This document shows, piece by piece, positions 1 through 64,000 of a DNA stretch of 64,000 nt (position 1 is the stretch's first letter; each line of letters starts with the position of its first letter). A program made the translations under genes and the position numbers. The stretch is from Grammothele lineata (taxonomy: Eukaryota; Basidiomycota; Agaricomycetes; Polyporales; Polyporaceae), in assembly GCA_002150815.3 (NCBI GenBank), contig NDFF03000141.1:62001-126000 (forward strand), written 5' to 3'. The notes under the pieces were generated by a model, which was not told the DNA's origin, made no database searches, and saw only the letters and a program-made list of their open reading frames with translations.

Positions 1-1335
1 AGTATCAGTATCAGCTGGAGTCAGCGTCAACGCGGCAAGATAACGAGTTTGCCAATGGTGGCGGTCGCCTGGACTGGTGGCCATATCTATCTTCTCTTCG
101 CTCCCGCGGCCCTTCCTTCTGCGATCGGGCTTGGACGTACTCGCGAGCAGTAAGCAGCGGCCGACGGTCCCTGATGACGGCCCCAGTGACTCGTAGTACG
201 TGCGTGCGCTCGCGGGAGCACCCGTCGCCGCCTCGTCGGCGACTGGGATCGGGGGGCGCGTACGTCTTCGTCGTTCCTAGGACAGCTCAAGATCGTACGT
301 GCGCCCCTTGTGGCCATGGGGTGAGGGCCAAGTAAGTCCTTCCACCCCTATCTCACTGCATATCACGGGGTCATTGCGTTCTCCCAGTGATCTACCTCGC
401 TCGTCCGGGCCCAAGCTCAGCCTTTGGCAGGCCTCAAGCCGTCCCGGGAGCCCCGTAAGACGTCATTACACCGCTCGCGCGAGAGCCCCGCGTAAACCGA
501 AGGTGGAGCTCGGACGGAACGAAAGCTTAACCTTGCCTCTACTATGAGCAGGCCTACTACGGGCGGCACAGCGTGCACCGGGGGCCAACGTGCACAAGGG
601 ACCGGCGGCACGTACGAGGCATGTAGAGATAAGTAACGGCCAGCACCAGGCGCGAGCTCGCTCGAAACGGGCGGGAACGAACGTCTGATGAGACCTCGCT
701 GGGCGTTGAAGACAATAGCACTGAATTCGGACAGACTGACGCGCGCTGTCGGGCTCGGGGGGCACGCCACATCCAAGGATCCTCGAGGCCGGGGAGAACG
801 GGTCCACCCATGGGCGGTCGGCCATTTTGTTCTGCACGCAGACGTACACGCGATGCGGGGTACGTCCGGCTGTAGATCGGGGAAGGAGCAGGCAAGGTTG
901 GGGCCCCGCTCTCCCGGTGAAAGCTGCGAGGAAAGAAGCAGCGGCAGTTGCAACTCAGACTAATGCACGCGATGGAAGCGGCGGCTGAAAATGCAGGCAG
1001 GCAGGCGGGCGGGCAGGCTGGAATTAGACCTCGCATCATTACGTATGATAGGACGGTCGTTATCAACAGCAGCGCCGACCCTATAGTCGGAAACCGAATA
1101 TGCACACCCAGAAATTAAAACATGATGGGGAGACGGCGGGAGAGAGGTAGAGGCAGAGACAGAGGCAGGAGGAGACAGCATATGAACAGTAGGATACGAC
1201 AACACGACCAGGTGAGCAAGCAGGAGCATGGTGGGGATATGAGACAGGCGAGGGGGGATGGGGGTAGGGGTCCAGAGCAGCAATGTATGTACAACAGACG
1301 AATGAACGACAAAAGGGAATAAGACATAGGGGAAA
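1..1335. other. GC-rich intergenic stretch, no gene recognised
   Basis: Open frames here overlap on both strands, lack any family resemblance and have no splice-supported continuation. The stretch lies downstream of the minus-strand gene at 1336-2232. It holds low-complexity purine-rich sequence at about 1130-1180 and a run of CAGG/CGGG repeats near 990-1017. It may be the 3' flank of that gene or the end of a neighbour outside the window. Confidence 0.5.
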
Positions 1336-2232
1336 CTAGCACTCCTGGTAGATGGGGGGACGGAATCCGCGCGCAGAGTCATGGACGTCCTCGTCGTGGA
1401 AGGGGAGAGGCGGGTCAAGCTCGAAGGGGTAGAAGTACGCGTCATCGGTGTCGACGTACACGTGTGGGTGACCGCGCAACCGCCTGCGCCCGGAAGGCAA
1501 CGGAACAGACGCCGGGTCGATGGGGGAGACAAGCGACGACATGGACTGGCTGCAGGGCGTGGATAGCGCGTCCGACTCGTCGTCGGACGTGTCCTCTATA
1601 GCGTCTGGCATGGGCAGGTCCGCGACGTCATCATGCGCGTCAAAGTAAGGGAGAGGGTCGTGGTAGTGCGAGTCTTCGAGCTCGAGCCAGGAGGGGACGA
1701 GCGGAGGGTGGAGAGGTGGGTAGGGGATGGGGTAGGGGATGGCAATCGGCGGAGGCCGGTAGAACAAGCTGGAGTGTCCAACGAGGTCGTCCGAGGACGA
1801 CATAGGGGAGCACAAGGGACTCAGCAGCTCGTCGTCGTCGTCTACAGGAATGACGGTGCTTGAGACCCCGACGTCCGCGTCGTCGTCGTCATCGTCAAGG
1901 CCCTCCAAGAGGGAGTCTAGCCACTGCTGCTCGGTTTCGCCGCCGGTGACAGCGCGGGCGCCAAGCGCGTGGGGGTCCGGGAACATGAAGGTGTCCTCCT
2001 CAACCTCGTCGCGTGCCTCTTCGTCGTCGTGTCTATATACAGGTTGCACATCAGCGTCTGCCTGAGACGGGGCAGACTCGAGCGGTTGAGAGCGGAGGAA
2101 GGAGTTTTTGAGGAGGACCCAGCGGTGTAGGCAGGCCGAGTCCTTGTGGCCGCCGGACGCGGGCGGGCTCAACTTGGAGCGAGCCATGGCGAAGAGGGAT
2201 GAGATATTGAACTGCGACGGTTCGGATTGCAT
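1336..2232 (-). CDS. hypothetical acidic, proline-rich protein
   Basis: A single uninterrupted frame of 298 codons. I do not recognise a catalytic family. The N-terminal third carries a short hydrophobic/basic stretch (HRWVLLKNSFLR, about residues 36-47). It is followed by acidic runs (five consecutive Asp near residue 115) and Pro/Ser-rich low complexity, then a basic patch (GRRRLRG) near the C-terminus. An internal Met at about residue 16 (MARSKLSPP) could also be the start. Such acidic, disordered proteins in agaricomycetes are often nuclear, but this is only inference. The 5' side contains two short upstream frames (2434-2514 and 2251-2367). Confidence 0.6.
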   Translation of the reverse strand: MQSEPSQFNISSLFAMARSKLSPPASGGHKDSACLHRWVLLKNSFLRSQPLESAPSQADADVQPVYRHDDEEARDEVEEDTFMFPDPHALGARAVTGGETEQQWLDSLLEGLDDDDDDADVGVSSTVIPVDDDDELLSPLCSPMSSSDDLVGHSSLFYRPPPIAIPYPIPYPPLHPPLVPSWLELEDSHYHDPLPYFDAHDDVADLPMPDAIEDTSDDESDALSTPCSQSMSSLVSPIDPASVPLPSGRRRLRGHPHVYVDTDDAYFYPFELDPPLPFHDEDVHDSARGFRPPIYQEC

Positions 2233-2250
2233 CGACGGAACGGGGGCGCT

Positions 2251-2367
2251 TTATGGGGTCGGAGATGGGTAGCTGGAGGTGATAGCAACGGCCGGTTGAA
2301 CGACACGACTGGGGATGGCAGTGGTGCGTTCTGTAAACGAGTGCAGGGTGCGCGTGTCAGGGCTCAT
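2251..2367 (-). other. candidate upstream ORF (38 codons)
   Basis: An ATG-started frame ending 18 bases before the ATG of the 298-codon gene on the same strand. It has no recognised similarity. If transcription starts near the TATA-like site at 2671-2677, this frame lies in the 5' leader and could lower translation of the main frame. Confidence 0.25.
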
Positions 2368-2433
2368 ATCGATAGAGGAGGAACGTAAAGGAAGAGAAGA
2401 TACGAACGAAGCAGGGGTTGTGTGCGTGGGGAA

Positions 2434-2514
2434 TCAGCGGTGTATACGGTAGACGATGAAGGGCTCGAACAGAATGGTGCCGTTCTTGGACTTGCGGACG
2501 GATTTGTTAACCAT
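2434..2514 (-). other. candidate micro-ORF (26 codons) in the leader
   Basis: The frame MVNKSVRKSKNGTILFEPF... has a basic first half and a hydrophobic second half. A CTGAC branch-like motif and a CAG acceptor lie just upstream, so the frame may begin a second leader exon. I do not recognise the peptide. It is either an upstream ORF of the gene at 1336-2232 or a tiny independent gene. Confidence 0.25.
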
Positions 2515-2670
2515 GCTGGTTCTCTGGGTCACCGAGACGATGAGGAGTCAGGGCGAAGCAGGACAACGAGGCGGCGGGAAGGCCGGGGGACGCGAGGCGA
2601 CTTAGACGGACATGGTGGTGGGGGGAGGCAGAGGCGACAGGCGGGGCAGGGTGCGAGGGACAGACGCCGC

Positions 2671-2677
2671 TTATAAC
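2671..2677 (-). promoter_or_regulatory. TATA-like element
   Basis: The reverse strand reads GTTATAAGC, followed downstream by a pyrimidine-rich tract typical of fungal transcription start regions. It would serve the minus-strand unit at 1336-2514. The 500 bp between it and the CDC27 stop hold no recognised gene. Confidence 0.3.
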
Positions 2678-3195
2678 GCTGCCGCCGTGACTCAACCGAT
2701 GCCCAAACAAGCCCCCGCCAGCTCCCAGCGTCCGCCCCCCCGGGCCCCCGCGAAGCACGCCAGAGCCTGCGAGAGCGGGCGGTAACCCAGACGCCCGAAC
2801 AGGCGCCCAGATAGCCCTCCGAGCTCCTCCGTCGCGCCCGGGCCAGCCCTCCGCCGGCCAATGGCAGAGCTCACTCGGCCCAACGCGTCATCCGCCCTCA
2901 TCCGCCCGGCCGTTGTTGCTCTCGTGCGCGAACATGGCGTGCGCCCGGTGACCGCTGGACGTCCGGCCCCTGTGCGCACTCTTTGGGCGACGTCGATGTT
3001 GACGTCGACGACGCAAGCCTTTCGGAATCGTACATGTTCTGTCGTGCGCCCTCGTTCTATCTACAGGCCGCACCCCCGACTCGGGCGCTGTCTCCGATCC
3101 GACGCCGCCCTCGCACGTCCCCGCTCCCTTCCTCCGACCGAAGCGGTCCCCCGCGCCCGCACCCGCGCTTGCCTCTCTTCGCCAGCAACAGCCGC

Positions 3196-6100
3196 CTAGC
3201 CTTCGTCCATGACCTCCTCTCCCACGTCCGCGTCCAAGCTCGTGTCCACCAGCTTTCTTATCTTCGCCACGCTCTTGGGCGCCACGTCCCGCACCTCCGC
3301 CAGCAGCTGCGCAAACCGCACCTCCTCCCCCATCAACCGGTACGCCCGCGCGAGCTGGAACAGCACGTTCGACTCGTCCGGAGACGTGTCCCGCAAGTGC
3401 GTCAGGTCCTTCACCGCCGCCTGCAGTCCCCACAAAAAAGCGCCCGCGGCACAGCACAAGCGCCACGACCGTGTATCAATCAGACCTTTGCGAACCAGGG
3501 ATGCGGAGGGTGAAACGGCAACACTAACCGCGTATTGCTTCGTGGCGATAAGGATTTTCGCCCGATGATACCTGACCAGCGCGTTGTCCGGCGAGAACTC
3601 TATCGCTGTATTGAACAGCTCCAGCGCCTTGTCGTAGTCCCCGTATCGTTCCCGAACCTGCAAGTAGTTTCCCAACCTCGATCAGCTCCGCGCAACGTGA
3701 TGACGACGTGCTCGCGTGACCGCCGACTTACCACGCCCACGCAACCCAGCAGTACGGCATTCTGCGGGTGGATGTCACTCGCTCGCTTGAAATGGTATTC
3801 GGCGAGCCGCAACTTGCTCATCCTCATATAGCATGTCCCCAGGCCATACCTGCAAAACAAGACCATCAGTCAGATTAGCTTGCCACGCCGCACACGCGAG
3901 ACCTTATCAGCAGGGAGGAAGAGCGGCTTTCCGAGCCCTTTGACGCACACCCGGGCGCATAGGACCGCGTCTGTGAACGTAACAAGCACATCGTGGAGCA
4001 CCCTTGACGGCATATGTGCCCATGGGCGACACTGCATGTTGCGTACGAAGGGACATCTGGCCCTTCTTGAACCCATCCCCTCGCTACGCTCAAGCGCGAC
4101 TAGCGTGAAACCAGCAGAATTCGGGATTCGGAGCGCAGAACGAACACAAGCCCCCCGCGCGACGTGTTGAATCGACGCCACGGGTCGTTCCTGCACGCGC
4201 GCTTATATCGGCATTCAGATATATGCCCATATGTAGCATCTCGTGGGGAGCAGTGCTCAATGGCAGTTGGCACCTGTGGTCGCCACAAAAGGACAGCACC
4301 GTAACGCTTTCCGTCATCCGGCGACCAACCCCGCTAGACTGCTCGCCGGACGACTTCCACGTGTACGCTATCTCCACCTAGAGAGGAAAAGGGCCGGTAG
4401 ACGCACCATGCGTTGTAATGTCGTGCATCAGCACGTAAAGCGGACTGGAAAAAGTTGATCGCCTTGTTCAGGTCCTCGTCGATCGACTCGTGCCCGCTGA
4501 GCGTGTACGCGTACGCGCACGCGGGGTCCAACTGGGCCGCGCGTCGGAAACACGTCAGCGCCTGCGTCCGCTCCTTCTGCAGCGAGAAGCAGTTCCCGAC
4601 CGCGATCCACGCTTGGGGCGCCTTCGAGTCCGTCGAGAGCAATTCTTGCGCCAAGAACGAGAGCCGCACGGACTGCTGCAGGTGCCAGAGTAGTGTCGAG
4701 TACACCTCCATGTCCCACAGCCGATAAGGCTCCAGGTTGCGGGCGGCTTCGAACGCGCGCGCTGCCTGGCGAGGGGGCGGACATGTGTGAGTAGGGTTAA
4801 AAGTCCGCAGGTTGATCGGTGGGTCCTGGAGTTCTTGTCTGTTGCTCACCTCAGGGTACTGCCCGAGTTCGTACTGGGCCTTGCCCAACATGGCCATTAC
4901 GGTCGCGGAGCGCTGGTGCTGGATGGGTAGCGAATCGAGTTCTTCGAGACACAGCCGGCAGTCGTAGAATGCCATCGCGCGCGCGGCGCTCGCGAACTTA
5001 CGCATCACTTCGTAAATGTGGTAATCAGCTAGCGCTACCTCGTACGCTTCCTGTGCTGCTTGGTCTTGGTCTAACGAAGGCCATGCAGCGGACGGAGGCG
5101 GTGACATTTCTGAACGGCCGAGGTGAGCGAGAGGAGAGGTCGGGGCAAAAGCCGCCTGCTCGACGTCGCCCGTCTCGTCCTCCAATCCAGAGTCGTGGGA
5201 CTGCGATCGTGCCGTCTTCGCGGCAGCTCTTCTTCGATCGCGGACGCTCTACAGCAGGCGCATTACGTTTAGACCGGCCACACGGCTGCGGGCGTGCGGA
5301 AAGCAGCAGCAGATCCTCTCACCTTGCCGAGCTTGCTCCCCCCGCTCTGCAATCTCGTGCTCCGTCGCGTCCCCGATCCCGCCGTGGGCTTCCCGAGGCC
5401 GACGGCGGCTTGTGTTTTGGAGGGCGGGGCCGCATTCTGGGCAGAACGACCGGAAGATGAGAAGATGTTAGCGATCGTCTGGGCCGGGCGTGCGCGTGCC
5501 TTTGAGCTTTTCGTGCGGTCGTCCGCTGCGCGACTTGGCCCGGCGGGGAGCGCGCTCGTGGACTTGGACGCCTTGATGCCCGCGTCTGCGGCGGCGGTCG
5601 ACGTCGACGACGCCGGCGCGTGTCGCTGCCGTACGGTAGACCGCAGCTTCTTGGTCACTGGGCCCGCCTCATCGGCTGAAGAAAGAGGACGCACGGCTGG
5701 TGGTTGGACCGCCAATGTGGTCGGCTGCGACCGGCTTGCGCGGATCGGCCCTTGGAACGACGGCTCGCCGTAGAAGGAGAAGTCAGAGGTCGCGCTGCCG
5801 GTCGTCCGTCTCGTCAGCACGGGTCGGCACAAGCGACGGGCGAGGTTGCGGAGGAGGACTGACATCGAGTCGCGGGGCCCGGCGAGCGCGCCCATCCTCA
5901 GCTCGGGCTTCCAACCGGTGAAAAGGTTACCACCATTCCCAGCCTCAGGTGTGAAAAATCCGGCACCTGTGGCTACTGGTATGGATTTACTCGACCCCTC
6001 CTGTCCTGGTCGTGGCTCGACAGGCATTGGTCTACTCGGGAAGATGTTCTCGATGGGAGGCACGTCACCTGGTCTCACATCAAGAATACCGTATAAAACA

Positions 6101-6714
6101 AGATCAAGTCTAGGCGCACCTATAGCACACAGTCCCTCGAACGCCTCCCAAAGCATAGGATTCAAATCCAGTGCCTGCCGGAAGCTCATGGCAGCACTTT
6201 GGTGCAGATTGCCCTTAAGCGCGGCGTTCCCGGCTTGGCAGCATAAGATGGCTTCGTCTGGGAATGATCTTGCCGCGCGCATATTCATTGACTCTGCGGA
6301 AATTACGCGCCGGAGAAATGCGGTGGTCAAGCTTGACGCGTCAGTGGCACAAAAAGCGAACGTACGAGTTGATGTGTACTCGTGATCCCGCATACACGTC
6401 TCGAGTGCCTCCCGCGCCTGCCGATGCCTCCCTAGCTTTATACAACACTTCGCGATCACTTCCACGCAGCCTGTACAACGCGTGTCCATGGGTAGGTTGA
6501 CGAGGTGGTGGGCGGAGTGTGGTTGGTCTGCGTGAAGGAGTGCGGTGGCATAGAGGTGTCGCGCGTCATGATTCGTAGGATCAAGAACAAAGTATCGTTC
6601 GGCATAGAAGAGCGCGGTCTTGTGTAGTTCGGCGTCGAGGCAATACCATACAAGAGAAGAGTAGCGTTGACATAGCTGCGGGGTCAATGCCGCAGGAGGA
6701 GGGTCGTGTGGCAT
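3196..6714 (-). CDS. CDC27: anaphase-promoting complex subunit 3 (Cdc27), TPR protein
   Basis: APC/C scaffold subunit whose TPR superhelix binds the activators Cdc20/Cdh1 and so directs mitotic ubiquitylation. The N-terminal exon encodes the APC3-type helices (YSSLVWYCLDAELHKTA, YAERYFVLDPTNHDARHLYA). A long Ser/Ala-rich linker follows, then the C-terminal TPR array (NLEPYRLWDMEVYSTLLWHL, QAWIAVGNCFSLQKERTQAL, ACAYAYTLSGHE, YNAWYGLGTCYMRM, ALVRYHRAKILIATKQYA), which matches Cdc27 closely. Introns I can place: 5249-5322, 3850-4406, 3658-3731 and 3421-3528. In-frame introns are likely after GLCAIG and after HEYTST. The 557-bp intron 3850-4406 is exceptional; its join restores the codons for W-Y-G-L-G exactly. 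The gene follows CCT1 on the same strand with a 393-bp gap. Confidence 0.9.
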
Positions 6715-7107
6715 AGTTTTTCCTAGCGCATAGAGTCAGATGACAGTCGTATATCCCAGCACGGCGGGCGAGGGGTGCAGCGTGCGGGTGCGGGGCGTAG
6801 TGGCGGGAGAAGGGCAGGAGGAGGGTGTGTGTTCAAGAAGCGAGCCTCGCCGTGCAGACGAACCGCGTTTACATAGATCACGTGGCGCCGGTGAGTAGAC
6901 TCGAAAAGCGCCCATTAAGGCGGTGACGTTGTGGTGGCTAACCAAAGCGAGCTTCTAGGCACGTCGGTACCCAACAAGGCAACGAACGGATCCTCGACAA
7001 CGCACGCCAACACAACCTGAACACTCTGCTCAAAGTATTGATACTGAAAGTGATGTACAATGCGACTAAAGCCATCATTCTTTTCTGCGTCAATCCCGCC
7101 TCCACTT

Positions 7108-9244
7108 CTAGTGCCCGTGGCCATCGTCTTCGGGCTTCGCCTCTGCAAAGCCTCATTTGAATTTCGGCAAAACACTGCGGGAGTAATTAAGACTTACCAG
7201 GTATGCACTGAATGGCGTCATCTATCCTCAAAATCGACACAGCAGCCTCGAAAGCAGACTTCAAGCTCCGAACTTTGCTAACCGTCGGCTCGAGCACGCC
7301 GGCGGTGACATTGTCCCGCACTTGGCCGTTGAGTAGGTCGAGGCCGTATCGCAGGAGGACCTTCTTCGGGTCACCAACGGGTGCGTTCTGTGCTGCGTTG
7401 TGGTAAGAGCGAAGCTTGGCCACCAGCTCAGTAGAGTCCTTCGCCGCGTTGACGGCGAGTGTCTTCGGGATGATCAGGAGCGCCGACGCGAACTCTGCAA
7501 TCGCGAGTTGTTCCCGAGAGCCCTAAGGACAAGTTAGAACGGTGCTTGCACAGAAAGTAAATATGATAGACACATACGAGAGTCGTTGCAAAGTTCTCAA
7601 GGTAGATGCTAAGTGCGGTCTCAACCGCGCCACCTCCGGGCACAACCGCGCCGCTCTCCAGTGTTCGCTTGATAATTGACAGCGTGTCGTGCAATGCCCG
7701 CTCCATCTCGTCGAGCATGTAGTCGTTGGCACCGCGAAGTACGATGGACGACGAGTTGACCACTTTGGTGCCCTTGACCAAGATAAGCTCGTCATCCGAG
7801 ATGCGCTCCTGGACAACCTCCTCCGCATAGCCGAGATAGCTGGGCTCGAAAGACTCATCGCCCTCGAGGTTCGCAAGACTGGACACGAGGGTACCGCCAG
7901 TGGCCTTCGCGATGCGGCGGAGATCCTCCTTCCTACACCGACGAACAGCCATCGCACCCGCCTCGACAAACTCCTTGAGACACATGTCATCAATGCCCTT
8001 GGTAGTGAGCACAACGTTGGCGCCGGCCGCCAGGATTTTGCGTATACGTTCCAGTGTAATCTCTGACTCGCTGTCGACAAATGGCCGATGAGATTTCGTC
8101 ATCCCAATGGAATTGGACGTAACGTGGGGACTCACCGCTTGCGAATATCCTCTAGCTGTTCAGGGCTATCGACCAGTATTTGCACACCCAGCTGCATGCG
8201 TGCTTTTTGGAGGTTGATGTCGAGGCAGGCGATCTTCGCCCCCGTGATGCGCTTCTTCATTGCTGAAGAGATAGCTCACATCAAAGGAAACAATGCTCAC
8301 TACGAAAGAACACACCTTGGCTCGCGACAGTGCAGTTGAGCGCATATCCCTTCACAAACAACGACTCGCGGGCACTCCGACCATGGGCCTTGAGCACATT
8401 GACGGCCTTCACGGGATACTTGATGTCGCCGCGGCTGTTGATCGTTTTTACGGCCAGCATCGCATCGACGGCCATGGGTGCGAATAGGTCGTCGTCCCTG
8501 TCCTCCTCGTCAGCCCACTGCATCAACAACCCTCCTCCCAAGCGTTTTTTTCCTCTTGATCCATTTTCCATCGCCACACCATACCCTCAGCTTCTCCACT
8601 AATGAGAGACCACTCACCCGCCGATGATCTTGCTCGACATACTCGTTTTCGCGGCGTTGATCAGCGCCTCCCGTCCAAGCGCATCGACCTTGACGCTGAG
8701 TTGATCTTGCATGAACTTGCACGCTTCGCGGCACGCGAGGCGGTAGCCAGTAATGATCGTGGTCGGGTGGATCTTCTGTTTCACAAGCTCGTTCGCGCGC
8801 CGGAGGAGCTCTGCAGCGATGAGAACAACCGACGTGGTGCCGTCGCCGACTTCCTTGTCCTGCTTCTGAGCAAGATCGACGAATACGCGCCCAGCGGGAT
8901 GCTCGACGGCGAGCAGAGAGAGAATCGTCGCGCCGTCGTTGGAAATAGTCACTTCCTGCGGGATCGGAGATGTGTGTCGGTCCATGCTCAGCATGGATCT
9001 GAGAGAACAGAGTCAACGAAACGTACACCGATGTTGTCGACCAACATCTTGTCCAGGCCCATCGGACCCAGGGAGCTCTTGACGACATTCGCAATCGTTT
9101 GTGCTGCGAGGACTACGCGCGTCGTGTATGTCAATTTCAGGGCCAAGATAATAAGAGGGACGTACCATTTTGATCCCTAACATCCTGTCCCGATATCCGG
9201 TCACCTCCTAGAAAAGCGCCTGCTCGGGGATCACGTTGAAACAT
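7108..9244 (-). CDS. CCT1: CCT/TRiC chaperonin subunit alpha (TCP-1 alpha)
   Basis: Subunit of the cytosolic ring chaperonin that folds actin, tubulin and other proteins by ATP-driven closure. Eight exons join in phase (9166-9244, 9027-9112, 8618-8955, 8316-8497, 8136-8262, 7578-8070, 7198-7522, 7108-7142) into 554 residues, the usual length. Visible hallmarks are [13 protein letters not shown] near the start, [10 protein letters not shown], the ATPase motif [28 protein letters not shown] and a C-terminal EDDGHGH tail. The alpha-type signatures [20 protein letters not shown] and [18 protein letters not shown] separate it from other CCT subunits. Splice sites are canonical; the acceptor at 8498 was chosen because it alone keeps the frame. 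Confidence 0.95.
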
Positions 9245-9542
9245 GTTGCGAGAATGAATGAGAGGGGAGAGCAGAGGAACGCGCTGCACGATCGAGACGC
9301 TCGAGATTTCTCCATGTCCGAAAAGGAAACGGTCCTATCACCAGTTAGACGCTCGTTCTTTATTCCAGCCAGATTCTATGACATCCATAGTCTTGCGCAG
9401 CTTCAATCAGAATAATCACACGTGCGTATGAGTACTATTCATCTATAAAGTAGTAGCTGGCAACAATATTACAGATAGTGTTAAAACCAATATCATCTAG
9501 TACCGAGACTGTCCGTGCAAATATTCCACTCCAAGTCGAACA

Positions 9543-10635
9543 TCATGATTTCGACCAGAAGGACGTCCTCTCACGCGGGGGTGGGCTAAACACTCCAGAA
9601 GGAATATGAACCTGAAGAAAGTCTTTTGAGCCACAATCCTGGGAGCCCATTCTCTTGAGAGGGCTCAAGGAAGACCAGTAGTGTCGCTTCGCGGTAGTGT
9701 GAATCTATAATGAATAGGGTAAGTAAGTCGAGTGCGCGCCGTTCTAGCTGAAGGCTTACACTGCTGTGCCTCTTCACCGTCTGCCCCAACCTCGTTGGAA
9801 TCGTTGCAGATACAAGCGATGGCGCGGACATCGTCGGTATCGGCATATGCGCGTGGATCGCAGTAGGTGTGACGGGAGTGACTAGACACGATGGCTCTGA
9901 CTCGTCGGAGGATGTTTCGTCGGACGTTGGTTCATCCGCCACGTGCGCACGCACACCATGTGCAGTGTAGATAGCGGCTCTCAGGGGCATAGGAGGTGGC
10001 GGCCCGTGGGAGCACTTTGGCAAGTACGTAGGCACGGTGCGGTGGACGAGGGTATCCTCGTTAGGCAGCGTCAGAACAGGGTGTTCCCCGCTAGGCGTAC
10101 GCATAGAGTCAAGTACGTCAGGACGATGGCGGAATGGGTTTTGGATCTCTTCTGGTGAAGTGGGTTCGCAGGAGTTCGCGTTCTCCGCGGGAGGAGTGGC
10201 GGGCGCAAACGGTGGGATAGGGGGATCTTGGAAAGGGGATGACGGCGGGAAGGAGGCGAGAGCAGAGCCAGGGCGAGACCTGCTGGATTTGCGCTGTAAA
10301 TGGGTATGTTAGGTGGCGTACGAAGTACATGATACATGGTTCAGCTCACGCGGAGGAACCTGCCCTCTTGAAAACTACGGCGAGCGGTCGCTTGATGATG
10401 CTAGAGGGTTGTCAGAAACACAAAGATCAGGGCGCATATAGATAAACGCACAGAGGTGCTAGGTGGTCCAGTCATGTCCATGGATGAAGAAGACGAAGAC
10501 GAAGACCTCTTCTAGCACCGAGTTAGACGCTGTAGCTTGACACACTAGAAGGAAGCAGCGCACCTTGTTTGCGTGATCCTTCATCGAGTCGACGTTCGGG
10601 GTATAATCTTTCTTCTTGAAGACCCGACTAAACAT
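9543..10635 (-). CDS. hypothetical basic/Ser-rich protein
   Basis: Not recognised as a named family. A short first exon (MFSRVFKKKDYTPNVDSMKD) is joined by small introns to a polyserine exon, a basic exon (FQEGRFLRRKSSRSRPGS), a long Pro-rich exon with an acidic patch (SDETSSDESE), and a last exon ending in KDFLQVHIPSGVF and a Ser/Lys tail. Every join is GT-AG and in phase. Looks largely disordered. The start lies 609 bp from the divergently transcribed gene at 11245, so the gap is probably a shared promoter. The last exon is the least certain. Confidence 0.6.
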
Positions 10636-11244
10636 GCTGCGCCTTGGGAGTGTTGTGCGTAAGAAGGGATGAGAGTTAACGTAGACGAAAGGGTAGCCAA
10701 GGAGGGGTCAGATGTTAAGTGTGTGGAGTTCGATTCTGAATGACATGGGCACATTATATACCTGAGCGACCCTAAGGCCGAGATCGTCACTCCCGCTTCT
10801 GTCTGAGCGGATGTTTGCGATCCGCGTGGCGGCGGTCGATCGCCCAGCTTTCATCTTAGGGTCTAGCCGGCCCCCTCACTACTAACGTGTATCTGTTCCA
10901 TGCTGGATTGCGTTCGCGAGGGGGTTGTTCGACACCCTAATGCAGTCGGAACTCGGAGGGCAGCACTGAGCTACCTTGTGAGAGGGGCTCCATAGGGGAA
11001 AGCTTGGATAGAGGAGGGGGGCTAGAGGGCGAAGTATATCGATTCCGTCCAACGTGCGGCTCTCAGGGGTCGACGCAATCGCCTCCTCTGGGAAGACTCC
11101 TAATCTAGGGTTGATTGAGGAGATCACGTGCATGCCAGACATCCACCAAGCGCCTATATTCTCCGCCTCGCCGCCACCGGCGCCTTCTTGCACTCTTGCC
11201 TCTCTTCTCGCCTTTGCGCATTGCATTTTCTTGTTGTGAGAGCC
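10636..11244. promoter_or_regulatory. divergent intergenic region
   Basis: This 609-bp gap separates two outward-facing genes and so should contain both promoters. I see no clear TATA box at the expected spacing on either side and no other gene. Confidence 0.4.
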
Positions 11245-13323
11245 ATGGAATCTCCAATGAATGCTGTGAGGTTGTATGTGCAAATATGTCATCTCCTTCT
11301 CGCTCAATAGAGTTCTTGTCTTGGTGGTACAGGCACACCAACATGCCGCAAATGCAGACGACTACCTTGCTCGTGGATTGCTCATTCCAGCCGCAGAAGA
11401 GCATTACAAGGCGGCAGAGGCTTTCCAAGCATGCGTCGAAGCATCCAATGATGATAATGTACGCTGCTGCTGTATGCTCTGCACGCCTTGCGTAATTGAC
11501 TTGCACGCCCATGCTGTATCCCTTCTACTTATTTCCCCCTCGCTTTAGACCAAACGTACCCTTCGAATGCTGCACAACGAGCATATGAGGTTGGGAAAGG
11601 ATATCCAGCGAAGAATTGCTAAACTTCGGGAGGAGAATAAAGATCCTTCATTACCTCAAAAGCCCCCCCGTGCTTCATCTTCTGGTCAGAATACCACCGT
11701 CAGGACACCGCCTCCACAACCTGTGCCCTCTCCTCCACCTCAATCGCAGAACAGGCTGTCTGACTCGCAACAAACGGTGGACGAATCATTCATGCTTCTT
11801 GGACAAAGGGTGCGCCGCACCACCAACACGTGCAGTACGCGAGTTTTGACCAACTTCTCGCTTTGTTCGCGCCTTTCCAGAGTGACCCCGGCGACGCGTT
11901 TCATCAGTTTTGGAAGGCTACAGAGGGCATGCTTGATTACCTCTCGCGTCCCGTCGCATTCGCAACCGCGCCTCTCGCACCTGAAGACCCCAAGTTCAAG
12001 TCACAGACCCGAAACGCTAGCTGGAGCAGCGACACTGACCAAGACGATCCTATATCAAAGAAAATCTCTCGCGGTATCAGTCTGATGAAAGCGGCTCACT
12101 CCAAGATGTTGACGCGCTACGATTCGTCGGTAGCGGGGTCGGAATCGGAAGCTAGCCCCGGTCCAAGTACATTCCCCCCTCCGCCACAGCCCTCACACGC
12201 GTTCGAACTTCGAGACGACTGGGATGATGATATACGAGCTTTCGAAGGTACTGTATACACTTTCCCTTCTCTAATATTAGACGCGGTGCCGGCGGCATTT
12301 GTGCATGCACTTGGGGCTAGGGGCCTATCCCGACACTTAGCAGCCCCTCTACCCCCTCATATTTACGCTTCTGCAATGATGCCGTGTGTTCTCGTAAGGG
12401 TGAAGGGGTTCCCCTGATAATTGCCGAAATGCCCTAAGCGAAGCATCGTCATACCGAGCCTCTTATTCGCTATATTTTCTCAACTGTGCACGTTTGCTGA
12501 TGATGTCATTCAGATGATGATATGGCAGATTCATTTTGCCTCATTCCCTCGAAGGACGATCCGAGCATGGCCTCGTTGAAGGCTGAGAACGCTACCCTCA
12601 AAGCCGAACTCGAACAGCAGCAGCTACAGCTTGCGAAAATGGAGAAGGCATTGAAAGCGCGTCAGGAGCAGGATCAGCAACTTCGCGACAGCATAATGAT
12701 CGCTCGAAAAGAAGTCAGTACATCCCTTCGGCATTCCTTACGCAGGGTTCTCGTTAGCTCTCAACTTTGGCACCAAGGGGCTCACCTCGGTTTTCGCTCT
12801 CCACAGGCTCATCGCGCGATGATGTCGTCGAACGTGCTTTCGCGACCGGCACAGCCCCCTGTCGATATCGCGTCGCTCAACCTCAACGTCCCGGTGCCAT
12901 CGCCCGTCCCGATCCCCGGTGCCCCTGTGTCACCTGCTCCGGCAGGGCGTGAACGCGATCCGGCGCTCGTGCGTCGCGTGCGCGAGCTCGAGGACGAGGT
13001 CCGCAATCTCCGCGCCGAGAACGAGAAGCAGGTGCGTGAGAGGTCCTTGCCTATGACGCGCTGTGTTTTCGCACTTGTGTGCGCGCGTGGTTGGAGGCAG
13101 AAGCTAACGCGTGACGTATTCGTGGGTGCAGAAAGCGATGATCGTCCGCTTTAGGGAACGGTGGGAGAAGCTGAAGGAATCCGCCAAGCGCAAGAAAGAG
13201 GCCAAGGCTGCCGTGGAAACGACCAACGTAGTCGGTCAGCGGATTGAGGAGGATCCCGAGGCAGAGGCAGCTGCTGAGAGGGATGACGCTCGGGCTAGTA
13301 GGTCGCTGGAAGTCGCTGCCTGA
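11245..13323 (+). CDS. MIT-domain plus coiled-coil protein, Atg38/NRBF2-like
   Basis: Seven exons (11245-11265, 11333-11458, 11549-11809, 11881-12247, 12514-12713, 12807-13031, 13132-13323) give 463 residues in one frame. Residues 1-80 form an MIT-like three-helix bundle (HQHAANADDYLARGLLIPAA, EHYKAAEAFQACVEASND, then a basic RRIAKLREEN helix). A Pro-rich linker follows, then QFWKATEGMLDYLSRPVAF. A leucine-rich coiled coil comes next (about residues 270-320: LKAENATLKAELEQQQLQL), and the end is charged (RERWEKLKESAKRKK). MIT followed by a C-terminal coiled coil is the layout of Atg38/NRBF2, which stabilises the autophagy PI3-kinase complex I. The assignment rests on this layout, not on a diagnostic motif. 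Another MIT-domain protein is possible. Confidence 0.55.
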
Positions 13324-13563
13324 CACTGCGAGGCGACGTGTATTGGTTTCATGATACTATGCTTTTCTTGTTCTGCTGGTTCGCTAATGTATCCTCGGTC
13401 ATTTCCCCGTAGTTTCGTCTATGCATGCCAGAAATCATCCATACAGTCTTACGCTCTGACAGGTACAGGTGTGTCTAACAGTCGTATAGGCTGGTAATGC
13501 ATTGGGGCCAGCCCAAGCAGAGTTAGCGAATGAGAGAAGGGCCTTGCATCGCAAGCGGTCCGT

Positions 13564-14826
13564 TCATGATCCACCCTCCAATGCCGCCAGTTTGGCCTGT
13601 AAAGTGAGGTGAACACACGTTAGTAATGGAGGCCGGTATATGCCACGTACGCGTAATATGTGGTTGTCTGCGACGACCTGACCATTGGATTCCCGAAGAT
13701 AGTCCAGCTCGAACCGGGCCTCCTTCTCGTTGGTGCGGACCACCACCAACTCGCACTGATTACGGTATGCGCGGATATGCGCTGGGATCATCGTTTCTGA
13801 GTAATGTCATACGAAATGCGTACCTCAAGCTGAGCGATGAGGTCAGCCGACTTCGACAATAACACGTCTTCCATGAACTCGCCACGCGCCCGCCGCCTCC
13901 GGGCATGTGCGAGGTCGGCTGCGGTCATTCTTGCGCGTTCTTTTTCCAGATCCTTTTGACAGTCCAATAGTTGCTTCTGTAGCAAACGAACGCAGTTCCA
14001 CCATCAAATTCCGAGATGTTACAAGCGGGCGAAGCAAGGACATCTGCCTGCGCAGAAGCGAGTCGGCCTGGACACAACAACGGCCCAGACCAACGCGAAC
14101 TGACACTCTATGGACAGGGGGCTTACGGGTAAATACTTGGAACATCGGCGTACTCACCTGTAGCACAACCACTTGGCCGGCCAACCTCGTATTTTCTACT
14201 ACAATACGAGCGTTCTTCGCAGAAGTGACCGCGAGTTTCACTGTGAGCGATGTTTGGTCCTTACACCACCTGGCCTGCCCGTCCTTTAGGGCCTTCCGTG
14301 CCGCGCGTCGTTCTTGCTCAAGTTGTGCAGTAAGGTCCACCACACGTGCCCGGAGGGCCCGCAGGCCGGTAGAGAGAGGTGGCACCCAACAGTCAGCGGG
14401 TCGGAGATCACCCTTGACCGTTGTGACTGCTTTCGCCTGTCCGCTCGGCGTCGCCTTTATCGTCCACGCTGCACGTGATAATTTGAGGCGGCTGGAGGAC
14501 ACGTCAGGGCGTAATGCAACACCTTCCGAGGCGGCTCTGCAGCGGCGGGAGGAAGATATGTCGAGTGGCGGGACCCTCGGGCTCGCAGGGTGGGGTGTTG
14601 TGGGCCTGTAAACGGGTCTTGGATTGTACCATGCGTGGACGCATATCGTCAGGACGATGAGGAAGAGACTGAAGATAACGGGCGGCGGAAGGAGTATAAG
14701 GGCTATCAGTGCGACCAACAGCCATCGTAGATCATCCGTCGGGAGAGCGCCAGCGCGAGCAGAAGGAATAGGAGTCATGTATGAGCCGTCTGAATGCCGG
14801 GGGCAGCTGGGGAGGGGAGATAGCAC
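13564..14826 (-). CDS. membrane-anchored coiled-coil protein, unknown
   Basis: The N-terminal part has a long hydrophobic segment (WLLVALIALILLPPPVIFSL onward, about residues 35-65, possibly two helices split by Pro-Pro-Pro). The rest is charged and heptad-rich (LRALRARVVDLTAQLEQERR, KQLLDCQKDLEKERARM, LDYLRESNGQVVADNHILR), ending KLAALEGGS. Exons join through GT-AG introns, including a 46-bp one and a 68-bp one whose acceptor had to be chosen to keep the coiled-coil frame. A second ATG at 14779 (MTPIPSARAG) may be the true start. It lies convergent to the Atg38-like gene with 240 bp between the stops. Function not known to me. Confidence 0.6.
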
Positions 14827-15271
14827 GATGTGAGCAGATTGACCTGTTGTTGAGACTACTTGGAGATTTGGAGGACGGGAGATCCCAACTGTCTATTGAA
14901 AAGTCAACCTGTAGGTGATGTGAAGGAAATATGCCCAAACACGAAGGTACACTTCACGATGTCACGCGGGCTGAGACACCTGAGCCGAATAGCTCAAGTA
15001 TAGAGCGACGAGCAACTCTCGGATGTCACATTCTCATGCTGTTATTTTCCATGACGCACCAAACGAGATATACGGTTCACAGGCGTATGCTGGAGGTGCC
15101 GAGACAGTATGCAACAGAGGACCGAGTTGTCGGTAATGTACAACAGCTCAGAGCTGTCTGCCAGGACACGTAACGGTACCTGTTTCCCGGTGAGCACAGA
15201 TATTCCAAGAAAGAGCTGGCCCGCGCACATATACGTTATCATTTTTATCGTTTCAACGCGGTGAGCCTGCT

Positions 15272-15922
15272 TCACGCGAATAGCCCGTAGTCGATAATGC
15301 GTAGGGACTTCACAGCCGTATCGAAGACCTCCTTCGCTGACGCCCAATCACTCTCACTGACTGCATCCCCATTGGCACTTGACATCGGTACGTTCATCGT
15401 CATCACGAGGTCGACCTTCTTATCCGGTACTCTGTATAGAGCAAGGAGAATCCGGACTTCGTCAGAGTTCTTCTTATTGAATTTCCGCACCATTTGCGTG
15501 CCGTAGAGGACTACGGGGTTGGGCGTGGCGCCGTTGGAGTCGTTGGAGACGTCGGAGGTATCGTTGATCGTTTTTGATTGAGCACCATTATCATGAGCTA
15601 ATGCATCGAAGTGGAACCTGCAGAATAGACGAAGAAGGTCACGAAGCGACAGATACTCCAGGAAAAAGCCTCATACCCGGCAGCTTCTCGGAGGTCGGTA
15701 GCAGCAACGCTTTCGAGAACTTCGACGATGACGCTGATGGCTGAGGTTGGAGACACAAAGACTTCTTGTGTATCAGGTACCTGTCGGAAGTCCCTAGTAT
15801 CGACCAGGTGATCAACAATATGGTCCGGGAAAGAGAGTACATATGACGTACGATGCATCGATGAGCTGCGAGGGCAGAGCGACGGTGATGGCTCCTCCAA
15901 AAAGCTCCTTTACATTGGACAT
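15272..15922 (-). CDS. MOG1: Ran-binding protein Mog1
   Basis: Mog1 binds the GTPase Ran/Gsp1 and promotes nucleotide release, supporting nuclear import. Three exons (15852-15922, 15677-15793, 15272-15617) give 177 residues, in the usual size range. Conserved family segments are KELFGGAITVALP at the N-terminus, DFRQVPDTQEVFVSP, SAISVIVEVLESV and the C-terminal SLRIIDYGLF. The central exon junction falls in ASDFRQ, with all sites GT-AG. The gene starts 280 bp from the divergent NDC80 start, so the two probably share a promoter region. Confidence 0.9.
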
Positions 15923-16202
15923 GGCCTAGAGTCAGCGATGTGGTCTAAGGGGCGTATAGAGTAGGACAGGCTGGGAAATGAAAGGGAGTAGCATGCTAAG
16001 GAGTGTGCGAAGCCGAATCCTCCACTGCGCTCCTCGGGGCCGGGCCCGCGCCTCTTCGGGCCCAGTCGCGAGCACGTGCCCGTGTGACTGGACGCGTTCA
16101 ACGCCGCGTCTCGCGCGTCCTCGCTTGCTTCCAACCGCCATTGGCCCGGTCCGGCCCTCATCCCTCCTCATTGTCTACCTGCTGCATACCCTATATACGC
16201 CT

Positions 16203-19051
16203 ATGGAGTTTTCTGCAAGACGAAGTACGATGGCGCCTCATGGCGACCCCTACGGCAACGCGCGATCCAACCTCCCCGTCCCCGCGTCCGTTAAGAAGCC
16301 TGCGCAAGGTCATGGTCGAATGTCATTGGCCGGCCCCGCAATCCGCGCGCCCATGCCTTCACAACATCCCAGGCAATCGCTTATGAGATCTCAAAATGCG
16401 AATCCATTGCTGCAGAGCGCAAGTAAGCCGCAAGCTTATGGCAGAACACCAATGCGCAGGTGAGTAGTCCTGCATATATTCTCAGACGGGAGACGCGCCT
16501 ACGAGAACACTGGGTACAAAAGGTGTGGTTGAACGGTATTTTGGAAATGCATGAGATGAAAGCGACGAGAGACACGGCTGCATGCAGCAATTCGCTCTCC
16601 CAGATATCTTAACCCCTCGACTCTGCGCTCGTTTAATGAAGAGCGGACGAGGTTGGGCGTGAGAACCCGGATTTACTGACCTGCAGCTATGTCAGCTGAT
16701 GTACTATGTTCTGTATTGTGCAGGCGGTTTGCATGCCTTTATGGAGGACGCCCCACCACTGAGTGGCTCCCTCCTACAGCGTGTCGCGTCTTCTGGCCCT
16801 TCTTTGCATCATAGCATATTCCCCTCCGGATACCCCGCTGACGCCTCCGATTATGAAGTAATAGCGCCAACCGTCGGGGGTCCATGTGGCAAGGCGGCAG
16901 TCAAGCTGCTGCTCCTCAAGTTAGCCAGGCTAAAGACACACGACCCCTGCGTGACCGCGCATTTCAGAGCAAGATGAGACAAGATATCGGCACTTACCTC
17001 GCGAACACTGGATTTGAAGTTGCCCCTCAGATGCTACAGAACGTTACCTCCAAAGATTTCCGCGCCATCTTTCAGCATCTCATAACATGCCTCGATCCGT
17101 ACTGGCCGTTCGACATGGACCCGCTACCCGAGGCGCACTTCATCCCGGCGCTCCGCGCTATGAAGTACCCCTACATTGGTCAGCTAGACGTCAAGTGGCT
17201 ACAAACACCTGCCGCGATGCATTCGTGGCCATCGTTGCTAGGCATGCTTCATTGGCTAGTAGAGCTGGGAAAGGTGCGCTCTGACGACCTTTGCAGGCGA
17301 TATGGTGTTATCATCTGCCCGATCCTAATCTGTACGGGTGATAGCTGCGCGAGCGATACCTGGACAGCAAACACCCGACCCTGCAAGACCCCGAGTTGGT
17401 TCCCGACGAGTTCGAAGATAACAACCACCATTTGGCGCTCGCGCTCGAACATTATCATATCGCATATGATGTCTTTCTGCAGGGACAAGACGTCTTTCCC
17501 GAGCAGGAGAAGGCGCTGGAAGAGCGCTACGGTAAATTCGGCCTGTTACGCTATTGTCAGGAGTCTCATCAAATACACAGCGAAGAAGGATGCTAGAGTG
17601 CTTGCTGATCTGGAGCAGCGACGCGAGAAGCTCAAGGAGATCCAACTTGACTGGGAGCAACTGAGGAAGTCTGCGGTAAGCTTCTAAAGCCGGACCGGTA
17701 CACCTATCAAAAGAGCTAACGTCATTATGATACAGCCCCCTTTCGAAGAACTAAAGAAAGATAATGGTTCCCTGAAACGAGACAAGACAAAGTTCGAACA
17801 GATCCTCATGAAGTTCGAAGAGCGCAGACAGAAATGGCTGCGCCTCGTGCAGGACGAGAAGACAGAGTTGGAGTACAACCGTGCGATTCTTTCCATTTAT
17901 CTCCTTCTGCGGGGTAATCAGATGTTGATTAGCCGACGAAATTCCCATATACAGTGGCGAACCTCGAGAAGCTGCACGCAGAGGAGCGGCGATTGGGCGA
18001 CATCGTGAAAGTGCAGAATCTATCCCCCGAGGAGGTACTCCGGATGAATACCGAGCACGAGAACCTCTCGCGCGAGATCGAGTCGCTCAAGCACAAGATC
18101 ACGGAAACGTCGCAGGTCGTCGTTCGGCTTGAGGTCTCACTAACACGCAAGGTCTCTGACGCCGAGGAAGCACTGGATCAGTACCTATCCCTGCTATCTT
18201 CGTTGGAGCTCTTCCCGCCGCTACCACCGCCGCTAGAAGACATCGACCTGACCATCAATCTCCACACCGCATCGGCGACACCGCAGGGGCTGCTGTCCGG
18301 CGCGGATATCCGCAAGGTCGTCAAGCCCACGCTGAACCGAGTGGTCGAGATGAAAATGACTGCCCGGGCAGATGTTGAGAGCGAGCGTATCAAAGTCGAC
18401 GATGAGCTAGACCAAGTGAACATTGAGTACGAGACCCTCGATCAAGAGGTAGCCGAGGTGACTCATAAGACCAACGCTCTGAACACCCAAGCCGAAGAGC
18501 TTCGGGACGTACGTTGACCTTGAACTTCCCACGTTGTCTGCCGTTAGTGGCTAATCTCATGTTCCCTCTCGGGTTCTCGTTTACAGGCGGCGCAGCAGGA
18601 GGCGCTCGTCAGCGGCGCAGAAGCAACACGGCTAGAGAGGGACCTAGCGGCCGCGCGCACTGCTGCGATGGCCAACGGCGTAGGCGTCAAGTCGCGTCTG
18701 CAGGCTTTACAGATTGCGTACGTACACCTCCGCCACGTTCCGGATCGCTGCTGTTGTTCCTAAAGGCGGCGCGCGAGGTGTCGTCCACGCCCTTGCGTCT
18801 ATCATGTCTTGTTCCTTTCTGCCACGCTGCACGATGGGAGAATTCTGGGCGGCTGTGTCGAGGTGTGGGTGCGAAATGCTGATGGCGCACGTCCTTGCCT
18901 TAACAGATACCGCGAACAGATCGACAAGGTGAACAGGCTCAAGGAGGACATGGTCCGGGCGGTCATCAAAAACAGCAGCGACATCGTCGCGTTCAAGGAC
19001 GAAGTCTCGAAGCAGCTACAGTACCTCAAGGACTTCGCGGAGGCCAATTAA
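16203..19051 (+). CDS. NDC80: kinetochore protein Ndc80/Hec1
   Basis: Ndc80 is the microtubule-binding arm of the outer-kinetochore NDC80 complex with Nuf2, Spc24 and Spc25. Eight exons (16203-16459, 16865-17273, 17345-17531, 17581-17675, 17736-17880, 17955-18508, 18587-18717, 18907-19051) give 640 residues. The N-terminal tail is basic and Ser/Arg-rich (RRST, GRMSLAGPA, RSANRRGSMW), as expected for the Aurora-regulated tail. The calponin-homology domain follows (KDTRPLRDRAFQSKMRQDI, LDPYWPFDMDPLPEAHFIPA, MHSWPSLLGMLHWLVELGK). The remainder is a long coiled coil. The first intron (16460-16864, 405 bp) is long for this genome; its join restores RSANRRGSM. The last intron is 189 bp. Confidence 0.92.
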
Positions 19052-21567
19052 CGATACCCGACATGGCAGACGCTAGTTCACCGGGGAGATTTGTGCCCGC
19101 CCTGTGCCCTCCATTGTTACCTACCCCTGCGCTTGTGGTCCGGGCGCAGGCGTAGCACGGAGACCGTGTCGTTATTGGGCTTCCTATGTTCGTGCCGATA
19201 CCACCTTTTGGAGTACTGACTATCCTTATCTCGCCGTTCCCACCGTTTGTTCTATACCTTATTGGTCTTGCTGATGTACCACTACCGCCTGTTGTACGCA
19301 ATCTACTCCTGTCCGCTGAACGGATCGCAGAGCTTGATTTCGAGGGTGCTCCTTGTTTTGGGTAGCGAGGCGCTCTGATAGCACGTAAGGTGGCAACATC
19401 CGCCTCAGCCACGGGCGTTGAACCGGAAGGAAGCTCGCCCGGAGCACGCTGCGGCCTGCGGCGGTAAGTAGAGGCTAACTCGCGTATTACAGTGACCGTT
19501 CCAGCGCGTACTACTTCGGTGCGGGGGAGAGACGGCGAGCAGCAATAAGTTTTTTTGCGCCATAGCCACGTAGAATGGCGCACTCGTCCTGCCGGCATGC
19601 AACGCTGGTACGCCGGTGGCAGCTGGGACATCCCGCCGTGTGCGGAGGAGGAGTAGGTCCCGCAGAGACAGCGACACGTCTCAGACAAACGGACAGTCGG
19701 CAGCCGGAGTTTTTTGGGTGACGGCAGTGGCGGGCTGGTGGCGCCGGGAGAGTATGGGCGCCTGCCAAATAGGCATGGGCCAATGGCGTCCGAAGTTGTC
19801 GGCCATCTGCCACTATCGGCCGCGGGGTGAAAGAGGGCGAAAGGGAGAGCGGCTCTAGTTGTGCTCGCGAGCCTGTGTCAGTGCCTGCAGAACAGAAAGA
19901 TTTACCAGGCCAGCCGTCGAACGACATAGTAGCCGTCCGCTTCCCTCGCACGCTTGTGCGAATAGGCCAACGCCAGGCCATTCTCGCCTCCGTCTCGCCG
20001 ACGTTAGCACGGTTTGCAGGCGCCCCTAGCTGAACCAGAAGACTTTGCATTGATTCTTGTTACATATCGGATGCGACATAAACCGCCGCCCGCATGAGAT
20101 GGTGGCAAGGACGATCGAGTCAGCGCACGGTACATACAGGGCGACGCGAGATCGCGAGGCTGCCGATTGCGTCCAATGTTCCGATCGGATGTCATTGTCT
20201 GCGCTACGGCTTGCACCGCTTCCGCCTCCCGCCTCCTCCTTCCTTGGCCGCTTTCACTGCGACTGCGGTACAGACGACGAGACGCCAAGTCGGCGCGTCG
20301 GGACGCACGCCAGTCAGCAACTGCGCGTCTTCTCCAACTAGACGCAGGTGCGCCCTCCCGTGTTTGGGCAGATGCGAGCTTGTATCTGTGCCATCAGCTC
20401 GCAATCGCAAGGTTTGTCCTTTCTCCCGCCGCTGCCCGCTCGCGGCAGTGCTCTCCTCCTCACACGCTCGTTCCTTGGTAACACGCACCATCTGCCCAGA
20501 CCGTCCTCTTTTCCCCGATCCAAAACATGTTTCCGAAGCCCCTCCGAGAGGTCTCGCTCTTGCCGGCGAACGGCCAGCAGCACGATACCGCCCGCCCGGC
20601 GAAAACTGCCAGATATGCACGGCCCGCGATACTGACATGGGAGCCCAGCGGGAGCCGTTTGGTGGAGAGAGGGTGGGTGTGGTGTGGTGTGTGAGCGCGT
20701 CGTGCTCGATCTGCCATGCACCACGTTTGCGGACCTCAAACGCGACCCGCCCTGTTCTCTCGAACGCATGCCCCCGGAGCCGTCCGCGTCTCCATTTCCC
20801 GAAAAGGTATCAAGGTTTACTCGCCGTTGCCCCTCCGCGGTACTCACAGTGGGAACGCAGTCATTAGCCGTATCGGCCTCCTGCGCTCTCATTGGCGCCC
20901 CGGGTCGTCAACGCTTCCCGCTAGATTCGTGCGCACGCACTATCGCGTATCTGCTATCCAATATTCGGCACCGTCCACTGAACGCCCTCTCCTCGAGCCG
21001 ACGCAACACCACCGGAGGTTTGCCCGTGAACCTACGCCAGCGCTAAGCACCGCCAACGTTGGACTTTCTGCAAGTCGAGCGCTGCGCACGACAGCTACCG
21101 CCGTCCACGGATGTCAGATCTGCACGACGGCCGACGGCTGAATGGGACAATGCGTGAGGTCATACAGCCCCCCACTTGCGTTCCGAGGTTTAGGACCCAC
21201 GGCCTTCCCATTCGTCCGTGGAATTTTCGGGAGCTGTGGGAGCGCATTCTCACCGCGGGGCTGGCTCTGCACCGCGCCTACGGCTCTGTGGCAATCCGTC
21301 CCCCGGGTGCGAGGGAGGATCTGACCGCTTGCCGCCTGCGGTACGCCATTCCCTCCCGGACGCTCCAGATGCAAGTCCACGATCTCACACTCCGTGCCTT
21401 GTTCGCGCCCGTGCAGTGGATAAAGGCCGGCAGGACTTTTGTCGGGCAGGTTGACCCCCTCCCGTCCGTGTAGCTGCCTCTCAATTGGCACCTGCTGCGA
21501 GCCGTCCGCCCTCGCTCCCGCCTTTCCTCTGCGAGACTCCTCATACGCCGCCGCCGCCGACATCATC
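19052..21567. other. 2.5-kb GC-rich intergenic region without a recognised gene
   Basis: Frames of 100-250 codons exist on both strands but overlap one another, show no family resemblance, and look like chance frames in GC-rich sequence. The region lies between the NDC80 stop and the tmpA start, both on the plus strand, so its right part must hold the tmpA promoter. I found no terminal repeats, tRNA or rRNA by eye. Confidence 0.45.
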
Positions 21568-23959
21568 ATGTCGTCCAACCCTCGAGGTGCTGCTCCCGCG
21601 TACGACGAGGCCGAGAAGGGCACTCTCGACAAGGTCACCGTCTTTCCCGTCGAGAAGGCCCCGGTCACCTACCCCGCCGACGAGAAGCGTGATATCTACC
21701 CTAATGAAAAGAAGGGTGAGGTTACCGTCTTCAGTGCGCCGCCAGCCAAGGACCCCTACGGGGCGATGAAGGCCACTGGCAAGAAGCCGCCTCCGTCGAA
21801 GGTCACTGTTGCCAAACTATGGTACAACACATATCGGTAGGTGCGACCTCATACGTTATCGGATCGACCATGCTTACGGGCGATATCACAGTAAACTATT
21901 CACTATTGCGTTTAGCATCAACATGATTATGTTTGGGTTCGCTGTCTCTGGCCACTGGCCGTACGCGACTAAGTTCGCGGGTGCCTTCGCCGTCGGGAAC
22001 TTCAACTTCTCAATCCTTATGCGTAACGAGATCTTTGGCCGTCTCTTGTATCTTTTCGTCAACACGCTCTTCGCTAAGGTATTCCGAACGATCGTTGGAT
22101 GAGACCGATTACTGATCCCGGTTTGTAGTGGACACCGCTCTGGTGGCGCCTGGGCTGCACATCCGTCCTGCAGCACCTTGGCGGTATCCACACAGGATGC
22201 GCCATCTCTGGTATCGTCTGGTTGACGTACAAGGTGGTCAACACGTTCCGCAACCACGCCAGCGAAAACAACGCCATCCTCACGCTCGCCATCCTCACGA
22301 ACGTCACTGTCATCGTCACCGCCGTGTCCGCCTTCCCGTGGGTGCGCAACACTCACCACAAGTAAGCACCCGGCCCGCAATTTGATAAATGAATCGCGCA
22401 CTGACTCCCCCACGCAGCGTGTTCGAGCGTCACCACCGTTTCGTCGGTTGGACGGCTCTGTTCATGACGTGTGCGCGATCTCACGCCGTTTGCACAGCCG
22501 TGGGTCTCAACTGAAACCTTTCACAGGGGCATTCACGATCATGGGCGACATCTACGACACTACGACCCGCACCTGGACTCTCGACGGCAAGCACCTCGTC
22601 CACCAGCAAGACTTCTGGTATGTTATGGGCATGACCACCTGGATCGTGCTCCCCTGGATCTGCACTCGGGAGGTCCCCGTCGATATTGAGCTGGTGCGCA
22701 GTTTTTGATCTGTGTGACCTGTCACAGCACAAACTTACACGGCGCACGACACACAGCCGTCGCCCAAGGTCGCTGTTATCCGTTTCCGGCGTGGGATGCA
22801 GCAGGGTCTCCTCGCGCGCATTTCCCGTAGCGCTGTGAAGGAGTACCACGCTTTCGGTATCATTTCGTGAGTGTGCCTGACGTTATTACCCTCGCGTGTG
22901 GTGTGCCGACCACGTTTTCAGCGAGGGCCCCCACGCGAAGTACCACTACCTGATTTGCGGTGTGCAAGGTCCGTAGCTTCGTTTCCTTGGCTCGCCGAGG
23001 GCGGGTTTGAGCTCACCCTTCCGCAGGCGACTTCACACGCAGCCTCGTCAACGACCCCCCGAAGACGCTCTGGACCCGCGAGCTGAAGGTGCGCTCCCGC
23101 TCCGCATGTGATCCTGCTTCCGAAACGGTCGGTCACTGACGCGTGCGCCGCGGCGCGAATACCAGTTCGCCGGCGTGTCCAACACGTCCACCCTGTACAA
23201 GCGCGGCATCCGCATCTGTACCGGTACCGGTCTCGGCGCCGCCCTCTCAACCTGCATTCAGTCACCATACTGGTGCGTGCACTCTTGTTCTCACTCCCGT
23301 TGCGGGGAACATTTCAGCTGAAACGCACCCGTCCGATTTTTCTCAGGTTCCTCATTTGGATCGGTGAGTTTGCTTCCGGCTGCCCGAGGCGCGCTTCCTC
23401 GCACACTGCGGGTCTTGCGCGGGCCCTGCGGAGTGGGTTAGAGTATAGACTGACTTCGGCATGCGTGCAGGTTCCGACCAGGAAAAGACGTTCGGACCGA
23501 CGATCAGTGGCCTCATCCACCGACACATTGAGCCCGAGCGTCTCCTCCTCTGGGACTCGAAGGCGCGCGGCGGCCGTCCAGACACGATGAAGATTCTCAA
23601 GCAGGTCTACAAGGACTGGAACGCTGAGGGTACGTCCGCCGTCCCTGCTCTCGCACGCTGCCTTTCGTGTGTGTGCACCCGTGGCTGTCGTGCTGACGCG
23701 CGCCCATTTTGCAGTCGTCTTCATCACGTCCAACTACATCGGGAACTCGGAGATGATGCAGGTGCGTGGCCCTCGCCGAGACGTCCCCCCTGCTGCCGAC
23801 GCAGTGCTGACCGCGTTCGTCGACTTGCAGGGATGTAAGGAAGCCGGTATCCCGTGCTTCGGCACGCTCTGGGACTTCGTGAGTGCCTTGTCCTCCCTCT
23901 CTCCGCCACACGCGGGACGCTCACGCCGCCCCCTTCCTTCCCACGCCTGCCGACAGTGA
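21568..23959 (+). CDS. tmpA: TmpA-family integral membrane protein (ferric-reductase-like fold)
   Basis: Matches the fungal TmpA family, membrane flavoprotein-like proteins; in Aspergillus nidulans tmpA influences conidiation. Fourteen exons join in phase to 502 residues. After a cytosolic N-terminus come membrane helices (FTIAFSINMIMFGFAVSGHW, WWRLGCTSVLQHLGGIHTG, HRFVGWTAL, FWYVMGMTTWIVLPWI). The soluble half carries the family signatures VAVIRFRRGMQQGLLARISR, KYHYLICGVQGDFTR, LYKRGIRICTGTGLGAALS, FLIWIGSDQEKTFGP and a C-terminal FGTLWDF. Exon 10 (23347-23363) is only 17 nt. The stop codon stands alone after the last intron (23879-23956). All sites are GT-AG. Biochemical role not established from sequence. 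Confidence 0.85.
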
Positions 23960-25505
23960 GCTGCGACGCGCCGGCCCGCTCCTCGTCCGTCCGCGCACTG
24001 CTTCTCTGGTCAGGGACTCGGCTGTACTCCTCATGGTTAATAGACGGCGAGGACGCTCCGCGGCTGCTCGGTTTGCTCTGCGGGCGGGCGCACGGCACCA
24101 AAGGGTGCTGCTGCCGTCGCCGACGTTGCTGCTGCCGCCGCTCAGGCGCACGACGTCGTGCTGTACATACAACACCTTACGCTATTCTTTATTTTTCCCG
24201 TTCTCTTCTCTTGCTCTGCTCACCTTAGTACCTCCCCGCACCCGCTCCCCGCCCTCCATATCTCATACGCGCAACGCCCGCCGCCTGCACACACATCTCA
24301 CGCATCGCACAACCTGTACCGCCGCATCGCTTTTTTCGTACTCACGCATGCACACGGATCCGTCGAATAGAGTTATCCTTATATCCGGAACGCCTCTTCG
24401 AGTGTCGATGTTGCCGCGCGAGCGAGCTTAGACACGCCCCGACAGTCTGCGCGCCCATGGCCAGTCTGGTTTGGTGTGCCGTGCCGTGACGGTGGCGGCA
24501 GGGCCAGGTCAGCCCGTCGTGTGCGTCATCTCAGAGGTGGGTTGCGTATGCGGCGCGGCCTCCGACTTATGGGTATGCACCAGCCGGATGTCGCATAGCA
24601 GGTACGCCTGTAACGGCTAGCTGCGTAGGCACCGGTGCTGCCTTTCAAGCTCTAACGCGAGCCCGCCCACGTTCCCAGGACGTGCCCATACTATGGCTCC
24701 ACGCGTACGTCGTCCCGCCTGCGCCCTGCGCCCCTCGTCGGCGCGCCCACGCCGAATTGCGCTGATCCCGAGGGTCCATCACTGTACACGCAGTGAATCC
24801 CCCGACGTCGGCGGCGCGCGCAGACCCTACGTGCCAGTGCACGTCCAGCGACTGGGTGTTTTTACTCGGGGCCCGCTGCGCCCGCTCATGTGGAGGGTGC
24901 GCACGCACGGTGGCGGAGCCCTGTCCTCAACTCGTCCGCCCAATCCCACACCGCCCGCTCGTCTCCCTTCGTCCCCTCACTTCCCCACCCGCGTCCCACG
25001 CCGGGGCGCGGAACTCCCAGGCGTGCCGGAGCCGCGCCTGGGACGGCGCAGACAAACGCGGCCCCCGAGAGGCCAGAGAACGCAGAGAAACGCAGAAGGC
25101 GGCCGGGGAGCCTGGCTTGGCGTCGCACGCGTGCGCCGGGGGCGAGGGTGAGGCTATATCGAGCTTCGAGGCTGGGGATCGCCGGGCGTGCCACCGTATC
25201 AGAGAGGGAAAGAGAGTGTATATATACATATCGTACAACACCCGCTGGGGCTCGAGGCGGGGAGGGGCGAGAAAGAAGGAAGGAAGACAGGGGGGAGCGC
25301 GGGGAGGGAGTACAAGTGACAACAGTGCGGTACGCTCCGCCCGCCCGGGTCGCGCGCGCCGGATGCGGGCGGGCTGGGGGAGGTCACGGACGCATACATA
25401 ATACATACACATACAAAGACAGCGCGGGGACGGAGAGCGGGGCGAGAAGCGCGAGGGCAGACGTAGGGTGGTGTAGTGGTGGCCAACGGTGCGGGAAGGG
25501 GGAGG
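23960..25505. other. 1.5-kb convergent intergenic region
   Basis: Lies between the stops of tmpA (+) and the ERI1-like gene (-), so no promoter is required here. It is GC-rich with pyrimidine tracts near 24180-24300 and purine tracts near 25200-25310. Frames are overlapping and featureless. No gene recognised. Confidence 0.5.
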
Positions 25506-26995
25506 CTAGGAATAATATTCCTCGAGGACCTTGCCCCGCTTGCCCATCCACGGCCAGCGACGGTTGGGATTGATGGGGGTGTTGGGCTCGAGCTTCCAGC
25601 CGCGGCGGGCAAGCTCCACGACGAGTCTGGCAATGTTGCGTGTGTCCTGGAGCCCATATTGGGCGGCGGAGCCGGCGGCACGGTTAAGTGACGGGTGCGA
25701 GGAGTGGCGGGAGCCGTTGGACAGAACTCACATCGATGCCACTATGCTGGCGGCCCTCAAACGGCTCCAGCCCCAGCGCATGCAGTTGGCGCGGGATGGA
25801 AAGCGTAACCCTCCTCGGAAGCGGGAACAGGCCGCTCTGCGCCGCGGTGGCGAGGGACATCAGCACCAACCCTCTCCGCATCGTTCAAAAATACATGCTC
25901 AGCCGCGAAGACACCTACCGTTGGTGAAGAATCTGGAGAACCCGCGGTCATGAAGGCATGCCACTCGCCCACCACCCTCCGTACGTCCATAACGTCCCAG
26001 GCGAGCCACATCGGCATCGGAATCTGCGGAGGCGAAGGTCAGTGCTCCGCGGGGCGGCCGTAGCGGACACCAGCTGACGGTCACTTGCCTTGGACATGAA
26101 GCACTGTTTGACGACAAAGTCGCGTATGTCGTACGGCCCATCGCTGCAGAAGCAGAACCGGGTCAGGCGCTGCCCGCTCCCGTCGATGAGCCGGTGCTTC
26201 TCGAGGAACTTGCGGAACTGTTGGAGGACGTCTGGGAACGTCGGCGCGTCGTCCACCTGGTCCTGGAGCGCATACGGCATTGGGGGTCACACGAATGCTC
26301 ATATCGCGCGAGGGGGTGGGGGGTCGCGTGCGCGAGGAGACTAACCTGGGTGATGCCCGTTAGGGCGCGGCAGAAATCGGTGAGCTGGGGCCGCCATGTG
26401 GGCCTGACGAAGCTGCGAAACTCGTCGACGACCTCGAGGGTGCGGGCCTTGCCCTTGATGTTCTTGTCCTTCCAGCGGAGCAGACAGACGGGCCACTCCT
26501 ATCATATCGCGGGCGTCGTGGGTAGGCGTCCGAGTCGTGTGCACACTCGCGATGAGCGGGGAGGGGGCGTCGCACGCGATAGAAGGGACTCACGATGATC
26601 TCGTTGGGGTAATCGAACCCTGCGCCCTCGACGCAGGTGGCCTCTACATCGAGGACGAGGAAGGCGTCGTAGGGCTGTTTCGCGCGCTTGGCGAGCTGAA
26701 AATCCATCCTCTTGGGCGACACTTTCTCGCCGCTCGGCTGCTGCTGCTGCGGGGGAGGGGGTGCGTCCTGGGCACGGGAAGGGGTGCTGGGAAGAGAGGG
26801 CCGTGCGGGGTGCCGGAGGCGGGGTGGGAGGCGTGCGGGAGTAGTGTGTTGTGCTTCGCACGGGGCGGGGGATCCGGGGAGGGACCAGGCGGTGAGCGCG
26901 ATAAGGAGCGCGAAGAACGCGAACACGGCCGCGGGGAGCGCGAACGGGCGGGCGGCGGCGAGAGCGTGCGACAGAAGCGGGAGCGGGGGCGACAT
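25506..26995 (-). CDS. ERI1-like DEDDh 3'-5' exoribonuclease
   Basis: A DEDDh-family 3'-5' exonuclease related to ERI1/ERI-1, which trims histone mRNA ends, 5.8S rRNA and small RNAs. Motif I is FLVLDVEATC and motif II sits in FCSDGPYDIRDFVV. The third acidic motif is HSGIDDTRNIARL, holding the catalytic His and Asp. Six exons are in phase: 26594-26995, 26346-26498, 26089-26262, 25919-26023, 25732-25836, 25506-25646. Intron 26024-26088 starts with GCAAGT, a GC-AG intron. From the ATG at 26995 the protein is 359 residues with a hydrophobic N-terminal segment (FALPAAVFAFFALLIALTAW). From the Met at 26707 it is 263 residues and soluble. Which start is used is unsettled. Confidence 0.85.
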
Positions 26996-27516
26996 CCAGG
27001 ACGGGCAGCGCGGGCGACGCAGGCGAGCAGAAGCTCGTCTCCAGAGCCAGACAAGACCGTCCCCCTCACCCGCAATCGGTGCGCGGCGCGACGCGGTTTT
27101 CGGGGTCCGGCCCTGCCCCGCCCCGCCCACCAACACGCGCGCGCGCGCGCGAGAGCAGGGCCAGCTCGTCTCGAACGCGTCCTCCGCGCCCCCTCGCGGG
27201 CTGGGGAGGCTGGAGAGTGGTTAACCGGGCGCAGTGGGCGCGAGAGGGCCGCTCTCTGCCGTTGCACATGGCCCGTTGCTCGAGCCCGTCGGGCCCATTA
27301 ATACGCCACCGCCGCCATTGGCCCGGCACAGGCGGCCCGTACCCACGTGTCCCTCAGATTTGACTTCCTCCAAGCCGGCGCCTCAGCCCGCTGCTATTCC
27401 GGCTTCGGTCTCTGCGCGCACCTCAGTCCAAAGTCGTCCGACGCGGCTCTTTCTCCCCTTCCCTTCCTCCCCAAGCTCTCTCGCAGCTAGGCGTCTAGTG
27501 ACCCCTTCTTGTCAAC
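26996..27516. promoter_or_regulatory. divergent promoter region
   Basis: A 521-bp GC-rich gap between the outward-facing ERI1-like and CMS1 genes. It contains a (GC)n dinucleotide run at about 27135-27151 and CCAAT-type sequences (cgccattggccc near 27310). It probably drives both genes. Confidence 0.4.
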
Positions 27517-28659
27517 ATGTCACGACATGGCGGCGGCGACGACCTCGAAGACGATTTTGTCCCTGATGATCTAGTGGCGCTCTCCGACGAGGACGACATC
27601 CCCGAGACGGATGACATTGGCGGGCTCTTGAGCGCAGATGAAGACGGTGCGGGGCCCTCTCAGGTCGGCCAGTCCAAGTCTGCCGCAGCTCTTGAGAAGA
27701 AACGCAAACGGAGGGCAAAGGAGAAGGAGCGGAAAGCAAAGGTGCGGCAGGCTTCTCGTCCTGTGCCTCGGCATCATATTCTCACACACACACCCTTCCC
27801 GGCTGAGCAGAAGGCGAAACTCGCCGAGACGGTCGAAGCGGTGGAACCTCCTTCGGTGGTGGCGCAACCCCCCGTCATGCTCGCCGACTACATTTCCTCG
27901 ATGCAGGCGAAAACTTTCGCAAAAATGTCTGGGATCGAGCTCGCCGACATGCAGATTCCAGGTGACTACCGCACTCGCTCCCTCACCCGGTGCGTTCTGA
28001 GTGTTGACGCGTAGACAGAGACCTCCATTGCGGACACAACTCTCTGGACAGGGTCCAGGAACTTGGACCAGTTGGTGGACTTCATTACCAAGAGTACGCC
28101 GCTCTATTCCCTACCTTCTCTCCCATACTCATCCTCTGCCTCCCCTGCCCATCCCAGTGTTGCCCACCCTCCGCACCCGCCTGTCCCAGCGACCCAAGAA
28201 CAATGGAGCACCGACCCTTCTTTTCGTGTCTGGAGCGGCCCTCCGAGTGGCGGATATTACCCGCATTCTCAAGGATAAGCGGCTCCGCGGAGAGAAGGGC
28301 GGCGATGTTGCTAAGTTGTTTGCGAAGCACTTCAAGCTCGAGGAGCATGTCGCATATTTGAAGAGGACGAAGATAGCAGCAGCGGTGGGCACTCCGGGAC
28401 GCTTAGGCAAGCTCCTATGCGACACTGGTATGTCTTGCATTCATATATGTGGAAATGCACTGCTCACCATGTTGCTCCAGATGCCCTTTCTACGACCGCC
28501 CTTACACACATTATTCTTGACGCATCATACCGGGACGTCAAGAAGCGTTCTCTTTTGGACATTCCGGAGACTCGGGACGAGGTTTTCAGGACAGTGCTCG
28601 GTGCGCCGAAAGTCTTCAACGGCTTGAAGCAGGGGACCATCCAGTTAGTATTATTATAG
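27517..28659 (+). CDS. CMS1: Cms1 ribosome-biogenesis protein
   Basis: Cms1/CMSS1 is a helicase-like, ATPase-lacking component of the U3-containing 90S pre-ribosome. Five exons (27517-27741, 27811-27961, 28019-28093, 28158-28427, 28481-28659) give 299 residues. The N-terminus is acidic, followed by a Lys/Arg-rich KKRKRRAKEKERKAK stretch. Family segments are TLLFVSGAALRVADITR, VAKLFAKHFKLEEHV, the DEAD-like remnant IAAAVGTPGRLGKLL and HIILDASYRDVKKRSLLDI. No Walker A is present, as in the family. Confidence 0.85.
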
Positions 28660-28830
28660 AGCAGACGGTACCCACACATTCCCCATACGTCCCCACACCG
28701 CAGCGCGGAGGTCTGCAACAGGCTTCCATAATAGACGGATGTACGATACAGCATATTATTGCTAATAGTATTAGAAGCCTTGAGGGTTTGTCCTCAAGGT
28801 CAGCTGCACTTTGCGTCAGATGCGAAACAT

Positions 28831-29249
28831 TTAGCGGAGAGCATTGCGACGCACTCTAGTCCACTTTGGAACCTTGTGGATGCCCTTGCGGTACCCCTTT
28901 GCGTGTCGCGAGAATACGGTGTACTTGTCGCGTGGGTGCATCTCGTGCTCCTTCGGCAACTCCAGTGCCTTGGTCTTCCACCCAGAGCCATGTTAGATAC
29001 GAGAAAATCAGAAGGAGCGGAGTACGCACAAGAGCCGCGCACTCTACTCCGCTTGACCGAACTGCCTCAATGACCGAGTCCACCTGCTTGAGGCGAGAAC
29101 GAACATTCGCCTTGCGCGTACGTGACAACTTCCATGGGGTCTTCCTATGATACGGGGGACAATAAGCGCAGGAAAAAGCAGGGAGATGGAAGCACGTACC
29201 AGAGGAGACCGACGAGGCTGGGCTGTGTTGGTCTGAATGCCCCGAACAT
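28831..29249 (-). CDS. MRPL31: mitochondrial large ribosomal subunit protein mL60 (MRPL31)
   Basis: Three exons (29200-29249, 29030-29144, 28831-28974) give 102 residues. The family pattern is clear: [18 protein letters not shown] at the N-terminus, [20 protein letters not shown] with VDSVIEAV, and [20 protein letters not shown] then HKVPKWTR at the C-terminus. mL60 is a fungal mitoribosome-specific large-subunit protein. The gene faces away from SF3A1 with 213 bp between the starts. Confidence 0.88.
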
Positions 29250-29462
29250 GTTCTCCGCACCGTCGACGGTGGAGGTCGCTGGCCACAAGGGACCGCTCGA
29301 TCGCGAAAGGAAAGTATATGCTGACTAAGCTATGGGCGCTTCTTGTCAGGACGCCTGGCAGACGACTCGGAGCTCGCTGAGTCCTGCCTTGCCACAAGCC
29401 CCTGCGGTCTACTCCGCCCACTATTTCCTCTCCTTCATTTTCGTAACGAGAACGATCATAAA

Positions 29463-32202
29463 ATGAGCGTGGCTACGCAGGCGATGCCGCCACCTCCGGC
29501 ATTAAATGGTGGGGAGAACGGGGTGGTAGGTAAAGGCATGGACGGGGCAAACGGCGCGCATAAGGAGCCCAAGTTCGCCAGCGGCCTCATCCTCCCTCCG
29601 CCTGAGATCAAATGTGAGAAAACTCCTCTTCATTTTGTTGTTATTAGTATTAAATGTGTTTTGCAGCCGTCATCGACCGCACCGCGACCTTTGTCGCGCG
29701 GTCGGCGAACCCGCCGCAGTTCGAGGAGAAGATCCGCGAGAACCAGCGTCAGGACCCCAAGTTTGCGTTCCTCAACGCCGCCGACCCTTACCATGCTTAC
29801 TATAGGCACCGCATGGACAAGGTGCAGCGCGGCGAGCTCGACGACGAGGTTGCACCGGCGAAGGAGGGCTCGGTTGAGAAGGCGGAGGAGGCACCCGTTG
29901 AGGCTCCGGTAGATATGGGCGAGGAACCCCCTGCCCCGGACTTCATTTTGAGCATACCGAACGTCACGGCCATTGACTTGTACGCCCCCTTTCTACGCTC
30001 ATTCTTTGCATGTAACGCTCATGCCGAGTCGTGTCTCGCAGGGACATCATCAAGCTCACAGCGCTCTTCACCGCGCGCCGAGGTCGCCCGTTCCTCGCCG
30101 CGCTCTCTGCACGTGAGGGACGTAACTACCAATTCGACTTCCTCCGCCCGACGCACTCGCTGTTCGGGTACTTCAACAGGCTCGTGGACCAGTATTCGAA
30201 GGTGCTTCTACCCAGCAAGGAGACGCTCGCGCAGCTCAAGGAGCGGACGCGGGATGGTGCGCGTTGGAAGGATCTCGAGGTCGCGAGGAAGCGGGCGCGC
30301 TGGGAACATGTGAAGAGGGAGCAAGACAAGAAACGGGAGGACGACAAAGAGGCGGAGCGAGGTAAGTGTTCACTGGTATGCTATTCAGAACTTGCGTTGG
30401 CTGAAGAACATTTGCTCGGTAGTTGCGTTCGCGGAGATTGATTGGCACGACTACGCCATCGTGCAGACGATTGAGTTCACGGCCGCAGACGCCACCTCGG
30501 AGCTGCCCCCGCCGATGAGCGTGCAGGAGGTCGAGAGCATGACGCTCGCCCAGAAGAGGATGGCGGCGATGATCATGGAGACGACCGCCGAGGACGTCGA
30601 GGCTCACCGCGCGCGCCAGGCTGCTGCCGACGCCGAAGCAGCTGCAGCTGCAGCTGCGGCTGGCGGTGATCCGGAAGACACGGTCATGATGGAAGAGAGC
30701 GACGACGAGGACGACGAGGCGAAGGAGAGGAGGCGGCGCGACGAGGAGGAGCGGCAAAAGGAGATCGAGCGGGCGAGGGCTATCCAGGCAAGCTCTCTGG
30801 ACGTTGGCGGCCCAATGAAGATCAGGACGGACTACGTGCCTAAACGTGAGTACCCAGGTGCAGTTGTCTGTGATGGTCCCATTCTGATACCACGACTTCC
30901 ACAGTATCGAAGAAGAATGTGGAGAAGCTCACGACATGTACCATTTGTGGCCAGCAAATACCCGTCGACGAGCTGCAGGAGCACATGCGTATCGAGCTGC
31001 TCGATCCTAAGTGGAAGTCGCAGCGCGACGCGCTCGAGGCACGCAAAGCGCAGGCCTCCGAGCTCCAACGCGGTGCCAATGTCGTGTCCTCGCTCAAGAA
31101 TCTCGCACGAACACGTGTCGACATTTTCGGTGCCGAGGCGGACGAAGAGAAGCGGAAGAAGGAGGAAGAGGAAGAGCGGCTGCGCAGGAGGGAGCGCGAG
31201 AAGGTCGTCTGGGATGGTCACACCGCGTCCAAGGCGAACACCCTCGACAAGTTCTCAATGAACTCCAACATCGACGAGCAGATCGCCGCTATCCACCGTG
31301 CCAAGGGTCTTGGGCCGTGCGTATCTCTCACACTCTGTATGATGTCCTATTGACCTTACTCTTCTCTCCACTAGGCAAGAAGCGAATGCCATTGGCCCTG
31401 GCATCGGTCCGGCCTCCATCCCCGCCCCTCTCAGCTCCCTCCCGCCCGCCCCCGCATCCCTCCCTGCCCCGCCCACAGGTGCCGGTGCGCCAAACCCCGC
31501 CTACACCGCCGCGACGGTCTCCTCCGGCCCGCAGCCCGCGTCGCTCTTCCCGCCGCAGCCCGCCCCGGTCATGCTACCCCCTCTGCACTACCAAGGTCTC
31601 GACGCCGCGCAGCCGTTCGGGTACCAGCCACCACCGCCTGGCGCCCCTATGATGCACCCTGCGCGCGCCGCGGCGATGGCGGCCCCGCCTGCGGGTACGC
31701 CGCCACCTGCACAGGCAGGCGTCGTGCGCAGCGCGGACGAGATGGAGGATGGTGCCGACGACGGCGTACCCCCCGCGAAGCGCCAGCGCGTACAGAAGTT
31801 GCCTGGGGGCGGGTTGTACCCCGAGCAGGATTGGCTCAACATGCACCCGGTGAGTTCTCTCTGCATTGCCGTTTCATTTGATTCCTGTACGAACGCTGAC
31901 CGCCCACCGCTCCTACGCAGCACCCGATCTCGCTACGCGTACAGTTGCCGAACGAGTCGGCGCGGCCAGAGTGGAAGTTCGACGGGACGGTGGTGACGAT
32001 CCCGGAGCTGCCACTGAACCTGCTTGTGTCGACGCTCCGAGATCGTCTTATCCAGCACACGGGGAGCACGATCGGCGCGTCGAAGATCAGGTTCTCGTAC
32101 GCAGGGAAGATGCTCACCAACACGCACACGATCGCGACGCACAACCTCGAAGACGAGGATATGGTCGTCGCGACGGTCCGCGACGAGAAGAAAAAGAAGT
32201 AG
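29463..32202 (+). CDS. SF3A1: splicing factor 3A subunit 1 (SF3A1/Prp21)
   Basis: U2 snRNP component needed for prespliceosome assembly. Seven exons (29463-29613, 29667-29979, 30042-30361, 30423-30845, 30905-31316, 31375-31849, 31921-32202) give 791 residues. Domains in order: SURP1 (DRTATFVARSANPPQFEEKI, ADPYHAYYRHRM); SURP2 (IIKLTALFTARRGRPFLAAL, RPTHSLFGYFNRLVDQY); acidic and polyalanine stretches; a zinc-finger-like CTICGQQIPVDELQEHMRIE; a Pro-rich region; a C-terminal ubiquitin-like domain (SLRVQLPNE, TIPELPLNLLVSTLRDRL) ending in four lysines. This is the full architecture of human SF3A1. Confidence 0.93.
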
Positions 32203-32601
32203 TTGCTGGTCGTCGGTCGTCGTGCGCGAGGCCGGTGTGCTTCGCTAACGCCCTTTACTGTTGTCTTCGCGTCCTTTGTTCTTCTGACACGCTCCGTTTG
32301 AGGATGTCATGTTGTACTGTCATATATTACCTATGCTAATGCGTAACCGACAAACGAGAAAACAAGTCCGATTAGAGATAGTGGATGGGATGGGTGCCGA
32401 AGCCAAAACGAGACATGCAGATGCGAGGGTGAACAAAGAGACCGTGAGGGCAAGAGGCGAGGGCGGAACCAAAGCCAAGGCCAGAGCTAATCTACACTGA
32501 TGTACAATCCAAAAACGTCTCGGGGCTGCCCGACGACATAAAAACATACGTAGGAGGAGCCTGGAGAAAATGTAGGCATATTGCACGCCGAGCGCTCAGA
32601 T
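32203..32601. other. convergent 3' intergenic region
   Basis: About 400 bp between the SF3A1 and UBC6 stops. It is AT-richer than the flanking exons and contains only short frames. It presumably holds both 3' UTRs and polyadenylation sites. Confidence 0.45.
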
Positions 32602-33947
32602 TCACAAGAACCTCCGGGCAATGAGAGCGAACATGAGAACGAGCAGGACGCAGATAGCCGTGTCGAGCAGGATTGGAGGGCGCTTCGGCGACTGACGCAC
32701 CGCATCGACGAGCGCGGGCTGGGGCGTGGCGTCTCGTGTGGCAGGCTGTGTCTGCGGCTGGGGTTCGGGCGTCCGCGGGGGTGTAAACGACTGGGAGACA
32801 ATGGACGGCTGCGACATCGGACGCTGGGGCTTCGGCGCGATGAGCGGGACGGGGCGATGGACGACGAGCGTTTCCGGTGTGGGAGCTTCAGGCTGTGGTG
32901 TGCGTTCCTCGGGTTGTTCGAGAGAGACGGAGGGTGCGTCTACAACTGAGACGGGCACAGGCGTAGGAGCAGACACGGAAGAGTCGGCCGAGGTGGGCTC
33001 GCTCGAGCCGGACGAGTCGCTGCCCTCCACCGCAGCGGGCGGGTCGGGGAGGTGCTCCGAATTGCGCATGTTGCACCGGGGGCACACCCAATCGCGGGAC
33101 CTACGAGGACAGGGTCAAATCGGGGAAGGGAGGAACAACGTGCAACGGGTGCGGGAGACGTGACGTACAGCCCGGCGAGCCGCTTGCGTTCCGCGGTGGG
33201 GTACTCAATGGCGCCTACACCGACAGCCGCGGTGCCCTTGAGCGGGAAGAATCCTTGCAGACCGATGATAGCTAGGGGAAATATACGGATGAGGAGATAG
33301 CCCGGGGAATGTCCGTCGCCATTACTTACCAGTGCGCACACCCCAAGCTGGTTGCCAGAGCTCTTCATGATCTGGAGAGATGAGTCGGTAAGATGCAGAC
33401 ATGTTGCATGTACATGCTTTACGTACAGTTGGTGAAGCTGATGCAAATCTATACTGATGGTTAACAAGAAGTAGCTACGGTGGCCTTGCTTCTTGTGCGC
33501 ACCTTTGTGTTGAGCTCAAACCGCCCGTTCGGAGTGAGCATCATTATAGCTGGGGGTCGGAATGGGTATTCAGAGGGAAGGAGGATGCGGAAGTGGTAAA
33601 GCCCGCCCTCGAATTCCGTGCCAGGGGTGCCGCGGATGGTACAGTGCCATTCCTACAGCATGTTAGACGGTAGCGACGCCCGCAGCGCCTTTGTACTCAC
33701 AAAGATGTCGTCCTAGCCGCCGCGACATTGTATTAACGTCAGAGGGTAAACTTGGGAGAGTGATATAACGACTCACTTCAAGAGGTGCAGCAGAGTAATC
33801 CGTGCATGGGTCGTTGGCAAGCTCCCTAGCCTCCTGCATAATCCGCTTGACAGCTACGCCGGGGTCAATCGGACCGTGCTCAAGTTCTACAGACGGACAG
33901 GCAAACATACCGGAGTTGTTCTTGTTTAGTCCCGCACGCGCAGCCAT
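32602..33947 (-). CDS. UBC6: ER tail-anchored ubiquitin-conjugating enzyme E2 (Ubc6/UBE2J1 type)
   Basis: E2 of ER-associated degradation. It opens MAARAGLNKNNSAVKRIMQ. The UBC fold is visible in EWHCTIRGTPGTEFEGGLYH, FPLKGTAAVGVG and PFRPPAIMMLTPNGRFELNT. The catalytic Cys follows in ICISFTNYHEELWQPAWG, which keeps the UBC6-specific spacing and the WQP motif. A short CPRC motif follows, then a disordered Pro-rich linker. The last residues form a hydrophobic tail anchor (TAICVLLVLMFALIARRF). The E2 core resembles UBE2J1 more than yeast Ubc6. Exons are small; the third (33701-33712) is a 12-nt microexon encoding D-D-I-F. All introns are GT-AG. Confidence 0.9.
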
Positions 33948-34335
33948 TTGGAGGGCAGAGAAGGCGGAAATGGGTCGTGTGCGTCCGACAAGGGGGAAGA
34001 GGAGGATGTGAGCCTGGCCGCGCCGGATTCGCTCCTGATTTCCTCTCCGCACAGTAAGCGTCTATCACTCACTCGCGCTACGTGGACACACGTGACCGCA
34101 CCGTCGGGCCGCGGTCTGCCAATGGCTTTTCGCCTCTGACACCGACAGCTCCCTCATCGTCCCCGGCGGCCAGCTCAGGCGACCGTCCCTCCCAGACGCA
34201 ACCCAAAACGCAATTGTCTCGGCCTGAAGACCGTTCGCACTTTGCTTCATCTGGACATATCATTTTCTTCTCCCGTCGACGTCCGTTATCATTCGCGGCC
34301 GGGTCAGCAACCAGGTTTCTTGCTGAGGAGTTGCA
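33948..34335. promoter_or_regulatory. divergent promoter region
   Basis: 388 bp between the UBC6 and mS37 starts, which face away from each other. No gene or strong motif was recognised; it should carry both promoters. Confidence 0.35.
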
Positions 34336-34695
34336 ATGCATATCGAGAAGTTGAAGGTTAGGCCGCGTCAGAGTGCGTATGAATCTTCATTCTGCGGAAT
34401 ACTTCATTTCATACGTTCTGTGCGTTCGCGTAGTGCAACCCATCAGGCCGTGCACCAAGCAGTTCGCTGCCATGCTGGCGTGCTGGTCCGCCTCGGGAGA
34501 CGTCATGTCTACGGGTGTCTGCGCGGACGCAGCAAACACTCTTATCACCTGCATGCGTACTGCTGTGAGTCGTCGCCGCTGTTGCAAAGTCAGTGATGTT
34601 GTAATGACCGATGGAATGTTTAGCCTGCGCCCTACAAACGGCACAAGCCAACAATCAATTACCACTTGTCCCGACTGGGAAAGTCCCTCAACTAG
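34336..34695 (+). CDS. MRP10: mitochondrial small ribosomal subunit protein mS37 (Mrp10)
   Basis: Three exons (34336-34372, 34434-34564, 34624-34695) give 79 residues. The twin-cysteine CHCH pattern is complete: C-x9-C in the first helix (CTKQFAAMLAC) and C-x9-C in the second (CADAANTLITC). The N-terminus MHIEKLKVRPR and the C-terminus KPTINYHLSRLGKSLN match Mrp10/mS37. It is imported into mitochondria, oxidised by Mia40 and built into the small mitoribosomal subunit. The first-intron join (CAG A|TG CAA) is in phase. Confidence 0.88.
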
Positions 34696-35375
34696 ATTCG
34701 AGAGACTTTGACCTGGTGGATACGGTTACGAGCTCTTATTTGAGAGTATGCTTACTTTACCGCAGACACATCCGTCGTTTGTATACTATCACGCATAATT
34801 CCATGCATTCCCCCTTGGACGACCCACTTGGTGATGCTCGAAGCGGCCTAGGTTTATATACCTATCATGAAACTTGTCGACAGTGTATCCCTGAGATCTA
34901 CCGCATTCAGCCTTCGGTGACGAGGTGACGAAGCGGGCTCCAGCTGTGAGAAGGACTTCAACCATGTACGTCCGCCGACAAATGCTGTTATAGGCACGTC
35001 ATTTCCGTGCGTGCAGCCTTCTGTATTTGTAAGGGCGCGGAACGCGTGTACGCCGCACAACGCGTAGGCTGGTTGGCAGATGTGGCCGAAAGGATGTAGC
35101 CACGGCTGTGCGTACTGCGCATAGGACGAGCCCCGGGCCCGAGCACATCGACCGAGTTCCGACATGCAGAGACCTCCAAATCGGGCGGGCTTGCGCGTTG
35201 TTGTCGCGTGTTTGTCGAGTCACGCGTCGAGCGCGCCCCGACTTGAGTGTGCCGCATCGTCCTGGCTACTTCACCTCCTCCGCCGCCATCGTCCTTCCTT
35301 GTTCCTCTTTCCCCTCCACCGTCAGCTCCTCCAACTCCCAACCACACCCTCGCTCCCCCCACCTCTTACGACAGT
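34696..35375. other. intergenic region upstream of ATG8
   Basis: 680 bp between two plus-strand genes. The right end is a long pyrimidine-rich tract (about 35270-35370), typical of the leader of a strongly expressed fungal gene. Frames are short and unconvincing. Confidence 0.4.
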
Positions 35376-35993
<618 letters not shown>

Positions 35994-37625
35994 ATGCACC
36001 GTGCATACCGTCTCCTTGTGTCTCGTTGATGGCGTACTCGGATGGCGTACCTGGTCTTCTATGCGTTTCCCTGGGCGGACGTGGACTTCAGTCAGCAGGA
36101 TAGATACCGGCGACACATGCATCCAGGATATCCCCCTTCATCTTCCTATCTTATGTCCTGCACACGCATTTCGTGTCGCCACCGTCCGCCTCGATCCTCG
36201 GTTTTCCCTCATTTCAGCCTTGTATCCGAGATAAGCATACACCAGCATCGATCTCGCCATCCCACCTGCTTCTTGGGGTTCGGCGTATTGTATTCTACTT
36301 GAAGCTTGTATCTGTTGCACATGATCATTGAATGGAATAATGACGTGGATATACGAGTTACCATCTGAAGCCAACCGGACGTCACGGTAATTATCGAAAT
36401 GGGTGCAATTGAAGTCAATTATCGATGCTTGGTCGATCCATCATGCCTCCGCGCGCCGGGCCGTCCTCAGGCACGCCGGCCCCTAACAACCCAGCCGTCT
36501 TCACTCTCTTTCCGGGCCCGACACATTTCCAGCCACTACTAGTCATCCTCGGTCACCCCCTCGCAGCCCACACGAATGTCTAAGCGCTTCCACGCTTCCG
36601 CTTCCTGACGGGAATGCAGCGACAACATGAGCCTGCGTCTGTCTCAACTCAAACGATACTCATCGCCGCCGGTCGGATGACCGATTCTCTCGTCCACGCC
36701 CCCTCACTTCCGCTGCGCCATACCCACGCGGCGGAACTCGGACGTAGGGAGTATGTGTATATATGTAGCCGGTATAGCAGCTCGCAGCACATACTTGTCC
36801 AACTCCGGGATCGGAGCCGCAACTTCGCAGGTCATTCGTCCGCGTCACTTCTCATCCCCGTTTGCGTCATCACTTACGTTCAAATAGATATTCGAACTAT
36901 AGCTTATGAAAGGCTGTATGCATCAGCTGCTGGGATAAGGCGGTTTGGATGCCCAGACAAAGGCTATGCTTTGGCCCGGACGAACCAACGGATTCTTCGC
37001 CCGGCAAGCTCTGAGCTACATCTTCTTCCAGTGCGGCCAGCATACGGAACCCCAAATCCCGAATGGTACATGCTGTTATGGTTCGCCGTGTACAGGCCCA
37101 ACAGCAAGCCGTCGGAAAGGGGTTAGCCACTGCGCTTTACCCATCATCTGCCACAGTGGCTCAAGCTCAGGTCTCGAGACGGCCACTACATGAGTGGCCG
37201 TGCGTGGGGGAGGCCACGGACCACGGCGCTGTCAGTGGCGCACGGCGTTCTAACGGGCTTTCGCAAGGGAACGTCGGCCACCATGTAGGCGGCCGCTTAT
37301 TAGGGTGCTCAAGCCCGCTTTCGACGACATCATGCAAAGCAAGTACTATTATATCGCGACGGGTGGTTGCTTTGTCTCGCGAACGCTTTGACAGTGGCTC
37401 ACGGAACATGCACTATGTCTATATAGCCAACAAGTGGCATGCTGTTGTTTTCCCCTTCCAACATCGTCCCCTCTCTGCCGTACTGTCTCTCCTCTCCTCA
37501 CGCTGCTCCTGCGTGCTCAGTCTGAGACAAGGCGTGGAACGCCAACTCGACACGAAGTCGTCAGCGTGCGGCCTTCTGATCACGCACCTCAGCTCTATTC
37601 GCCCTCTGCTCAGACCGACTCCAGG
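35994..37625. other. 1.6-kb intergenic region, no gene recognised
   Basis: Between ATG8 and the four-helix membrane protein, both on the plus strand. Frames up to about 200 codons overlap on both strands with no family resemblance and no intron-supported continuation. The right part must hold the promoter of the gene at 37626. Confidence 0.4.
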
Positions 37626-38948
37626 ATGGGAAGGCTTCACTTCGCAATCAAGTTCTGCATGTGTATGTTTTCTGCTGTGCAAAATTGTGAAGGGGGTCCC
37701 TAGCTGAAGAGCCTTTTCTTCTTATCTGCGCGCAGCTCTTTTCATACTTCTGTGCCATATCGGCCTCGCCATTCTCTTTATTCTTTCGTTCGCCGTGCAC
37801 TCGGGAAAGAGTGAGTGTCGTTCCGGGGTCTAGCGACCGTTTCCACCCTCTGCTGTATGGAAGCGACCCACTGATTCTTGTTACACTTCGTATAGGCACA
37901 GAAGCCATCGCGCTCGGCGTACAAGCTGTACTTGTTGTGTTGACATCGATACGGTACGCATTTCGGTTCGATTAACAACACGCCCTTCTCACGTGTTTTG
38001 CAGCCTTTGGTACTACAGCGCGCGGCACCGAAAGCCACTGTCGGACCCCACGCGGGTCAGGCGTGATACCTTCGACGAGCGCATATTCGTGGGGTCAACG
38101 TGTATCCTTAGCTTGGGTGAGTCTCGGCGGTCCCGATGAAGTACTCCAAGCCTCAAGTAAAAGTCACTGACGTCGTCTGAACTGCAATAGCCGGTGCAGT
38201 GTGGGTAACCGCGCATGGATTCACACTCCCAGATGATTTCGTAGGGCTTCCCCGCCCAGACGTCGCCGCAATTGTCGCCATCACGCTAGTCTGGCTGGCG
38301 TGGTCAATATGTACGTCTTCCACGCCCCGTCCTTACCTTTCCCTCGCTGACTGACTCACCCCCGTTCCTGACGCACCAGCCTTCCACCTCGTCTGGATTG
38401 TCGTCCAGGAAGAGAATCCGTGGATCGCCGCCGCAGACCTCGAGACTATGTCAGCCCCCGCGTCTGGGGTTGTGACCGTCCAATGGCCGCGCACGGAGAA
38501 GATTTCCGGGCCTAAAGCCCTGCAGCCTACCCATCCCGCCCCACGCTCGCGTCCGCTCGAGCAGGCGGCGCTTACCCCGCGCCCTCTCCGCCGCATGGGC
38601 CCGTTCCGTCTCCCTGATGGCCGCCTCTCCGCCAAGGTCCTCGCTGTCCAGCACAACACTCCCCCAGAGATGTGGGACCACGCGAACCTCGAGCGGCTGC
38701 GCAAGGAGCGGGAGCGGGAGCTAGAACGGGAGGCGCGAGAGCAGGAGGTAAGGGCGAGGGAGCGGGAGGCGCGAGAGAGACGGCGTCCAAACGCGCCCAA
38801 CCCGATCGCCCCCGCGTTCCCCGCGCCCGAGTTCGAGGTACAGCAAGTGCGGCCTGCGTACAACCCACGCGCACGTCAACTGTGCTCGCCGCCACCTGTG
38901 AAGACGAGCGCGCAGCAGTGGTATTTCACCCCTGGGGAAGCCTTGTAA
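37626..38948 (+). CDS. four-helix membrane protein with charged C-terminal tail, unknown
   Basis: Six exons (37626-37662, 37736-37810, 37896-37953, 38004-38116, 38191-38310, 38380-38948) give 323 residues. Helices: LFILLCHIGLAILFILSFAV, TEAIALGVQAVLVVLTSI, FVGSTCILSLAGAVWVTAHG, VAAIVAITLVWLAWSISFHL. They are joined by short loops, one basic (RHRKPLSDPTRVRRDTFDER). The C-terminal half is cytosolic-looking: Pro-rich, then an Arg/Glu-rich coiled-coil-like run (about residues 230-265), ending YFTPGEAL. The four-helix bundle with a long disordered tail recalls MARVEL-type proteins, but I see no diagnostic motif and leave the function open. Confidence 0.7.
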
Positions 38949-39346
38949 AAATCTCTTGCTTCGTAATTGTCGTTTTGATCTGCCGGATCTGCATACGTTT
39001 TTCTTGACTGCTAAGTTATCAAGACATCCTTCGTCAGAGGTCGTGTTTGTAACCGGCCACCATACACTCCTTCATCTTGTTTCCGTCCTTGTATCCTTGC
39101 TTGTCGTTCCTTAGTTCCCCGTGTAGCAATAGCGATATCAATTTAGAACTTTTGGTTGGAGCTACTGCGATGGGAAGAATTCCTAGTAATATACATTCCG
39201 AGTTCCTAGATACCAGCACGATTAAATCCCGTACCATATCAAGTGAAGAGCGACAGATGAAGCAGGAGAGCATGATACAAGCAAAGCAAGTGCAGGACGA
39301 ACGATAACCCTGAGGATGATGCCAGATGGAAAGATGAAAGGGAAAT

Positions 39347-41223
39347 CTATAGATCCGTCCAATTTATACCATCGTCAACTTCGTTCCAATATTCCGAGTC
39401 AGAGTTTTCATCAACTTCTACATCGCCCTGCTGCGTGATATCATGTGCGGGGACTGGAAGCCCGCTTGGAATCGTACGCTCAACGTCCATCGGCTGGTGG
39501 GACGCTATGCTGGAAGAGGCTGCTCCATCCGCCAAACCCACGGCTCTCCAAAGGGCCTCTTCGTCCTCGTCCATCTCTTCCGTGTCGGATTGCGTTGGGG
39601 TGGATGGTGGAAGAGTCCCGCTGCTCGACACATACGGTGAGCTCAGAGCAGTGCGGTACGACCGAGACGATCTGGTGGTTAAGGAGGGCGACGAGGAGCG
39701 GACAGACGATCCGGATGCGTAGCTGAGGGATTGATGCGTGTACGGCGTCCGCGTGCCCGACCGGGACGTTGACCGGGATGGCGACCGAGATATGTATGAC
39801 AGGGACCGCGGAGTCGACAAACCCGATGACCGCCAAGAGACAGACTCCCAGCCACTGATTGTGTGCGTGCTTGCACTTATCGTTGAGACCGTCGGGCTGG
39901 CGGGAGGCGTAGAGACGGGGTACGGATCCGGGGGTGGCTCCGCAGGCGTGAAACCGACGATACCCTCCTCAAGGATCACGTAGTCGCACGAGGCGGGGAC
40001 CGCGACGTTCGAAAAGATGACCGTCAGTCGTCGCAAAGCTAATTCGTCTTCGTCCGCGTCAGGATTTAACGCCTCCGGCCCCCTGCCGAGTGCGTATGCG
40101 ACGCGCGGGAGCGTCGTCGTGCGGATCGTACGGCTGAGCATCGCGCGTGCGTTGAGCTGGTTCGGCCAGACGTGTCCGAGGATGCCTTCGTGCGCGTCCT
40201 CGTTGGGCAAGGTGTGCGCTCGAGCGAACCAGCGCGCCTGGTCTGAATAGCGCAGTTGGTCTGCGGAGGTGTCCTGTCCTGCTGTGCGGGCAGGCGAGTT
40301 TCGTGTGCCCCCAAGGATGATGACGGCCAGCTTATATTCGCTGGCGAGGTAGTGCGCGAGCGAGCCGATCCTACGCAGAATTTGGGCGCGGAAGGTAAGG
40401 TCCTCGAATATGGGATAGTTGCGTGTATCGAAGATGTCAGAGATGAGGTCGACGACGACGAGTTTGAGAGGCTTCGTGGCGAGGTGCCGCTCTGCGACTT
40501 CGGGCACACTCTCTTCGAGTACGCGAATGAGTGTTTCGTAGTTACCCACACTGTCGAATATAATGTGGGGCGCATGGTGGGCACAATGTTCACCAGAGAG
40601 GCGAGGGTTGCTCTTGAGGATTTGATTCAAGCGCTTGGCAGACTCACGGAGCAGATCTTCCCGTGTGGTAATGTAGTATGCTGATCCAGAGAGCCCTCCT
40701 TGTTTCACGGGAAGCTGGACAGAAAGTGCAAGTTGTAAAGCCAGCTGTGTCTTTCCCACGTTGCTAGAACGTGTGAGCCTTAGCCACACAGGCAAAAGGC
40801 GGCCCGCAGCGAAATGAGGCAGACCTTTCACCACAAATCTCCCAGACCATGCCGGTGCGGATTCCTCCACCGAAGGCTTGATCGACCTCGAAGTCTCCGG
40901 TCGTGAACATTTCTGTCTCAATCCCGCGAGAGAACATCTTGCCGAGAGGCCGCGGCGCGACGTCGTGGTAGAGATCCCTGCAGGCGAGGTCTATTAGAGT
41001 CTCCATCTTGTCGAGGCGTATGCAGCATTTCTTGGCGGCATCTTTGGGTGTTTTAGAGAGGAGATCGGCAACCGTCTTGAGCTTTCCTGTCACATGGAAT
41101 CCGTTCAGTACAACTAGCAACGCTTCGTAGAATGACATACGAAATATCGCACACACCTCGAGCCAAGTCTTGCTTCTGAGTGGGGGTGAGACTTGGGAGA
41201 CCAGACAAGAGCCGCTTCTCCAT
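39347..41223 (-). CDS. RAD57: RAD57-like RecA-fold recombinase paralog, copy A (intact)
   Basis: Rad51 paralog of the Rad57/XRCC3 type, which assists Rad51 filament assembly in recombinational repair. Exon 1 is 41157-41223. The N-terminal region includes KLKTVADLLSKTPKDAAKKC and FEVDQAFGGGIRTGMVWEI. Walker A is G-E-S-N-V-G-K-T-Q, formed across an intron that splits the Ser codon. Then QLALQLALSVQLP, the Walker B-like LKLVVVDLISDIF and WPNQLNARAMLSRTIR. Past RRLTVIFSNVAVPASCDYVI comes a long Ser/Thr-rich tail ending EYWNEVDDGINWTDL. Total about 585 residues, longer than yeast Rad57 (460) because of the tail. It is the only one of the three neighbouring copies with its whole frame and tail intact. 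Confidence 0.82.
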
Positions 41224-41732
41224 CTCCGGCCTATATACCTCCGCGAGTCGGGCGATCGGTGGTGGCGTCGCGGTCGCGGACCTCGTTTCCAGTTACCGCG
41301 ACACGATCGACGCGTAATCCGTGCCGGCGATCAAACTTAAAGCGTTTATCATGTGACATCTACTCTCTGGAATCTGGAGAGATCTGGAACCTGCTATTGC
41401 CTCGGTACTACACACTACACCTGACTTTGCAACCAACTAGTATTCCAAGCCTGGTCATATCTAGCACGCCACCGCGAATCAAGGGTTGGCAGTGGATAAT
41501 AATACAATGATCCAAGACGACATTCAGTCTGAGACGACAGTGACCGTGACTGTCAATAAGTTCAGTGGATTAGAGGCCTAGTATGTTATCGTCAAGGAAG
41601 TCCCAATTCGCGGTTGTGGCCATTCTCTGGGTGATCATTTGACATTCGCGAGAGACAGAAGTTTTATGAGTGTCAAATCGCCGCCTCCATATGCTCATAT
41701 AACGCTCTTCCAAAAAGGATAGCGCCGTTCGC

Positions 41733-41993
41733 TTAAGCTACAGCATTCCAGAGCGCCTCCTCATCTAAGTCCATACTGGACTGCATCGAGGTGGCGGGAG
41801 GGCATGTGCCAGTACTGGAAACAAATGGAGAGCTTCCAGCGAGGGCCGTGCGATATGACAGGGATGGTGAATCGAGGGACTGGTGGAGTGACGAAGAACA
41901 GGCGAACGCGTTGGACGTATCGTGATATGAGTGACAGTGCATGCTGATTGATCGCGACGCTGACGAGGACGACTCGGAAACATATGAGAGGGA
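41733..41993 (-). pseudogene. remnant of the C-terminal tail of RAD57-like copy B
   Basis: Directly downstream of the copy B stop at 41994-41996 the same frame continues without interruption to a second TAA at 41733-41735. It still resembles the tail of copy A: SLSYVSE against SLSYISR, SYRTALAGSSPFVSS against SYRTALSSPYVSS, and DEEALWNAV against DEEALWRAV. The final segment ending in NWTDL is absent. The first stop is therefore secondary, and this part no longer codes unless it is read through. Confidence 0.7.
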
Positions 41994-43414
41994 TTAGAGC
42001 AATGGAGGAGTTAGCCCATCCAACGACCTTCGGGAAAGTGATTGCGGGTTTCGATAAGAGCTGCCAGTGTCGTTGCTTGACGTGGAAACTGGGGCGCTGG
42101 CAGGTGGTATCGTGGCGGGATATGATGATGAGGGAGAGGTTTCTGGTGGGAAACCAACCAGGCCGTCGTCTAAGATAACATAGTCGCATGACGCGGAAGG
42201 GGCAGCGCTCGAGTAGATGACTGTCAGGCGGCGGAGTGGCACCATGTCTTCTCCCGCTTTTGCACCTTGGCCAATGGTCACTGAACCCCCGAGTTCACGT
42301 GTGAGCCATCTACAGGTCCTAGTGCGGTTGGTACGGCTGAGTATCGCGCGCACGTTGAGCTGGTTCGCCCAGACGTGTCCGAGAATGGCCTCATGAGCGT
42401 CTTCGTTTGGAAACGTATCTGCTCGGGAGAACCACCGTGCCTGATCCGAGTAGCGTAGCCTGTCTGCGGCGGTATCCTTGCCGTCAGTGTAGGGGCGTGA
42501 GTCTTGCACGCCACTAAGGACGACAAAGGCGAGCCTATACTTCTTAGCGAGGTGATGCGCGAGGAAGCCAATGCGGTGCAGGACCTTGGCGCGGTATTTG
42601 CGATTTTTGTATATCTTGTGTTTGAAGAGGTCAGTGAAAAGGTCGACCACGATGAGTTTGATGGGTTTCGCAGTTTCAATGGTCATTTGTCGTTCCACAG
42701 TTTCGAGGGCTCTTCCACCAAGTATGTCGATGAGGGCTCGTCCATCATCTGTATGGTCGAAGTGGATATGAGGAGCACTACCACTGCAGTGCGTGTAAGA
42801 GGGAAGAGTGCGAGAGTTGGCCAGGACCTGGTGCAGCCGTTCAGACTCTGCCATAAGGTCATTGCGTGAAGCGATGTAGTAAGTTGACCCAGATAGACCT
42901 CCAAGCTCTGGAGGAAGCTGGACAGAGAGGGCCAACTGTAGTGCCAGCTGCGTCTTTCCCACGTTGCTGGAACGAGCAGTCAGAACACGCGTAAGACAAC
43001 TCAACTGACGCTTGGTTGACCAGACCTTTCGCCACATATTTCCCATACCATCCCGGTACGTATGCCTCCTCCAAGTGCTTTGTCAATTTCGAAATCTCCC
43101 ATCATGAACATCTCTTCCTTAACCTCGCGAGGAGAAAGCTTGCTGAAGGACTCTGGTGCGACTTCGTGGTAGAGATCTTTGCAGACGACGTCTATTATGG
43201 TTTCCATTTTGTCAACGCGTATACCACATCTTCTAGCTGCATCTACGGATGGATTAGAGAGAAGATCGGTCACTGTCTTCAATCTCCCTACGTCGCGGTG
43301 GCGGTTCAACGATAATGTAGATGGCAAACAACAAGACTGATACGCACCTTTAGCCAGATCAGACTTCTGAGTATGTGTGAGGCTTGGGAGGTGGGACAAG
43401 AGTTTTCCCTCCAT
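41994..43414 (-). CDS. RAD57-like recombinase paralog, copy B (tail truncated)
   Basis: Starts MEGKLLSHLPSLTHTQKSD, collinear with copy A. The core is intact: RLKTVTDLLSNPSVDAARRC, FEIDKALGGGIRTGMVWEIC, Walker A G-E-S-N-V-G-K-T-Q across an intron at the same codon as in copy A, IKLIVVDLFTDLF, DQARWFSRADTFPNEDAHEA, WANQLNVRAILSRTNRT, RRLTVIYSSAAPSASCDYVI. By eye over half of the core residues equal copy A. The frame ends at TAA 41994-41996 in the Ser-rich tail, leaving about 435 residues. Either a functional shortened paralog or an early pseudogene. No frame break was seen in the core, and the splice sites are canonical. Confidence 0.7.
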
Positions 43415-43638
43415 AGGCGACTGTGGGCATGTGCCAATGCATCCAGTCATCGACGGCGATGGCGTTCTGGAGGATACACGACCGTTGAGCCTGTTCGAGT
43501 ATGAAGTTTATGTCATGCGACTTCAGCGGAGATCATTGGGAATTCCAACGCGAGCGCGACCGGCAATCAAACCGCTCTTCTCAAGGACATACTACCTACC
43601 AGCTGTCTACTACTTAGTAATTTAATAGTAACACTAAC

Positions 43639-43672
43639 GGTTTTTACTCTCCGAACTTCTAGGAGTAAAACC
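43639..43672. repeat. short hairpin-forming inverted repeat
   Basis: ggtttttactc and gagtaaaacc form a near-perfect stem of ten pairs around a short loop, in AT-rich sequence upstream of copy B. Function unknown. It could be the remnant of a small element or chance. Confidence 0.35.
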
Positions 43673-43827
43673 ACTAAATCGTAGAAATCAAGCTACGTCT
43701 CATCCCATCAAGGCTATAGCGAAGTCGCGGTGTTGCAATAACACTGACAGCAAGGTACGATAGCGAGTTAACAGCATATGGTACATAAGTACAGATCAAG
43801 TCACGGCCAGCGTGCAAGAGAGAAATC

Positions 43828-43872
43828 CTACAAGTCAGTCCAATTAACACCATCGTCCGTGTCTTTCCAGTA
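43828..43872 (-). pseudogene. displaced 3' end of RAD57-like copy C
   Basis: Read on the minus strand this codes YWKDTDDGVNWTDL followed by TAG (43828-43830), matching the C-terminus of copy A (YWNEVDDGINWTDL). It lies immediately beyond the 1314-bp element. Joining it conceptually to the sequence at 45187 after removing one copy of the 8-bp duplication restores one continuous frame, so this is the original end of copy C, now cut off. Confidence 0.85.
43865..43872. repeat. left target-site duplication (8 bp)
   Basis: ttccagta, identical to 45187-45194 on the other side of the element. A perfect 8-bp duplication is typical of hAT transposon insertion. Confidence 0.85.
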
Positions 43873-43891
43873 TAGGGTTCCGCAACTAAGT
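43873..43891 (+). repeat. left terminal inverted repeat
   Basis: 19 bp, perfect inverse of 45168-45186. It defines the left end of the hAT-type element. Confidence 0.9.
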
Positions 43892-45110
43892 CCCCGGCCA
43901 GTTAGTAACATATGTTACTTACAAGAGGGCCTCTGGCGACTTTTAAACCTATGTTACAAATTAGTTACTATGTTAAAAAGTCCGTAGGACGCTCAAAAGG
44001 CGGGGAAATGGGTTAAAATAGCGTTTCTGGTCAGTTTCCTTCCCTTCAGATTCGTTTCCGAGCCTTCCAGCTGACTCTGGAAGCATGGTGCGTGTTTTAA
44101 ACGCATCGGAGGGACTTTGCGACAGTAGGCGCCTAGTATTCACGGTGCATGGGCGTCGCATGTACATGACATCAGAGGGGCCGACAGACCAGCTCATGAG
44201 GCAAGTGAAACTTTCAACGTCTATGTGCGGCACCTCGTCTGATCAATCTCGAAGGTGCCGACTCTGAGCCGCTACTGTACCCGGTGTGAGGACGTTTGCG
44301 CGGAGGAGCCGCAACCACGCAATCGCGCACAAACACCCCGGGGAAGCCGCAACCATCGCTTACATCACGGAGGAGCCTACATTGTGGGAAGAGCGTAAGA
44401 ACGCATAGCTGTGAGCGTAGACCGGCGTCGACCCCCGCGCGACGGAGCCTTAATGCGCCCGGCGGGATGCCGGTGAGGAAACCGCTCCCATCGGCGGGCA
44501 TGCGTGCGGAGGCGCTTGAAGACTTGAGGCTGAAGGATCACGATTCGGTGTGGCCGTGAGCTGGTCGAAGGCGCTGCGAAAGTTGTCTTGGAGGAAATGC
44601 GTGCTGTGGCGCATAGAGACTTCGTTCACCGGAGGCCTCACTGTTATAGTAGTAAGTAACATTTGTTACTAACGAGCCAGGTTACCCAGTAGTTCGCTTA
44701 ATAAGTATTCTCTCTTCGAAGGCTCACAATTGATGGCTCAAGAGGATAACATTATCAAAACATGATGAGACTTACGACAGAGAATGACACCTTGCAAGAA
44801 GTTCCTGCAGGATCAACGGTGACCGGTGAAGGGCCAAGTTCAACGGCTGTACCACGACCGACGCAAACATTTAAAACCCTTAAAGGCGCATCGGGCCGGG
44901 AAAAACCCGGCCGGTCGGCTCACCGCCGGGCCGCTCGCTCACGCAGCCCATACCAACTTGAACCTCGAGTAGCATAAGTATTTTGCTACCTAGACCTCGT
45001 GCACCGCGCTCGCTGCTGCTTAGATCTACTGACCAACCCCAAGGTGAGTTTTTTACTTTGTGACGACTTAGTTACACCCCAATTTCACAGCTTATCGGCG
45101 GCTGTGTAAT

Positions 45111-45131
45111 TAACACGTTACTAACGTGTTA
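45111..45131. repeat. perfect palindrome near the right end of the element
   Basis: taacacgtta-c-taacgtgtta: two 10-bp arms around one base, about 37 bp inside the right terminal repeat. A candidate protein-binding site within the transposon. Confidence 0.7.
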
Positions 45132-45158
45132 TTAACACCACTTAGTTACAAGTGTTAC

Positions 45159-46895
45159 TTAATAAGCACTTAGTTGCGGAACCCTATTCCAGTAGTACTC
45201 CGAGTCAGAGCTCGCATGTCCTCCTCCGTCATCGGGTTCTGGCTCATCTGGCGGGGGCCCATCTTCGGCTACTGCCGTGACGATTTCAGCGTTGTCAGCG
45301 CTAGGTTCGTCCACGAGCTGGGTGAGGATATCCTCGTCAGCTTGGGTGTGCCTCCAATAGAGCCCCTCGTCGTCAATCCCACTGGACGACTCTACTTGGG
45401 GCGGGGGTGTTGAGGGAGGGGAAGACAACACGGCTCTATATGCTGCAGGAGTAGAATGTCGGGATGAGGTTACTGAGGGCGCTCTGGAGTCGCTCGCGCC
45501 TGAGGGGAATGGCTGAGCTCGTGACAATGCGCCGGCGGAAACGATCCGTACGCCTAAGGAGGCTTGAGTTGCAGGCGCACTGAGCGGGGTAGGCGTGGGC
45601 GTCGATGTTGGTGTCGCATACATGAAAGTTGAGGGCGGCTGCTCGACGATTGCCGACCCGACGACACCCTGCTCCAGCACGACGTAGTCGCACGACGCTG
45701 GAGGTGCGACGGACGAAAAGATGACGCTGAGCCTCCGGAAAGGTATCATTCCGTCGCCCGCATCAACCGCGCTCGCGTCGAGCCGCATACGCTTTGCGGG
45801 CCGTTCGTCGCGCGACCGAGGATCGATGTCGGCGCGGGAACGCATACGCCCGGTACGGCTCATCATGATCCGTGCGTTGAGCTGGTTCGCCCACACAAGC
45901 CCCATCTCCCCCTCGTGTACGTCCTCGCCTGGCATGCTATGTGCTCGCGTGAACCAACGCTCCTGATCCGCATACAAAAGTTCGTCTGGACGTGCGTCGT
46001 ACGCGTCGATCCGCACGGGCAGGGGCCGTGCGACCGTTAGGAGGAGTATTGCGAGTCCGTGGTCTGCGGCAAGGCGATGCAGAAGGAAGGATGCCTCTCG
46101 GAGGTGCTTGGCTCGGAGGTACCGGTCCTCGTACGTCGGGTCTTGGCCCCCGTCAAAGAAGTCGGAAAAGGTGTCAATAACGAGCAGTTTGGGCGGCCTG
46201 ATGTGAGAAGGGCCACCCGACTTGGTAGGAAAGATCTCCGTCAAAAGGCGGGTGAGCATGCCATAGCCGCGTGCTCTTTGTGTGTGAACCTCCTGGAGAC
46301 CACTGTGTTCGTGCGAAAGGCGGGGATGGTGGTCAAAGATCTGTTGTAGTCGCGTGGTTTGAAGCTCTTCTCGAGTGCAAATATAATACGCCGATCCAGA
46401 AAGTCCTCCGCGTTCCAAAGGCAGCTGCACTGTCAAGGCAAGTTGCATCGCCAGCTGGGTCTTGCCTGCGTTGCTGAAGAAAAGTGGTCAGCTGGAGGTA
46501 ATAGATCCTATAGTGCTTTGTAGCATACTTCTCACCGCATATTTCCCACAGCATTCCAGTACGCAGGCCACCGCCGAGCACCTTGTCGACAAAGTCATCG
46601 CCGGTCGTGAATGCCTCTGTTCCGAGATTGGCTACTTCCCTAAGGGGAGACGGTGGCTGATATAGCTCTTTGCATACAATGCCGACGATCACATCCATTT
46701 CTTTGAATGTGATCCTGCATCTCTGAGCGGCATCTGACGTTGTCAGCGAAAGCAGGTCGGCTATTGTCTGTAATTTTCCTGTGATCGGTCAGGACAAATT
46801 CTATGTTGACAAGTTAACAGGTGCTCACCCTTGGCCAGCGTAGTTTTCTGGGCCATCGAGAGGCTAGACAAATGTGCCAGGTATCGACTCTCCAT
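45159..46895 (-). CDS. RAD57-like recombinase paralog, copy C (3' end interrupted by transposon)
   Basis: Starts MESRYLAHLSSLSMAQKTT and runs KLQTIADLLSLTTSDAAQRC, VDKVLGGGLRTGMLWEICGE. Walker A is G-E-N-N-A-G-K-T-Q, again split by an intron at the same position. Then QLAMQLALTVQLP, PKLLVIDTFSDFF, WANQLNARIMMSRTGR, RRLSVIFSSVAPPASCDYVV and a long Ser/Pro-rich acidic tail. It is the most diverged of the three copies. The frame enters the inserted element after EYYWN and stops at 45159-45161 after eight element-coded residues (RVPQLSAY), replacing the original conserved ending at 43828-43872. The protein of about 545 residues could still be made with a changed C-terminus and a 3' UTR supplied by the element. 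Confidence 0.75.
45168..45186 (-). repeat. right terminal inverted repeat
   Basis: acttagttgcggaacccta, the perfect inverse of 43873-43891. It also codes the last residues of the present copy C frame. Confidence 0.9.
45187..45194. repeat. right target-site duplication (8 bp)
   Basis: ttccagta, identical to 43865-43872. Because the two copies are still identical, the insertion is probably recent. Confidence 0.85.
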
Positions 46896-47202
46896 CCTCA
46901 GAGAGCCTTGCTGTACGGGTTAGCGGCGACAGCCCCGAGGGTAGGGCAACGCGTCAAGACGCGTCATGGGCGTTCGGAATCAAAAGGCAAGACGCGTTCT
47001 AGTGCACGACGCGCTGGAGCGTCAAATACACGTGACCGCGGAAGAGTACCCACGCTGCCTGCCTGCCTCCGCCAACTAATTCTCAGACTGAGAGATATGC
47101 TGCATCATAGGGCAAACCTGGAAGAGAAAAGCAACAAAATATGCATAACAGGGAACATGTATGATACACAGTGTCTAATCCAACTAACGAGCTGAGAAGA
47201 GT

Positions 47203-50200
47203 TCATTGGCGCCTACCCAGTGACTGCGACGATTCGGTGCGGCCGAGCAACCCTCCGACCACGTTCGTCACCGTCTCTGTAATCTGCCGCTGGTGCGCCT
47301 GCGCGTGCTTCACATAGAACAACCTGACGGATGTCGAGTTCCAGATCCCGAGCGGTGTCATACCGCGTACGTAAATCTCGCCCCATATTAGCGAAGTGAG
47401 CCAGACGATCGACGCGTCGGACCACTGCCGTCTGGTGAGCCGCTACGTCTTGGGGGGAAAGGGATGAGTTAAACGTACCATGAATCGCCGGGGCGCGAAC
47501 GGTGGGGGCTTCGGTAACACATGCCCGAGGTTCGCGCTCCGGAGCATGTCGATGATCGCGCTGTTGGCGGTGGTCGCGTTCAACGACGCTTGTAGGTTCT
47601 GCACCTTTGGTAGCAGCTCCGTAATGATCAACATAACCGTGTCCAGCGGCAGCCTGGTTATCGTCATCAACGCTAAGCAGGTGAATCATAAAGAATGATG
47701 TTAGCTTACCCTTGATGCCAAGACGCAACCCACTCTTGCGTTGGCACAAACCCGTTGCGCCCAACACCTGCCGCCGCGAGCCGTTCCAAACTCCCCGTCA
47801 TATCACCTGATAATGACCGTCCCGCCGCCCTCATCTTGCCCCTCGCCTTCTCAGACATACTACCCGGCCCGTCGGTGTGGGGTAAAGGCGACCCGAAGCT
47901 GGACGCAGTTGGCGACATGAGAGGTCGCGCCGCAGTTGGTTCCTCGTCCGCGGGCGCTGTGCTGCCAGCCAAGATCGCCTCCTCTCGCGAAAGGTCGAGC
48001 TCCTCGACCTCGCGGCTGAGCGCTAACAGTCGCGCCTTCTCGCTCGCGGGGTCGCCCTGCTCCTCGTCGGTTGCGCGGCGCTTGCCCTTGTCAGCCGCAC
48101 CGTTGGCGCGTTCTTCCTTGGCCTGCTGAATGCGACGTATCTCGCGCAGGCCCCGTGCGAGCGTGAACGTGCCAAGGTCCTCGAACTGCTTGTGCGCGCG
48201 GATAATACCGTACACGAGATTTGGGTTCTCGGAAAGGTTGTGTAGGAGGAGTCCGTTAAATGCTTCGAGGATAAAGAAGAGCAGGCGGGGATGACCTTCG
48301 TCTGCAAGCAAGAAGGAAGGGTTGGAGAAGGCGGTGAAGAGTTGGATGAGCCGAGCCGAGGAGGTAACGTTGAGGTTCTTGAAGTATGGAGCGGAGTTTG
48401 ATAACGCTATGATGAGGGCTGGATACAGCGAGTTCAAGCTGCCTGATGTTGTCGCTACCATGGAGTATATAGACTATCCCATCGTCAACATTTAGAATCA
48501 GTTGCGAGAGCACGAGACGCACGTGGACCATGAAATCTCCTGCAGTGCCCATAGTCGCAAATTTTTGCGGAATCTGAGCCTTGATAGGACTGCTGAGTTT
48601 CTGTCCGAATGCACGCTCTGCCGATAAGCTCTGTATCAAGTATGAGAGCACACGGCACATCCCATGTTGTTCTGTGCAAAGCGGTCAGACTCAGTCGTTG
48701 AGAAAACGCGATCAATAATCACACACCGGGCTTGTCTTTGATCTCGAGGGAGTAGCATAGGAGATAAGCGAGGATATCCATTGCTTTGTCAGAGTCGAGG
48801 AGGTAAGCTCTGAATTTCTGTGAATGCCGTTAGAGTAGACTCGAATGGTGCTAGCGAAGTCATTACCTTGTTAAGTTCTACCATCTTCCGAAAGAAGACG
48901 ACTACAATCGTGTGAGAATACATCATTTCGAGATACGTGGAGGCGGCTCACTTGCTTCGACCATGTACGGAACGGACTTCTTCGACCCCGGAAGGAGATT
49001 GTTGACGGAGGACATTTGGTCTTCAAAAATCCCGACCATCCCGTTCAAGATGAACGCGAAGTCGTTTGGTCGATGCTAAGAGTTTGACAGCCATTCAGTC
49101 CACCATCTTCGCCACCGATACAGAGACTTCTACTTACCAGTTTCGCAATGAAATACCTGAAGGCATTCGTCTTCGTTGTCGGTCCCCCGGACTCGTCTCT
49201 CGCAGGCCCACTCTGGAAGTCGAGCAGCACGCAGAGCACTTGGAAGCACATCGAGACCAAGCTCATGCGTGGGTCCTCCCCCTTGAGCAGAAGGTGGTTG
49301 TACGGTAGGCGCCCCGCGACCGTGCCCATGACGTTCGCTGCGCCTCCGGCCGGGTGCGTAGCGTTCATCGCGGTGTTCATCAGGGAGCAGAGGACGGTGA
49401 GCACGTCTCTGCGCGGGAGGCCCTGTACAAAGTGCAGGGTGTACTGCGACGGTGACGTAAAGAGCGCGGAGGGTGGGGAGTATATTTGCCGCGATAGGAG
49501 GACGAGAAGGAGACGAAGGACTTCAGTCTTGTTGCTTTCATACTGCTGGCTGGGGCCCGGGTCAGCCGTGGAGCCAACACCTTTCTCCCTGTTAGTCTGC
49601 AGATGAGTTTCCTTCGCGGGTTCGAGGCGTACAAGTATGACGCACCATATAACGTAGTTGATCTTGTAGTGGTCTACCTGGATCTTCGTCGGCAGCGTGA
49701 ACCCACAGCAGAACATAAGGTCAATGAGGCAGCTGAACAGCCGCTCCGCGACCGACGGTAACGTCTCCTTGGGTCTCGCGGCTTGCGCCCTTCCCTCTGC
49801 CTGCCGCGGTGACACCCCCTTCGATGCTCGCTCGCCCTCTTCGTCCTCGCTCTCGTCCTCATCCTCAATGACGAACTGCGGCTGCGCGCTCGCCTCCTCG
49901 ACCGTCCCTCCCGACCCCCCATCCGTGGATGCCTCCGGTCGCTTCCACAGCACCTCCTGCTCGAACCTGCTCGGCTCGCTCTCGAGCTCAAACACAGCGG
50001 GCAGGACGCGCTCGAGGACGCGGATGCAGTTCAGGACCTCCTTCGTCGCGTTGCGCTCCGCGGCGCCGGTGCCCGCCGCGCGCACGAGCGTCGACGCGAG
50101 CGTGCTGGGCGGCGCGGGGAAGGTGTGGTCCGAGACGAGGTTGAAGAGCCGCGCGGAGATGACGCGCACGAGCGTCGCGACGTTCTCGGGGGCTTCATAC

Positions 50201-50650
50201 AGCGCGCGGCGGACTGTGCGGAAGGAGCGTGGCAGGAGGGACGGAATGGACGGAGAAACGGTATAGTAGATAAGAGCGCTATCCAGGAGCGTAACGAGAT
50301 GGCGTACGTACCGTCGTTATGCGTGATGAGCGAGAAGACGTCCGACGCCGAGTCGAAGAGGGTGACGTACTAGTCCGACCATGATACGTGAGTGATAAGT
50401 AGTATGCACAGGTGAATGGGCACGCACCTGGTCCCAATACGAGTCCCTCTCGGAGATGTTCTGAGTGCGACGCATAAGCACCCGAAGCCTAAGATACGTA
50501 GCCTCAGTACCACGCACTCACGCGGGTCGTGGCGAGTTTCGCTATGCCTCCCGGCTGGCTACGGAAGGCGAGCTTGGGCTGGTCCCCGAGGAGATTGAAT
50601 GGGTCCGGGATCTTCTGGGGAAACTTGGTAAACATTTTGAGGCCGTCCAT
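47203..50650 (-). CDS. HID1: HID1 family protein
   Basis: HID1 (high-temperature-induced dauer formation 1) proteins act at the Golgi in secretory-granule and membrane traffic; fungi carry a conserved member. The start MDGLKMFTKFPQKIPDPFNL lies in a good context (ccaccATGG). Later exons carry MRVISARLFNLVSDHTFPAP, EVLNCIRVLERVLPAVFELE, SVAERLFSCLIDLMFCCGFT, MAILAYLLCYSLEIKDKP, NLNVTSSARLIQLFTAFSNP, ILEAFNGLLLHNLSENPNLV and FEDLGTFTLARGLREIRRIQ. The C-terminal exons carry PLDTVMLIITELLPKVQNLQ and ESSQSLGRRQ. Many small introns; the last join (PRRFM to RLTRRQWSDA) is in phase. Exon limits in the middle (about 48480-49080) were not all resolved. Confidence 0.82.
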
Positions 50651-51082
50651 GGTGGGAGAAGGGGGAGAGAAGGAAATGAGGCCCCAGGTTCCTGTACTGA
50701 AACCAGGAAGAGATGGAGGGAATGCAAGGGCGCGGAGGGAGAGAGGGCGAGGAGGTGCCTGGCCGCACTGCGCAGCCGCGAGCATGCTATGGGCTTGGGC
50801 GTCTGGACCGAAAGCGGTACAGAACGCCGCCGCACATCTCTTGCTTCTTGATTACTACGCGCACGTTCTAATATCATCTGCATGTCGCCAAGAATATCCG
50901 CCCCTCAACATTGCCAAAACAATACAACATTTCATTGACTTCGCAGTACGATATCGTACATTTTCCCGCCTCCTAGTGTCCTCCAAGTTGTTTCAAGCAA
51001 GCCAATTCGATACCTCTCGGATGCTCCTTCTTTGAACGGTACTCATAGCGATCCAAAGCATCGGCGATATACGTGTACACGC
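50651..51082. other. intergenic region between HID1 start and GAD stop
   Basis: About 430 bp. It should contain the HID1 promoter and the 3' UTR of the glutamate decarboxylase gene. No further gene seen. Confidence 0.4.
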
Positions 51083-53085
51083 TCAGCACTGCTTGGCATA
51101 CGTCCCGCTCGACTTGCTTCCAGAACCTTCCTCAAGCTTGCCGTGGTGTCGCTCCGTCGTCACACGAGCCTTCATCGTGCCCAAAGCATGCATGGGACTG
51201 TCTTGCTGAACGAGGCCCTCGACAATCTCGATCTAAAAAACGAAGCGGGCAGTTATAAGGTATTCCCGCGGCGAGTGCTCGAGTATACTCACGATATCGG
51301 CAACCAGCCTGTCGACCATGACCGCCGTCATGGTCTCTCGCACAACGACGCGAAGGATCTCCACGTTGTCCAAGTTGGGCGCGAGCTCGTAGTTCGGGAC
51401 GATCCAGCCCTTCGCGCGAAGCAGGATCTGTACCCACTTTTGCTGGATGTCAGGGTTCTGCTGCTTGAACTCGTCCGTGAAGCGGAAGGAAACCACAGGC
51501 AAGCCGGGGGTGTAACTCTGAGGAAAAGAACTCGGTCAGCACGGAATTTGCACGAGAGTGGTAGCAGGATAACATACCTCAACGCTCTCCTCGTTGAAGG
51601 CGGCCGTTGCCTGAGACACAATACCCTCTGCGGGACGGTGGATGTCGCTCAGCACGACGAACAGGCCGCTCTTTTCCAAAGCGCGACTGAGGAGACGGGC
51701 GTTCTTCAAGTCCTGGAGCGCTACGTTGCGGTAACCCTCGAAGCCGAGATGAATGAAGTTGTAGTACTGTGCGATGATGGGGTGGGCCGGACGTGAGAAG
51801 TTCAGAGAGAACGAGTACTCCACCGAACCGAGATAGTGAAGCTCGAAAATTAGGTCTTTTGGCAAGAACTTCTTCGACCTCCAGACAACCCAACCGACGC
51901 CAACGTAAGAGAGACCAAACTTGTGGCCGGAAGCGTTGATAGAGACGACGCGCGGAATCCTGAAATCCCACTCGAGCTTAGGGTTGGCGAAGGGAGCGAC
52001 GAAACCGCCGGAAGCTCCATCCACGTGAATAGGTACAGAGTGGCCGGTATTCTTCTCATACTCGTCGAGAAGGTCAGCCATCTCTTTCACAGGCTCATAG
52101 TGGCCCGTATACGTGCCTACGTTGACTGAGTGAACACCCGTTCTAGTGTTTAACAGAGCGGACTACTCACTGCCGAGGATGACATAAACGCCGATCGTGT
52201 TCTCATCCACGTATTCCATCGCCCGCTTGGGGTCAAGGCGGTAGTGACTCTCCTCCGAGATTGGCACGAGGCGCGCTTCGACATCGAAGTAACGGGCGAA
52301 CTTCTCAAGTGCGACCTGGGCGTTCGCGCCCATGACGATGTTCGGCCCGGGCTCGTGGATGGACTTGCCTGCCGCTTTGCGCTTCTCTTGCCAAAGGCGC
52401 TTCATAGCGAGACCGCCGAGCTGAATAGCTTCCGAGGAACCGGTCGTGGCAGTGCCGATCGCTTGGCTGGCGGATGGAGCGTGCCAGACATCGGCGAGCA
52501 TGGATACACAGCGAGTGTGGATAACCTCTGTCAAAGCCAATGAGAAACTGTCCGCTGAAATTGCCAAAAGCTGCGCACGGGTCATAGGGTACTCATCCTG
52601 ATCGATGAGGTTCTTGGAGATGTTCTCCATCATGAGAGTGTCGGCCTGACGCGGCATCCATGTGTGTACGAATGACGCCAGGTTGAGGGCGGGTGTGCCG
52701 TCAAGCTCCAACTCTTCATGAATGAGTTGGTAGGCAGCCTCTGCGTCGACGCCCTAAGAGATACGTCAATATTTGCGTCATATTGGCCGGGGCCCAGACT
52801 GAAAACGTACCTTGGATGGAAGTCTGAATTTAGGGATGGGATCCGTGGCATAGCGAGCGCTGTAGGCGTGGACGGCATGATGGTCGGTGGAGCTATTGCC
52901 CAGGTGGTGGCGACCCTTGTGGTCCTGCACGGAGGTCAATGGCGAAAAGGGCGCATCGCTCTTGGAATTAACTCACTTTTGCAGCCTGGATGAGCTGGTC
53001 TGCGTTGATGTGCTGATAAGGAGGCGGTTCATCAATAACAATCAGGCTAGTATCAGATTTGATTGCATACCTTTGAGAGAGCCAT
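51083..53085 (-). CDS. GAD: glutamate decarboxylase
   Basis: PLP enzyme converting L-glutamate to GABA and CO2, the entry to the GABA shunt. The first exon codes only MALSK. Further exons carry the N-terminal region (KFRLPSKGVDAEAAYQLIHE, LNLASFVHTWMPRQADTLMM), GTATTGSSEAIQLGGLAMKR, NIVMGANAQVALEKFARYFD and PIHVDGASGGFVAPFANPKL. The PLP-lysine motif is VVSINASGHKFGLSYVGVGW, with Lys in HKF. SVEYSFSLNFSRPAHPIIAQ follows. The C-terminus is Ser/Lys-rich (KLEEGSGSKSSGTYAKQC). Fungal GAD length. A TATA-like site lies at 53137-53143, about 52 bp before the ATG. Confidence 0.93.
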
Positions 53086-55216
53086 GGCTAGGCGAGGGCA
53101 AGGAGAAAGGTTGTGCGACGGGGAGGCAGGAGGGGATTATATACAGCGTAGTCGTTTGAGGAGCGTGTTATTAATAGGTGTTCGCGGACTATCAACATGT
53201 ATAGCTAGCAGTCGGGTGACATCATAGTGCCTGCGGGGTGATGATACAAGCTTTGCAACGATGACCGGTGCCGTCACCGCGATCGCTGCCCCGCCAATGC
53301 ACGTATGCCCGCGCCCGGCCACCGTGGGTTCTTGCGCCGCACAGAGCCCGGGAGATGCAGCCACTAACTCCTCCGCCAGCCTAGGCCGTCATAAGACCGT
53401 GACAACCGCCATCGATTCCCCAGGATAGGACGTACAGTGGACGGTGCAGGCATGTCACCGGACTTATCTTTAGCTGGCAGCTGCGTCTGAGGCACCAACC
53501 TTGCGGCGACATATACACGCGCAGGCCGTGATGCAAACGCTCTCCTCCCGGGTCCACAGTCCAGACGCAGGCTAGACTTCGGCGTAGTAGAGGTCGTTGG
53601 AAGAGAGCGCTTTTGGGCGCTTCTTGTTGAGGCGCATTGATGATTGATCTACGTGAAGTCCGACCCACTGGGCGTCTCATCTCGTTCGCTTTTGAACGTC
53701 ATTATAACCATGTCCCCAGAACTATCACATCCGTGCAGTGCTTCTACTTTCCGTGCCCTCATATCAGGTTTCGCCCGATATCCCGCGTCATTCACGATTG
53801 TGTCTTGCCTCGCCAAAATCTAGCTCGTGTACTCCAAGTCGAGTACCGAGCTCGCCCGAAATGCTGTCGGCCGAAGTCTACGTCGACGGGCTTTTTCACG
53901 TCAGTGGTACGAGAATTACTCAATACTGCATACGGTACGTTTGAATGTGTCTCCGCTGATTTCAGAGGGCCATCGTCAAATTTTCTTGGCTTGTGCGCTC
54001 ACACGGCATGTTCATAGTGCATCTCCCGTCATGTCACTTATAGTTAAGCCTCAGGTGGACGTTGCATACTACCAATCTCCTCTGCTTTGTGCTTGATAAA
54101 ACGCTTGCTTACAGCACACGCTGGCATATGCCTCGTAATTGGTAGCATCGACAACTAAATGTCAAGTAGCGAGCACTAGTGGTCAAGGATAATGCGGCGT
54201 CACTTCGAACGAGCCCTTACAGGCTCGACCGCTCGGGTCGGGTCAAAGCGGCATAACTGATGTACAAAGTCCCATCCTTGCAAGGTTCTCGCTGGAGCAA
54301 AGTAAGTATAACCTTCAAATCCTATAGCTCGGTTCAGAATTAGGCACATTCCCAGTACCTTGCCCCTTGCGCTCATCTATCGAGCCTCAGGCTTCCTCTG
54401 AGGGATACTATCACAAGCTGCGGTGGATACGCGCCAACTGGGGTTGCTGGTCCCAGAGATTTGATGGGAGTCAATGTCTCAGTAAGTGGAGTTGCCAGGT
54501 GTCTTCTCGTTGACTCGCTAATCGCTATATCTGGGTTTAGAAGCTGTCCCTAAAGAGAAACGTCCGTTACTCGACGACGACGGACTACCGAGCAGTTGCA
54601 TTGATTCTGGAATCAGTAAATGCCATTAATAGTAAATCGCATCATCCGGCTGCTTACATGATATCAACGGCAGCGTCTTGTGTGCTTGTGTGCCCTTCCT
54701 AGTTACGTCACTCACTAGCGCGTCTCCAGATCCTCAGCGTCGATATCCAAGTCGATCGCCCCGCCTTGCACGTCTTTTGCGGGAGGCACAAGACCCCGCA
54801 GATGCTCGTCAAATCCGCCGGTCGCTCCCCGAGGCCGACATATGATTGATCCCGCGAACGACTGCCATGTCTAGCAACTATGCGCAGCGCACTTCCCGCG
54901 TATACGGCGTCCAACATGCTTGCTTCACGACCCCGGTCCGCCTTACAAGACGCACCCGACCGTCTTTCCTCCGTCGGTCTTTCAAAGTGTACCGCGGTCT
55001 CCAGCGTTCTGGTTCTGATTTCCCGGACGACGATCCATGGCACTCCTGGTCCTTTCCGCCGCCCCGATCTCGTCTGCTGATTTGGCTCCCGGTAAATCTG
55101 GATATCCCAACACCTATGCCTTCTGTATTTAAGGAGGACTGAGGCAATGAGGCGTGATCATCCACGACCCAACCTCCTAACTTCTGGATCCACCAAGCTC
55201 TCACTACGCCGCCCAA
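53086..55216. other. 2.1-kb gene-poor stretch
   Basis: Between the GAD start (-) and the seven-helix gene start (+). I find no convincing gene. A minus-strand frame at 54708-55043 faintly resembles part of a HET domain (SMLDAVYAGSALRIVARHG), and a short plus frame near 53861 (MLSAEVYVDGLFHVSGTR) is unexplained. Both could be remnants or chance. Confidence 0.4.
53137..53143 (-). promoter_or_regulatory. TATA box of the GAD gene
   Basis: The reverse strand reads TATATAATC about 52 bp upstream of the GAD start codon, a suitable distance for a short leader. Confidence 0.5.
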
Positions 55217-57041
55217 ATGTTGACGTCCCTCGATCAAACGTACGCTTGCCTGCCTCCTCCTTAGGAATTACCAGATTTACGGTGGTGCCTGCAGCGCGGG
55301 TGCCATGCTTGCGGGTGTGATAGTCGCTGCCATGTAGGACATTTGAACTTCCTGCTATCCAGCTTCCCGCGTTGACCAGATAATAACTACATCGCTTTGA
55401 AACGTAGGCTTTACGGCAGTGAGTACCCCCGATTATCTGTGCCCGTTGTCCTGTTCCGTCTCATGTTGCCGTAGTATCATGCTCGCAAGCTTATTACTAC
55501 TATACACATTACCGGAGCGATCGACCGAGCTTAAAACTTCTCGTATGGGGATTCTTTTCTCTTTTGTTTTTCACTTAGCGATTGATGTTTACCGTAGGTT
55601 GCTGCCGTTTGGGTGACAGAGACTGCACACCAAGTAAGATACCTTGATCAATATGACTTGGGATCTCCTTCAAGTTCTCACTCTACTTCGCATCAGGTGT
55701 TTATCTCGCAGAGCAGTTCGTTGATATTTTCTAATGATTGTCTTCTCCGTTCTGACATTCTCACAGTCTATTCGTATCTGGTCACGCATTACGCCAACCC
55801 GGCGGCTCTTATGGTTCCGAACATGTAAGCCGCCTTCTCAATGACAGAGGAAATCAACTTGAGTCTTGACAATTTTGATAGAGGGCTCATCACCCAGGTC
55901 CCTATGAACGTACGTCTTGTGATCTATCGACATTTCCCCACGTTCTGAACATTGCTCTCATTCTAGGCGTCAACCGGACTGTTTGTACAGTCGTAAGAAG
56001 GACACTTTACCACCGATCAGGTAGACGTCCTGACCCGAGCTGCTTAGATTTTTCGTTGCACGCATCTGGAGGCTGAGTAAAGAGAAGCTGTACCTCGTCA
56101 TTCCTGTGGTGCGTTTCATATGGAGTCTTTCTTTCCAGAAACGGGCTGACGAACGACTGCAGGCTGCACTGGTGGCGGCGGAATTCGTTGTCTCGATCGG
56201 TGCGTGCCTTTCTCTGACCCGTGCGGTTTGTCATCGCCCCTTGACAGGATTACCTCTCGTAGTGTATACCATCAAAGCGTGCGCATTCTTGATGACATTC
56301 ACTGCCAAAAAACACTCATCACGTCCTCATTATTAGCTATTCAATCGAGTCATTCTTGGAGCTGAATCGTATCCGGGTAAATATTTTGATAGCCCAAGTT
56401 TACGGAGTCTGAAGCGAGTGCTACCTTCGTAGGATTTGTCCATCTGCATGAACGTCTTTGCCGCCGCAAGTGACGTCGCCATCGCGGCTATACTCTGCGT
56501 CATTCTGCAGAGTTCGAAGAACGGCTTTTCCCGTTCGAGAACGCTCATCAACAGGCTGGTAAGTTCGGAGTCCTTGTGCCACGTCTGTTGGTGTAGGGAT
56601 TCACGTTTGCAACGCAGATGATTTTTACCGTCAACACGGGCCTACTGACCAGGTGCGCAGTGCGATCCATTAGGCTGAGGCCACGTCGTTCCTGATCTGC
56701 TGACTTTGCACACTAGTATCTGCGCATGCCTCTCCTTGATCACGTTCTTTACTGCGTCGAACAGCTTTATCTACATCACCTTCTACGAGCTGATTGGTCG
56801 TCGTGAGTTCTTCAGCCTCTCCTTCTCTGTGCGTCGATATCTCATTTCCATCACGGTGCCTAACATTGCAGTATATTCGAACTCGTTCATGGCCACCCTC
56901 AATGCCCGCAAGAGTCTCCGTGACGGCTCCTCGGCCGGCGGGGAGCTCTCCCTCTCTCTCCAAAACGTCGCGCCATCGTCTGTAGCGCGTCCCTTCTCCG
57001 TTCGTCCCAGCGTATCCCTACTTCCGGGGATGTCAAGCTAA
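55217..57041 (+). CDS. DUF6534-type seven-helix membrane protein
   Basis: Member of the large agaricomycete family of seven-helix proteins carrying DUF6534, function unknown. Small exons join in phase through GT-AG introns: MLTSLDQTNYQIYGGAC, ISCSQAYYYYTHYRSDRPSL, VAAVWVTETAHQVFISQSIY then SYLVTHYANPAALMVPN, GLITQVPMNASTGLFVQSFF, VARIWRLSKEKLYLVIPV, ALVAAEFVVSIGVYTIKAYS, LSICMNVFAAASDVAIAAIL, NRLMIFTVNTGLLTS, ACLSLITFFTASNSFIYITF and LYSNSFMATLNARKSLRDG. The Y-x-Y-Y run, the NTGLLTS helix and the YSNSFMATLNAR motif are typical. The donor before YSIESF (GTGCGC near 56280) was chosen because it alone keeps the frame. A Ser-rich tail ends GMSS. Confidence 0.78.
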
Positions 57042-57636
57042 AATTGCCTTGCGCTCTTGCCACGGCAGCGCGCTCTCACGGCTGATGGTGGTTTCGCCAT
57101 CCGCATCGATACGAGCAAGCAGACGACGCACGACAAGTCGGGCCCCGATGTGAGTTGCCCCGCGTTCTTGTGTAGCTCGCGTCCTCACCCCGCCACTATC
57201 AGGGTCTATCTATGCCCTACAGTTCGTCCGAGAGTGACCAGCAAAAGCGGCCCGTGGAGGTGTAGGGGCTCCTCACTGTTGACTCCGAAGCAGTACCGCA
57301 CTTCCTACGTGTATACATACCTCTGGGAGAAGGGACTTCTATGCTGCATTCGCATGCGACTTAGTCGTTGTGGAACCTGTGAGCTTTGCTCTATGTGTCG
57401 TATATTTCGTTTTGTATGAGGCAGACTTATTTGTTGTACTTTTGCATGCGGTTGTGTTATATGCCGTAGTCGTTGATTCAGGTAGTATTGGCGTAATAGT
57501 ATGGCACGAGCTATTACATCTCACATGACGACAACGAGAAGCCGTCGCTTAGCTTGGATGACTCGATGCAGAGAAGTCACTGCGAGGCGACAGCTTGCAA
57601 ACGCTGTCCACCCGAACCTATTCAGCCACGGCCGCA

Positions 57637-58992
57637 ATGAATTCATACACTGATAAACTCTGGATCGAGACTCCCCTCATTCGCTCGGCCCATATCTCCT
57701 CTCTCCTGGGCGTAGATGTGTATCTAAAGTTGGAAGTACGTCTGATTAAACATCTTCGCGCCCACAACGTTGAACATCTTCGCTGCGTTCCTGTGCCAGA
57801 ACCTTCAACCATGCCAGTCATTCAAGGCACGAGGCGTGTCGTATTTCGCTCAGCATGCCCTCCGCACCCACGGCCCTGACGTTCACCTCGTCATCGCATC
57901 GAGCGGCAACGCAGGGATCGCAGCAGCGTGGGTTACAAGCGTGCTGTATGTTCGCTGCACGGTCTATCTGCCACAGGGAGTCGGTCTGTCGGCCATGGAT
58001 GCTATGCGGAGATACGGTGCCCAGGTCATCGTCCACGGGAGCTTTTACCCTGAGGCGCTCGAAGCCGCCAAGTCTGCAGTGTCTAAGGAGAACAACGCGT
58101 AAGTAAAGCGGTCTATCTCAGCGGGGTAGGAATTCAAAAGAGTCCAAGGGTCATGATTCCTTCATATGACGACGCCTTGTTGTGGGAAGGGCATGCTAGT
58201 ATTGTCCACGAGATTCGCCGCCAGCTTCCGGAAAATGTGACTCCCTCCGCGATCTTCTGCAGCGTGGGCGGTGGGGGACTCGCCGGAGGGATTATGACTG
58301 GGCTTAAGCAAGTCGGGTGGGATGGCGGTGAGTACGCTGCTGTCTTCTTGCCTATGATCCGCGGGATTCACGCTTGACTGTGCATTGTCAGTTCCACTCG
58401 TGACAGTGGAAACACATGGATCCAACTGCTTTTACCAATCCCTATCCCTCAACTCTGGTCCGTTCGGCGGACCTATCGAGCCTAGCCCGCCTCTCAATGG
58501 GACGAGAGTAGAGTATTGCAGCGACCACGATGTCAAAATTGCCCGACTCTCAAAACTGACTTCGCGGGCCACATCATTGGGTGCCTCCTCGCCGTCCGCA
58601 GCCGTCGTAAGAATGGCCCTTCAAAGAAGGGGTGGCGTCAAGAGCGTGTGCATTCCAGACGAAATGGCAATGCAAGCTGCTGCACTTTTTGCGGGTCAGT
58701 GGATGTCTCTCGTATAAACACTACAATCTCACATGTAGTGCCAGAGGATCACAAAATCCTGGTCGAGCTTGCGTGTGCTACAGCACTCGCACCGTCGTAC
58801 AAACCCGACCTATTCCGCAAGTTGGTACCCACGACCCATGAACCGGCAACTGTTGTCATCGTTGTTTGTGGCGTAAAGACTTCTCTTGCGGAGCTTAGAC
58901 AGTTCAAGACCATCGTAAATGTAGATGTTGCGCTTGAAGGAGAGTGGGACGTAACATGTAACGGCGAAGGTTTCAGGGTGTCAAAGGCCTAG
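57637..58992 (+). CDS. L-serine/L-threonine dehydratase (PLP, fold type II)
   Basis: Deaminates serine or threonine to pyruvate or 2-oxobutyrate plus ammonia (yeast Cha1 type). Exons carry LWIETPLIRSAHISSLLGVD, the PLP-lysine motif PCQSFKARGVSYFAQHA, IASSGNAGIAAAWVTSVLYV, VYLPQGVGLSAMDAMRRYGA, the glycine-rich phosphate loop CSVGGGGLAGGIMTGLKQVG, VPLVTVETHGSNCFYQSL, SRATSLGASSPSAAVVRMAL and a C-terminal VVIVVCGV. The common VVCGG end is VVCGV here. An in-frame upstream ATG at 57595 would add 14 residues (MQTLSTRTYSATAA), possibly a short targeting sequence. One stretch (about 58455-58530) may hide an in-frame intron. Otherwise splice sites are GT-AG. Confidence 0.85.
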
Positions 58993-59365
58993 GTCCTAGC
59001 GGATGCAGCGTTAGATGAAGTTTCAGCCGCTGAGAGGGTTGTCACCGTGAAAAAAGTCCGATATATGAGGAAAGTTGGCCATCGTATGAGAGAATCAACG
59101 CCAAAGGGAGCGTGCAAAAACGGATGGCGGTAATAAGGGGAAGAGGATCAGAGGGGGAGTCGGGGCCAATGAAGCGGACAAACACGACCAAAGAGTCGCG
59201 TCGCGTGTCGTCGCGTACAAGCGCCTACATACCGCGTCTACATAGTACCCGACGCGACGCGATTCTGCTCCTCTCCCTCACGCCTGGTCACCATCGCCTA
59301 TGTCCAAGATGGCCGTTGTGGACATCGTGTAAGATACTTTCACATCTCCGCATGCGCAAACCCTG
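58993..59365. other. intergenic region upstream of POL31
   Basis: About 370 bp between two plus-strand genes. It contains tandem cgcgtcg/gcgacgcg motifs (59196-59265), similar to the MCB (ACGCGT-like) sites found upstream of fungal DNA-replication genes, though no perfect ACGCGT was confirmed. Confidence 0.35.
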
Positions 59366-61185
59366 ATGAACTCATGTTACGATAGCCCCACGCCGTCCGT
59401 ACCATTGGCACGACCCGCGACGACCACCCTCGCACTTCCGGACGACGCGTCCTTCTTAATTAGAACCACAGACAAGTCGTACAAACATCAATACTCCAAT
59501 ATCTACTTTGTGAGGTTACGTGCTCTGAGGCAACACGTAGAGCAACGGGCGAAAAGGAGGTGGAATGAGATTGCAGGTGCGTGTACCGCCAACGACCACT
59601 GTATTGCTAGACCCATACGTTCTATCTGCAGGCAATCCTGTATTTGTTCCACGCGTTCTCGATGTCGAAAAGGGTCAACTGTGTTTCGTCGTTGGGACGG
59701 TGTATATGGAGATGCCACTCAAACCCAACGTTCTAGAGGATATCGCCCGAGACGTTAGTTCACCCCATTTTCGCTGGCTGTAAGCATGACTCAATATCCT
59801 ATATAGCGTTCTCTTCCCGCGCCCCCTCCAAAGGAGAAGTTTTATTCCGATAAAGACAGTGTGATGCTCGAAGATGAGTCTGGACGCATCAATCTTGTCG
59901 GCGAACGCGTACTTTCCACGTGCCTTGTGACCGGGGTTATCTTGGGAGCCCTTGGCATCGAAACGAACAACGGCGATTTCGAGGTTGTCGACCTGTGTTT
60001 CCCAGGCATGGCACCACAGCCGTCCGCCGGCCTCCCTTGGCCTTCGCGCAAGGCCCAAGATGAGTCCATGGATGTGGATGGCGAGTACATTTCGCCCACG
60101 TTCATCCAGTGCAGACGTGATTCTAACTATATCAAGCAGGTGGGTCGTCGAACACAGCACCAGATGAGTGGATCGCGCTCGTGTCTGGTCTGGAAGTAGG
60201 GGCAGCGAACCCGGCGGATGGCCAGATCCAGATGCTGGCAGAGTACCTGGCGGGTGAAGTAGGTGGTTTGGACGACCAATCCCGGGCCTCGAATATCTCT
60301 AGGTTGATTATTGCTGGTAATGCGCTTGGGTCTATGTCTGAGTCGGTTCTGAATGGAGAACCCGAACGGAAACCGGTGCGTGTGGATGGCCTCGCATAGA
60401 AACCCTCAGAGCTGACGTCTCATCTATATTAGACAAGCCAAAGGCGTGGCCGGAAAGCCTCCTTCGGGACTAACCCTACCCAAATGTTGGCTTGGCACCT
60501 CACAGACATGGCGCGTTCTATACCTCTAAATCTGCTCCCTGGCCCTTCCGACCCCGCTGCATCTATCCTCCCCCAACAACCTTTCCCTCGGGCAATGTTT
60601 GGAGAAGCTTCCCATTATGCGACCTTTGCCTGCGAGTCGAATCCAGCATACATAAGCGTCGCGCCCGGACAAGCCTCCATACCGATCACCTCGCGCTCCT
60701 CCCAGCCTGCTGCATCGACCTCCAAGTCGACAAGGAACGGCACATCCGACGAGCCGCAAGCGTCTCGCACTATTCTCGTGAGCTCTGGCCAACCGATAGA
60801 CGACATGTTCAAGTATGTCCCGACACCACCTATCACACGCATGACACTCGCAGAGGCGACCCTCCGCTGGAGACACATTGCACCCACCGCACCAGATACT
60901 CTCTGGTGCCATCCATACTTCGCTAAGGATCCTTTCATAATGGTCCAGACACCGGATATCTACGTCGTTGGGAACCAACCCGAGTTTGCGACGAGGCTCG
61001 TGGAGGACAGAGCTGACTCCGACGCCGAGGACGAGGAAGATCGAGCGCCGAAGCGGTGTCGGATCGTCCTCTTACCAAACTTCCGGGAGACCGGGACGCT
61101 AATCTTGGTAAACATGCGGACCCTGGGCGTGCGAAAAATCCAATTCGCAGCAGAAGGAATGAGCGCGGGGGGTGGAGAGACGTGA
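59366..61185 (+). CDS. POL31: DNA polymerase delta subunit B (Pol31/POLD2/Cdc1)
   Basis: Small subunit of replicative DNA polymerase delta, linking the catalytic subunit to Pol32. Visible segments: SYKHQYSNIYFVRLRALRQH, VPRVLDVEKGQLCFVVGTVY, MEMPLKPNVLEDIARD, FYSDKDSVMLEDESGRINLV, LSTCLVTGVILGALG, GDFEVVDLCFPGMAPQP, DEWIALVSGLEVG, NISRLIIAGNALG, SILPQQPFPRAMF, DTLWCHPYFAKDPFIMVQTP and VVGNQPEFATRL. These give the OB fold plus the inactivated phosphoesterase domain typical of B subunits. The intron before DEWIALV has no in-phase GT donor at the expected place; a GC donor (GCGAGT, about 60079) fits. The last exon follows CCG|ACA in phase. Confidence 0.9.
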
Positions 61186-63644
61186 CAGGCGCAGTCAGGT
61201 AGTGGGTATTGTGTGAGTATTCTTTGTAACTCATGCCAAGCGTGCGACTGCTTATGGCCACGCAGATTATTAGCTCCGTCTCTTGCCATTTGTATCCCTG
61301 GTGCTTTTTGGTCGTATATACGTACTTCCCCACACGTGAGTTGAGTAACCAGGCTGCTTAAATTCGACGGAGAAGACCAAAGAGGACGTACGTACTCTAT
61401 TCCCCAACAACCCATCACGAAGCTACAGCGTTTCTGCAGGACCCTCGTGTCCGATAACCACGGCTCACACACGAGAAGGAGGCCGGCGCAGCGACATGTG
61501 GCATGCCGCCACGGACGCCGCTCCCAGGTGAGCGCGATATTACGGCACAAACATGACGCTGCATTCCTCATCGGTATTCATCTGCGTTGGGCTACAGTCC
61601 CACGACGGTATCAACCTGACGGACTGCGCGTTGACAATACGTCGTTCATGGAGACGCTGCGTGTGTACGCACCGGTCCAATTTTTTCCGTACCCCGTAGG
61701 AGAGAAGACGTCTAAGATGAAACAAGCAACAGACGCGGCCCGCAAATCCTGAATGTGGGGCCGCCTATCGTCAGGAGCCTATTGTGAGGTTGTGTTGTAT
61801 TATCCAAGAGTCGTATTCGCCAAGAGGATGACGATAAACAAGTCAAAGGCATGCCCAAATTGTCAGCAAATATCGTGGTTGTTGCAGTGCTTCCCCATCG
61901 TGCGTTGGCCCAGTAGCCCTCGTTCGCTCTAGTCTCATGTACAACGCCTCACAGCTCACGGGACCAATTGTCGCCAAAGTGACAGCCAGCCTTGATATAG
62001 AGCGTGCAAACGCGTCAGTTCAGTCGCGTTAGGAAGACGCATGCTACTAGGTGAAAATTTTCGAACTGTTCCGCTCTCAGGCTCGACGGGCCGAGCGGAG
62101 CTTCACTCAAAACTCGCTTCTTCCCCTGAAGGAACGTTGTTTACAGTTGGCCATCGTTTCTCGACACGGTCAGTTTTACTGAGCGCAGAGTGATCCACTT
62201 TGAATTCAATGACGTCCAACAGCTGTGAGTAGTTTTAAGTGGACGCATATAGACGCGCTTCGAGGCGACAAGGTGAAGTCGAAGTCAGTGCTTACGTTAC
62301 CCACGATGTCCCTGACTCCCCGGATTTTCCCACCGCAGTCTCGAGAGCTACAGGCTTACAGCTGTCTGGGTGGCGACATCTTGTTGATGCACGCCTGACG
62401 TGCGCCAAGTTCATCTACATTCTGCGCCCGGCCACCTACCATCTGCGTCGGCGCCCGTTCCTGCGCGCTGATCATGATACATAGTAGACGCTTCCCCAGC
62501 CCACCGCGAGGCTGGATCGTTGGGTTTCACCATACGTAACAGTATGTAGGGAGCCTTCCACGCTGTCGTCAGCCTAGAATCGGGAGCGATTGTTGGTCGG
62601 TTATCTCGGTGTACACGGTAGGATGGGCGTATGCACAATTACCTCAGCGTCTTCCACCTTACTGCTCCCGGAGATGGTTTGAGATGATACCGGGCTTCGA
62701 GTTCAGCTTCTCAACCCACCGGAAGCCCGACGCTCCTGATGGTGCTTCGAGAGACTTCCCACGGCACGCAAAAAACCTCGATACGGAGAAAGTGGCGTCG
62801 ATTGCTGCGGACCTGGGAAGACACAGTTGGCAGCCGTACAGGAACACTTTACCTAATTCGGCCCAAAGTCTCTCGAACGCGTGGTTTGTTGGATTGTTTC
62901 ACGGACAAATTGCTGACATTCCGAGGTACGACCCGGTCTTCAAAACTCGGAGTTTGACTTCGAGGTGGTCTGCAGCTTACTGTTCTTCGCGTGAGTCTCT
63001 TCGCCATTGAATCTAGTCCCCAATCTCCGCTGACGGTCATGGAAGGATGCTAGCTGCGCGTACTGTACCCACGACACGCTATGGCGGCATTGCTGTGGGT
63101 ATGCTTGCTTGTGGTCCTCGGGACACACGCCAACTCCTAAAAAGCGAAGATGTTCTCACTGTGGGAGGAAGCGGACATCCCTGACTGGATTCACGCCATC
63201 CGCCAGGGAACACGAAGGTCCTGCCGGGGCGACTGAAACGCGGCGTGAGTATCCTTTCTGAGGTTGACAGCCCGTTCAGAAGCGCTAAAAACACTCCCGC
63301 TCGGATCCCAGATGTCCGTGACCTCCATGATTGGGCGGCACAATTACCGAGTGGCAATCGACTGTGCCTCCAGCTTCGGTCTTCCTCTCTAGTTCACTCA
63401 CGCCTCTTGCGTGCTAACATCCGCACAGCCGCTGCGCAGTCCCGCTATCGTACCGCGGGAAGCAGTTGAATGGGGCGGGGAATGTTACGATGTCCACCAA
63501 TACTGCTATAAATTGTGAAGTTCCCTCGCCCCTCCCCGTCTCCCTCACCCCATTGCCACCGGGTTCTTGCACAAGGCCACGCGCCACCTCTTCCTCCAGT
63601 AGACCTCTGCCGCTCGCCCCGCCGCCCCCGCCCAGACAGCCAAA
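61186..63644. other. 2.46-kb region without a recognised gene
   Basis: Between POL31 and the cupredoxin-like gene, both plus. Frames are short and overlapping; the longest plus-strand frame (62609-63010) has no family resemblance. Composition is closer to neutral DNA than the flanking exons. It may contain decayed genes or old transposon remnants, but I found no terminal repeats by eye. Confidence 0.4.
63507..63513 (+). promoter_or_regulatory. TATA box of the cupredoxin-like gene
   Basis: TATAAAT about 135 bp upstream of the ATG at 63645, followed by a pyrimidine-rich leader (63520-63640). Confidence 0.45.
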
Positions 63645-64000
63645 ATGTTCAAGGCCGCATTCACCTTCACGATCCTTCCGCTCCTGGCCTTGGCTTCTCC
63701 ACAGATCTATGGCCCCGCGCCCGCCCCAGTCAACAGTGCACCCGCGGCAGCACCATCTGCCCCGCCAAGCACTTCGACTCAGATCAATGTAAGTCACCGC
63801 TAAACTGCTTTTCTACGACGTGGTTGGAACCGCCGCCCTAGGTCGATGTCGCCGCGGGCGGCAACTTCGTCTTCAACCCATCCAACATCATGGCGAGCAA
63901 CGGCACCCTCATCACATTCTTCTTCCCCTCGTGAGTTCGGACTTACTCCTTCTCCGAAAACAACATTTCTCTGACCTAGACGCCTATACCAGCGGCGCGA
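63645..64000 (+). CDS. secreted cupredoxin-like protein (partial, runs off window)
   Basis: The signal peptide MFKAAFTFTILPLLALASPQ is followed by a Pro/Ala-rich segment (YGPAPAPVNSAPAAAPSAPP). After an intron (63789-63841) come VDVAAGGNFVFNPSNIMASN and GTLITFFFPS, the start of a plastocyanin-like fold as in fungal extracellular serine-rich proteins. A second intron begins at 63931 and the third exon at about 63993. The copper-ligand region lies beyond the window, so copper binding cannot be judged. Fungal members are often GPI-anchored wall proteins. Confidence 0.75.

Follow-up and report, generated by a model that had tools for sequence, protein, structure and literature searches.

The window, by which we mean the whole 64,000-nt stretch of Grammothele lineata DNA analysed here, carries three neighbouring RAD57-type genes, designated copies A, B and C, which lie head-to-tail on the minus strand between positions 39347 (in the stop codon of A) and 46895 (in the start codon of C; Table 1). 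The gene models are predictions built on splice signals and homology, and in them all six introns are of the GT-AG type and 50-70 nt long. Both intron positions are homologous in the three copies, with intron 1 coming after 22 codons, in phase 1, and intron 2 lying within the Walker A loop, in phase 2. Over 373-380 core codons the amino-acid identities are 59.5% (A-B), 49.5% (A-C) and 45.0% (B-C), and since the core nucleotides of the copies differ by 34-46% the array did not arise as a duplicate in the assembly. An earlier, sequence-only reading of this stretch had proposed three adjacent same-strand genes, with A and B mutually closer than either is to C, and had named an assembly error as a conceivable source of the array; the genes and their order are real, the closeness of A and B holds in both identities and trees, and the assembly error is ruled out. 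The common tail layout that it also described holds as to origin but no longer as to present state, the tail of B being interrupted by a stop codon and that of C by a mobile element to which that reading makes no reference. HID1 adjoins copy C directly upstream on the same strand, as judged by one profile search.

Table 1. Features of the RAD57 array and its surroundings (positions in the window).
Feature	Position	Strand	Description
Copy A	41223-39347	-	RAD57-type Rad51 paralog, 581 aa; predicted exons 41223-41157, 41086-40825, 40763-39347
Open continuation of B tail after TAA	41733-41993	-	86 codons homologous to the tail of A, with motif 1 (DLDEEALW), then stop
Copy B	43414-41994	-	RAD57-type paralog, 433 aa up to first stop; predicted exons 43414-43348, 43287-43026, 42966-41994
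Displaced original 3' end of C	43819-43872	-	Beyond element; encodes A-like C-terminus ..DDGVNWTDL
Target-site duplication, left copy	43865-43872		TTCCAGTA; flank comparison
hAT-like DNA element	43873-45186		1314 bp; perfect 19-bp terminal inverted repeats; within last codons of C
Target-site duplication, right copy	45187-45194		TTCCAGTA; flank comparison
Copy C	46895-45159	-	RAD57-type paralog, 543 aa; predicted exons 46895-46829, 46778-46529, 46473-45159
HID1 (Hid1/Dymeclin family) exons	47706-50316	-	Pfam PF12722, 2.9e-34 and 8.8e-47, two open frames

Insertion of the element removed the original last residues of copy C and left the old 3' end of the gene beyond it, so that the element now encodes the last eight residues of the protein and one base of the preceding codon. 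In blastn the displaced end matches the 3' end of copy A (39339-39392) at 74.5% over 55 columns (E 6e-4), while the two 100% matches in the same comparison are overlaps between our own query segments. A second copy of the element is present in the genome with an 8-bp duplication of its own, ATGTCACT. Duplications of 8 bp are typical of hAT transposons and can be given by other superfamilies too; together with the short terminal inverted repeats they would fit a hAT-like, non-autonomous DNA transposon, and none of the seven element ORFs scanned contained a transposase domain, as is expected for a non-autonomous element.

Sequence comparisons place all three copies among the RAD57/XRCC3-type Rad51 paralogs, in agreement with the sequence-only reading, which had called them RAD57-like. 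Each passes the Pfam Rad51 cut-off (2.3e-18 for A, 1e-12 for B, 1.3e-18 for C) and carries the Walker A motif GExNxGKTQ together with a Walker B stretch of hydrophobic residues that closes with D. Their nearest solved relatives are RAD57 and XRCC3, and not RAD51, DMC1, RAD51B/C/D or XRCC2: the best for A is S. cerevisiae RAD57 (3e-22, residues 27-269 and a weak stretch at 304-378), the best for both B and C is XRCC3, with archaeal RadA chains ranking between XRCC3 and RAD57, and the top profile match is XRCC3. When the predicted fold of the relative P0001 was compared with solved structures XRCC3 ranked first, with RAD51/DMC1 within 2 Z units; yeast RAD57 was absent from the best 50 rows, an absence to which we give no weight. 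The same model has an N-terminal domain with helices within residues 14-61; an N-terminal stretch is common to A, B and C, and C aligns there with P0001. In PMC7618403 the N-terminal domain is described as missing from Rad55/XRCC2, and XRCC3 is given as the proposed animal counterpart of RAD57. The orthology so proposed would explain why XRCC3 is the top match of B and C.

A Pfam Rad51 search of the genome returned the array, a locus on C3 that we call Rad51 by its top score only, and a locus on C38 called Dmc1, and detected no further RAD57. A Rad55 partner was found neither by this search nor by a KaiC/ATPase search (eight places, none above cut-off), both being insensitive to Rad55, and no paralog was seen in three of those eight places, L022, L024 and L026, read on one strand in frames of at least 60 aa. 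RAD57 is normally a single-copy gene, and the sequence-only reading described it as such for those fungi in which it has been studied. Among the titles and abstracts listed for open-licence PMC papers, none dealt with RAD57 duplication in basidiomycetes.

In all five trees A, B and C group with fungal RAD57, and in two of these a single core-polyporoid RAD57 clade encloses them with 100/100 support; three XRCC3/RadA-type rows fall outside the RAD57 clade in a quick tree that carries a long-branch warning on RadA. The sequence-only reading had allowed that a tree might instead scatter the genes among distinct old Rad51-paralog families, and the single clade contradicts this. That the array joins such old families, or is an artefact of assembly, has virtually no chance of being right in our estimation: XRCC3, not RAD57, is indeed the best solved match of B and C, but XRCC3 and RadA stand outside the clade that unites the copies, and an artefact would have to accommodate both the nucleotide distances given above and the presence of related pairs in independent assemblies. 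Within the clade A and B are sisters in five of five trees, C groups with the relative P0095 (100/100) apart from A/B, and an exclusive clade of A, B and C is rejected (p 8.7e-40), and with it a single recent triplication. Read from these trees, the A/B-C split predates the divergence from whichever organism or organisms carry P0095, P0015 and P0026.

The order of the deeper RAD57 splits is unstable. A/B with Ganoderma beta receives 66/45 support and C with the remaining non-Trametes rows 59/25; in the quick XRCC3/RadA tree, which left out 13 rows, A/B with Ganoderma beta has 86% SH-aLRT and C joins that group at 81%, and a tree with fewer rows, built without a near outgroup, joins A/B and Ganoderma beta to Trametes (91/97). 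Both trees with 100/100 support and the topology tests excluded row P0089, which has a retained intron and an end branch of 6.95, and row P0040, in which 40% of columns are filled, and the placement of Epithele with C rests for that reason on two earlier trees; the second of the 100/100 trees also excluded rows shorter than 380 aa, together with four further partial ones. RAD57 is present twice in each of three Ganoderma species, and in two of these species the locus tags of the pair are consecutive. Lineage-specific expansion, as put forward in the sequence-only reading, describes the A/B step when set against the relatives sampled but not the A/B-C split, which is older, and the three Ganoderma species also have two RAD57s. 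It is possible, at appreciably less than even odds, that the expansion took place at family level, the A/B and C lineages having been duplicated inside their own polyporoid group and Ganoderma (with Dichomitus) having duplicated independently. Neither of the clades that this would imply is rejected, A/B and C with P0015, P0026 and P0095 being 2.2 lnL worse (p 0.336) and Ganoderma alpha and beta with Dichomitus 0.73 lnL worse (p 0.473), yet the best trees put A/B with Ganoderma beta, if weakly, at the supports just given. Even under such an expansion the A/B-C split would be older than the species, because the exclusive A+B+C clade is rejected.

The ATPase cores of all three copies look constrained over their history, as gauged from substitution patterns. 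Their dN/dS is about 0.18-0.19, values that are rough whole-history averages because dS is near saturation (B-C ML dS = 6.3; YN00 failed) and that are uninformative on the time since the B stop codon or the C insertion arose. Conserved sites are likewise changed no more often in these cores than in those of other core polyporoids, in a count where gaps were scored as differences for A, B and C and not for the comparison rows, a bias that runs against the conclusion of no excess. On these two measures we saw no excess decay of the B and C cores. The sequence-only reading had the copies diverging or dying: decay is apparent in the tails of B and C, but not in the ATPase cores.

It is unlikely that B and C are turning into pseudogenes and that A is the sole working RAD57. 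In favour of this, the C-terminus of copy C has been replaced by residues of an element with perfect inverted repeats and a target duplication, the tail of B has an in-frame TAA at 41994-41996, and B evolves faster than A (41 versus 23 unique changes, p 0.033). Against this, both cores are free of stops and frameshifts and retain the Walker A lysine and the Walker B aspartate, their dN/dS is about 0.19, and the B frame stays open past the TAA and through a conserved motif; the A-B tail alignment, pre-TAA stretch included, is identical at 68 of 124 residues. A short tail is not necessarily fatal, since in the Ganoderma-beta clade five proteins have their natural end just past motif 1. Very improbable, in our judgement, is a rescue of the B tail by splicing, with the TAA inside an intron: an 84-nt GT-AG candidate (42027-41944, GTCGTT...CAATCAG) is divisible by three, skips the TAA and retains motif 1, and an 81-nt variant with an alternative donor is available as well, but further AG dinucleotides precede the chosen acceptor, and the models of A and C needed no such intron.

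The tail of A is full-length (about 200 residues) and has two acidic-aromatic motifs, that of C has one, and that of B none before the TAA; in Ganoderma, alpha has two and beta one. The motif is widely conserved across Agaricomycete RAD57 and occurs in 86 of the 97 countable tails (relatives and window together; from 154 proteins, 45 without landmark and 12 with tails below 40 aa, 57 in all, were left uncounted), a figure to be read in the light of a pattern written after the tails were inspected and of sequences that are related. In the P0001 model the tail is disordered, with a predicted helix that bears the motif, and the composition of the motif resembles RPA70N-binding peptides. We infer that the tail motif may bind RPA. 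Its wide conservation, predicted helix and RPA70N-peptide-like composition make such a RAD57-RPA contact easily testable.

The account that we favour, with a probability of roughly 0.6, is that the array arose by two rounds of tandem RAD57 duplication beside HID1, encodes Rad51-mediator subunits and has suffered tail losses. The older round, which would predate the source species and could be identical with the duplication behind the Ganoderma RAD57 pair, would have yielded C, in the HID1-adjacent place, and the A/B ancestor, and the younger round A and B. Each copy would encode a RAD57/XRCC3-type Rad51-mediator subunit with an N-terminal helical domain, an ATP-binding RecA core and a long disordered tail. 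All three proteins are probably made and, by analogy with yeast Rad57, could act on Rad51 filaments, with A as the full-length main subunit. The tail motif might dock in a partner's basic groove, RPA70N being our best guess for that partner, and the mediator would thereby reach RPA-coated single-stranded DNA. B and C, in which the tail is wholly or partly missing, could be tail-altered versions that dilute or specialise recruitment, or may be in early loss. Counted against this account are the unstable order of the deep splits, the faster evolution of B, the near-saturated dS, the Rad55 partner that our insensitive searches did not find, a review (PMC8472222) according to which early tests showed no Rad57-Rad51 interaction, and the yeast Rad57-Rad51 contact itself, which PMC7618403 gives as a prediction of AlphaFold3.

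RAD57 belongs to the core genes of homologous recombination, and adjacent diverged copies amount to a natural test of its parts, the array setting constrained cores against tails that are gained and lost. Although decidedly speculative, and in our view improbable, polyporoids might run a diverged RAD57 set with a common core, in which the motif count sets recruitment to RPA-coated DNA, and tandem duplication with tail loss might produce graded Rad51 mediators, possibly with mutual assembly replacing Rad55.

Among known systems, the N-terminal part and RecA core of S. cerevisiae RAD57, a subunit of Rad55-Rad57, align with copy A; the yeast protein (460 aa, aligned to 457) ends where the A core ends and lacks the 200-residue tail of A, and Grammothele lineata differs in having three copies. 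The XRCC3 chain 8gja_B (347 residues, aligned to 344 with the core end) is likewise without a comparable tail. The Ganoderma pair (e.g. GSI_13544/GSI_13545) resembles the array in consisting of two diverged RAD57s, and in complete models the tail has two motifs in one gene and a single motif in the other; among the matches listed Ganoderma has two copies and no third, whereas the array has three. Trametes and its relatives have a core-polyporoid RAD57 with mostly two motifs in models that reach the tail end, and one RAD57 per species among the matches listed. The protein searches scored about 8000 candidates with the most words in common (one listing being the best 120 of 143), and a second copy missing among the matches listed is not evidence of a single copy. 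In Trametes sanguinea RAD57 directly follows HID1, as seen in P0006, a fused HID1-RAD57 gene model, and copy C likewise lies beside HID1.

The array comprises three RAD57-type genes, here called A, B and C, which lie head to tail on the minus strand (see table) and each score above the Pfam Rad51 cut-off. All introns are GT-AG, 50-70 nt long and homologously placed in the three genes, the first in phase 1 after 22 codons and the second in phase 2 within the Walker A loop. Identity across the cores (N-terminal part plus RecA/Rad51 ATPase) is 59.5% for A-B, 49.5% for A-C and 45.0% for B-C at the amino-acid level, and nucleotide identities of only 65.8%, 57.5% and 54.2% respectively rule out an assembly duplicate as the source. 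The three-copy array proposed in the sequence-only reading is real, and A and B are, as it stated, closer to one another than to C, in identity as well as in trees. A search of the genome (41.8 Mb, 252 contigs) with the first 389 residues of A, at E up to 10, found no additional copy; besides the array, the Pfam Rad51 model matched one locus on contig C3 and one on C38, taken for Rad51 and Dmc1.

Features of the array and its flanks
Feature	Position	Strand	Description
A, RAD57-type gene	41223-39347	-	581 aa, three exons
B, RAD57-type gene	43414-41994	-	433 aa up to first stop, three exons
C, RAD57-type gene	46895-45159	-	543 aa, three exons
DNA element	43873-45186		between B and C; 1314 bp, perfect 19-bp terminal inverted repeats
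Displaced 3' end of C	43819-43872	-	past the element; reads ..DDGVNWTDL
PRP21-like splicing-factor domain	30314-31261	+	Pfam, one flank
Pyridoxal-dependent decarboxylase	52163-52753	-	Pfam, other flank

The trees suggest that the array belongs to a core polyporoid. A and B were sisters in the 52-, 58-, 56- and 42-row trees (support 98/90, 95/90, 95/87 and 97/85). Two database relatives, P0015 and P0026, grouped with them at 100/100 (52-, 58- and 56-row trees), while C grouped with P0095 at 100/100 (56- and 42-row trees) and, in the 52- and 58-row trees, also with P0040, a partial protein of Epithele typhae. Forcing an exclusive A+B+C clade cost 107.9 log-likelihood units (p 8.7e-40, 56-row tree), which rules out a single recent triplication; the split of C from A/B therefore predates separation from the source(s) of P0015, P0026 and P0095, and was followed by a younger A/B step. 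Of the lineage-specific expansion suggested earlier, only that younger step stands, and this in comparison with the relatives sampled. C looks to occupy the ancestral RAD57 place, since HID1 (two open frames, with Pfam E-values of 2.9e-34 and 8.8e-47) lies directly upstream of it in the same orientation and also adjoins RAD57 in Trametes sanguinea, where the gene model P0006 spans the end of HID1 into RAD57. This fused model is an apparent public annotation error.

Two RAD57 genes were also present in three of the four named Ganoderma species among the matches listed: G. sinense (GSI_13544, GSI_13545) and G. adspersum (V8D89_007314, 007315), both with consecutive tags, and G. leucocontextum, with each gene on a 184,015-bp contig; G. 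boninense had one among those matches. The G. boninense protein P0094 is labelled a phosphatase 2A subunit in public annotation, an apparent error. In tests whose groups were named once the tree had been seen, the two Ganoderma groups (alpha and beta) were rejected as a clade on their own (p 0.002) and not rejected with Dichomitus added (p 0.473), so the Ganoderma split seems older than the Ganoderma-Dichomitus divergence. The A/B-C split is perhaps common to Ganoderma. The best tree of the clade-test set joins A/B to Ganoderma beta (66/45), and C to Ganoderma alpha, Dichomitus, Fomes, Daedaleopsis, Lentinus and Cerioporus (59/25), although the opposite grouping, of A/B with C, was not rejected (p 0.336). 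A quick tree with XRCC3/RadA-type rows kept A/B with Ganoderma beta (86%) and joined C to both (81%), and the 52-row tree, with fewer rows, placed A/B plus Ganoderma beta with Trametes (91/97). With support this weak and trees that disagree, the two sets of copies could go back to a single old duplication or to two separate events in parallel. The core-polyporoid RAD57 stem is long (0.49 changes per column in the quick tree, 0.74-0.97 in the 58-, 56- and 42-row trees), the Grifola end branch measuring 0.17-0.33 for comparison. The evolution of RAD57 seems to have accelerated ahead of the duplications, including in species with one copy among the matches listed.

The tails of B and C are both cut. 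In B, a TAA at 41994-41996 is followed by 86 open codons that end just past the first tail motif. An 84-nt intron at 42027-41944 could remove this stop, an explanation that looks weak. The tail of B, past the TAA as well, is homologous to that of A, with 68 of 124 aligned residues identical when the stretch before the TAA is included, and third codon positions have changed most. In C, a 1314-bp element bordered by an 8-bp duplication, TTCCAGTA, has entered the last codons, and the present C-terminus consists of eight residues that it encodes. The displaced end resembles the ..DDGINWTDL of A (blastn 74.5% over 55 columns, E 6e-4), and P0095, the relative of C, retains a comparable C-terminus, ..SSDSEHYWNDADGNIDWTNIP. 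A second copy of the element, on contig C145 (55569-56813, 1245 bp), aligns in two blocks of 78% and 83% identity and has its own distinct 8-bp target duplication, ATGTCACT. We call the element hAT-like, taking 8-bp duplications and such terminal inverted repeats to be typical of hAT elements; no transposase was found in the seven open reading frames scanned. One more element end, with a single mismatch, lies at C51:32659.

The cores of A, B and C have been constrained over their history. Core dN/dS (NG86) was 0.18, 0.19 and 0.19 among the pairs, at dS of 1.6 to 2.7, values that are rough because maximum likelihood, which agrees on dN, raises dS up to 6.3 (B-C) and YN00 gave no estimate. B carries 41 unique changes against 23 in A (p 0.033). 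At 66 columns conserved across 28 other Agaricomycete RAD57 rows, A differs at 14, B at 10 and C at 14, which is unremarkable beside the 7 to 16 differences of 24 core-polyporoid rows at the 47-66 such columns that each covers. These rows have collectively changed at a few sites conserved elsewhere, two examples being a Walker A loop position, alanine elsewhere, that is asparagine in 23/23 rows with a letter there, and the initial N of a conserved N-x-V, which is kept in none. Such changes need not mean loss, since the ATPase site of S. cerevisiae RAD57 is described as dispensable for radiation resistance (PMC8472222). The earlier suggestion that copies may be dying applies to the tails of B and C, but not to the cores.

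Of the 97 RAD57 tails that could be counted, 86 carry an acidic-aromatic motif (consensus near E-D-E-W-x-x-Y-W); shuffling these tails 200 times gave 3.1 on average and at most 8. The pattern (three or more acidic residues in a stretch of seven, then W preceded by an aromatic or aliphatic residue) was composed after inspecting the tails, which are related sequences; the count includes A, B (read beyond its TAA) and C, and excludes 45 proteins that lack the landmark and 12 whose tails are short. By this pattern the tails of P0062, P0064, P0069 and P0072 (Armillaria, Desarmillaria, Guyanagaster) lack the motif, the last three being among the 11 of 97 and P0062, without the landmark, uncounted. 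In the predicted structure of P0001, confidence is low along the tail apart from the region around one helix, 480-499, which bears the motif. A second motif close to the C-terminal end (S-D-S-[DE]-x-x-W and variants) is present in 24 of 40 core-polyporoid rows examined; several of the other 16 are shortened gene models, the Fomes-type P0008 and P0017 end without it, and the five Ganoderma-beta proteins that reach motif 1 terminate immediately behind it. Both motifs are present in A. In C the first remains and the second is cut, and in B the first occurs only past the TAA.

Among the titles and abstracts listed in literature searches of open-licence PMC papers, none dealt with RAD57 duplication in Basidiomycota. 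Yeast Rad55 and Rad57 are described as forming a tight heterodimer, which promotes Rad51 filaments as well as strand exchange with RPA, the early tests covered there having seen no Rad57-Rad51 contact (PMC8472222); the N-terminal domain of an adjoining Rad51 is reported to be moved by XRCC3 (cryo-EM) and by yeast Rad57 (AlphaFold3 model) (PMC7618403). Judging from its residues, the tail motif may tether the mediator to RPA, and A may be the full version, with B and C as reduced-tail versions. Peptides that dock on RPA70N are described as about 20 residues long with an acidic and hydrophobic mix, HelB placing a tryptophan in a side pocket (PMC10479964), and as far as that description goes the RAD57 motif is like them in composition only.
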